35,669 nucleotides of DNA. Source: a virus. The stretch's first letter is position 1. Every line of letters starts with the position of its first letter. The stretch lies in IMG/VR virus record IMGVR_UViG_3300026519_000034, positions 1 to 35,669 of that record; one strand, 5' to 3'. Under the pieces are notes generated by a model. The model worked only from the letters and a program-made list of their open reading frames with translations. It was not told the origin of the DNA and searched no databases. A program made the translations under genes and the position numbers. Below are positions 1 to 35,669 of the stretch, piece after piece.

Positions 1-354
1 AGGTGATAGGTCTCGATGACCACAAATCTTTGCATCATGATATTTTTCCACAAGTTCACGCAACCGCTTTTCGAGCGTTTTCATTTGCGCCGGAGTAATA
101 TCATTGACCTTCCAACCGCCTTCCATCGCAATACCATACGCAATGGAATTATAGCCGCGCACATGAGCGCCGATTTCATCAACACCACGGCCACGGAACA
201 ATTTCCCCTTGCGGTCAATCCATTCGTTGTAACCAATGTCGCGAAAGCCGCGATCCTTGTGCATTTTTCGCAGTTTCTCACTGGTTAATTTGCCGTCAGC
301 ACGCGTTGCCGTAACATGGACCACAAGTAATTTAGTCCTTTTTCGCTTTGCCAT
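1..354 (-). CDS. Endolysin, N-acetylmuramoyl-L-alanine amidase domain (3' end cut by window edge)
   Basis: The 118 visible codons encode a T7-lysozyme-like (Amidase_2/PGRP fold) zinc amidase, which cleaves the amide bond between muramic acid and the stem peptide during lysis. A zinc-ligand-type histidine lies near the N-terminus (LLVVHVTATR, H13), and the second ligand motif GHRDLSP sits at residues 112-118, directly at the window edge. The expected third ligand (Cys) would lie beyond it. The ATG is preceded by AGGAG at good spacing. The gene follows the fibre gene by 14 bp in the late leftward operon. The matching C-terminal half with a peptidoglycan-binding domain is at 35360-35669, so this is very probably one gene split by linearising a circular genome. 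No signal peptide is visible. Confidence 0.9.
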   Translation of the reverse strand, partial: MAKRKRTKLLVVHVTATRADGKLTSEKLRKMHKDRGFRDIGYNEWIDRKGKLFRGRGVDEIGAHVRGYNSIAYGIAMEGGWKVNDITPAQMKTLEKRLRELVEKYHDAKICGHRDLSP

Positions 355-368
355 ATTACAAACTCCTT

Positions 369-2219
369 CTAAAACTCAAAATACCTGCCATTCGGGCCGA
401 TTAAACCGCTCTTTGGCGTGTTTACGCGCATTGAAATATCGTAATTATTACAGGAAATGGCGGTTTGCACCTGAGATACTTTTCCGGATAAAAATACATC
501 ACTACAATTTGTAAGGTTCAAAAACCTAGCTGAAATCCCATCAAAGTATAATTGAGTTGAATTTGTTAAAGTTGCCCCACCGCCACCAATATAGAAGTCC
601 TGACCAGAACCAATCCCTGCATAGACACCAATACCACTGCCGGTCCATTGGACAGCATTGAATAATATTGCCCCGATATTGTGACACTTGAAAATCTGAA
701 TATTTTTAATGTGACCTACCCGAATACCCTGCGGAGAGGTTCGAGCAGTTCCATTAAGAGACAGGCCGCGATACCAATATGATGTTCCAATGGTATTTAT
801 ATAAAGATCACTGATCTCAAACTGATCAGGTTGGCTGGTGGCATCGCCTTGTAGGTGAACACCAGTCGCTAACGAAGACCCAAAACCATCATCAAGAAAC
901 AGCGTTATCCCATGTATGCCGCCGCCGGTATAGCCGCCCGCACCGTCGAATCTAAACAATGCGCCGGTATTGCTGTTATAGTATACTTGACACGCCTGAG
1001 ATGAAATTCCGCGTATCACGTTACCAGACAACTTTGCCGGTGTTATCGGCGTGGTTACCAAAATAGGGCCAGCGCCTGAAACCCGAACCTCCCCCCGACC
1101 ATAACGCGTACGCAGCAAGTCGAGGCAATAGTCAAATGCAGGGCCTGCATCAGAACCGACACCAACTCCGGTTCGGTAACTCCAAAGGCCAGCCCCATAG
1201 ATAGCATCCATTCCCTCTCGGAGATCTATTGAAGGATCAGCCGGTAATGAATATACCGTGTCGGCAATCTTATCCGTGGTGATAGCCCCATCAACAACCT
1301 TCAAAGAGGTGATGGCATCATTGGCAATTTTTGCGGTAGTGGCAGCACTGTCGGCAAGCTTTAAAGTTGTCACCGCACCGTCGACGATTTCGGCGGTATT
1401 AATAGCATTGTCAGCCATTTTCACATTGGTAATCGAGTTATCAGCAACATCTGACGTGAAGTTAACCCAACTTGTACCATTCCAATATTTTAAAATTGCT
1501 GATATATTGTTGAAATAAAGTGCGCCACCTATCAACGGATTTCCGGCCCCGTCCGTCACCGGATCGGTGTCAAACGCGCCAATATAATGGGTAGAAAATT
1601 CAGCCAGCAACACAGCGGCTTGCGCTGCACTTACTGCAGCGTCATTTTTGCTGGCCATCGCCTGCTGCGCGTAAATATTTGCAGCGGCAATATCCGCCTG
1701 CGATGGACCTTTTACAAATCTCTGGCCGGCTAAATCCCAAATCGGCCCCGTACCATCATCAAATTCAGGCATAATAAAACTGCCGGAAGCGCCAAATGGC
1801 ATACGCAAAGTCTGGCCAATATCGCGCCTTGTTTCCTGCTGAATAGTAACAAGGCGATCAAGTTCACGCTCAAGCGCAATTGAATTAATCGTTCCACCTT
1901 GCGTTACATCGCCCAACCTTTCATGTAGCCGCCGCGAAACAAATATAAACCGATCACCCGCCGAAGCGCCGGCATCGAGCGTTACAATAAAATTATCATA
2001 AATTTGCGATGACTGCTTAGTCACCGTGAAACCAGATGTTAATTCCCCCCAGTCAGACGTGCCGGAAAGCGAGCGCCATAACTGAACATCAACCTCATCC
2101 CATATCTTAAAATCAGATATTGAAAATACAGTTTGCCCGGCAGTGGCCACAAGAATGACAGATTGTCGGTTTTCGCGATTAATTGGATTAGCAATAGACA
2201 TGCCGCAATTATGAATCAT
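369..2219 (-). CDS. Tail fibre/tailspike protein
   Basis: A 616-residue receptor-binding protein. The first ~150 residues resemble the T7-fibre-type N-terminal adaptor found in many prophage fibres (features such as QTVFSISDFKIWDEV and an ERELDRL helix) that attaches to the tail. Residues ~255-325 carry short degenerate repeats (DNAI..AEIVDGAV, DGAITTDKIAD). The C-terminal ~280 residues are Gly/Ser/Asn-rich with pectin-lyase-like beta-helix character (GSDAGPAFDYCLDLLR followed by strand-rich sequence). It sits last in the virion module, just before the lysis genes, as in T7-like phages. The start is uncertain: neither the first ATG nor the ATG six codons later (2201, MSIANP) has a clear ribosome site. 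A 23-codon ORF starting at 2281 ends just before the second ATG and might couple translation. The host-range function is inferred. Confidence 0.85.
   Translation of the reverse strand: MIHNCGMSIANPINRENRQSVILVATAGQTVFSISDFKIWDEVDVQLWRSLSGTSDWGELTSGFTVTKQSSQIYDNFIVTLDAGASAGDRFIFVSRRLHERLGDVTQGGTINSIALERELDRLVTIQQETRRDIGQTLRMPFGASGSFIMPEFDDGTGPIWDLAGQRFVKGPSQADIAAANIYAQQAMASKNDAAVSAAQAAVLLAEFSTHYIGAFDTDPVTDGAGNPLIGGALYFNNISAILKYWNGTSWVNFTSDVADNSITNVKMADNAINTAEIVDGAVTTLKLADSAATTAKIANDAITSLKVVDGAITTDKIADTVYSLPADPSIDLREGMDAIYGAGLWSYRTGVGVGSDAGPAFDYCLDLLRTRYGRGEVRVSGAGPILVTTPITPAKLSGNVIRGISSQACQVYYNSNTGALFRFDGAGGYTGGGIHGITLFLDDGFGSSLATGVHLQGDATSQPDQFEISDLYINTIGTSYWYRGLSLNGTARTSPQGIRVGHIKNIQIFKCHNIGAILFNAVQWTGSGIGVYAGIGSGQDFYIGGGGATLTNSTQLYFDGISARFLNLTNCSDVFLSGKVSQVQTAISCNNYDISMRVNTPKSGLIGPNGRYFEF
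1258..1446 (-). repeat. Degenerate repeats of ~10-11 residues in the fibre shaft
   Basis: The translated stretch repeats a pattern like (D)(N/G)AI.T..I(A/V)D about five to six times. Repeats of this kind are common in fibre linkers and can recombine with other phage fibres. Confidence 0.7.
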
Positions 2220-2352
2220 ATTTTACAGGGTTAATTGCGGGGGCTTTTTCCTCACTGACATTTCTGCCAAAATAATCCATTACTCAATCCATGCGCGGCG
2301 GTCGCGTGAACAGACACTCAGCCGTATGATTAAGCGGAAGAAAAATTCTAAA

Positions 2353-4851
2353 TTAAAAAATATTTGGCGCACGTTTTGGCACGCGGTCCCCCGGCTCAAA
2401 CCAATATTGAGACCTGCGCTTTTTCGCCCGAAAACTTTTATCTGCATTAGGGTCAAGCAAATACTGCAAATTATCAATTATCTTTCGACGATACAACAAT
2501 CTGGTTGCCGGATGCGATGAAAGAACCGGCGTGTATCGACCAAAATAGTTACTGACTTGGCGACCGGTATTATGATCTTCACTGGAAAATAATCGCTTGA
2601 TATTTCCCAGTGTTATATCAAGTGTGTCTCCAACCAGACTCATACCCGGTCCGGGCAGCTGCTCCGCGAATGACTGGCCAAACCGATTTTCGGATCTATC
2701 AACAAAATCAGCGAACAGCCCACCACCACCACCCTTGATAAACATCTTTACCCAGAAATCAGGTGTATCCATTGGCACAGGGTCCTTTCCATCAGATATT
2801 GCCTTGAATTGTTCATAAAAAGCAGCCCCAATCATTAATCCAGTTGACAGGGCGGTGAAATAAGTAGCCCCTCTACCTATTTTTCCACCGGTTGTTTTAC
2901 CTAAAATTGACATCAGATAAACCGCCTCAATCTGTCTGGCTGTAAAAGACATTCCAAAACCCAAAAATTGCGTTACCATATCAGCGGCTTCGCCACCAAA
3001 TGTACCGCGCTTTGCACCACCGGTAATGGCGCTTTTTATACGCGGATCACCCGTTGGAACAGATCGTTCAGACCACCCCGCTATCAGTTCAGCATAATTC
3101 TCGGCAAGCACCAGATCGCCGGTCTTGTCCAACACAGAACCCGGATCAAGAAAACCATCATTACGCACCCCATTGCGCATTTGATGCCAGTCATCAGCGC
3201 CAAGGCCAAACCCCTCAAAAGCCTTTTTCATAGCTGGATGCATATCCAGCCAATCAGTTTTTGCCATTGCCAGGCGCCCAAGTTCCGCGTGCCATACGGA
3301 TGCCTCCAGCCTTTTTCGTGCGGCTGTTATTGGTTTTAAACCGTTCCACGTCAACGAGCGATCAACAAGAGTTTTTGACCACTCATGGCCAAACATCTGG
3401 TCAACAAATCGCGCCTGATCATTCATTACATGTAAATAATCCTCCCAAATCACCGCCCGCTTGGCGGCTTCGAGTTTTCCCATGCCGGTTTTTGCATCTT
3501 GCGCGATTTCTTTAATAATATTCTGCGATAATTTTATTACCGGCAGCCCGGCCAACGCACGAGCAGCTGCAGCAATAAATGGATCAGTCGCCGCCGCCAG
3601 AACGCTGGTGGACCCAAGAAAAGCACTGGTTGCCACATTACGCACATCACCGGCAATAGAAGCCGGGGCCTGCCAAACCGTATCACGGCCGCGCAAATTC
3701 TTCCAAAGTGAATCAATCCGGTGTTCAACCACCTGACCCATATTCATTTTTGCAGCTTTTTCCAATGGTCTCAGGGATATACCAGCCTGTGATTTTCCGA
3801 GCTCAGCACGAAGAGCCTGCTTCATCCATTCAATCATCGCATCCGGATTTGGCCCGAATTGCTCCATTGCCGCAATATCACGAGCCATTGAATTAATCTG
3901 GCTAAAAATCGTCGTGATTACATCATGATCACCAAATTCAGTGTTATAGGCAAGCCATGCATCAGAGTTTTTAAATTGTAAAAACCGCGCATCCTGGTAT
4001 CTTGTCGAAATAGAACCCGCGCCAAATTTGCGGGCCTGCGGCGTGCGATGCGCCCACCCTTCGGAAATAATTGATTCCCACACATAATCCAGACTTTCAT
4101 CTATGCCTGCTTCACCGACAACCGCGCCGGTATTGGGGTTGGTCATACTTTCCGGGGCAAGCAACGGGCGGATTTTTGCTTTCCACTTAATCCGTGCTGC
4201 ATTGCGATCCTTGTCAAGCGCTATCATCTTTCTGGCGCTATGCGTATGCGTTAAATCAAAATCAGCCCGTTGCGGAATATCCCCCCCAGCCGCATTAAAA
4301 CGCAACCTAAGTGTTTCAAACGTTTCTTTTAAGGCACCCGAAAAAGCATTCATTGCCGCATTGTCAGTTTTTTCACCCGACAGTGATCTAACCAGGTCCG
4401 GCAAATCACCCTGATTACGCCAAACGCCGGTTATTTTTGTTCTCCTGAAATGATGCATCACCTCCGCCAGGTCGCGATTAACCAATGATATAATCCCATT
4501 CTCACGGCCCTTCACAGAGCGCATTCCTTTGGCACCAAAATGCACCATTGTTGATAGCGCTGCATCAAGCATATTAGACTCGCCGGAAAACAAGCCCTTA
4601 TGGTTCTGTATTATTTTGGCTAACTCCACCCGCTTAGCTTCGCTCAATAAGGCCTGCCGATACTTCAATTCAGCTTCGGCTTTCAGTTCTGCGGATACTT
4701 CCGCCTGGGCCGCCTTACGCGCCTCTGTATCAGACATTTGGCCGCGATGCTTCTCAAACCGTGCCTTATAATAACGGTCCAACTCATCCGCCTGCCGCGC
4801 GTTGATTTCCCCCTGCTCCACCGCGCTATCAAGACATTTCCTAAAGCTCAT
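2353..4851 (-). CDS. Large internal virion/DNA-ejection protein (T7 gp16 position)
   Basis: An 832-residue protein at the end of the internal-virion block, just upstream of the fibre gene, where T7 has gp16. The N-terminus is charged and helical (MSFRKCLDSAVEQG...). The middle contains MARDIAAMEQFGPNPD, a motif I associate with large podophage ejection and polyvalent proteins. A hydrophobic stretch (about FTALSTGLMIGAAFY) lies in the C-terminal third. The tail is basic and ends WFEPGDRVPKRAPNIF, a pattern typical of these proteins. I see no lysozyme or transglycosylase motif. The role, passage through the cell envelope during DNA entry, is inferred from position and composition. The ATG follows AACGGAGTG. 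A structured dispersed repeat sits 20 bp upstream. Confidence 0.7.
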   Translation of the reverse strand: MSFRKCLDSAVEQGEINARQADELDRYYKARFEKHRGQMSDTEARKAAQAEVSAELKAEAELKYRQALLSEAKRVELAKIIQNHKGLFSGESNMLDAALSTMVHFGAKGMRSVKGRENGIISLVNRDLAEVMHHFRRTKITGVWRNQGDLPDLVRSLSGEKTDNAAMNAFSGALKETFETLRLRFNAAGGDIPQRADFDLTHTHSARKMIALDKDRNAARIKWKAKIRPLLAPESMTNPNTGAVVGEAGIDESLDYVWESIISEGWAHRTPQARKFGAGSISTRYQDARFLQFKNSDAWLAYNTEFGDHDVITTIFSQINSMARDIAAMEQFGPNPDAMIEWMKQALRAELGKSQAGISLRPLEKAAKMNMGQVVEHRIDSLWKNLRGRDTVWQAPASIAGDVRNVATSAFLGSTSVLAAATDPFIAAAARALAGLPVIKLSQNIIKEIAQDAKTGMGKLEAAKRAVIWEDYLHVMNDQARFVDQMFGHEWSKTLVDRSLTWNGLKPITAARKRLEASVWHAELGRLAMAKTDWLDMHPAMKKAFEGFGLGADDWHQMRNGVRNDGFLDPGSVLDKTGDLVLAENYAELIAGWSERSVPTGDPRIKSAITGGAKRGTFGGEAADMVTQFLGFGMSFTARQIEAVYLMSILGKTTGGKIGRGATYFTALSTGLMIGAAFYEQFKAISDGKDPVPMDTPDFWVKMFIKGGGGGLFADFVDRSENRFGQSFAEQLPGPGMSLVGDTLDITLGNIKRLFSSEDHNTGRQVSNYFGRYTPVLSSHPATRLLYRRKIIDNLQYLLDPNADKSFRAKKRRSQYWFEPGDRVPKRAPNIF

Positions 4852-4870
4852 CGTTTCACTCCGTTTAATT

Positions 4871-4912
4871 GTTCACGGGCTGACACGGCTTATGCGCCTT
4901 TTGCCCTGCCAC
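4871..4912 (-). repeat. Structured dispersed repeat, copy 1
   Basis: On the minus strand this reads GTGGCAGGGC, a purine spacer, GGCGCATAAGCC, then CAGCCCGTGAAC. It ends ~20 bp before the start of the 832-residue protein gene. Copies 2 (23060-23108) and 3 (31112-31160) have the same sequence plan and the same orientation relative to the gene they precede. The plan allows an outer GGGC/GCCC pairing around an inner GGC/GCC hairpin. Confidence 0.75.
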
Positions 4913-4962
4913 TTAGGGATTCAGTTACGCACGCGCGCCAGCGGTGAATAGACGTGAGATCA

Positions 4963-6435
4963 TCATGTGTTACACGCATCGACAAGCGCCGCCAGTTTTT
5001 TGCCTTCATCTGCAACTTGCAGCACCTCAGCCATAGGTCTCATGGTAACATTACCATCACCATCGACCAACGGCGACAATTCAAAATGGTTTTTTACATT
5101 GCCGTTTTTGTCAAGTTTTGGATCAGGAAAATCCTTGGCCGCAAGCGTTGCGTCAGATACAGCCAGCCCCGGTTTTGCACCGGTTTCAGCCTGTTGAACC
5201 AATGGGTCATGCTTAAGAGACTGCCCCTCAAGCGGATCAACCGGACTGACAAAACCAAGCTCGCGCTCCATCTCGTCAACAGCATTATCAAACTCAAGAT
5301 CAGCCCAGCGCTTTTCGTCAAAAGCAGCATCCGCCGCCCGCGCCTCAATCAATTCAGGCCGCAGGGCAACATCAGGATCATTCAAATAATCATCGGCCGC
5401 ACGGGCCATCTGAACCGCCGTACCGGCTGGCGCATCATCCGGCAATATCGTCGCAATATCATTAATAATAACCTCATCAATAGCATCCTGGGCAAAGCTG
5501 CGCTCAATCGCGTTAACATTTTCCGGCGTAATTTCCTGCCCGGTTGCCTTGGCCAATATAACCACATCATTCGGCTGGGCCTGATTATCCAGAACGCGGA
5601 TCGACGCATCAATTTCAGCCTGTTTTTTTAAACCAAGAGCCTTGCCAATCATCGGCCCGGCCTCACGTCCACCTTGAACAACGCCACCAAAAACAGAACC
5701 AAATACTCCAGCAATCGCCACATTGCGGGCATAATCCTCTATGCCATAATCAAGCCCGGCGCTTTTGCGCGACCGCCGCGCGCTGATTTGCAAAACACTT
5801 TCGGCCCCGGCATTCACCACCGCCTCACGCAGCATCACCTGACCGATGCGCCCGGCAACCGATGCGCCAACACCGGCACCCGCGCCAATGGTAGCAAAAG
5901 CCCACTGAAGCGGATCTTGCGCAGCACCGTAAATCCCGCCCGCCATTTGCGCGGTAAAGCGACCAACCGGACCAAGCGCGGGATCAGCGGCAGCCTGGTC
6001 TGACCTCATCTTAACATCTTGCGCAATCTTATCGGCATCCAGTTTCACCGGCCGGGTAAGCATATCTCCCGCTTCAGGGAATTTCTCCCGCAATTCAGTC
6101 AGTTTTTCAGCAAATATTGCCTCTTGCATAGTCTGCAAATCTTCCCGCCCGCCTGCGGCACGGCGCACCAGATCAGCAGTTTGTCGCCCTGAATATCCCT
6201 CACTCGAATATATGGGGTTTAACAACATCACGCCAGTTTCGGCATGAATGCGCTCAATGCGGGCCTGATAGGCATCTTTTAACCGGTCACTCTCCGCAAA
6301 AGTATTATCAATTTCTGTCATAACCTCATTGGTTGCCCCGGCCATCTCACCAAAGGCATCAAACCAATTTCCGGGCGGGTTATAAAAATCCGTATCGCCC
6401 GGCCGCTTTACCGGATCATCAAAAAAATAGACCAT
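4963..6435 (-). CDS. Internal virion protein (ejection complex)
   Basis: A 490-residue protein between the 738- and 832-residue internal virion proteins. The N-terminal ~150 residues are charged and helical. Residues ~150-250 hold Gly/Ala-rich, membrane-active-looking segments (FATIGAGAGVGASVAG; IAGVFGSVFGGVVQGG), as seen in proteins that form a channel or enter the membrane during DNA ejection. The C-terminal half is acidic (many Asp/Glu) and probably helical or disordered. The ATG is 9 bp from the stop of the upstream 738-residue gene, so the two are in one transcript. I see no enzymatic motif. T7 gp15/gp16-like function is inferred from gene order. Confidence 0.65.
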   Translation of the reverse strand: MVYFFDDPVKRPGDTDFYNPPGNWFDAFGEMAGATNEVMTEIDNTFAESDRLKDAYQARIERIHAETGVMLLNPIYSSEGYSGRQTADLVRRAAGGREDLQTMQEAIFAEKLTELREKFPEAGDMLTRPVKLDADKIAQDVKMRSDQAAADPALGPVGRFTAQMAGGIYGAAQDPLQWAFATIGAGAGVGASVAGRIGQVMLREAVVNAGAESVLQISARRSRKSAGLDYGIEDYARNVAIAGVFGSVFGGVVQGGREAGPMIGKALGLKKQAEIDASIRVLDNQAQPNDVVILAKATGQEITPENVNAIERSFAQDAIDEVIINDIATILPDDAPAGTAVQMARAADDYLNDPDVALRPELIEARAADAAFDEKRWADLEFDNAVDEMERELGFVSPVDPLEGQSLKHDPLVQQAETGAKPGLAVSDATLAAKDFPDPKLDKNGNVKNHFELSPLVDGDGNVTMRPMAEVLQVADEGKKLAALVDACNT

Positions 6436-6444
6436 TCATTAACC

Positions 6445-8661
6445 TCATTTAAACGCCTCTGGAAGGCGCGGGCGGATCAATCGCTCAAGATCATTAAAAT
6501 CAAGCACGTATGGCGCTCCATCAAGCCCCTGCAACCATCCAGGCGCATTTGATGCGGGATCACCTGTTGCAAAACGATAGCCGCCCTTAACCTTCACAGG
6601 TATAGCGCTTTTAAAGTGCTCCGGCTGGTAAGATTTTCCATCAGGCATGAGAGGCGGATTTTGCAAATGTGCCAAATCATTAACATTGATTTCGTCGATC
6701 ACATCATCAAAACGATCCACCCGCACGTTATCAGGAACCACAATCCGCATCGTGCGCGATGTAATCCAGCCTGTCGATACGCTATAATCGGTTAAACCAC
6801 CATATTGCACATCACCAACAAAATTGGCTCCAGCCACTTCCTGCAATGCCGCTTGAAAAATCTCTTTGACCGCCTCACTGTCATTCACATCAATATTACT
6901 ATCAGCAATGCGGGCGCGGGCAATATTATGCGCCGCTGCAGCCATCCGCGTGCCATCACCGGGCTGATGGATAAACGCATCACCATAGGTTTCAACCTGA
7001 ATTTTTGAGCGCGTTTGAGATTTTATAGAGGGCCGATTATTGCCAGCAGCGTCCTTGCTGGCCCCACGCATAATGTCACCGGCCGTGCGGTCATCAGCGC
7101 CGGATAATTTGGCCGCCCCGATCATAGCCACCAACGGCCCGTTTTTTCCAAATTCTTTAATCAGCGCACCCGCATCAATTTCCGCCCCACGGATCAGACC
7201 TTCAATAATCGGCCCCGCATCATCCGGGTTGGCACGAATATGATCCTCAATCATCTTTGCTTCGCCCGGATGCATTATTTTTGCCGGCACCCCAAAAAAT
7301 TCGCCCGCAGCCTTGGCAGACAAAACCCTGGCAGAAATTTCACCGGCATATTCATCCGCCGTTTTTCCCTGCACAATAGTCAAAGGTGTATTACGCTCCA
7401 CGACCCCACGGCTTTCAGCTGCACCGAGCGGATCACGCTGCACCGCATCACGCAATTGCGCATAGGCACTTTCAGCGAATTGCAAAACCTCTAACTCAGC
7501 CGCACTGGCCCCGCCTCTCACGGCATTGCGCATATCTGCTATCAGCTTACCACTATCAGTCAGAGTGGAGTTATTAATAAAATGAGCAAGATCAATCTTG
7601 TTTTTTGCAATCTCAATAACCTTGCCGCCATCACCGGATGTTTTACCATCCTGTATCAGCTGGTTAATTTCACCGGGGGCTGGTTGTATCCCCAAAGCAA
7701 TTGATTTTGCAATCCGGTTGCCGCGCTGACGAAGGCTAGCAGCAGCTTTTCGATCAGCACTATCCGCCGTCCGTTCCGCCTGTTGTAATTGGCGTTTAAT
7801 CGCCCCCCAGGCATTATCATCAACGCCCTTTAATTTTCCAGCCGCAAAATCTTTGCCTAATTGCTTTCGATAATTGGCAACCTCAGTCGGCGTGGTAAAG
7901 TTTTTTGCCTGATTGCTATACCAGCTGACCGCCACTTCACGCCTGGCATTTTGTTTGGCTTGCTCGGCCTGCACCGGGGTCATGCGCCCGTCAGCAACGG
8001 CATCGTCAATTTCGCGCTCACTGGCGGCAAGACTGGATGCAATAATCTTTTCCGCATCAGGCGATCCGGGCAGCGCGCCCTCAATTACCCTGGCGCGCTC
8101 AGTTTCGTAATTATTCAGCCGCTCAACACTGGCCGCCTGATCAACCTGGCGCCGTTTCACATCAGCGGTTCTTATTGCCTCATTGCGATAGGCGGTTGAA
8201 AGTTTTGAAAATCCAGCATCAAAATCACCTTCAATTTCAGGGAATATATGTTTTTTTCGATATTCCTTGTGCAGCGCATCGAGAGCACCAGTCAGCCCAA
8301 GAGGATCTTCACGAAAATTCTCATATACCTTTTGCATATCCTGGCGCACATCACTATCCAGCTTTTGCATGAATGTACGGGTGCCATTTTGATCATAAGC
8401 CCGGCCTCTGATTGTACTTGAGCGGGTTGGCTGAAAACCGTCCTTGGCTCCCTCTATCTTACCAGCCCGCGCGCCTTCATCACCGGCTTGACGATCAGCC
8501 ATTGCGCCAACCTGCCGGGCAAGCGCGTCAAAATTAGCAGCAATAGAACGCTCGACCTCACCACGCGAACGCGATACAGCCAACAATCCTTGCGGCAATA
8601 ATGATTGCGGATTAAACCGCTGGTATTGGACCACCGATCTTTGTTTTTGCGCACCTGCCAT
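6445..8661 (-). CDS. Internal virion protein (T7 gp15-like position)
   Basis: A 738-residue, mostly helical, charged protein with long stretches of Ala/Arg/Glu/Asp heptad-like sequence, for example around residues 150-320. It is predicted soluble, with no membrane segment or signal peptide. It lies between the small gp14-like protein and the 490-residue internal protein. In T7-like virions this is the place of gp15, part of the inner core that is ejected to form the DNA conduit. I cannot identify a family from sequence alone. Composition, length and order support a structural/ejection role. Confidence 0.65.
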   Translation of the reverse strand: MAGAQKQRSVVQYQRFNPQSLLPQGLLAVSRSRGEVERSIAANFDALARQVGAMADRQAGDEGARAGKIEGAKDGFQPTRSSTIRGRAYDQNGTRTFMQKLDSDVRQDMQKVYENFREDPLGLTGALDALHKEYRKKHIFPEIEGDFDAGFSKLSTAYRNEAIRTADVKRRQVDQAASVERLNNYETERARVIEGALPGSPDAEKIIASSLAASEREIDDAVADGRMTPVQAEQAKQNARREVAVSWYSNQAKNFTTPTEVANYRKQLGKDFAAGKLKGVDDNAWGAIKRQLQQAERTADSADRKAAASLRQRGNRIAKSIALGIQPAPGEINQLIQDGKTSGDGGKVIEIAKNKIDLAHFINNSTLTDSGKLIADMRNAVRGGASAAELEVLQFAESAYAQLRDAVQRDPLGAAESRGVVERNTPLTIVQGKTADEYAGEISARVLSAKAAGEFFGVPAKIMHPGEAKMIEDHIRANPDDAGPIIEGLIRGAEIDAGALIKEFGKNGPLVAMIGAAKLSGADDRTAGDIMRGASKDAAGNNRPSIKSQTRSKIQVETYGDAFIHQPGDGTRMAAAAHNIARARIADSNIDVNDSEAVKEIFQAALQEVAGANFVGDVQYGGLTDYSVSTGWITSRTMRIVVPDNVRVDRFDDVIDEINVNDLAHLQNPPLMPDGKSYQPEHFKSAIPVKVKGGYRFATGDPASNAPGWLQGLDGAPYVLDFNDLERLIRPRLPEAFK

Positions 8662-8707
8662 TTTTTATTCCTCGGCTTGACGAAGCCACGCCCCGCCTCT
8701 TGATGTA

Positions 8708-9259
8708 TCATCCACGTGCCAACGCACCCAACAAGAACTTGCCGCCTGTTGCCACCGCATTCGCCTGCCCCTTACGTTTGGCTCCACGGGCTTTTTTATA
8801 ACTCTCACGCGAGCGTTCTTTCAGCCGGTTAACACGCGTGGTTTCCGTTAGATTGTCACTTTCAAGCGAACGATCCAGAGAAGAAAATGCCTCTTTTCTG
8901 GCCTGCACAGGAGATCCGAATGTCAAATCAATGCCGCTTGCCGCAAAGGCCACAGTTTGCTGACCAACCGCCTCATGCGCCGCCTGTTTTAAGGAAGCAC
9001 GCCGCTCAATTCCGGCAATAGATTCAAGCGGAATTTCATCCTGCGCATCCTCTGCATCAGCAATAAATGCCTGGCGCTCTTCTTCAGCGGCATTTAATTG
9101 CGAATTGATTGAAAACAGCGTCATGCCACCCTGAATAATCGTCGAAAAAAAAGACGACCCGACAGAACCAAGCACACTGGAACCGATAGAACCAGCAGCC
9201 CCGGCTGCGACACCACCACCCATAACCGATGACATTAAAGTCATAGCAACACTCGCCAT
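8708..9259 (-). CDS. Small internal virion protein (T7 gp14-like)
   Basis: 183 residues. The N-terminal ~50 residues are Gly/Ala/Ser-rich and hydrophobic (GGGVAAGAAGSIGSSVLGSV), able to enter a membrane. A long charged helix follows (NSQLNAAEEERQAFIADAED), then a basic C-terminus. This fits gp14-type ejection proteins, which form an outer-membrane pore. It is followed by the two larger internal proteins and preceded by tail tubular protein B, as in T7 order. Family membership is inferred from length, composition and order. Confidence 0.65.
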   Translation of the reverse strand: MASVAMTLMSSVMGGGVAAGAAGSIGSSVLGSVGSSFFSTIIQGGMTLFSINSQLNAAEEERQAFIADAEDAQDEIPLESIAGIERRASLKQAAHEAVGQQTVAFAASGIDLTFGSPVQARKEAFSSLDRSLESDNLTETTRVNRLKERSRESYKKARGAKRKGQANAVATGGKFLLGALARG

Positions 9260-9286
9260 AAAAAATCTCCTTATCTTCTTTACCTA

Positions 9287-11728
9287 TTAAAGCCGCGCCT
9301 CAACCAAAACATCACGCAGCTGCAAAGCGCCCGGTTTTGTTTGTGTAATCACCACGCTGGCCGGCTCGCCAAAACCAGAAATTCCAGACACATGCAATTC
9401 ACCGGTATATGGCTCTTGCGGTTGATCCACAGCCTGCCCGGCCCGGTATAAAGGTTGATCAATCGGCGCTTCACCATTTGCACCTATTGCTATTGATGTG
9501 GTTTTAACAACAGCGCCGCGAAACGTATGAATACGGCCTGGCCGCCGTACAATTTCATTATCTCCGCGAACCAATAAAAAAGGCATCGGTTCGGCTATTG
9601 GTGCCGTCCACCATCCAAGCGTCACACTCGAATAAAAAACCGGCAATTTTATTTGCCCGCCCGCCACCATATATTTACCCAACGAATAACCATCGGCAAC
9701 CACCCAGATATTGAGGCCTTCATATTCAGATAATCCGGTTAAAAGGCCATCAACATCTGTGGCACCAAAATTCTTTGCGCCATGCAACCATTGATTATCA
9801 TCCCACATTTCAAAACAAATTTCGTCACCACCGGCAAAAGTGCGTTTTACCGCCAAAAAAACACGGTCCTGCCTGTCTACCGCCACTGATAATATTTCTC
9901 CATCTGTTCCCCATTCCGAAAACGCACTAAGATTTTGATTGTTAATCACCATCACCTGAATAAGCCGCCCGTCATTTCGCCGGTATAAAATTCTATGTGA
10001 GGATGATTCTGTATCAGGCTTACGCAAGGCAGACTCAACCACACCAACAAACAAATGATCAGAGAATATAGATTGCGCATGAGAAACATAACTTGTTTGC
10101 ACATCGTCATATGATGCACGGTAAAGCACATTGCCAGTTGGATCGACGAAATATAACAGGCCTTCAGCATCACGCGGCACAACACTGGCGCTCGATCCGT
10201 AAGAAGATGCCTTGATAAAGTTGAGCGGTTCATTCCGGGAAATTTTTCGATTATTCACAAAATATTCAGCGTCACTGGATAGAACCAGCAAGTATTTAGA
10301 CCATATCAGATGATTAATCGTCTCGTTTCGGTCATTTCTATAAGCAAATACAAATGCTGAATCATCGGGCGTTCTGTCGATATTCAGATTGAAATATTCA
10401 GCGTTTTCACTCATCACCCCGCCAGATGGCTTGGCCTTCAGATTTGAATAGGCATAACGATCTTGAACCAATGCGGCATGACCAGGCCAACCGCGTGCCG
10501 TTGATATTATTGGCTCACCGTCAGTTTTTCCGATTTTTGTATGAGAAACAAGCGCGGAAGCATCAGAAGTATTTGTTATCTGCGCCGAAAAACCATAAGA
10601 CACTCCTGAATATGCGCCGCCAAAATTTACGATAAACTCCATATATTCCGGGTTTGCACCAACGGCCGGTATGACAGTAACACCAACCCCAAAACTTGGC
10701 AAAGATTCCAGCGCCGATTGTAAGGCAGCAGCAAAAACAACCCATTGGGCATTTGTTGCCGCAGCAGGGTCCACATTAAGCAAAACAGATGAAGTTTCTT
10801 CACCGCCAACATTCAGCACCATTACAATTTTCGAAAGCCCGGTTGACGCATAGCGCATATAAATTTGCCACTCGTCATCGGTCGTCGGATAGGTGCCGCC
10901 ATAATCAACCGTTCCAATTTCTTTATAGGGCCAATCATCAACACCCCATTGATGATCCTGATTAAACTCACGAAAAGCCCGTAAAGATTTCAGGTCATTA
11001 TGAAAGAACCCAATAGTGTTGGCTTCCTCGATAATATTTAAAACAGGGATCATCCCCGCTGTAATTTCAGTGACAAATGAAGCCGTATAGACACCGCCTT
11101 TCCACACATCACACCAACCTTCAGTCACCACAATGATGAATGAACTTTCCTTAGAAATCGAATAATCATAACAGCGAACAGCCGCAGCTAAATCCGGCAA
11201 CTCAAGATACATTACCGTGTCAGTATTGGACCAGGTAACGCTCGCAGTCGGATATATCATCAGGCGAATATCTGTTGCCAACACAAATTGACCAGGAGGT
11301 AAAGCAACCACGCGATTTCGAACAATATTATCAACCGTAATTGCTGCGCCTAACTGCTGCCAGACACCGGCACCATTCTTCCATTCAACTTCAACAGTCG
11401 CGCTGACATTTTCAAGCACATGGTATCCCTGCAATGAAACCGCGCAAATTTCCTGCTCGGAAAAACTGACAATTTCTACTTGCCCGGCGGCCACAAAAGG
11501 CCCCGGCGTGACAGTGCGGCTACCGTTCAGTAATTGCAATTGTCTGCGCACACGGCCTTTATCGACAGAGCCAGCCATAAGCCGAAACCCCGACGCAGGC
11601 AAAGGCTCCACATTAAGCATACGCCGCGCCGCCGAATAAAATTCATTCAGATCTACCCGGCTATCAAATGCAGGTCCCCACTCACCTGCATTAAACGAAG
11701 GTCGAAATCTACCCGATTGCGCTACCAT
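9287..11728 (-). CDS. Tail tubular protein B (T7 gp12-like nozzle protein)
   Basis: 813 residues. The N-terminus MVAQSGRFRPSFNAGEWGPA and the motif RVDLNEFYSAARRMLNVEPLPASG match the start of podophage tail-nozzle proteins (stabilisation protein type). The body is rich in beta strands and in Trp, Tyr and Gly, with no signal peptide or membrane segment. The start overlaps the 3' end of the tail tubular A gene by 7 bp, so the two are translationally coupled. The protein should close the short tail tube and carry the fibres. The call is based on order (head, A, B, internal proteins), length and the N-terminal motif. Confidence 0.8.
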   Translation of the reverse strand: MVAQSGRFRPSFNAGEWGPAFDSRVDLNEFYSAARRMLNVEPLPASGFRLMAGSVDKGRVRRQLQLLNGSRTVTPGPFVAAGQVEIVSFSEQEICAVSLQGYHVLENVSATVEVEWKNGAGVWQQLGAAITVDNIVRNRVVALPPGQFVLATDIRLMIYPTASVTWSNTDTVMYLELPDLAAAVRCYDYSISKESSFIIVVTEGWCDVWKGGVYTASFVTEITAGMIPVLNIIEEANTIGFFHNDLKSLRAFREFNQDHQWGVDDWPYKEIGTVDYGGTYPTTDDEWQIYMRYASTGLSKIVMVLNVGGEETSSVLLNVDPAAATNAQWVVFAAALQSALESLPSFGVGVTVIPAVGANPEYMEFIVNFGGAYSGVSYGFSAQITNTSDASALVSHTKIGKTDGEPIISTARGWPGHAALVQDRYAYSNLKAKPSGGVMSENAEYFNLNIDRTPDDSAFVFAYRNDRNETINHLIWSKYLLVLSSDAEYFVNNRKISRNEPLNFIKASSYGSSASVVPRDAEGLLYFVDPTGNVLYRASYDDVQTSYVSHAQSIFSDHLFVGVVESALRKPDTESSSHRILYRRNDGRLIQVMVINNQNLSAFSEWGTDGEILSVAVDRQDRVFLAVKRTFAGGDEICFEMWDDNQWLHGAKNFGATDVDGLLTGLSEYEGLNIWVVADGYSLGKYMVAGGQIKLPVFYSSVTLGWWTAPIAEPMPFLLVRGDNEIVRRPGRIHTFRGAVVKTTSIAIGANGEAPIDQPLYRAGQAVDQPQEPYTGELHVSGISGFGEPASVVITQTKPGALQLRDVLVEARL

Positions 11729-12396
11729 ATAATCCGCCCCCGGTTACCAAAAATTCCATTATGCGCATCAGACAACGGATCACCTTTTAAAAATGGGCTG
11801 TCGGGCGGATTGGCGGCTAAATCCTGCGCCATAAGCCGCCCGAACATACCGCCTGAAGGCCGCTCGCGCGGGGTGCCAAGCGCTTCAGTTAAAAACTTAT
11901 CTTCCAGATTTACGTCCATCAATTCAGGCACAGAAAAACGTCCGGCAAGCCATGTCACAAAAGCCTCACGCCAGTCATCCGGCCAGTATTCAGGGTCAAG
12001 CGTTGCAAGGCCGGTCACCTTAATAACTTCACAATTGGAATATACGCGCCGCCCCTCAATAGAAAAATCACGTACTATATGGCCGGAACCATCAAAAATC
12101 ACTTCCGGGTTTTTCTTCAGGTCACCGGGCAATTGATGGGCAAAACCATACCCATTCAGCCATGCATCAGATTCAGCAATAGCATCAGTTGCCTTGGAGA
12201 CCACAGAGCATGAAAATGTCTTTTTCAAAAACTCCCATTGGTGCATACCAAAGGCCAGCGCCAATGTTCCAGTATAAATATTTTTTAAGCGCTCGGCCCT
12301 TGGGTTGTCACTCTCAAGATCAAGCCCAAGAGGCTGGCCAAATCGCGATAAAGCATCTGCAATAACAGTTACCCTGTCAACACGTGAACCAGCCAT
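11722..12396 (-). CDS. Tail tubular protein A (T7 gp11-like adaptor)
   Basis: About 224 residues from the ATG at 12396 (MAGSRVDRVTVIADALSRFG). This start has GAAGGGAA upstream. An earlier in-frame ATG at 12423 lacks a ribosome site. Helical N-terminal features such as LKNIYTGTLALAFGMHQWEFLKK resemble podophage head-to-tail adaptor proteins, which sit between the portal and the nozzle. The middle is strand-rich (VIFDGSGHIVRDFSIEGRR). Position between capsid and nozzle genes supports the call. Confidence 0.75.
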   Translation of the reverse strand: MAGSRVDRVTVIADALSRFGQPLGLDLESDNPRAERLKNIYTGTLALAFGMHQWEFLKKTFSCSVVSKATDAIAESDAWLNGYGFAHQLPGDLKKNPEVIFDGSGHIVRDFSIEGRRVYSNCEVIKVTGLATLDPEYWPDDWREAFVTWLAGRFSVPELMDVNLEDKFLTEALGTPRERPSGGMFGRLMAQDLAANPPDSPFLKGDPLSDAHNGIFGNRGRIIW

Positions 12397-12454
12397 TAAC
12401 AAATTCCCTTCGCTGCAATTCAAACGATAACCAACCCGCTCATACCAGTGAGCG

Positions 12455-12479
12455 AGTGCCGGGGAAAAAACCCGGCACT
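12455..12479. terminator. 9-bp hairpin between head and tail genes
   Basis: AGTGCCGGG, a 7-nt loop (GAAAAAA) and CCCGGCACT form a perfect stem. In the leftward transcript the loop reads U-rich but no U-run follows the stem, so it is either a weak terminator or an RNA stability/processing hairpin. It lies after the small head gene and would reduce tail-gene expression relative to the capsid. Confidence 0.5.
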
Positions 12480-12484
12480 ACAGT

Positions 12485-12763
12485 TTAGAGGCCCGCAAGG
12501 CCATTTTCAGCCGACACAACAATATTACCCGTTGTTGGCACAGCATCCACCCGCAACAACAAAATATCACCAGCAGCAGCAATATCAGAAGAACAGATGA
12601 TAACATCGCCAACTTTCATTGAATCCCTGGCTGGATTGAAAAATCCAGCCGCAAGAATTGCCGCTGAGGCTTCAGTTGTTGCCAAAAATGATAACGAAGA
12701 TACCTTTTCCGCCACATATTGAGACGTTCCCAGCCGACTAAGAGATCGAGGATCAAGAGGCAT
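12485..12763 (-). CDS. Small head-associated protein, function unknown
   Basis: 92 residues directly downstream of the major capsid gene in the late operon. The sequence has a helical N-terminus and a strand-rich C-terminal half (VGDVIICSSD; ILLLRVDAVPTTGNIVV). This small globular pattern is often seen in proteins encoded next to capsid genes (decoration or head-fibre proteins). No family is certain. The ATG is preceded by AAAGGAAT at suitable spacing. Confidence 0.6.
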   Translation of the reverse strand: MPLDPRSLSRLGTSQYVAEKVSSLSFLATTEASAAILAAGFFNPARDSMKVGDVIICSSDIAAAGDILLLRVDAVPTTGNIVVSAENGLAGL

Positions 12764-12834
12764 AATTTTATTCCTTTCAAATTAAAAATAATACTGGTCC
12801 GGCGGCTTCGTTGCCGCCGGTTTTTCAGTTGACC

Positions 12835-13743
12835 CTATGGATGCGGATCAACAAGGTCAGTCAAAGTTTTGAGCTGAATGCGCGCCATCCCCTTTGGAAG
12901 AATGCCAACCGCAGCACCACCCATGCCGACTTTGCCGAGCCAGGGTGATCCCTCATAATCTTTATGCTGGGTAAAACTCGGCTGCTGTTTATCCCAGTTG
13001 GTTTCCACACCAAGCGCATCGCTTGCCCACATATAGGTGAAAAAATCCGTGGCACCGCCATCACCGATGTCATCCCCGGCAGCATTCTTAAAATACTCAT
13101 CCGGCAACGTGAAATAAATCACACCGTTATAATGCTTTGGGGCCATATCACGCATGTTCAGCATCGGAAGATCACGATCACCAACCCAGTCTGACCGAGA
13201 AAATTGCTTCCACAATTTTAACTGCTCCATAACCATTTCAGGCACGGGGCAAAAAATATCGTAAGCGCCATTATCACCGGTGCCCCGTAGTTTTGCCTTG
13301 GTCGCATTCAAGATCAAAGGATCAGCAACTTTTAAATTACTGCCAACCTTAATAACGCCGGGATCAGCCGCAAAAGCAGATGTCGCATCCCATTGAATTT
13401 GATCTTCCCTGCGGTTAATAGCAAAGGCCAATTCCTGCGCAGTTTGCTGCAGTTCGTTGGGCCCCATCTTTTCAAGATCAGGCGTATTTATCCATTCACT
13501 GGTCTCAAAGTCCTCCATGTCAACAGAAACCTTTTTTCGGTCCGCATTCATGGGCTTTACTTTTTGGATTGCGCCAGTCAATTTATAGGCTTCGCCACGG
13601 CCGCCGATTGGAAAAATAACTTTCTTTTCCTTTACGTCACCCCGCCGGGTCGTCCCGGCCAGCCGCTTGCCGCGCGCCTGGCGCGCCTGCGTAATTTTTG
13701 TGGTCATCATTTCAGAAAACCATTGTGGTGCATTGGTAGACAT
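12835..13743 (-). CDS. Major capsid protein
   Basis: 302 residues, placed directly after the scaffold gene. The N-terminus MSTNAPQWFSEMMTTKITQARQ and a basic segment (KRLAGTTRRGDVKEKKV) precede a strand/helix mix consistent with an HK97-type fold (MEDFETSEWINTPDLEKMG; ELAFAINRREDQIQWDA). The C-terminal region, with DFFTYMWASDALGVETNWD, resembles capsid proteins of temperate podophages. I see no protease site. The gene is the expected size and carries its own long upstream leader (13744-13897) with hairpins, suggesting separate control of expression level. Confidence 0.8.
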   Translation of the reverse strand: MSTNAPQWFSEMMTTKITQARQARGKRLAGTTRRGDVKEKKVIFPIGGRGEAYKLTGAIQKVKPMNADRKKVSVDMEDFETSEWINTPDLEKMGPNELQQTAQELAFAINRREDQIQWDATSAFAADPGVIKVGSNLKVADPLILNATKAKLRGTGDNGAYDIFCPVPEMVMEQLKLWKQFSRSDWVGDRDLPMLNMRDMAPKHYNGVIYFTLPDEYFKNAAGDDIGDGGATDFFTYMWASDALGVETNWDKQQPSFTQHKDYEGSPWLGKVGMGGAAVGILPKGMARIQLKTLTDLVDPHP

Positions 13744-13835
13744 TTTTAATTCCTCATTAAATAATCGTTAATTACTCAAGAGGTCGAAGCCATCTGCCGC
13801 CACGTTCGGCCAAAAAGGCCAATGGTTAACTTAGG

Positions 13836-13878
13836 GACGGGTCGCACTCATTCAGCTATAGAAAGAATACGACCCGTC
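13836..13878. promoter_or_regulatory. Long-loop 9-bp inverted repeat upstream of the capsid gene
   Basis: GACGGGTCG (13836-13844) and CGACCCGTC (13870-13878) pair perfectly around a 25-nt loop. It lies just beyond the scaffold gene stop and ~90 bp upstream of the capsid ATG. A second GGCC/GGCC hairpin with an A5/T5 loop follows at about 13808-13821. Possible roles are transcript end, processing or leader structure. No U-run follows the large stem. Confidence 0.45.
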
Positions 13879-13897
13879 AGGGTGTGTTAATTGCGTC

Positions 13898-14740
13898 TTA
13901 TGATATGTTTTTCCACATTTCCAGCGTTTGTGCTGCATATCCAGGCTGGTATTTCGGGTTTTTCGGATCATTGCGAGGATCCTGCTCACGCGCGATAAGC
14001 TGATCTCGAATGCTCGTATCACTACTTCCACCACCACCAAGCGGTTGTGAAGATGCGCCATCAATCAGATTACGCAAAAATTCAATAGAACGATGACCGG
14101 CGGCACGATCAGCCAGAGCACCAGTCAGAAATTCAGCATCTTCCTTGGCCATCCCCTTACCAACCAGCGCAGTTTCAACCCAATCAATATTGTCATTAAT
14201 ACGCGCATCAATGGCAATCGACTGATCTTGAGGATTGGCCAGATTGGCGTGATCAGGAACCAGTTCCATGCGTTCTTTTTCCGCATCAACAACATCTGAA
14301 AATAATCCGGCCTGAAACCATTCACCGACCACATCAGTAATAAAACCGCTGAATTGAGAGGTGCTCAATTCGTTTTTCAGGGCCATAGACTTTGCAGCCT
14401 CAAAGGCTGGATCATCAGCCAGATTATCCAAAAAAGGCTTTAAATCACCAGAGACTTCGCCTAATTCATATCCGCTTGATTCCTTCGGTACAGGATTGGC
14501 TGAAGCCTTTTCGCGATAAGTTTGCAAAGATGCGGCCATATTATCAATGGTCTGCTCATTAGTTTCACCAAAAAAACTATCCGACACACCCTTGGGCTTG
14601 TAAACTTCGCCAGCAGGCGAGACAACACCCGCAACCTCCGCCTGCTGGCCACCAGCACCGCCTGGATCATCAGCACCGCCGGAAGATATGCCACCTTCTA
14701 ATTCAAAAAGCGGTAAATATTTCTCAAGTAAATTTCTCAT
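13898..14740 (-). CDS. Scaffold/capsid assembly protein
   Basis: About 280 residues from the ATG at 14740 (MRNLLEKYLPLFELEGG). This start has AAGGATCCCGAAA upstream and overlaps the previous gene's end by 17 bp. An in-frame ATG farther upstream would lie inside that gene. The protein is acidic with a Gly/Gln/Ala-rich disordered segment after residue 18 and long helices later, and the C-terminus is charged (REQDPRNDPKNPKYQPG). This composition, and placement between portal and capsid genes, is typical of podophage scaffolds such as T7 gp9. It should be absent from mature virions. Confidence 0.75.
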   Translation of the reverse strand: MRNLLEKYLPLFELEGGISSGGADDPGGAGGQQAEVAGVVSPAGEVYKPKGVSDSFFGETNEQTIDNMAASLQTYREKASANPVPKESSGYELGEVSGDLKPFLDNLADDPAFEAAKSMALKNELSTSQFSGFITDVVGEWFQAGLFSDVVDAEKERMELVPDHANLANPQDQSIAIDARINDNIDWVETALVGKGMAKEDAEFLTGALADRAAGHRSIEFLRNLIDGASSQPLGGGGSSDTSIRDQLIAREQDPRNDPKNPKYQPGYAAQTLEMWKNIS

Positions 14741-15107
14741 TTTCGGGATCCTTTTGTTTTTCCAATTTCTCACCATCTGCAATTGCCTGACAAATCATCA
14801 TCATCAACTGCAAATCCTTTTGCTTTGAAATAGCAAAAATTGCCATTTGCTCCATACTATCCTGCGGCATGGGATCATAATTACGCACGGTTACATCAGC
14901 TAGCCATTCCAAAAACTCGCGCCCGGAAACGGTTTGCTGCATTCGATACAAAAAGAGCGCGGTATTTTCAGGCACGTTATGCGGCTTACCTTTGTTAAAA
15001 TCACCAAACATTGCATCCAGATTTTCCAGATCGGTGCTATTGCGCACGCTTTCCATCAGGCTTTCCACACTCATGGCATCTTTAGCACCAAAAATAGGAC
15101 TACTCAT
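14724..15107 (-). CDS. Small protein between portal and scaffold, function unknown
   Basis: 127 residues. The start overlaps the portal stop by 4 bp (ATGA type), and the end overlaps the scaffold start, so it is coupled to both. The protein is mainly helical, Met-rich and acidic (TALFLYRMQQTVSGREFLEW; MEQMAIFAISKQKDLQLMMM). In BPP-1-like podophages a small gene with a similar central helix (Bbp19 type) occupies this place, but I cannot claim that family. A role in head assembly is likely from location only. Confidence 0.6.
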   Translation of the reverse strand: MSSPIFGAKDAMSVESLMESVRNSTDLENLDAMFGDFNKGKPHNVPENTALFLYRMQQTVSGREFLEWLADVTVRNYDPMPQDSMEQMAIFAISKQKDLQLMMMICQAIADGEKLEKQKDPENEKFT

Positions 15108-16687
15108 GCGGCTACTCCCTGTTGTTGCGGCTCAGCATTCTTATCAGCTTCCATTGCCAGCTGGATGGCCATCATATCCTGCTCAGCCTGCTTTTTATCC
15201 TGCCTGATCTGTTGCCGCTTGGCGGCGCTCGGCACATTTTTTACCGGTATATCCAGCACCTTTCGGGCATCATTCAGCAATTCATCCGCCTCAATATGCT
15301 CATCAATCGCATTCTCACCGGCAACAGCATTAACCAGATCAAGATAGGTGAAATTATTTTGCAATTGCCCTGCATCAATCGCCTGCTGCATGGGCGAGCG
15401 AACCTTAATATTGACCGTCAAGTCATTGATCGAAAGCGGGGTTTTCAAATATCCATAGCCATGTAATATTTCAGCCACGCGCGGCACCAAGACCGGCATG
15501 GTTTCACGGCTGATACGTCCCGCAGCCACCCGATTATTCTGCCCCTGTCGCTGCATACGGGCTAATATTTCCTGAGCCGATTTCGGCGTTCCCTGATCGC
15601 TTGGCAGTTGATCGCCAAAAAGCGCCTGCTTTAAATCTTCACGCATTCCGCCGATGACCATTTGCGCCACATCCATCCGGCCACTTGCAACATCCAGCCG
15701 CTGCACATCCGGCCCCAATACGCCACCGGTTGATTGCATCGGCCAAAATGATCCAGCCCCTCTGGAAACCGTTGCCGGGTTGAATGTACCACCGGCTCTA
15801 TACCCCCAAATACCAAGCATTTGCATGGCAGCCGACCGAAGCGCCATTTCTTGCGCCTTGTTTAAGGTTTTAATTGTCGGCATCGCCATAAGTACAGGGC
15901 CGCGCCCCATCATTTCGCCACCGCCAGCGGAATATCTTATTGGTGCAATCGGTTGAGCATTGGTCACATCGCGAACAATAAAATCATCCGATTTTTCTGT
16001 ATAGGCAACATATTGCCAACGACCATCCTTCAATTTAAAGAAATCCTGATAGAGATCAACTTCGGTATCCGGCTTGGCTTTCAGGTTTTCAGAGAAATTT
16101 TTGTCATATTTACCATCTGGCCAGCCCTCTTTGATTTGCTGATAGGTAAATTTCTGCTTCCATGAACCAAAATTAAAGCGCCCCCAGGCATCACCCATAG
16201 GGGCAAAATTATCAATCGGTATATTTGCAAAAAATACCGGATCATTGTGATTACCACGCACGGGCATAATCGCCCCGGTGCCAATCATAACATCCTGAAA
16301 AGTTTCTTCCATAGCGGTATCAAAACCACCCTGGTTAAAAAACGGGTCTATCTGATCACCTGTTTTTGACAACATTCGCTCGAAGCTGCGCACCTCATTG
16401 ACCGGCAATCGAGATTTGATAATCGGACCGGGTTCCAGTTCAATCTTTGATTGCCCGGTTGGAAACATATCATTCTTCAAATTACCGGCCGAAAATACAA
16501 CTGCCATAGAGGCTGTCATATCAAATATACGTTCATTATTGAGCTTCGCCCCGCTCTGGTTTGATCTGCGATGCGGCAGACAATAGCTATAGGCATCTTC
16601 GATCCAGGGGGACCAGACATCGCGGCGCGCCCACGCCTGTTTTGCCCGTACCAACTGTTTTTGCGCAGGTGTTAGGTCGCCATTCAT
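15104..16687 (-). CDS. Portal / head-to-tail connector protein
   Basis: 527 residues, the usual length for T7 gp8-type connectors. The N-terminus has a helix followed by RDVWSPWIEDAYSYCLPHRR, and then FDMTASMAVVFSAGNLKNDMFPTGQ, typical of podophage connector proteins in which a conserved region follows the clip. Later segments (FGDQLPSDQGTPKSAQEILARMQ, split by loops) resemble the wing/crown part. The C-terminus is Gln-rich. The protein forms the dodecameric vertex for DNA entry and binds terminase. The start overlaps the previous gene's stop by 4 bp. Confidence 0.85.
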   Translation of the reverse strand: MNGDLTPAQKQLVRAKQAWARRDVWSPWIEDAYSYCLPHRRSNQSGAKLNNERIFDMTASMAVVFSAGNLKNDMFPTGQSKIELEPGPIIKSRLPVNEVRSFERMLSKTGDQIDPFFNQGGFDTAMEETFQDVMIGTGAIMPVRGNHNDPVFFANIPIDNFAPMGDAWGRFNFGSWKQKFTYQQIKEGWPDGKYDKNFSENLKAKPDTEVDLYQDFFKLKDGRWQYVAYTEKSDDFIVRDVTNAQPIAPIRYSAGGGEMMGRGPVLMAMPTIKTLNKAQEMALRSAAMQMLGIWGYRAGGTFNPATVSRGAGSFWPMQSTGGVLGPDVQRLDVASGRMDVAQMVIGGMREDLKQALFGDQLPSDQGTPKSAQEILARMQRQGQNNRVAAGRISRETMPVLVPRVAEILHGYGYLKTPLSINDLTVNIKVRSPMQQAIDAGQLQNNFTYLDLVNAVAGENAIDEHIEADELLNDARKVLDIPVKNVPSAAKRQQIRQDKKQAEQDMMAIQLAMEADKNAEPQQQGVAA

Positions 16688-16911
16688 CCAAGTGTTGTCC
16701 TTTTTTCATTCAACAACCGCCTGCCGCGCTTGGCCCGCCTTGAACCTGTATTTCTTGCACTATCCGCCTGTATCTGGCTTTTGGCTCGATCATTGGAAAT
16801 TTTCTGTAAATTACGCGCTTCAGCCCGCCTGCTATCTGCAGCTGCTGCAGCATCCTTATTTCCAAGGCCTAAAACTTTGCCAATTAATCCATTTTTTACT
16901 AATTTTGTCAT
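16684..16911 (-). CDS. Small basic protein between terminase and portal genes
   Basis: 75 residues from the ATG at 16911 (MTKLVKNGLIGKVLGLG). This start is chosen because the ATG overlaps the upstream stop (ATATGA) and has GGAG at proper spacing. An ATG four codons earlier would lie inside the previous gene and destroy this arrangement. The protein is Arg/Ala/Lys-rich (SRRAEARNLQKISNDRAKSQ) and probably helical. The stop overlaps the portal start. I recognise no family. A short N-terminal amphipathic or hydrophobic stretch is present. Confidence 0.65.
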   Translation of the reverse strand: MTKLVKNGLIGKVLGLGNKDAAAAADSRRAEARNLQKISNDRAKSQIQADSARNTGSRRAKRGRRLLNEKRTTLG

Positions 16912-17324
16912 ATGTTGCTCCAAAGATAACGCATCATATTTCCATCCATTTTATGGCTGGAAAACCCGCATAAACTAGCCAGCCGGACACCGGATTTATT
17001 TTCCGGCCTAACTGTGCAATATATTTTTGCGCCTGTATCTTCACTCATTTTGGCGATGCTTAATTGCGCGATGCGCACCAAAGGCAACATCCGAGCAGCC
17101 GCCCGTGCATCAAACAGGCCCATCATTTCAATAGACTGATCATCAATCATTACGAACATTAGTGCCGCCAACGGCCCCAGATCGTCACCTGCTTCCATAG
17201 AAAAACCATGCCGCCACTGGTAAAATATGACCTTACCAAGCGTGCCAAACCGTATTCCTTTTTCAGAAGCCAGCATCAGTAGACTGTCAATCGTGGCAGG
17301 CACACGCACCTCTATAGATCCCAT
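16908..17324 (-). CDS. GNAT-like small protein (T7 gp13-like position)
   Basis: 138 residues. The pattern is of an acetyltransferase-type alpha/beta fold: a central strand (LAALMFVMIDDQSIEMMGLF), a helix (AARMLPLVRIAQLSIAKM) and a final segment with VRPENKSGVRLASLCGFSS, resembling the GNAT N..rla...GF end. The acetyl-CoA loop is not clear, so activity is doubtful. DUF2833-like proteins (T7 internal virion protein A) have a related look, but the location between terminase and portal differs from T7. The start overlaps the TerL stop by 13 bp. Confidence 0.5.
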   Translation of the reverse strand: MGSIEVRVPATIDSLLMLASEKGIRFGTLGKVIFYQWRHGFSMEAGDDLGPLAALMFVMIDDQSIEMMGLFDARAAARMLPLVRIAQLSIAKMSEDTGAKIYCTVRPENKSGVRLASLCGFSSHKMDGNMMRYLWSNI

Positions 17325-18913
17325 ATTGATGTCTCTTTAGCCGATCCGCTATTTTGATTGATTGAGATAATATTAGAACCTCGCACCACACCGGCCGCAG
17401 CATTGACAATGCCGCCGCCACGATAACCCAGCTGTAAATACTGATAGGCATCGTGCGGGTGAGAATACTCATTTTTATCGACCTGCAATTTATCAGTGCG
17501 CCCTTCAGACGCATTTTTTGTTAGTTTGTATTGCGAGACAAAACCACGAATAAGGTATTTCATGCGCGGATCAAAAATTGAGCCGGGCGTATTAACATCA
17601 ATATCCCGCAAGGACATTGAAACCGCCTCAATTCTCAACCTCGGTTCGTTACTGTGTGTCGGCTGGATATTTACCGATATGGCTTGTGACACAATTTGCA
17701 TAAACGCAAAGTCACCCGCCTCTGTATCAGCCCCCATATAATCCGCCGGATCACCCCAGGCTCCACCACAAACCATACCGGCAAAATCCCGTAACAGCAC
17801 ATGATTAACCATTTCAGCAAAACGAGTGGCATTAGTGACTGATCCCTGCACCGTGGAAATTTCACGAAGCCCGCGAAACTGCCCATTCGGCATGAATTGC
17901 CCGATGATACAGGCAGGGCGACCACCGCCATCAAAGCCCATGTAAAATGGTAGATCCCGTATCGGCTCCAAAGGTTCATCTGAGATATGTTTTTGGGTGG
18001 AGAACTGCCCCTGATAAACCGGCGTTCCACTTATTACCCCTGCATATTGACCATGCACATTGCGCAAACTGTCAGGCGTTGTCGGGCCGCCAAAGCCAAA
18101 TTCTTCTTTTTCATAATCACGCCTTGATTTTCCTGCCCTGTTTTCACCTTGAGCAGACAAGCCTGAAGGTTGATGAAAAAAATTATAAGCACCCCACTTT
18201 TCCGGCTCCTCAATATGGCGCTTATAGGTCCAGTTACTCGGATCAGGCGGGTTATAATCTCCAAACACAATACGCGGCAGCATAACAACTTTTGCCCCGG
18301 TTTCCTCATCTGTTTCCCAGCCCAGCCGCTCGCCTTCCCAGGGCATAATGAAATCCCGACTTGGATATCTACCTGTACGTCCATAAAGCAACCCCGGCGC
18401 ATCCTCATGCATCAAATCCACTTCATTAAGATAACCCATTGAAATTTGGTAACCTTTAAAGAAACTGCTTAAATTTGTATCAGAAACAGCGCCGGTTTCC
18501 ATAATAAATTCCACCGGCGTTTTTCGCCATCCATCCGGCCACTTGCGCATAACATCCCACGAAAGCGTATGTGTGACAGGACGATCTTGACCGCCTGAAA
18601 AATGTTCCTTCACCGGCCGTTTCGTATAGGGGCCAAATTTTGGAAATTCTTCCAGCCATGAGGCAAGAGTTGTTTTGGCCAACTCCCTGTAAGTGTTGCG
18701 AATGATAGCCAGCTTCACATGAATAACGCCGTCCTTGCAAACCGGAAAAAGGTTACCCGCATGAAACGGCCCCTTATAGATTGCACCAACTGTTTTCCCG
18801 CTTCCCCAGGGACCCATTATCAGATCAATCGGCCCTTCACTTTTAATGAAAGCCTCACAAACAGGACCGGGCGGCTTATATTCATCAATCACCATTCCGT
18901 CATTTTTTTTCAA
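17312..18913 (-). CDS. Terminase large subunit
   Basis: 533 residues. The N-terminal ATPase has a Walker A at residues 34-41 (GPWGSGKT) and a Walker-B-like strand near 155-166 (ISMGYLNEVD). The C-terminal RNase-H-fold nuclease starts near residue 325 (FYMGFDGGG, first Asp) with a second acidic motif GDPADYMGAD. The enzyme cuts concatemeric DNA and drives packaging through the portal. The reading frame opens with TTG preceded by AAGGGA. An in-frame ATG at 18895 (MVIDEYK) is the alternative. The ATPase and nuclease parts appear complete. Confidence 0.92.
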   Translation of the reverse strand: MKKNDGMVIDEYKPPGPVCEAFIKSEGPIDLIMGPWGSGKTVGAIYKGPFHAGNLFPVCKDGVIHVKLAIIRNTYRELAKTTLASWLEEFPKFGPYTKRPVKEHFSGGQDRPVTHTLSWDVMRKWPDGWRKTPVEFIMETGAVSDTNLSSFFKGYQISMGYLNEVDLMHEDAPGLLYGRTGRYPSRDFIMPWEGERLGWETDEETGAKVVMLPRIVFGDYNPPDPSNWTYKRHIEEPEKWGAYNFFHQPSGLSAQGENRAGKSRRDYEKEEFGFGGPTTPDSLRNVHGQYAGVISGTPVYQGQFSTQKHISDEPLEPIRDLPFYMGFDGGGRPACIIGQFMPNGQFRGLREISTVQGSVTNATRFAEMVNHVLLRDFAGMVCGGAWGDPADYMGADTEAGDFAFMQIVSQAISVNIQPTHSNEPRLRIEAVSMSLRDIDVNTPGSIFDPRMKYLIRGFVSQYKLTKNASEGRTDKLQVDKNEYSHPHDAYQYLQLGYRGGGIVNAAAGVVRGSNIISINQNSGSAKETSIWDL

Positions 18914-19250
18914 GTGTAGATCCCTTACCCTGCTCCTGGTTTTTTATCAGCAGCTTTTCAACCCGTTGCCCGATTCACCTATCCCAGTTTAAATTCATAA
19001 CAACACGCTTAAATGCGCTCATGCTAGACGTGTGTGTGAGAGCCACCCCCCATAGTGGGGGGGCGTGAACTCGTTTTTTAAAATGGATTTCCGGCCGCCT
19101 ACAGCTCACGGCAAGGGGTGGGGGCGGGGTCGGCATATACAGGCTGGCTTGAGGCGGTGGCCATTCCATCCAGTCAAAATTAATTGCCCTGCTGATTTCC
19201 AATCAGCTTACATGCATAAGTTATTCCTTAATAATCAAAGGCTTAGGGCA
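18914..19250. other. Gene-poor gap between terminase subunits
   Basis: 337 bp without a convincing gene. It holds a GC-rich hairpin at 19046-19062 (CCCCCCA, TAG loop, TGGGGGG) followed on the plus strand by a T-run at 19073, and a G-rich tract at 19113-19130. A 75-codon frame on the minus strand (18975-19202) starts with TTG and looks non-coding. A packaging-recognition (pac/cos) or regulatory site is possible because such sites often lie near terS/terL. Confidence 0.5.
19046..19062 (+). terminator. 7-bp GC hairpin with downstream T-run
   Basis: CCCCCCA, a 3-nt loop and TGGGGGG. A TTTTTT run occurs 11 bp after the stem on the plus strand. It is a rightward terminator candidate, or a structural mark in the terminase gap. 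Transcription of neighbouring genes is leftward, so a terminator role would act on antisense transcription. Confidence 0.35.
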
Positions 19251-19904
19251 TTAGTGCGACTTGTCACTATCAGGTCGCATATCAACACAATCGTTAAGCT
19301 GTTGATTATCAATGGTTTTTTCATTCGGCATAATCCCGGCGCTTAAAGTTCCATCATCGTTATTCAGGCTGGACTGGTTCACACTGAAATTATTGAAAAC
19401 CATCATCGGGCGAATATCGCTTGGTGGTGCATCCTTCGGCTGCTGCTTCGCGTGCCAGTAAGGCAGGCTTGCAATCATCGCGCTTTTTTGCAGTTCCAGC
19501 GCTTCCATTGGGTCAATCGGCGCTCGTGGCACTTTATCGGCCTCAAAAACTAAACCTTGCTTAATCAATTTTTCACGCAATTGCTCACGATATTCGGTCA
19601 CCTTCATAGCCAGGTCAACAGGTGTCATCGAATAGATTGAGGCGAGACCGTGCATCGGATCACGATACCCAAGCGCCAGCAGATATTGAGTAATTTCAAC
19701 ATCTTTTTTGTTCTTCGAGCCTTTTGGCCGCCCCACCCCCTTACTTTCAACCGCATACATTTCACGCGCATCGAGCGGCAAAGGCAACGCCAGTTCATCC
19801 GGTGGAAACAACAAGTCAGGTTGATCATCAGCAATTTGCTCAATATCAGCGGCAATTTCATTGGTGCCTGGATGATCCTTATTATTTTTTTGGTCATAAC
19901 TCAT
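19251..19904 (-). CDS. Terminase small subunit (putative)
   Basis: 217 residues. An AT-hook-like basic motif GRPKGSKNKK (58-67) is followed by a helical region and a segment with SAMIASLPYWHAKQQPKD, the 'ALPYWHAKxP' feature of many alphaproteobacterial phage small terminases. The N-terminus is acidic, and the C-terminal ~50 residues look disordered. It would bind packaging-site DNA and regulate TerL. It is the first late gene after the origin-like block and lies upstream of terL with a 337-bp gap. The C-terminal tail beyond PYWHAK is unusually long and Asn/Asp-rich. Confidence 0.75.
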   Translation of the reverse strand: MSYDQKNNKDHPGTNEIAADIEQIADDQPDLLFPPDELALPLPLDAREMYAVESKGVGRPKGSKNKKDVEITQYLLALGYRDPMHGLASIYSMTPVDLAMKVTEYREQLREKLIKQGLVFEADKVPRAPIDPMEALELQKSAMIASLPYWHAKQQPKDAPPSDIRPMMVFNNFSVNQSSLNNDDGTLSAGIMPNEKTIDNQQLNDCVDMRPDSDKSH

Positions 19905-20098
19905 AAAATATCATTCCCTGTTCTGCATTTTTCATTCTTCACGGCCGGTCGAGCGGTATCAAAGTTTTCTGCAAAATTTCCAGCGCGTGTGTGTGCCTTC
20001 CTAAGCCCATAAAATGCTAACCAACTGAATATATTGTAATATTTTATTCATGCGAGCAACCGAGCCCCAAAAGCAAATTACCGTTTTGTTATTGTGGT

Positions 20099-20131
20099 AA
20101 TTCTTTGGTAATTGTAATTTACCAAAGAATT
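20099..20131. repeat. 13-bp perfect inverted repeat inside the iteron block
   Basis: AATTCTTTGGTAA (20099-20111), a 7-nt spacer and TTACCAAAGAATT (20119-20131). Each arm contains the GGTAA/TTACC iteron core, so this may be an inverted pair of binding sites. Confidence 0.7.
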
Positions 20132-20181
20132 CATATACTTATATACAAATTACTGAATTACCGATGTAATTATGTATATGT

Positions 20182-20205
20182 ACGCGCGCGCGCGCGCGCA
20201 CGCGT
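20182..20205. repeat. Alternating CG tract
   Basis: An almost uninterrupted CG dinucleotide run embedded in AT-rich DNA. Such tracts favour Z-form DNA under negative supercoiling. Here it sits in the centre of the iteron block. Confidence 0.85.
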
Positions 20206-20567
20206 GAATAAGTTATATATGCTGGTAATTCTGTAATTCTCACAATAAGCCTATGATTTTATTGAGTTTTTTCAATTACCGGAGAATTACCGGCAATTAC
20301 TGCCACATTCTCCGCACCTGCCCTTTGGCCGGAAAACCATCATCACACACTCCAGTTATTCTTAAGTGCTCGCACGACAAAACCGCTGAAATTTGCCTAA
20401 AAATGTGAAATTGTGCGAGTTCCTTTTTCTTCAAAATGGGTATGGGTGCGGGTTAATTGCGCTAAAACAAATTGAGAGGATAAAAGGGCATGGGTAATAG
20501 CGCGGGTGGCGGGATTTGTCGTTCGCTTACGCTCACTCGATCATGCGTTTTGCTGTTGATAGGGCAG

Positions 20568-20710
20568 CGCTGCATACTGGCGCGCCGCGAAAGCGCGCCA
20601 GTATGCAGCGGCATTGGCTTTCTGACGTTAGAAAGTCAATATCACGGGCTATTCAGCGCTCCGCGCTGGCCCTTGGTCGCGGCATTAATGTGAAGTTTGG
20701 ATTAATAGCC
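20568..20710. repeat. Highly structured block with 18-bp perfect hairpin
   Basis: CGCTGCATACTGGCGCGC (20568-20585) pairs perfectly with 20593-20610 around loop CGCGAAA. Next come CTTTCT/AGAAAG (20618-20635), CAGCGC/GCGCTG with a 3-nt loop (20654-20668), and GGCTATT (20647-20653) that can pair with AATAGCC (20704-20710). No gene is convincing here. Possible roles: single-strand initiation/primase loading site, terminator for the helicase transcript, or a structured RNA. Confidence 0.6.
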
Positions 20711-20721
20711 GGATAAAAAAA

Positions 20722-22542
20722 CTATTCATTACGCGCCGTATTCTGCCAATGGTCAAAGGCTTTTAGATCTAGAAAAATACAGGAATGTGTAACTCGGTTA
20801 ATCGTCACCTTAAAACGGTTACCGCTGCCGCGTACCACGACATCTTTAGGCGCTTGTTTTAGCGAGCGCATCCAGCCGCCACCTTCCCAGTCAGAGCCTT
20901 CAAACAGTTTTTCAATCCCCTGACCGCCCGGCGGCACGCATAGCGCCAGTCCCTCAATATGGTCCACCTTTCCAGGTGCTTTAATTGATAGTCCGGCACT
21001 GATAAGTTTACGCTGATTAAGCCTGAAATCATCCGCTTCAAAAAGCTGCACTTCCTCAAGATATTCGATGATACTGCCAACCGTTTGCTTTTCACCGCCC
21101 TTAAATGTTTCCAAACTGGCGGTCAGCAAATGCTCTACACATTGCAGCCATTCCGGTTTTTGCTCACCTCGCTCCATTTTTGTCATGTCAGCTAACATCT
21201 GTCCCAGCCTGTCAGGCTCATCAATGGGCAGGCCCATGTCATCCAGCACATTCTTACCCACTACCAGCTCAGCTGCCGCCAGCAGTGTTGCGTAGGTGTC
21301 GATCGCCCGCTGGTTAAAGCCTGCCTTGTGCAAAATTCGTTGCCAGTCCGGCAAAATATCATCAGTAAATTTTTTCCAGCCCTGCATAATTTGACGTAAA
21401 ATCATCCGGCCATCATCAGAAGAATAAACAAATTTATCCTCACCAGAATAACCACGCTCTTCAAAGGGTGTTAAATCCAATATCGCCATGCGACTTTTAT
21501 CGCTGGTTTCCAGTTCCGGCACCCGAATTGACGAGAAAAAGAATGAGCATTTCAAAGTGAACTTTTGCGCCGAATGGTCACTCGATCCCCGGTGGCTGTC
21601 TGCACCGCTGGCGGCCACGCGCGCCAGGTCAATCACTGGCAAGCGTTTAGAGCGATTTTTAGCACCGCCCTCAAACTCATCAACAATCACCGCTGTGCTG
21701 TCCTGCTGGATGGTTTGGCGTATGCCCGCTGCAGTCGTGTCAGCCGTTGCCATAACCGCACTATCAAGCACAGCCTGAATGATCCCGTGCAGTGTTGACT
21801 TACCGACACCGGCCCCGCCGGTGGTGTATATAATCGGCCGCCAGTTTAGCGCGCCACCCATCAGCGCGGTTACCATCCAGCCGATCAGCAAAATCGGGTC
21901 GAGAATTTCTCGCCCCCAGTTCCACGTGCGAAAATCCAGCAATATCCGCTGTGCGGGCGATTCTTCAATATCAACATATTCCTGCCAGGGCGTTAAAATA
22001 TCATATTGCACCGAATAAAGCTTGCCCCGGTGTTCGCCCGGCTCTGAAGATAACAGCCGCCCATTGCGCATGGACCAAAGGCTTTCACCGGAGTGCCAGA
22101 TGAATTCTCCGCCCTTGTCGCGCCAGCCACCACGGCCCTCGTGCTGCTTTTCCGGGTCAAACATTCCGCGACGTGAGCCTTCGGCTACAAAACACCGAAA
22201 TAGCTTTTGATATTCCAGTCCATTGATTTTTGGCGGCGCAAATTCTTCCTTATTTTTTAACTTTTTTGTGTTCTTCTTTTTCTTCAATTTCTTCGGTGCG
22301 GCCCAGCGCGGAAAAGCCCACTCACAATAATTTTGGTGGTGGCCAAACAACTTTGTCACGCTGACCGCATCGCCTTTAATCAGCGCAACCAGCTGGCCAT
22401 TAGCATCAGATACCCAAATAATTTCACCATTCACCCCATGCACCGAAACCGGACAATCGGGCGGCAGATTATCATAGGGGTATCCTTCCCATTTACCGGC
22501 CTCAATACCGTTGCGTGGAAATTCCGGGGCCGGGTCGGGCAT
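20722..22542 (-). CDS. Phage replicative helicase (D5/primase-helicase-type ATPase)
   Basis: 606 residues from the ATG. The ATPase has Walker A TGGAGVGKST (241-250) and Walker B TAVIVDEFEG (283-292), followed by a sensor/arginine-rich region (RVAASGADSHRG). A Lys-rich linker lies at 84-99. It should unwind DNA at the phage origin together with the split primase encoded upstream. The ATG has no ribosome site, whereas the frame stays open for 29 more codons. An ATT at 22611, with AAAGGAA about 10 bp upstream, would add the plausible N-terminus (I)SASNYIKAQFADAKRE. The true start may therefore be 22611. Confidence 0.8.
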   Translation of the reverse strand: MPDPAPEFPRNGIEAGKWEGYPYDNLPPDCPVSVHGVNGEIIWVSDANGQLVALIKGDAVSVTKLFGHHQNYCEWAFPRWAAPKKLKKKKNTKKLKNKEEFAPPKINGLEYQKLFRCFVAEGSRRGMFDPEKQHEGRGGWRDKGGEFIWHSGESLWSMRNGRLLSSEPGEHRGKLYSVQYDILTPWQEYVDIEESPAQRILLDFRTWNWGREILDPILLIGWMVTALMGGALNWRPIIYTTGGAGVGKSTLHGIIQAVLDSAVMATADTTAAGIRQTIQQDSTAVIVDEFEGGAKNRSKRLPVIDLARVAASGADSHRGSSDHSAQKFTLKCSFFFSSIRVPELETSDKSRMAILDLTPFEERGYSGEDKFVYSSDDGRMILRQIMQGWKKFTDDILPDWQRILHKAGFNQRAIDTYATLLAAAELVVGKNVLDDMGLPIDEPDRLGQMLADMTKMERGEQKPEWLQCVEHLLTASLETFKGGEKQTVGSIIEYLEEVQLFEADDFRLNQRKLISAGLSIKAPGKVDHIEGLALCVPPGGQGIEKLFEGSDWEGGGWMRSLKQAPKDVVVRGSGNRFKVTINRVTHSCIFLDLKAFDHWQNTARNE

Positions 22543-22636
22543 ATGCCGATTGCGCTTTAATTCACGTTTGGCATCGGCGAACTGGGCTTTGATATAATTT
22601 GAAGCGGAAATTGGCTTGGCTTCCTTTTTTTAGCCG

Positions 22637-22666
22637 CTGATCTTGCGCGTAAACACGTGCGATCAG
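22637..22666 (-). repeat. Palindromic element A (short type, intercistronic)
   Basis: CTGATC and GATCAG outer arms, inner GCGCGT/ACGTGC, loop AAAC (plus strand), with the two-base TT bulge common to the family. It lies between gapR and the helicase gene, just before the A7-GGAA ribosome-site-like sequence. Confidence 0.85.
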
Positions 22667-22742
22667 CTTTGTTTAATGCTACAAATCGAGCGAGAGGCGT
22701 TGCCTCACGTGTGATCTGGAGTGGTTGACATGATACGGCTGA

Positions 22743-23012
22743 TTATTGACTGTTTTCTTGCTCCGGTTTCATACCAATTGATTTCATATACAAATCAAGC
22801 ATGGCTTCCTGCTCCTGCCGATCTGCGTGCTTCTGCTTGCGCAGTCTGATTACTGTGCGAATGGTTCTCACGTCAAAGCCGTTGGCTTTTGCTTCCCCAT
22901 AGACCTCTTTTATATCGTCAGCCAGCGCCTTTTTTTCTTCCTCAAGCCGCTCCACCCGCTCGATGATCGAGCGCAATTGGTCGCGGGAAGATGTATTTTC
23001 TTCTTCACTCAT
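22743..23012 (-). CDS. gapR: GapR-family (DUF2312) DNA-binding protein
   Basis: 89 residues with nearly the whole family pattern: DQLRSIIERVERLEEEKKAL, then DIKEVYGEAKANGFDVRTIR, then RLRKQKHADRQEQEAMLDLY. In Caulobacter GapR is an essential nucleoid-associated protein that encircles overtwisted DNA ahead of replication and helps gyrase/topoisomerase. Here it lies between the helicase and an unknown early gene, fitting a role in phage DNA replication or host takeover. Length matches chromosomal homologues. A hairpin (23037-23056) and repeat copy 2 lie immediately upstream of the ATG. Confidence 0.92.
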   Translation of the reverse strand: MSEEENTSSRDQLRSIIERVERLEEEKKALADDIKEVYGEAKANGFDVRTIRTVIRLRKQKHADRQEQEAMLDLYMKSIGMKPEQENSQ

Positions 23013-23036
23013 TTTAGTGTTCCTTGTTCGTGTTCC

Positions 23037-23056
23037 GCCTGCCCCTCCGGGCAGGC
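23037..23056. repeat. 8-bp GC hairpin upstream of gapR
   Basis: GCCTGCCC, loop CTCC, GGGCAGGC, a perfect stem 24 bp upstream of the gapR ATG. No U-run follows it in the leftward transcript, so it is more likely an mRNA leader structure than a terminator. Confidence 0.65.
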
Positions 23057-23059
23057 GTC

Positions 23060-23108
23060 CGTTCGCGGGCTGGCACGACTTATGCGCCGTTTGCCCTGCT
23101 ACGAAGGG
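23060..23108 (-). repeat. Structured dispersed repeat, copy 2
   Basis: The minus strand reads AGCAGGGCAAACGGCGCATA, then AGTCGTGCCAGCCCGCGAAC. It shows the same outer GGGC/GCCC and inner CGGC/G(U)CG pairings as copies 1 and 3. The flank similarity to copy 3 extends further (CTTGC.GG...CC.CCCT). Confidence 0.75.
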
Positions 23109-23125
23109 TGGAATTATCCGGCAAG

Positions 23126-23716
23126 TTAAAATGGTGATTTTGTCGAACCATCATCATCATTTTTTTCTTTCAAAGCCTTCCCAATTTCGGTCAATTCAGA
23201 TGTATCATGTTCCATCTCCATCATGCTTTCACCGGCTGAGATTGGCGTGTTGTTAGCTCGATCCAAATCTTGCGCTTCGCTTTCGCTCAATGTGCGATTT
23301 TGCTCAACAATCTGATTGTGCGCATCGTCGACGAGCAAAAATGTAGCCAAAAAAACCTGCCAGGCGCATTGATGTTGGGTCGGCAATTCTGTCCAGGCTT
23401 GTGTCCAGTTTTTCACCTGCTTGCTAATCAGCGCATTCATGCCGGCATGAATAAACACAATTTCGGCTGTGCTTTCCGGGTGTTTGCGAATGAATTGAGG
23501 AATACAGGATTTAAAGGCCTCAAATTCACCCATTGGCGTTTCATCTGTGTTTTCAGATAAATCAAACTTCCCTGCCAATTGGCCAATGACTGCGAACGCC
23601 GCATTCCAGGCAAAACGCATGGCCGGGTCGAAATCTGGATCAATTTTCTGATCTGACGCACTTCCTTGTTTTTTCGTGGTTTTTTTATTGTTCTGTGCCT
23701 TTTTTCGTTTAGCCAT
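23126..23716 (-). CDS. Early protein of unknown function carrying a palindromic-element insert
   Basis: 196 residues. A Lys/Gln-rich basic N-terminus (MAKRKKAQNNKKTTKKQG) leads into a helical core (AMRFAWNAAFAVIGQLAGKF) and an acidic tail ending KNDDDGSTKSPF. Residues around 145-160 (NRTLSESEAQDLDRANN) are encoded by an in-frame copy of the palindromic element (23265-23300). Its ribosome site is inside a (GA)n/(TC)n dinucleotide run at 23723-23735. It lies between gapR and the primase. I recognise no domain. DNA or RNA binding is possible from the basic N-terminus. Confidence 0.65.
   Translation of the reverse strand: MAKRKKAQNNKKTTKKQGSASDQKIDPDFDPAMRFAWNAAFAVIGQLAGKFDLSENTDETPMGEFEAFKSCIPQFIRKHPESTAEIVFIHAGMNALISKQVKNWTQAWTELPTQHQCAWQVFLATFLLVDDAHNQIVEQNRTLSESEAQDLDRANNTPISAGESMMEMEHDTSELTEIGKALKEKNDDDGSTKSPF
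23265..23300 (-). repeat. Palindromic element H (long type, in coding sequence)
   Basis: In the coding strand: AAATCGCACATTGAGC, a short spacer, GAAGCGCAAGATTT. It shares both ends with elements F and G in other genes and encodes RTLSESEAQDL in frame. Confidence 0.8.
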
Positions 23717-23742
23717 TGTTAGTCTCTCTCTCTCTTTGTTTG

Positions 23743-23778
23743 GCTTAAATCTTACGCGTCAACACGTGCGATTTAAGC
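23743..23778 (-). repeat. Palindromic element B (short type, intercistronic)
   Basis: Outer arms GCTTAAATC / GATTTAAGC (9 bp), bulge TT, inner ACGCGT/ACGTGC, loop CAAC. It lies between the primase stop and the 196-residue gene, followed on the transcript by AAACAAAGAG and the start codon, as element E is. Confidence 0.9.
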
Positions 23779-23792
23779 AGGTTAAATTTCAC

Positions 23793-24674
23793 TCACTCTT
23801 TTCTCGTGCGCGTGCGCGTGAACACGCGCGCTGACTGCTTACTCAAATCGTTATAATCATCTACGCCGTCACGTTCCGGCGGGTTCATCACCGAAATTGG
23901 CTTGCTATGCATCTCAAGTGCTTCAAATGCCCGGTCAAACTGACCGCGCGCCGTCATGTTACCGATATTGTTATCGCGCCAAATAATGAGGCTTTCACAA
24001 CACTCCATATCAATCGGCATATTGGCAAAGTTGGAAAGCGATCCCGCCGCCCAAAGCCGTTCATCCGGCAAGGCGTGGCAAAGCTGCAAGCCGGTCTCAA
24101 TGCCCTCTGCGGCGTGCAGGTTTTGCCCGCACAAATCATCCTCCGGCGGCAAGCCGCTCTTGCCGTGGTTAAGCCGAATCACACTGCCATTGGCCTCACC
24201 AATAATCATTTTTGAAGGGAATTCTTTGCCCAAATTCACTTTTTGCGGTCGCTGCGGGTCAAGAAAAGTAACATGGCAGGCGGTCAATTGTCCGGTTGGC
24301 GAGCGCATCGCTGCATGAATGGCTGGAAAGTCAGGGCCGGGCTTTATTTTACGGCGCTTGCCATCTACGGTTTTGTATTGAGCCATTTTCCAATATTCGG
24401 TTGCATTGGAAAATCGAAAAGTATTCATATCAAGATTAAAATTTTGCCGATCAATCGGTATATTGCGCCCGGCAAAATAATCAAAAGCATGTCGACGGGC
24501 CGGGCAATCAACATTAAAAGCCCGGCCCTTTTGCCACAATTTATTAGCAAGCATAATCCGCTTGATGCGGTTGCTTGCGGATTTTTGTTCGTGAATTACA
24601 CGGGTTTGGCTGGCGCGCCTGGCCAACTCACGGCGTTCATCAACATTCATGCGCCGTATGCCGAGCCAGTCCAT
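23793..24674 (-). CDS. Primase C-terminal part with Toprim domain (separated by frameshift)
   Basis: 293 residues from ATG 24674. The Toprim signature is complete: EGIETGLQL (190-198), LWAAGSLSNF, a strand with IIWRDNN (230-236) and DDYNDL (272-277). This is the phage/plasmid type of primase (DUF7146/Toprim_3-like) that makes RNA primers. Its first residues MDWLGIRRMN are what normally follows the LIAY segment of the zinc-finger part, which is encoded in another frame by 24640-24969. Removing one copy of a 7-bp tandem duplication at 24672-24685 would restore a single protein. Reinitiation at this ATG might still give a separate chain. The last codons overlap a palindrome-like GCGCGT/ACGCGC hairpin (23814-23829). 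Confidence 0.85.
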   Translation of the reverse strand: MDWLGIRRMNVDERRELARRASQTRVIHEQKSASNRIKRIMLANKLWQKGRAFNVDCPARRHAFDYFAGRNIPIDRQNFNLDMNTFRFSNATEYWKMAQYKTVDGKRRKIKPGPDFPAIHAAMRSPTGQLTACHVTFLDPQRPQKVNLGKEFPSKMIIGEANGSVIRLNHGKSGLPPEDDLCGQNLHAAEGIETGLQLCHALPDERLWAAGSLSNFANMPIDMECCESLIIWRDNNIGNMTARGQFDRAFEALEMHSKPISVMNPPERDGVDDYNDLSKQSARVFTRTRTRKE

Positions 24675-24969
24675 TGCCCATTGCCGGGGAAAAACTCACA
24701 TCTTTCACATCGTGAAAATTCACATAGGCAATAAGCCCAAAAACATCACCCTTGTCACCAGAGCGAAAACATTGCCAGGCACCAACGGCCGGGCGGTTTT
24801 CAAGGCTTATTTTTAAGGCCGGGTGGTGCTTTTGGTCATTGGTCACCGGATTACAGGAAACCCAATGCGAACCCTCCCGCCGTCCTGTCGGCAACAGCTG
24901 CATACATAAATCAATGATCTTGTCCTGCAGCAAGTGCTTGATTTCTTTTATGTCTACTCTATCCCTCAC
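24640..24969 (-). CDS. Primase N-terminal part with CHC2-like zinc domain (separated by frameshift)
   Basis: 109 residues from GTG 24969, preceded by GAGGATATTGCC and overlapping the previous stop (GTGA). The domain pattern fits phage primases: EGSHWVSCNP, then NRPAVGAWQCFRSGDKGDVFGLIAY, given here in parts. The Cys/His positions are consistent with a zinc ribbon. After LIAYVNFHDVKDVSFSPAM the frame diverges into a non-family tail (GNGLARHTAHEC). In the ancestral frame SFSPAM continues directly into DWLGIRRMN of the 293-residue part. The start signal lies within the 107-bp repeat. Confidence 0.8.
   Translation of the reverse strand: MRDRVDIKEIKHLLQDKIIDLCMQLLPTGRREGSHWVSCNPVTNDQKHHPALKISLENRPAVGAWQCFRSGDKGDVFGLIAYVNFHDVKDVSFSPAMGNGLARHTAHEC
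24672..24685. repeat. 7-bp tandem duplication causing a primase frameshift
   Basis: CATTGCC CATTGCC on the plus strand (GGCAATG twice on the gene strand). Deleting one unit yields ...FSPAMDWLGIRR... in one frame. Seven bases shift the frame by one. Confidence 0.85.
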
Positions 24970-25071
24970 GGCAATATCCTCGCGTTGCTCGGTGCCTGCG
25001 CATACGCGCTTTGCGCTTCACCTATCGGTTCAGTTGTCGCGTTACGGCAAGTGAGCGAAGAGCGAACCGCC
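24965..25071. repeat. 107-bp perfect direct repeat, copy 1
   Basis: Identical base for base to 26304-26410. Here it encodes the last ~35 residues of the 161-residue protein, its stop, and the overlapping GTG start and ribosome site of the primase gene. Confidence 0.95.
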
Positions 25072-25451
25072 CGTTCGGCCTCACGGGACGCCCGTTCGGC
25101 ATCACGGTAAGCCGCATCTAGCAGGCACGCCGAAATAATTCGCATTGCCCCCGGCATGGTCATAGCAACCGGATCACCGGCCAACACCAGCGAAGCCAGA
25201 TCAACTGCCTTTTGTGGTGTAAATGACAATTCGAAAGAAGCCTCCTGATCACCAGGGTCATAAAGCCCGACATGCAGATCTCCATCCGCTGAAGCAAAAA
25301 CCGCCCTATGCGATTTTCGGGCTTGAGTAGTCAGCTCAACCCCAAAGAGAACGCAATACTTGTCTCTTTGTTGATCTAAATCTTGCGCTTCACCCAGCTT
25401 ATCGCCCGGCTCAACGTGCGATTTTGATTTGTTTTTAAATAAATCAGTCAT
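24966..25451 (-). CDS. Early protein of unknown function with palindromic insert and duplicated C-terminus
   Basis: 161 residues. AAGGAG stands 8 bp before the ATG. Residues ~8-25 (KSHVEPGDKLGEAQDLD) come from an in-frame palindromic element (25378-25424). The middle (KYCVLFGVELTTQARKSHRA; LSFTPQKAVDLASLVLAGD) looks like a small alpha/beta domain. The Glu/Arg/Ala-rich helix 115-130 precedes the C-terminal 35 residues encoded by the 107-bp repeat. The stop overlaps the GTG of the primase gene, so the two are coupled. No family is recognised. Confidence 0.65.
   Translation of the reverse strand: MTDLFKNKSKSHVEPGDKLGEAQDLDQQRDKYCVLFGVELTTQARKSHRAVFASADGDLHVGLYDPGDQEASFELSFTPQKAVDLASLVLAGDPVAMTMPGAMRIISACLLDAAYRDAERASREAERAVRSSLTCRNATTEPIGEAQSAYAQAPSNARILP
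25378..25424 (-). repeat. Palindromic element F (long type, in coding sequence)
   Basis: Coding-strand ends AAATCGCACGTTGAGCC and GAAGCGCAAGATTT, with a longer middle than G or H. It encodes KSHVEPGDKLGEAQDL in frame near the N-terminus of the 161-residue protein. Confidence 0.8.
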
Positions 25452-25498
25452 ATTTTTTCTCCTTCGCTTGCGAGATAGCGGCGCGCTCTTTTTTTTTC

Positions 25499-25528
25499 GT
25501 TCGCTTGCGCGTCAACACGTGCGCTCAC
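25499..25528 (-). repeat. Palindromic element D (short type, intercistronic)
   Basis: Core GCGCGT, CAAC loop, ACGTGC, with the TT bulge, but with diverged outer arms (plus strand TCGC/GCTCAC). It lies between the methyltransferase stop and the 161-residue gene. Confidence 0.75.
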
Positions 25529-26308
25529 TTATTGCCCCCTCAAAGCTAAAACCTTTTGCAGTGGTTGCTGTTTCAGCGGGTAAGCAGTTGATGAAGCCAG
25601 GTCGTTCTCAAGCCTCGCCAACATTTCAGCCGCCGCATGTTTTTTCGGCACATCAACGCAACCGCCAAAATTCAGCCAATCGTCGTGGTTGGTGAGTTTC
25701 CGCCTGCAGGGAGGGATGAATATTGGTGCGCGCGCATATTCGCCACCCTGCCAAACCAGCCAGCAATACATCGTCGCACTTTTGCCGTCTACCACCCAGC
25801 GACCGCGATGCATCGGTACCCGCTCCACATAAAATCCAATTCTTGTTGGCGGCTCGTGTTTAAATAAATCATTATACCGGCCAATAGTTTCCAAAAACTG
25901 CACCCGCACCAGTACCGCCACGCCACGCAGGGAAATTCTCCGGGCTTGCCGGATAAACTCAACCGCACAATTAAAAGGTGGATTGGCAATCACCCAGTCA
26001 ATACAGGTGTTTTGTGGTATCTCTGGCTGGTAATCCGGGTGCAAAAAATCAGCCATCCCGCCATAACCATAATCAAAAATATCGCTGGCCTCGACCTTAC
26101 CAAAATATTCGCCCAAAACGATAGCCATATGGCCCTCACCGCAACAGGGGTCAAGGACTGTCTGCAAATGCCTTTTAGGGTGAGGCCCCTCACCTAAGAC
26201 ATGCTGAAACAGCGCCCTTGTTGCCCAGGGCGGGGTTGGGAAAAAGTCAAGGCTGTTTTGCGGTTCCACCCGCCGCGCCATTACGGCGGTGCTCTGCGAT
26301 TTGCTCAC
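25529..26308 (-). CDS. Adenine-specific DNA methyltransferase (orphan)
   Basis: 259 residues from GTG 26308, preceded by GAGGATATTGCC and overlapping the stop of the 56-residue ORF (GTGA). A SAM-binding loop DPCCGEGH (53-60) and the catalytic motif NPPF (109-112) mark an N6-adenine (or amino) methyltransferase. The N-terminus contains DFFPTPPWATRALF, common in phage enzymes of this type. No restriction gene is nearby, so it is probably an orphan enzyme for protecting phage DNA or altering regulation. The target recognition part is not evident, and the C-terminal region (about 170-259) lacks known motifs. Target sequence cannot be told. Confidence 0.85.
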   Translation of the reverse strand: MSKSQSTAVMARRVEPQNSLDFFPTPPWATRALFQHVLGEGPHPKRHLQTVLDPCCGEGHMAIVLGEYFGKVEASDIFDYGYGGMADFLHPDYQPEIPQNTCIDWVIANPPFNCAVEFIRQARRISLRGVAVLVRVQFLETIGRYNDLFKHEPPTRIGFYVERVPMHRGRWVVDGKSATMYCWLVWQGGEYARAPIFIPPCRRKLTNHDDWLNFGGCVDVPKKHAAAEMLARLENDLASSTAYPLKQQPLQKVLALRGQ

Positions 26309-26410
26309 GGCAATATCCTCGCGTTGCTCGGTGCCTGCGCATACGCGCTTTGCGCTTCACCTATCGGTTCAGTTGTCGCGTTACGGCAAGTGAGCGAAGA
26401 GCGAACCGCC
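26304..26410. repeat. 107-bp perfect direct repeat, copy 2
   Basis: Identical to 24965-25071. It encodes the C-terminal 35 residues of a 56-residue ORF, its stop and the GTG start plus ribosome site of the methyltransferase gene. Confidence 0.95.
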
Positions 26411-26475
26411 GATTTTTCGGCGCGCCCTCGCAGGCCGGGCGAATGCCCGAACAGCCGTGAGAGAAAACAAGTCAT
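26305..26475 (-). CDS. 56-residue chimeric ORF coupled to both neighbours
   Basis: Starts at ATG 26475, overlapping the stop of the upstream regulator gene (ATGA), and ends with TGA overlapping the methyltransferase GTG. The N-terminal 21 residues (MTCFLSRLFGHSPGLRGRAE then K) are unique. The last 35 are identical to those of the 161-residue protein because of the 107-bp repeat. It is too tightly fitted between neighbours to be a random gap. It could be a real small protein or a translational bridge that keeps ribosomes moving to the methyltransferase start. Confidence 0.55.
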   Translation of the reverse strand: MTCFLSRLFGHSPGLRGRAEKSAVRSSLTCRNATTEPIGEAQSAYAQAPSNARILP

Positions 26476-27008
26476 ATATCCACCCGCAAATCCTGTTCCA
26501 GCCGTTCCAGCATGGCCTCAATGGCCGGATCATCGCGCATATTCTCCACCTTGCGCATCATCTGGCAGATCGCCGCAGGTGTTACATTATGCACCCGTGC
26601 CAGCGCCGCCTGAGGAATACCCAGCCCGGTATTCATCAGATAAGTTGCAAATTCACGCACCCGCGCCGCCTGCATCCAGTCCGCCGAAAGTGTTGCCCGT
26701 TTCGAGGCCACCTCGCGCCGCACCAATGCCATATCGACGTTGATTTCCCGCGCCACCAGCGCCGCCACCGGCATATAGACCAAAAAAAATCCCTGCCCGT
26801 GCCGGGCCATATCATCCAGATTGCCAGAAATTCCAGTCAGCGTCCTTGCCAATGCGAAAAGATTTGCAGGGCGCATTTTCGACTTGCCAGACTTGGCGCG
26901 CGAATAATTCGTTTGCGATAATTTTGTGGCCGCGCATAACTCAAAAATACTGATCCCGGCTTCACGCCGCGCTGCATCAATATCGTCAATGGTCAGCAAT
27001 TGGCTCAT
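26472..27008 (-). CDS. Regulator with XRE helix-turn-helix and DnaA-C-like C-terminus
   Basis: 178 residues. Residues ~5-55 form a Cro/CI-type HTH (AGISIFELCAATKLSQTNYS...). The C-terminal ~50 residues (YLMNTGLGIPQAALARVHNV, TPAAICQMMRKVENMRDDPA) follow the pattern of the DnaA domain IV-like HTH seen in alphaproteobacterial regulators (sqaavArafgr...vEdrRDdPafd). The middle (FFLVYMPVAALVAREINVD) is hydrophobic/helical. It could bind the origin iterons or an early promoter. The ATG abuts the stop of the ParB-like gene (TAAATG) and its own stop overlaps the 56-residue ORF. Confidence 0.7.
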   Translation of the reverse strand: MSQLLTIDDIDAARREAGISIFELCAATKLSQTNYSRAKSGKSKMRPANLFALARTLTGISGNLDDMARHGQGFFLVYMPVAALVAREINVDMALVRREVASKRATLSADWMQAARVREFATYLMNTGLGIPQAALARVHNVTPAAICQMMRKVENMRDDPAIEAMLERLEQDLRVDI

Positions 27009-27815
27009 TTAACGGGCACCTGCGCCAGAATTTTTATATTTTTGGCTGCCCTTGGCCTTATTATATTTTGAGATCAACACCTGCTTGATGTTTTTTTCCG
27101 CTGAACCGCCTGAAATATCACGCAATACTTCCGCATCGGCAGTTAGTTTTTTATGCGAAACATCCGAAAGAACATCGACCATAATCTGCTGATTGATACC
27201 TATTTTGTTATGTCGGTAAAGGCTGGCCAGAGCGTTGATAATCACTCCTTTCAACGCGCCATGCTGCGTTGGCCAGGATGATCTGATTGTCGTCAATGCT
27301 TTTACCAGGGCAGCTTCACCATTAATTTTTATAGAGCGGGAAATAGCCATAACAGCAGATGTTTTATTCAACGCTTTTTCACCCGCAACACCAACAACTT
27401 CGCATCCTGCCTCATCCAGCACAGCGCAAACCGCCATCATATCCGGGTCACCAGCCTCGAGACCCGCCCAATACCGTTCAACGGTTGTGACAGCAGAACG
27501 ATTTACATTAACGCCCAAAAATGCCGCAGCCTCACCACGCACGTTATCAAATTTCGAAATTTGCACTGGTATTTCGTCGATTTTCGGGTGCAGCTTTGCC
27601 GCCTCAAGTCGATGCTGCCCGTCATAAACCCAATAACTGCCGTCCGGTTTTTCAGCAACAAGCAAAGCTCCAAACAGGCTCCAGTCGAAATTTCGCATAA
27701 TTTTATTAACTCTATTGCGCTTGATACCGCGCTGATAATTATGATCCACACGAATTGAATCAACGGCCAGCCATCTTAGTTGAGGTTTGGAGCCTATTGA
27801 GATTTTTTCACTCAT
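27009..27815 (-). CDS. ParB/Srx-like domain protein
   Basis: 268 residues. The N-terminal domain contains WLAVDSIRVDHNYQRGIKRN, then VYDGQHRLEAAK with the GQHR motif (65-70), characteristic of ParB/sulfiredoxin-fold proteins of phages and plasmids (DUF6551-like). In this family the motif binds CTP/ATP or supports nuclease activity, and specific function varies. The C-terminal half is helical with no centromere-type HTH visible. It is the second gene of the leftward early operon, with ATGA overlap to the Cro-like gene and AAGGAG at good spacing. A role in phage DNA replication or regulation is inferred. No ParA partner is present. Confidence 0.75.
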   Translation of the reverse strand: MSEKISIGSKPQLRWLAVDSIRVDHNYQRGIKRNRVNKIMRNFDWSLFGALLVAEKPDGSYWVYDGQHRLEAAKLHPKIDEIPVQISKFDNVRGEAAAFLGVNVNRSAVTTVERYWAGLEAGDPDMMAVCAVLDEAGCEVVGVAGEKALNKTSAVMAISRSIKINGEAALVKALTTIRSSWPTQHGALKGVIINALASLYRHNKIGINQQIMVDVLSDVSHKKLTADAEVLRDISGGSAEKNIKQVLISKYNKAKGSQKYKNSGAGAR

Positions 27816-28027
27816 TTCTCTATCTCCTTATTTTTTATTACCGCCCGCTTCGCAATCATCGCAAAAAGCGCATCTTCCAACTTCTCTAAAGTCACCTGTC
27901 GCGGCGAGGTCTGGCCGGTAATTCCGCGCCAAACCAAATTTGGGTGTATTCTCGCCGCGAGACATAGCTTGCGCCGGGAAATACCTGCCATTTTGCGCTT
28001 CTCTTCAATTTCCTGAATTGACAACAT
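27812..28027 (-). CDS. Cro-like HTH repressor
   Basis: 71 residues, Cro/CI-type HTH throughout (AGISRRKLCLAARIHPNLVW...TSPRQVTLEKLEDALFAM). It is the first gene of the leftward early operon and is divergent from the repressor gene, with a 115-bp control region between them, the standard lambdoid arrangement. Its last codons contain the ribosome site of the ParB-like gene. The expected job is to repress the repressor promoter after induction. Confidence 0.8.
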   Translation of the reverse strand: MLSIQEIEEKRKMAGISRRKLCLAARIHPNLVWRGITGQTSPRQVTLEKLEDALFAMIAKRAVIKNKEIEK

Positions 28028-28062
28028 GCTTGACTTTCCGAATCACTTTTGCTGTTAGTGGA

Positions 28063-28091
28063 AAGAAAACTGCATTTTTGCAGTTAGTCAA
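28063..28091 (-). promoter_or_regulatory. Leftward early promoter with palindromic operator
   Basis: On the minus strand TTGACT (28091-28086) is followed by a 17-bp spacer and a weak -10 (TTTCTT, 28068-28063). The spacer holds a perfect palindrome ACTGCA-4-TGCAGT (28069-28084). A related sequence TTTTGCTGTTAGTG lies at 28047-28060 beside TTTTGCAGTTAGTC at 28076-28089. This fits repressor/Cro operators. Confidence 0.6.
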
Positions 28092-28127
28092 GTGTTGTGT
28101 AATATGTATTTTAATCAATCCACCGCT

Positions 28128-28142
28128 TATAATATGCAGCCC
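28128..28142 (+). promoter_or_regulatory. -10 element just before the repressor ATG
   Basis: TATAAT at 28128-28133 ends 9 bp before the ATG at 28143, so a transcript from it would be nearly leaderless, as known for lambda cI from PRM. I see no good -35, suggesting dependence on an activator. Confidence 0.45.
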
Positions 28143-28751
28143 ATGAGCAATGACTATGAACGCCGCAAGGCCGAACAGCAGGCATGGGTGCGGGCTATAT
28201 TGTCCGAGCATCGCCTTAATATGGCCGAGCTTGCCCGCAAAATTGGCAGGTCTCCAACGACCATTCAAAGGCCAATGAATGACCCTAATTATACGGGCAT
28301 GTTTTCCGGCCGGGTTCTGTCAGAGATTGCGGATTTTGCCGGTCTCGGCATCATGGAGTTTCCTAACCGACCCAAAGGTCTGTCAGAAAATGAGGCCGCA
28401 CCCTATATATATGACAGTAAGGAAATTACTCCATTTCAACAGGCAACCGCCGCCTTGATCAACAATCAGCCTGGCCGCGTTGCCTGGCGCATCACCACCT
28501 CAATGCTGGATATGGAAGGCGTCAAGCCCGGCGATGTGCTGATAGTAGACCTAAACCGCAAGCCAAGAACCGACGATATTGTCTGCGCCCAGTTTTATTC
28601 ACCGGCCAGAGATCGCGCCGATACCATATTCAGAAAATACGCCGCCCCCTATCTCATCACATCATCCACCACCGGCACCACCAAGCCCGTGCTGGTCGAT
28701 GATGATGCCGTGAAAATTATGGGCGTTTCCATCGCCCTGTTGCGCGAATAA
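28143..28751 (+). CDS. Lysogeny repressor (HTH plus S24-like C-terminal domain)
   Basis: About 202 residues from ATG 28143 (MSNDYERRKAEQQAWVRA). The HTH is at ~15-50 (LNMAELARKIGRSPTTIQRP). The C-terminal domain is S24/LexA-like (GVKPGDVLIVDLN, DDIVCAQFY, FRKYAAPYLI, VKIMGVSIALLRE). In this alphaproteobacterial repressor family the autocleavage Ser-Lys pair is often missing, and I see no clear catalytic Lys here, so SOS-driven self-cleavage is doubtful. It is transcribed divergently from the Cro-like gene and followed directly by tandem terminators. In-frame ATGs upstream (from 28134) are alternative starts, but 28143 fits the leaderless promoter. Confidence 0.85.
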   Translation: MSNDYERRKAEQQAWVRAILSEHRLNMAELARKIGRSPTTIQRPMNDPNYTGMFSGRVLSEIADFAGLGIMEFPNRPKGLSENEAAPYIYDSKEITPFQQATAALINNQPGRVAWRITTSMLDMEGVKPGDVLIVDLNRKPRTDDIVCAQFYSPARDRADTIFRKYAAPYLITSSTTGTTKPVLVDDDAVKIMGVSIALLRE

Positions 28752-28752
28752 T

Positions 28753-28926
28753 CCACTTAACAAACGCCTATGCGTTTTGACGGATTTTCAGGCGTTTTTT
28801 CCACTTAACAAACGCCTATGCGTTTTGACGGATTTTCAGGCGTTTTTTCCACTTAACAAACGCCTATGCGTTTTGACGGATTTTCAGGTGTTCTTTCCAC
28901 TTAACAAACGCCTATGCGTTTTGACG
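28753..28926 (+). terminator. Tandem array of 48-bp units, each with terminator structure
   Basis: Units at 28753-28800, 28801-28848, 28849-28896 and a partial one at 28897-28926. The first two are identical; the third differs near its end. Each has AAACGCCT pairing with AGGCGTTT then a T6 run in units 1 and 2 (intrinsic terminator), and a competing AAACGC-CTAT-GCGTTT hairpin. The array begins 2 bp after the repressor stop. Confidence 0.85.
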
Positions 28927-28999
28927 TGATGAATTAACGATTTTCCAAATATACCGATAAAAGCAAAAAAAGCATTTTTTTACCAGCGATCCATTACAC

Positions 29000-29040
29000 A
29001 AAGCTGCAAAAATGTTTTTAAGCCACTTTTTTGCAGCTTT
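29000..29040. promoter_or_regulatory. 13-bp perfect inverted repeat, probable operator or terminator
   Basis: AAAGCTGCAAAAA (29000-29012) and TTTTTGCAGCTTT (29028-29040) with a 15-bp spacer. The arms contain TTTTTGCAG, also found in the operator palindrome at 28069-28084, suggesting the same repressor binds both. It lies ~68 bp upstream of the excisionase-like gene. Confidence 0.6.
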
Positions 29041-29107
29041 ACTATTGCCACGGCTTCATAAATGCAGTTATTGTGCGAATCAATTTCAACAATGGAAAAG
29101 TCGGACC

Positions 29108-29458
29108 ATGCAAATATTCACCCTATCTCTGGAAGAAACTGCCGCTGAAATTGGTGTGAGCGCAAAAATGCTCAAGCGGCACTATGCGACCTGGCACCGC
29201 AAAAACGGCCTGCCGCTGCCTTTACCTTTGGGCAATGGCTGGCGCTGGTCACGGGCCTTGGTCGAGGCTTGGATTAATTCTTGTTCCAGTTCCAGTGGTT
29301 TTGGATCGTGCGATTCACCCGTGCCGGGCTCAACGTGTGAGACAAAACTGGAAAATACGAACCCCGGCATGGCGGTAATTCAAAAACAGCGAGAATTATT
29401 GCAACGCAGATACGGCAACGACCCCTCCATGGCAGGGCCAGCCCAAAGCGCTGATTAG
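29108..29458 (+). CDS. Excisionase/AlpA-like DNA-binding protein
   Basis: About 116 residues from ATG 29108 (MQIFTLSLEETAAEIGVSAK). A MerR/AlpA-type winged helix-turn-helix is visible (TAAEIGVSAKMLKRHYATWH...GNGWRWSRALVEAWI), as in phage excisionases and AlpA regulators. A Ser-rich segment then enters a palindromic-element copy in reverse orientation (29303-29343, encoding SCDSPVPGSTCE). The C-terminus is short and helical (KQRELLQRRYGNDPSMAG). It is first in the rightward group leading to the integrase, supporting an excision-direction role. A longer frame starting at 29012 exists, but its extra residues look non-coding and would overlap the 29000-29040 inverted repeat. Confidence 0.65.
   Translation: MQIFTLSLEETAAEIGVSAKMLKRHYATWHRKNGLPLPLPLGNGWRWSRALVEAWINSCSSSSGFGSCDSPVPGSTCETKLENTNPGMAVIQKQRELLQRRYGNDPSMAGPAQSAD
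29303..29343 (-). repeat. Palindromic element I (long type, reverse orientation in a gene)
   Basis: Minus strand reads TCACACGTTGAGCCCGG, then GGTGAATCGCACGAT, matching element F with a few changes. It lies antisense inside the excisionase-like gene and encodes CDSPVPGSTCE in that frame. Confidence 0.7.
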
Positions 29459-29484
29459 CCCGTGAGTAAAAAACACCAACCAAA

Positions 29485-29520
29485 GTTCAAATCGCACGTG
29501 TTCACGCGCAAGATTTGAAC
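29485..29520 (+). repeat. Palindromic element E (short type, intercistronic)
   Basis: Outer arms GTTCAAATC / GATTTGAAC, inner GCACGT/ACGCGC, loop GTTC, AA bulge. It lies between the excisionase-like gene and the next ORF, about 20 bp before its start. Confidence 0.9.
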
Positions 29521-29539
29521 CAACAAAGAGTAAGCAACC

Positions 29540-29806
29540 ATGAGCATCATAGATATATATCAAAAAATCACCCCGGCGCGGCGCAAGGCCTTAATCGCCA
29601 TTTCAAAAACCAGCTATTACAACGTGCGCTCAAATTGGAAAAGTCGCGGCCGACCGAGCATTCAAGGTATGGTGGTCGACTGGCTGATCAACAATAATCT
29701 GGTTAAAAAAGTCGAATGGAAAAGTAATAATGCATTCGGCCACCGGCTGGTGCTCACATTTTCCGGCCGAATGGCACTGGCCCTTGTTGAAAAAGAGGCC
29801 GTGTGA
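29540..29806 (+). CDS. Small protein of unknown function, winged-helix-like
   Basis: 88 residues (MSIIDIYQKITPARRKALIA...). The pattern of three helices then strands (SRGRPSIQGMVVDWLINNNL, KSNNAFGHRLVLTFSGRM) suggests a winged-helix DNA-binding fold, but no family is recognised. GAGTAAGC precedes the ATG. It is closely followed by a coupled gene (TGATG overlap). It lies between the excisionase-like and integrase genes. Confidence 0.6.
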   Translation: MSIIDIYQKITPARRKALIAISKTSYYNVRSNWKSRGRPSIQGMVVDWLINNNLVKKVEWKSNNAFGHRLVLTFSGRMALALVEKEAV

Positions 29807-30192
29807 TGACCATAGAAACAATCAAATCCCACGACGAGGCAGCAGAAAAATGGCTAATGTCCGATAAAAGTTCAGTTCAGTGCAGCGGGCGGCTCATTGC
29901 AACCGACATTCCCCAGCAGTTTGAAGGTTTCATTGCCAGTGAGATCAGGCGCGGTACGCACCCGGCTGAATATTTTTTTGCAATCAAGACCCTCTATTGC
30001 TCAATTATGGCCTCGATATTCGTCGAGCAATTAAATCCAGAAATACTGGAACAGGCGGCACAGGAGTTTGGCGAAATAACCACCACTTCACTGGTTGAAG
30101 CGACACTGGCCACTGCGGCCACAGAATCAAATGAAACGAACAAATCGCACGTTGAGCAGGGCGATGCGCAAGATATGGAGCAAAAAAAATGA
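29806..30192 (+). CDS. Small unknown protein with palindromic-element C-terminus
   Basis: About 128 residues. The ATG at 29806 overlaps the preceding stop (TGATG) and is preferred over a GTG at 29803. The core is helical (GRLIATDIPQQFEGFIASEI; YFFAIKTLYCSIMASIFVEQ). The tail NKSHVEQGDAQDMEQKK comes from an in-frame palindromic element (30142-30174) and is charged and probably flexible. The next gene starts within its stop (ATGA). Function unknown. Confidence 0.65.
   Translation: MTIETIKSHDEAAEKWLMSDKSSVQCSGRLIATDIPQQFEGFIASEIRRGTHPAEYFFAIKTLYCSIMASIFVEQLNPEILEQAAQEFGEITTTSLVEATLATAATESNETNKSHVEQGDAQDMEQKK
30142..30174 (+). repeat. Palindromic element G (long type, in coding sequence)
   Basis: AAATCGCACGTTGAGCAGGG followed by CGATGCGCAAGAT, the shortest of the long-type copies. 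It encodes KSHVEQGDAQD, almost the same peptide as element F in another gene. Confidence 0.85.
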
Positions 30193-30422
30193 CCATTTCA
30201 ATCCCCCATACTGCAAGCGATGAACTGCGCTCACTGGCCAATGCCATCAATGGCGAACTGGTGATGATGGATATACGCTTTACAGCAATCGAGCGCTACT
30301 TACTGGCAACCCCAAGGGAACGCTACAAAGGCAAATTCGCAATTCACTTACCCGATCCACTTAATGACGAAAGCGCTAGCGAATACATCAACCGCGTTGA
30401 GAGTTCGACAGGCACACCATGA
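30189..30422 (+). CDS. Small unknown protein
   Basis: 77 residues, ATGA overlap with the preceding stop. The first half is helical and mildly acidic (DELRSLANAINGELVMMDIR), the second half has a charged tail. No recognised domain. It is part of the short coupled group 29540-30422. Confidence 0.6.
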   Translation: MTISIPHTASDELRSLANAINGELVMMDIRFTAIERYLLATPRERYKGKFAIHLPDPLNDESASEYINRVESSTGTP

Positions 30423-30488
30423 GGGCCATCCGTATAGCGAGCAAAGCGCGAACCTGACAAAAAACCACCATCAAAGAAAGCAACAACT

Positions 30489-30926
30489 ATGACCGAAACA
30501 TTCAACCCAACCAGCTATCTGATCGATTTGGAAAACAATGCCGCTACGGTCTTAAAACTGTCAAAAAAGAAGCTGGCCAGCCTTATCGCAACCGCCGACG
30601 ATGAATTGAAAACCGCCGCTGCAGGCCGCGATATAGAAGCCCACGGCATTGACATGAAACTCACCAGGCTTGATCAGGAACAGGCCGAAGTGCTTAGAAC
30701 CTTCAATCAAAGACGCGAGGAAATACGCGCTCAAATAGCAGCAAATGAAGAACAGTATCAGCGCAAGAAATTGGAAATTGAAACCAGCCTGATCCGCGAT
30801 GAGGATGCCTATCAAACCATCATTGACACACAACAGGCCGTGCTCGATAAAATCCACCCGGACAAAGAAGAAACCAGCTTCACAGTCATTGAAAACCAGC
30901 AATTCATACAAAACCGCAATCCCTAA
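30489..30926 (+). CDS. Coiled-coil protein of unknown function
   Basis: 145 residues, mostly one long coiled-coil (QEQAEVLRTFNQRREEIRAQ, NEEQYQRKKLEIETSLIRDE). AAAGAAAGC precedes the ATG. It ends 268 bp before the integrase start. No membrane segment or enzymatic motif. Such small coiled-coil proteins are common in the lysogeny regions of phages, but a function cannot be given. Confidence 0.65.
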   Translation: MTETFNPTSYLIDLENNAATVLKLSKKKLASLIATADDELKTAAAGRDIEAHGIDMKLTRLDQEQAEVLRTFNQRREEIRAQIAANEEQYQRKKLEIETSLIRDEDAYQTIIDTQQAVLDKIHPDKEETSFTVIENQQFIQNRNP

Positions 30927-30991
30927 TTGTGGTTAGCCGACCATCCGGGGCATGGGCTGGGTGGTTGGTTGCCAAGATTATGCGAGCGTGC

Positions 30992-31049
30992 AGGTCCGCA
31001 TGGTTTTGGCTATCCGGCCGGAAGTTTATCCTCCCTCTTCCGGTCGGAC
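30992..31049 (+). terminator. Two-part stem region upstream of the integrase
   Basis: Outer GGTCCG (30992-30997) pairs with CGGACC (31044-31049). Inside, CCGGAAG pairs with CTTCCGG around a 12-nt loop. It could end the upstream transcript or shape the integrase leader. A TTGACA at 31063-31068 follows but lacks a good -10 at normal spacing. Confidence 0.4.
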
Positions 31050-31111
31050 CTATAAAACTAAATTGACAACTACAACATTTACGATTCATCTTGCGGGGAA
31101 TGGCCGCCCCT

Positions 31112-31160
31112 ACGTGGCAGGGCCAACGGCGCGTAAGCCGCGCCAGCCCGTGAACGGACG
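31112..31160 (+). repeat. Structured dispersed repeat, copy 3
   Basis: ACGTGGCAGGGCCAACGGCG then CGTAAGCCGCGCCAGCCCGT then GAACG. Outer GGGC/GCCC and inner CGGC/GCCG pair. It ends ~35 bp before the integrase ATG, in the same relative orientation as copies 1 and 2. Confidence 0.75.
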
Positions 31161-31194
31161 CGAAACCAGATGGTTGAGCGGAAAGGATATTATT

Positions 31195-32391
31195 ATGAAA
31201 ATAACCCATATCACCATGCACCAAGGGCGCTTACGGTTCAATCCGGGGCCAAGCCTGCAGCGCATGGGTTATAAATCAAAAATTCTCAAGCATGACGATG
31301 GATCATATTTTAGCCAGGGTGAAGCGCTCGACTGGTCAAATGCGCTGTGCAGGGAACTTGCGCAAAAACGCAAAGACAACAGCATCACCCGCACCAACCG
31401 GCGTGGCCAGCGCCGCCAGGCAACACTACACACAGTCACCAATATGTTTGATGACTGGTTCACCAATAATCCGAGATTTTCAAAACAGGGCATTGATATA
31501 GGTAAACGGCAAGAACAACCCTTATCACCGGCAACCTTGCGCGACTACAAACAAAAGGCCCGCGTTATACAAAACCACGCACCACTGATCTGGCAATCCG
31601 ACATTGCGGCTTTAGACAAAATAATTATCCGTGGCATGTTTAACGACATATGGCAACAAGCTGGCCTTGCCAGCGCAAACGGCGCGGTGCGCGCTCTTTC
31701 AGCCGCCTTGTCGTGGACCTTGGAAAATAGGTCCAGTTCAATTAACGTCAATCCGGTTTTGGGCTTGCGGTTTCCCTCACCAAAGAAAAATCCCCGCTTT
31801 GCCTCAAAGGCTGAAATCAGAGCGCTGATTGAAGCAGCCGATAGCCTAGGCCTGCCGGAAATCGGCGATGCAGTCATGCTTGGACTGTGGACAGCCCAGC
31901 GCCAGGGTGACCGGCTCAATTTTGAGCACAGGGGAAAAATCAACGGTCGCTGGCATTTCCGCCAATCAAAAACCGGCGCCATCGTTGCCGTGCCACCGTC
32001 ACCCGAACTCGATCAGCGCATGGAACAATCGCGCCTGCGGCGACACAAGGCAAAAATCATTAATCCGCGTGTACTTTTAAGCGAAAAACTATGGCGGCCA
32101 TTCAACGCCGACTATTATCGCAAGCAATTCGCGCGCGTCAGAAATAAGGCGCAAGAAAAAAGCCCGCTTCTCAAAGGTTTCTGCGATAAGGATTTACGCT
32201 CTACCGCCATTACATGGATGGGCCTTGCCGGTGTTGACATACCGCAAATCTGCGCCGTATCAGGTCACACATTGCAGAGCGCTAATAATATTTTAAAGCA
32301 CTACCTGGCCATGCACCCGGAAATGGCAGATACGGCCATTGCAAAAATGGTCACCTGGTATGAACAGGATGGAGATGTGGAACAATGGTAA
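31195..32391 (+). CDS. int: Tyrosine-family site-specific integrase
   Basis: 398 residues from ATG 31195, chosen because GGAAAGGA stands upstream and the earlier in-frame sequence runs through a repeat. N-terminal and core-binding regions (about 1-200) are followed by the catalytic domain: R236 in TAQRQGDR, K259 in RQSKTG, R335 in KDLRSTAITW, H358 in SGHTLQS, Y370 in KHYLAMH. The first box position usually taken by His (HxxR) is Lys332 here, a variation known in some families. It acts on the tRNA-Lys half-site 94 bp downstream to insert and remove the phage genome. Confidence 0.92.
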   Translation: MKITHITMHQGRLRFNPGPSLQRMGYKSKILKHDDGSYFSQGEALDWSNALCRELAQKRKDNSITRTNRRGQRRQATLHTVTNMFDDWFTNNPRFSKQGIDIGKRQEQPLSPATLRDYKQKARVIQNHAPLIWQSDIAALDKIIIRGMFNDIWQQAGLASANGAVRALSAALSWTLENRSSSINVNPVLGLRFPSPKKNPRFASKAEIRALIEAADSLGLPEIGDAVMLGLWTAQRQGDRLNFEHRGKINGRWHFRQSKTGAIVAVPPSPELDQRMEQSRLRRHKAKIINPRVLLSEKLWRPFNADYYRKQFARVRNKAQEKSPLLKGFCDKDLRSTAITWMGLAGVDIPQICAVSGHTLQSANNILKHYLAMHPEMADTAIAKMVTWYEQDGDVEQW

Positions 32392-32403
32392 CCCTTAATC
32401 AGA

Positions 32404-32438
32404 TGTGCGACCTGTTAAAGTCGCACACAAGTCGCACG
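32404..32438. promoter_or_regulatory. Inverted/direct GTCGCAC repeats next to attP
   Basis: TGTGCGAC (32404-32411), GTCGCACA (32420-32427) and GTCGCACG (32431-32438). The first two form a hairpin just after the integrase stop. A fourth copy, GTCGCACA, lies at 32582-32589 on the other side of the tRNA core. This layout suggests integrase arm-type sites. Confidence 0.5.
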
Positions 32439-32484
32439 TTCATTTTGTGTTCTATGCAGACAATGGATAAGTTGTTGTTTTTAT

Positions 32485-32530
32485 TGGTGGGCCGTGTAGG
32501 GATCGAACCTACGACCCGCTGATTAAGAGT
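32485..32530 (-). other. attP core: 3' half of tRNA-Lys(CTT)
   Basis: The minus strand reads from the anticodon loop (CTCTTAA) through the T arm (GTAGG-TTCGATC-CCTAC) to the 3' CCA end. The 5' half of the tRNA is absent on the right (32531 onward), and phage genes lie on both sides. This is the pattern of a phage attachment core that rebuilds the host tRNA-Lys after insertion. Confidence 0.85.
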
Positions 32531-32671
32531 TATTGCCATCTATAATGATTTCAAACACTTACTTTAACTCCATAACAGTAGGTCGCACAAAATAACACTT
32601 AATTGCAGGTGATGCGGCTCAGGCAAAGGAGATGCCTTGCATATCGTAAAGGTACAAGTAAGGAAAAAGCA

Positions 32672-32908
32672 ATGATTGAATTCACAGCTAAAGAATTTTG
32701 GGAAAAATACGGTGCCGATGGCATTAAGGCCTCTGAAGAGGACGTAACTATCACCGTAACGAAAGGAAGCGAATACCGCACATACCTAATGCACGGCCCG
32801 AAATCAGGGTCGATAATTGTTAAAGGCTCTGGCGATGGCAATGCATGCCGCTATGGCTCTGGCAAGGGCAATGCATGGCGTTATGGCCCCGGCAAGGGCG
32901 ATGCATGA
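32672..32908 (+). CDS. Small accessory protein with Gly-rich repeats
   Basis: 78 residues from ATG 32672 (MIEFTAKEFWEKYGADGIKA), with AAGGAAA upstream. A short strand-rich part (EEDVTITVTKGSEYRTYLMH) is followed by three copies of a 9-10-residue repeat of the type GSGKGNAWRY. Gly-rich (G)xGxGNAxR tails of this kind occur in several alphaproteobacterial phage and genomic-island proteins. Function unknown. It is the first gene after attP and could be a lysogeny-expressed accessory gene. Confidence 0.6.
   Translation: MIEFTAKEFWEKYGADGIKASEEDVTITVTKGSEYRTYLMHGPKSGSIIVKGSGDGNACRYGSGKGNAWRYGPGKGDA
32824..32908 (+). repeat. 30-bp tandem repeat encoding GSGxGNAxRY
   Basis: Nearly 3 units, each with GGC.C.GGC and AATGCATG. 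They differ by a few bases and may change in number by slippage. Confidence 0.8.
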
Positions 32909-32949
32909 ACGTGTTGTTTATGTGGGGGAAAAGCAAAGGAGTTGCAATA

Positions 32950-33333
32950 ATGCCCATAGCCAAAAACAGTAATTACACAATCTTACAATACAATCTATTG
33001 CCCACATTTAAAACCGTACAGGCTCAAAAAGCATTTTTGTGGGCATCCGAACGAAATGACGCAGATAGGTATTTATACGCGGCTGAAAAATACACACGAG
33101 AAGCCGATCAATTAGTTGAAGTTCTAAGACCACTTCTTACCATTGCAGCAAAACCATTTAGAGAAGCAAACAAGGAATATTGCATTAAACCGGAAGACCA
33201 ATCCTATAAGGTTGATGATGAAAATATTAATGATTTACTGGAATATTTTTTAACTAGACACTTATACTTGAGATTTCCAACAGCCAAAAACACAAAAAAA
33301 ACCCGCCGACCGTTAGGCCAGCGGGTTAATTAA
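32950..33333 (+). CDS. Accessory protein of unknown function
   Basis: About 127 residues from ATG 32950 (MPIAKNSNYTILQYNLLPTF), chosen for AAAGGAG at 9-10 bp. A longer frame from 32845 would overlap the previous gene. The protein is helical and Tyr/Glu/Lys-rich, lower in GC than the phage structural genes. The last codons overlap a terminator (33300-33327), so the C-terminus is shaped by that structure. No family recognised. Confidence 0.6.
   Translation: MPIAKNSNYTILQYNLLPTFKTVQAQKAFLWASERNDADRYLYAAEKYTREADQLVEVLRPLLTIAAKPFREANKEYCIKPEDQSYKVDDENINDLLEYFLTRHLYLRFPTAKNTKKTRRPLGQRVN
33291..33327 (-). terminator. Leftward intrinsic terminator
   Basis: AACCCGC (33300-33306) and GCGGGTT (33321-33327) form a 7-bp stem. 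On the minus strand the stem is followed by a run of Ts (complement of the A-run at 33294-33301). It would end the leftward late/lysis transcript coming from 34516. On the plus strand there is no T-run. Confidence 0.75.
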
Positions 33334-33395
33334 GAAACAGTGGCAATTCCAAAATTTTCAAACTGATACACTACCAAAAAAAAGCAAATATCCTC

Positions 33396-33431
33396 TTGAC
33401 TTACTTCCTAATAATTACTAAATTTAGGAAA
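33396..33431 (+). promoter_or_regulatory. Promoter with overlapping inverted repeat
   Basis: TTGACT (33396-33401), 17-bp spacer, TAAATT (33419-33424). TTCCTAA (33406-33412) and TTAGGAA (33424-33430) form an inverted repeat over the -10, a good operator position. It would drive the three genes 33476-34509. Confidence 0.6.
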
Positions 33432-33475
33432 GAGCAGGGCAATAAAGCCCGCTCGGTAGAGCAAGGATAGCCACT

Positions 33476-33703
33476 ATGACAAATGACACCTTCAAAGAAG
33501 TTAAATCTCTCGCCAGATTCATCGATAAAGCAGCTGCTCGCGCAGCCTATATGGGTGAAATTCCAGCCACTTCAAAGCAGTGTTTTTTTCTCGCAAAACT
33601 GACGATTGAACAAGGAGAAGATGGTGAGGATTTTATCATCGGAAATGATATTTTGACTAAATCAACGGCTTCTGACCTTATTGAAATTAAATTAAACGCG
33701 TAG
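33476..33703 (+). CDS. Small accessory protein, DUF3072-like motif
   Basis: 75 residues, AAGGAT upstream of the ATG. PATSKQCFFLAKLTIEQG and ILTKSTASDLIEIK resemble the short 'PATxKQ..A..L....LTK..AS.LI' motif found in DUF3072-like small proteins and at the ends of phage DNA-handling proteins. It could bind nucleic acid, but this is inference. First gene of the cluster that starts at the 33396 promoter. Confidence 0.55.
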   Translation: MTNDTFKEVKSLARFIDKAAARAAYMGEIPATSKQCFFLAKLTIEQGEDGEDFIIGNDILTKSTASDLIEIKLNA

Positions 33704-33714
33704 AGGAATAGAAA

Positions 33715-34005
33715 ATGAAAACATTTAAAATTAAAAAAAGAAAAACCCTATTTTTCGTTACTCTGCACGACGAAGCTGGAAATAGATTCACCATCGGAAA
33801 CGGAAATTTTGATAGCACCACGGAAAACGGGGAGATATACCCAACAGAAAGCCTTGACGATGCTATGCTCGTATGGGCAGAGGCTAGAAATTTTGCAAAA
33901 AATAATGCCTGGGTAAAAGGCGGCGCAATAAGCGTTACCGAAATCGGTTTCGACGCAGACGACGATATAGTTTCGGAAGAAACTATCAACCTGGATAGTC
34001 TTTAA
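33715..34005 (+). CDS. Accessory protein of unknown function
   Basis: 96 residues (MKTFKIKKRKTLFFVTLHDE), AGAGGAAT upstream. Strand-rich N-terminus, acidic C-terminus (IGFDADDDIVSEETINLD). No known domain. The next gene begins directly after its stop (TAAATG), so they are coupled. Confidence 0.6.
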   Translation: MKTFKIKKRKTLFFVTLHDEAGNRFTIGNGNFDSTTENGEIYPTESLDDAMLVWAEARNFAKNNAWVKGGAISVTEIGFDADDDIVSEETINLDSL

Positions 34006-34509
34006 ATGGATATTGAAAAATTCAAATCCACCTCGATTGCCATTTTACGCACGGGCGTTGGCTGGCAATCGGCAATTGCCAGACGGCTTAATGTCTCAAG
34101 CCGCTCCATCCGATACTGGCTGAAAAGCGGCAAGGTGCCCGAATGGGTTGATGCCGCCTTAAATGAAATGATAAGGGTGAATCAGAACACACCATGGCCA
34201 CGTGACGAATGGCTGATAGGTGGCGAAAAAACAACCGCTGGAGACCGCCGTGAACACATAGTGCATCTTCAAGAGCCTAGATTTGTGGCGCGAATCGTTA
34301 TTATAAATGATGACGGATACCCTGATGAAAAAGAAATTCCGGTCGATACCACGGCCGGTGTGGTCTATCAGATTTCGGAAAATGAAATATTTTGTGAAAT
34401 CGAGTGGATTGACCCGGTGAGACCGGGAGAGCACGTAAAATGGCTTGAGGCGGCGGCAGAAAAAATTATAAAAAGCCGAGATAGAGTTCACAAATCGCGT
34501 CAGGATTGA
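34006..34509 (+). CDS. Accessory protein with N-terminal helix-turn-helix
   Basis: 167 residues. The N-terminal HTH (WQSAIARRLNVSSRSIRYWL) is followed by a beta-rich part (VARIVIINDDGYPDEKEIPV; GVVYQISENEIFCEIEWI). It may regulate its own promoter (33396) or phage genes. It ends 7 bp before the convergent end of the leftward lysis cassette. No specific family recognised. Confidence 0.6.
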   Translation: MDIEKFKSTSIAILRTGVGWQSAIARRLNVSSRSIRYWLKSGKVPEWVDAALNEMIRVNQNTPWPRDEWLIGGEKTTAGDRREHIVHLQEPRFVARIVIINDDGYPDEKEIPVDTTAGVVYQISENEIFCEIEWIDPVRPGEHVKWLEAAAEKIIKSRDRVHKSRQD

Positions 34510-34515
34510 TGATTG

Positions 34516-34767
34516 TCATTTTCGCGCGATCAACTGGTCTAGTTTGTCGTCCATTTTCTCTAACTGCTTATCAATTTTCTGCATATCATCCTTGTGGTCA
34601 TCACGGCGGACGTAATCTTTTTTAACCTCATCAATTTTGGTGTATAGCGCCCGATCGCCGGCGCTAGCCTTGCTTGAAACCTTCCACAGTCCGCCAATAC
34701 CAGCCAGAGCAATGGCTACTCCCTGGCCGATCAGCCATTTTAAATCTATTCCGCCGCTATCCATCAA
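34516..34767 (-). CDS. Small membrane protein with coiled-coil (lysis cassette)
   Basis: 83 residues. One transmembrane helix (LIGQGVAIALAGIGGLWKV) near the N-terminus, then a charged coiled-coil (DDHKDDMQKIDKQLEKMDDK). This shape resembles XhlA-type hemolysin enhancers or a second holin/antiholin. It is the last gene of the leftward lysis group, before the terminator at 33300. Confidence 0.6.
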   Translation of the reverse strand: MMDSGGIDLKWLIGQGVAIALAGIGGLWKVSSKASAGDRALYTKIDEVKKDYVRRDDHKDDMQKIDKQLEKMDDKLDQLIARK

Positions 34768-34804
34768 TAATATTCCTCATTTTACCGGAAAATTAATCCA
34801 GCTT

Positions 34805-34999
34805 TTAGCCGCAAATGGCTTTCCATCTGGCGTTGTGTCTCACAACTTGACGCTTTGTTTCAGACGTATCTTTACTCGATGCCCGAATTGGTTCAAAAGA
34901 ACAGGCGACTGCATTAGTCCCTGAAGAACTCGTCTGACAACTTGCCAGACTTATCAGCATCACGGGCAGCAGAACCACCCTTACGAATAATTTGCTCAT
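34805..34999 (-). CDS. Rz1-like outer-membrane spanin lipoprotein
   Basis: 64 residues. Signal peptide with lipobox LISLASC (cleavage before Cys ~21). The mature part has the family-like spacing CSFEPIRASSKDTSE...RHNARWKAICG, typical of alphaproteobacterial phage Rz1 proteins. The start lies inside the Rz-like gene in another frame, the usual embedded/overlapping arrangement. It joins the inner-membrane partner to fuse the membranes at lysis. Confidence 0.85.
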   Translation of the reverse strand: MSKLFVRVVLLPVMLISLASCQTSSSGTNAVACSFEPIRASSKDTSETKRQVVRHNARWKAICG

Positions 35000-35147
35000 C
35001 TTTTCTTCTCGCTTTTAATTCCTGCTCGTCGCGGCCTGATTTTTTGATTTTAAACACAGCGTAAAATGCAGCGGCAACCAGCCCGGCAATCATTGCCAGA
35101 GTGGAGCCGCCGCCAGTAATGAGTGATAGAATTGTATCAATCATCAC
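34914..35147 (-). CDS. Rz-like inner-membrane spanin
   Basis: 77 residues. One N-terminal membrane segment (GGSTLAMIAGLVAAAFYAVF), then a basic/charged helix (KIKKSGRDEQELKARRKDEQ). It overlaps the Rz1-like gene in a different frame and the holin stop by 4 bp (ATGA). Shorter than lambda Rz, as is common in this phage group. Periplasmic coiled part would bind the Rz1 tail. Confidence 0.75.
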   Translation of the reverse strand: MMIDTILSLITGGGSTLAMIAGLVAAAFYAVFKIKKSGRDEQELKARRKDEQIIRKGGSAARDADKSGKLSDEFFRD

Positions 35148-35356
35148 ACATTCCCGCCGGTGAAGCTGTTATCTTTCGAAGTGCCAACTGGGCTAGTCGT
35201 AACCCACCGCATGACCTCCATCAGGATAGCCGCTGTAAACAACACGTAGCCTACATATTCGCCGGGGATAATCTGCACAGCAAATTGCTGAATGATTGAT
35301 AGAATCATCATCAATCGAGCGATGATGATTGTTTTCGATCTGTACCAAGGCTTCAT
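35144..35356 (-). CDS. Holin
   Basis: 70 residues with two membrane segments (IIIARLMMILSIIQQFAVQI; YVGYVLFTAAILMEVMRWV) separated by a short turn (PGE) and a polar tail. It stands directly after the endolysin gene, with AAGGAATT as ribosome site, and before the spanins. It should form the inner-membrane lesion that releases the endolysin. Confidence 0.75.
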   Translation of the reverse strand: MKPWYRSKTIIIARLMMILSIIQQFAVQIIPGEYVGYVLFTAAILMEVMRWVTTSPVGTSKDNSFTGGNV

Positions 35357-35359
35357 GCT

Positions 35360-35669
35360 CTAATTCCTTTTCAAAATCCTCATGATGATTTCTATTAACC
35401 GACCAAAAAACCCAACTGGCTTTGCTGGGTTAGTTTTTGTTTCCGCTGGTTTTTCAGGCGGAATCATGCTTGTTGTCGGACGTTTGTGTTGCAGTGCAGT
35501 ATTTTTTGTAACCGGAACCCCATTCAATTCACGCAATTTCTTAACCGTGGGATAATCAAATTCACCACTCACAGGCAAATTAAAATCCGTTTGAAATTGA
35601 ATAATCGCCTCAGTGGTTTTTATACCGTGATGTCCATCTAAGGGGCCTACCTGATACCCCTTGTTGCGC
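35360..35669 (-). CDS. Endolysin C-terminal part: peptidoglycan-binding domain (5' end cut by window edge)
   Basis: 102 visible residues, open at the window edge. RNKGYQVGPLDGHHGIKTTE and AIIQFQTDFNLPVSGEFDYP (in order) form a PG_binding_1 domain missing its first helix. A Pro/Thr/Lys-rich linker follows, and the chain ends with an amphipathic tail GFFGRLIEIIMRILKRN. This is the expected remainder of the amidase that starts at 354. Joining the two window ends directly gives a wrong frame, so some bases between them are absent. Confidence 0.85.
   Translation of the reverse strand, partial: RNKGYQVGPLDGHHGIKTTEAIIQFQTDFNLPVSGEFDYPTVKKLRELNGVPVTKNTALQHKRPTTSMIPPEKPAETKTNPAKPVGFFGRLIEIIMRILKRN

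Follow-up and report, generated by a model that had tools for sequence, protein, structure and literature searches.

At the pac site of phage P1, seven hexamers arranged in two groups are bound by the small terminase. For the SaPI and PICI elements, the available part of one report describes two sets of iterons that flank an AT-rich region located 3' of rep (PMC6092414). In the available part of a second report (PMC7581432), SaPI Rep reads the iterons directly downstream of its own gene through its C-terminal domain, apparently in the form of two hexamers, and for Cch2, the repeats downstream of its gene, a site of three 5-nt iterons, are bound by the C-terminal domain as well.

The window considered here, i.e., the whole stretch of DNA that was analyzed, is a 35,669-base viral contig, in which a block located between a helicase gene and a putative small terminase gene carries an array of short repeats. 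The array, its conserved layout and its link to helicase genes recur across phages. From sequence comparison, we regard it as probable that this block is a SaPI/PICI-like rep-ori origin in a doubled, mirror-image form, present in a broad family of temperate phages and with the helicase as its predicted binder; that the block is an origin, whether of this or another type, we hold to be very probable.

The repeat block and its gene neighborhood

Besides portal, major head and tail proteins, the window encodes an integrase, a repressor-like protein and a large terminase (TerL) related to the one of BcepC6B, and it is on account of these genes that we read it as a temperate, BcepC6B-related phage of the podovirus type. 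That it could be a PICI satellite was rejected, since portal, major head, tail and TerL genes are present. The order on the minus strand is, among other genes, ParB-like protein, HTH regulator, methyltransferase, Toprim primase, GapR, 606-aa helicase, array block, putative small terminase (TerS) and TerL. The main features are as follows:

17312..18913, minus strand: large terminase (TerL), 29% identical to BcepC6B TerL
19251..19904, minus strand: putative small terminase (TerS), adjoining the array; positioned beside TerL, AT-hook-like GRPKGS motif
20076..20291, no strand: iteron array with seven exact AATTACC/GGTAATT copies spread over 216 bp; near copies also present, e.g., 20295(+)
20076(+), 20096(-), 20107(-), 20156(+), 20224(-), 20274(+), 20285(+): the exact AATTACC/GGTAATT copies
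20100..20155, no strand: TerS-side AT-rich block (79% AT), where melting is proposed
20171..20206, no strand: central alternating purine-pyrimidine tract (CG/CA/TA), 36 nt, axis of the mirror symmetry
20230..20275, no strand: helicase-side AT-rich block (74% AT), where melting is proposed
20568..20610, no strand: inverted repeat with perfect 18-bp arms and a 7-nt loop, separating the array from the helicase stop, not counted in the origin
20722..22542, minus strand: 606-aa AAA+ helicase, proposed initiator (PHROG 21086/35358; model mean pLDDT 93)
23793..24674, minus strand: Toprim primase, proposed partner, in 55/56 loci with at least 5 kb upstream

The block at 19905-20721, bounded by the helicase stop and the TerS start, contains small mechanical ORFs only, in agreement with the sequence-only reading which had called it gene-free. 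Within this block, the organized array occupies only about 20076-20301; it is located 3' of the helicase gene, without intervening gene and, in the window, 431 bp from the helicase stop. The seven exact AATTACC/GGTAATT copies and the near copies reported by that reading were recovered, all seven at 20076-20291. Counting both strands, exact AATTACC is found 11 times in the window for 4.71 expected (sd 2.24; none of 100 shuffles reaches 11), and seven of these 11 copies fall within 20076-20291. In the helicase-TerS gap, taken for this count as 872 bp of which 60 bp belong to the TerS frame, the most frequent 7-mer is present seven times against a shuffle mean of 3.4 (0/200 shuffles), while allowing one mismatch brings the number of AATTACC sites in the gap to 18. 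Regarding the finer structure, the three copies at 10-11 bp spacing are obtained by counting the near copy at 20295 (20274, 20285 and 20295, by eye), the exact copies alone giving two pairs at 11 bp, and what had been described as a 13-bp palindrome is a 13-nt inverted repeat with arms at 20099-20111 and 20119-20131 separated by 7 nt. The CG-alternating tract is indeed present as the 36-nt alternating run, which may be Z-DNA-prone, and so is the AT-rich DNA, as the two blocks listed above.

The function of TerS is inferred from the location of its gene beside TerL. In the TerS family (49 sequences), an AT-hook-like GRP-GS-NK motif precedes the helical core, R59 being invariant and G58, G62 and N65 nearly so; the TerS model is of low confidence and returned no PDB match at E <=0.001. 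For the helicase, no Pfam hit was obtained, and among 50,697 phage records only two, each an unannotated faecal scaffold, match it over 80% of its length; no DNA similarity to the array block was found in these records.

Several other elements of the window deserve mention. A blind repeat scan ranks the array second, behind a 48-bp tandem repeat. The latter, located at 28752-28926 just 3' of the repressor-like gene, consists of 3.6 copies with 98% match and holds the inverted halves AAACGCCT...AGGCGTTT. For the 246 nt around the hairpin at 20568-20610, the RNA folding z is -5.56; Rfam gave no match at gathering scores. Just after the integrase gene, 33 nt at 32485-32517 resemble the 3' end of a tRNA-Lys gene (identity by eye) and are present in a single copy in the window; they are probably the attP core, and the GTCGCAC repeats around them may be arm sites of the integrase. 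Finally, the 178-aa protein encoded at 26472-27008 carries HTH_3 at its N-terminus and, at its C-terminus, weak matches to NCBIfam PRK06030 that are below cut-off; we presume it to be a relative of DnaA domain IV.

Recurrence and mirror-image layout of the array

Scanning viral contigs with the single helicase, TerL and portal proteins gave no matches, and alignment-based searches then succeeded. From the search with the helicase alignment, the 80 best of 153 viral loci were used together with 27 loci from genomes, and most of the latter we take to belong to Alphaproteobacteria. In total, 99 distinct helicase loci were scanned, 76 of them with TerS downstream, by a blind search of 400-bp windows for 7- and 8-mers present in excess. 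Since the most repeat-dense 400-bp window sits in the helicase-TerS gap in 72/76 of these loci, the array is not a product of chance but an element. Gap windows score at least 7 in 72/76 loci and at least 10 in 61/76, and windows scoring at least 10 outside the gap were found, among the 40 best per locus, in 6/76. The four exceptions are L060, in which nothing was found, L068, with few exact copies of a diverged unit, and L067 and the window, in which the array comes second. The dense repeats of L078, L081 and L083 were rejected as arrays, as they are located inside ORFs, and so were those of phage Pmp11, located inside its annotated terS.

Seventy-four arrays were retained for further counts, L060 having no array and L105 being left out with its best gap window scoring 5.5 and lying 1.6 kb from TerS. 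They have a median span of 237.5 bp and a median of eight exact copies. The repeat unit varies between phages, with 41 distinct 7-mers, a number that exceeds the one of true unit types because shifted readings of one unit were counted apart; GGT or ACC is found within the consensus unit in 51/70. Measured to stop-to-stop frames, whose starts are not proven, the array end is at most 110 bp from the TerS frame in 63/74 loci and more than 500 bp from it in 10/74. Relative to the helicase, the array starts within 450 bp in 40/74 loci and beyond 1 kb in 27/74. A search with TerL relatives yielded 80 loci, eight of them with a matching TerS: L120, L121, L122 and L124 possess both the TerS match and the helicase, and the array is present in 4/4; L123 and L125 have the TerS match and the array on contigs that end before any helicase; L126 and L136, whose TerS matches are weak, lack both a nearby helicase and a nearby array. 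Dense windows are present elsewhere in this set (e.g., L129, L130, L167 and L169), and those given a closer look were L141 and L175 only.

Despite their differing units, the relatives have a common layout of four iteron clusters, two AT-rich blocks and a central alternating tract, arranged with mirror symmetry. In a meta-profile of 69 arrays centered on the alternating tract, the iteron clusters are near +-40 and +-100-120 bp and the AT peaks at +-60 bp. An alternating run of at least 12 is present in the central 120 bp of 69/74 arrays against 1.9% of 3521 random windows from the same loci, and the AT excess over the locus background is positive on both sides in 70/70. One of the two AT blocks is A-rich, with an A/T skew of +0.157 (p 8e-6), and the opposite one is weakly T-rich, with a skew of -0.063 (p 0.043). 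Inner iterons are mirror-oriented in 215/221, part of the excess over half being built in, as the reference sense was set per locus by majority. The sequence-only reading had also called the iterons helically phased, and this is not a rule of the family, since the relatives favor an 8-bp spacing (104 neighboring pairs) over 11-12 bp (68 pairs).

Candidate binders and the weighing of origin against packaging

By fold, the best-scoring chain for the helicase is SCCmec Cch (5dgk; Z 16.4, rmsd 6.4, 420 aligned), with the SaPI5 primase-helicase at Z 14.6 (rmsd 5.6, 328 aligned), SaPIBov1 Rep at Z 12.9 (rmsd 5.7, 329 aligned) and MCM chains at up to Z 14.1. As the MCM scores are close and the comparison barely covers the residues after 462, i.e., the part proposed to bind the iterons, the match indicates an AAA+ core rather than an exact kinship. 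Among 56 loci with at least 5 kb upstream of the helicase (the window included, helicase and TerS being present by selection), the counts are 55 for the Toprim primase, 27 for the 178-residue HTH protein, 16 for GapR and 8 for the ParB-like protein, absences possibly reflecting genes outside the stretch or too diverged, the ParB-like one above all. GapR, ParB-like and HTH proteins are thus unlikely as general binders of the array. Of the binders proposed earlier, the 178-residue regulator and the ParB-like protein lose ground with these counts, and the helicase is the favored, predicted one.

The main rival is a packaging site (pac or cosB), at which TerS would bind the repeats and TerL would cut nearby, because most arrays (63/74) end so close to the TerS frame. 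The arrays distant from the helicase by more than 1 kb (27/74) and the AT-hook-like motif of TerS point in the same direction. Against it stand the loci with VapE-type helicases (L200-L218, L200 being the contig of L141 and several others being near-identical), in which the top repeat window, scoring 7.0-19.8, is located at the helicase 3' end in 19/19 and starts -132 to +125 bp of the match end, with a TerS match in 0/19 and a TerL match in 3/19; a TerS of another family could be the reader there. An alternating run of at least 14 is nearby in 8/19 of them. Several VapE loci use GTCCACAC/GGTGTGGA units, and such a run was not found near these. Likewise, of 69 distinct relatives of the L112, Acjo_20 and MQ-4 helicases (among which L231 is the contig of L078, and L290-L293 are those of L085-L088), 38 have a top window scoring at least 8 and 31 have none. 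Relative to the helicase stop, the midpoint of this window falls at -200 to +1000 bp in 29 of the 38 and elsewhere in nine, and no TerS match was found among the listed relatives, those scoring at least 7, where the reader could again be a TerS of another family. In L112, the array is beside the helicase with its parts ordered as in the window family (by eye), and TerS was not found. In Acjo_20, eight copies of TGTAACA are located just 5' of the helicase, the annotated terS being about 4 kb from the array with the record ends joined and about 39 kb otherwise. The 5' location in Acjo_20 also counts against the rep-ori reading, as do the 31 helicase relatives without a window scoring at least 8 and the nine with theirs elsewhere. 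An array that goes with a cognate TerS, as expected for pac or cosB, is hence not the general picture, the arrays being also found at helicases without TerS match, where another TerS family is conceivable. The 10/74 arrays more than 500 bp away from TerS also count against packaging, and mirror symmetry would ill suit a one-way process.

Comparisons between pairs of loci bear on the same choice. In 258 pairs with helicase identity >50%, from which pairs with TerS identity >=98.5% were excluded, iteron distance tracks the helicase (rho 0.23) and not TerS (0.01), which argues against a packaging site; when loci were resampled in 500 bootstraps, the helicase correlation exceeded the TerS one in 97.4%, and the two intervals overlap. 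This evidence is weak, because the pairs are non-independent, near-identical TerS pairs were excluded and the test on all pairs of 71 loci gave no difference, iteron distance tracking helicase, TerS and TerL alike. The pair L064 and L068 speaks against packaging as well, the unit differing at nearly all sites (CGGTACA versus CGTAACA, by eye). Per 40 columns, their TerL are 97-100% identical, as is the TerS core, the end windows of TerS being at 60% and 71%, and their helicases are 84-90% identical in the last four 40-column windows, with five changes at window residues 545-554. Ten further changes within 294-337, in the AAA+ core, blur this C-terminal signal. In the pair L049 and L043, the units differ in part, TerS is near-identical and the helicases share 89% identity. 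L030 is a counter-case in favor of packaging: compared to L018, L019, L020, L022 and L023, its main unit differs, and its TerS (61-64% identical) has changed more than its helicase (92-94%), with TerL at 96-98%. The core changes of L064 and L068, the case of L030 and the C-terminal part that the fold comparison barely reaches all make it less certain that the iterons are bound by the helicase. GC skew, which the sequence-only reading had put forward as a check, gives the origin reading no support: the coarse profile of the window is without sign switch at the array, and GC3 skew over 69 loci (helicase 0.022 versus TerL -0.047) has a direction opposite to the one of bidirectional replication from the array. 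Taking this evidence together, we consider a packaging site improbable.

The repeats might also form an operator array, at which a phage repressor would bind and control the terS promoter. The array is indeed upstream of terS and an HTH protein is encoded nearby; however, HTH, GapR and ParB-like proteins are present in so few of the 56 loci, promoter-like sites in the block are at chance level (3 versus 2.5), and mirrored AT blocks with an alternating tract would not be required, so that we judge this reading very improbable. It is rather improbable, in our view, that the block is an origin bound by another protein, i.e., a host factor or the primase, on which the helicase would be loaded secondarily. 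Arrays beside VapE-type and DnaB-like helicases and the near-constant Toprim primase favor it, and the array of L175, 3' of a DnaB-like helicase, implies that the binder need not belong to the 606-aa helicase family; it is opposed by the fold of the helicase, akin to initiators reported to bind their own iterons, and by the change of unit in concert with changes in the helicase.

The replication origin with iterons proposed by the sequence-only reading is therefore the best-supported reading, on comparative grounds drawn from the relatives. For a doubled rep-ori origin read by the helicase, the 606-aa AAA+ protein would bind the short iterons through its C-terminal domain, assemble on both halves of the mirror-symmetric array and melt both AT-rich blocks. 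Two helicase rings would then depart in opposite directions, with priming by the phage Toprim primase, while the central alternating tract would keep the halves apart and may absorb torsional stress.

The array and known replication and packaging sites

Among described systems, BcepC6B (a BPP-1-like phage, L117) is close by its TerL and has inverted repeats, GGGACGATA x2 and TATCGTCCC x2 (by eye), between its primase-helicase and gp01/terS. In contrast with the window, its primase-helicase has a D5_N domain and gives no significant hit to the window helicase profile, the repeat is different and not within its densest repeat window, and an alternating tract was not seen. Across the record ends of BcepC6B, from about 42410 to 120, the GGGACGATA/TATCGTCCC repeats surround an AT-rich palindrome, and this region is a candidate origin. 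The pac site of P1 resembles the window by its seven short repeats in two groups but is bound by the small terminase, whereas arrays of the window type also go with helicases where the window TerS family is absent. The likeness to SCCmec lies in the fold of Cch; unlike in the window, a mirror layout is not described for Cch2 in the available part of PMC7581432.

The resemblance to the SaPI/PICI rep-ori is broader, as it includes an AAA+ helicase as predicted initiator, a primase gene and, 3' of the helicase, AT-rich DNA flanked by short iterons, with terS sometimes next, as far as the available part of PMC6092414 describes these islands. Iterons directly 3' of the gene for the proposed initiator helicase are found in the window and, more loosely, in the family, and two iteron sets flanking an AT-rich region are found twice, as mirror images. 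The differences are that the window is a phage with its own portal, head, tail and terminase genes, that in its family the four clusters and the two AT-rich blocks are mirrored about a central alternating tract, and that the array is often closer to terS than to rep. More tentatively, as a possibility that we doubt rather than assert, the arrays may represent a widespread class of phage origins that is undescribed as far as the open-access literature searched goes, i.e., a doubled mirror rep-ori with two self-loading rings back to back, a Z-DNA-prone tract as topological switch and an iteron "password" re-coded with the helicase, leading to many mutually blind origin types among related prophages. 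The two-ring loading design is testable, and the re-coded iterons offer a natural series for learning how such helicases read DNA. With the present analysis, origins are predicted in a group of phages for whose helicase the 50,697 phage records hardly offer a match; similarly placed repeat arrays occur with VapE-type helicases, and an organization like the one of SaPI and PICI elements, in doubled form, is found in phages equipped with their own virion genes.
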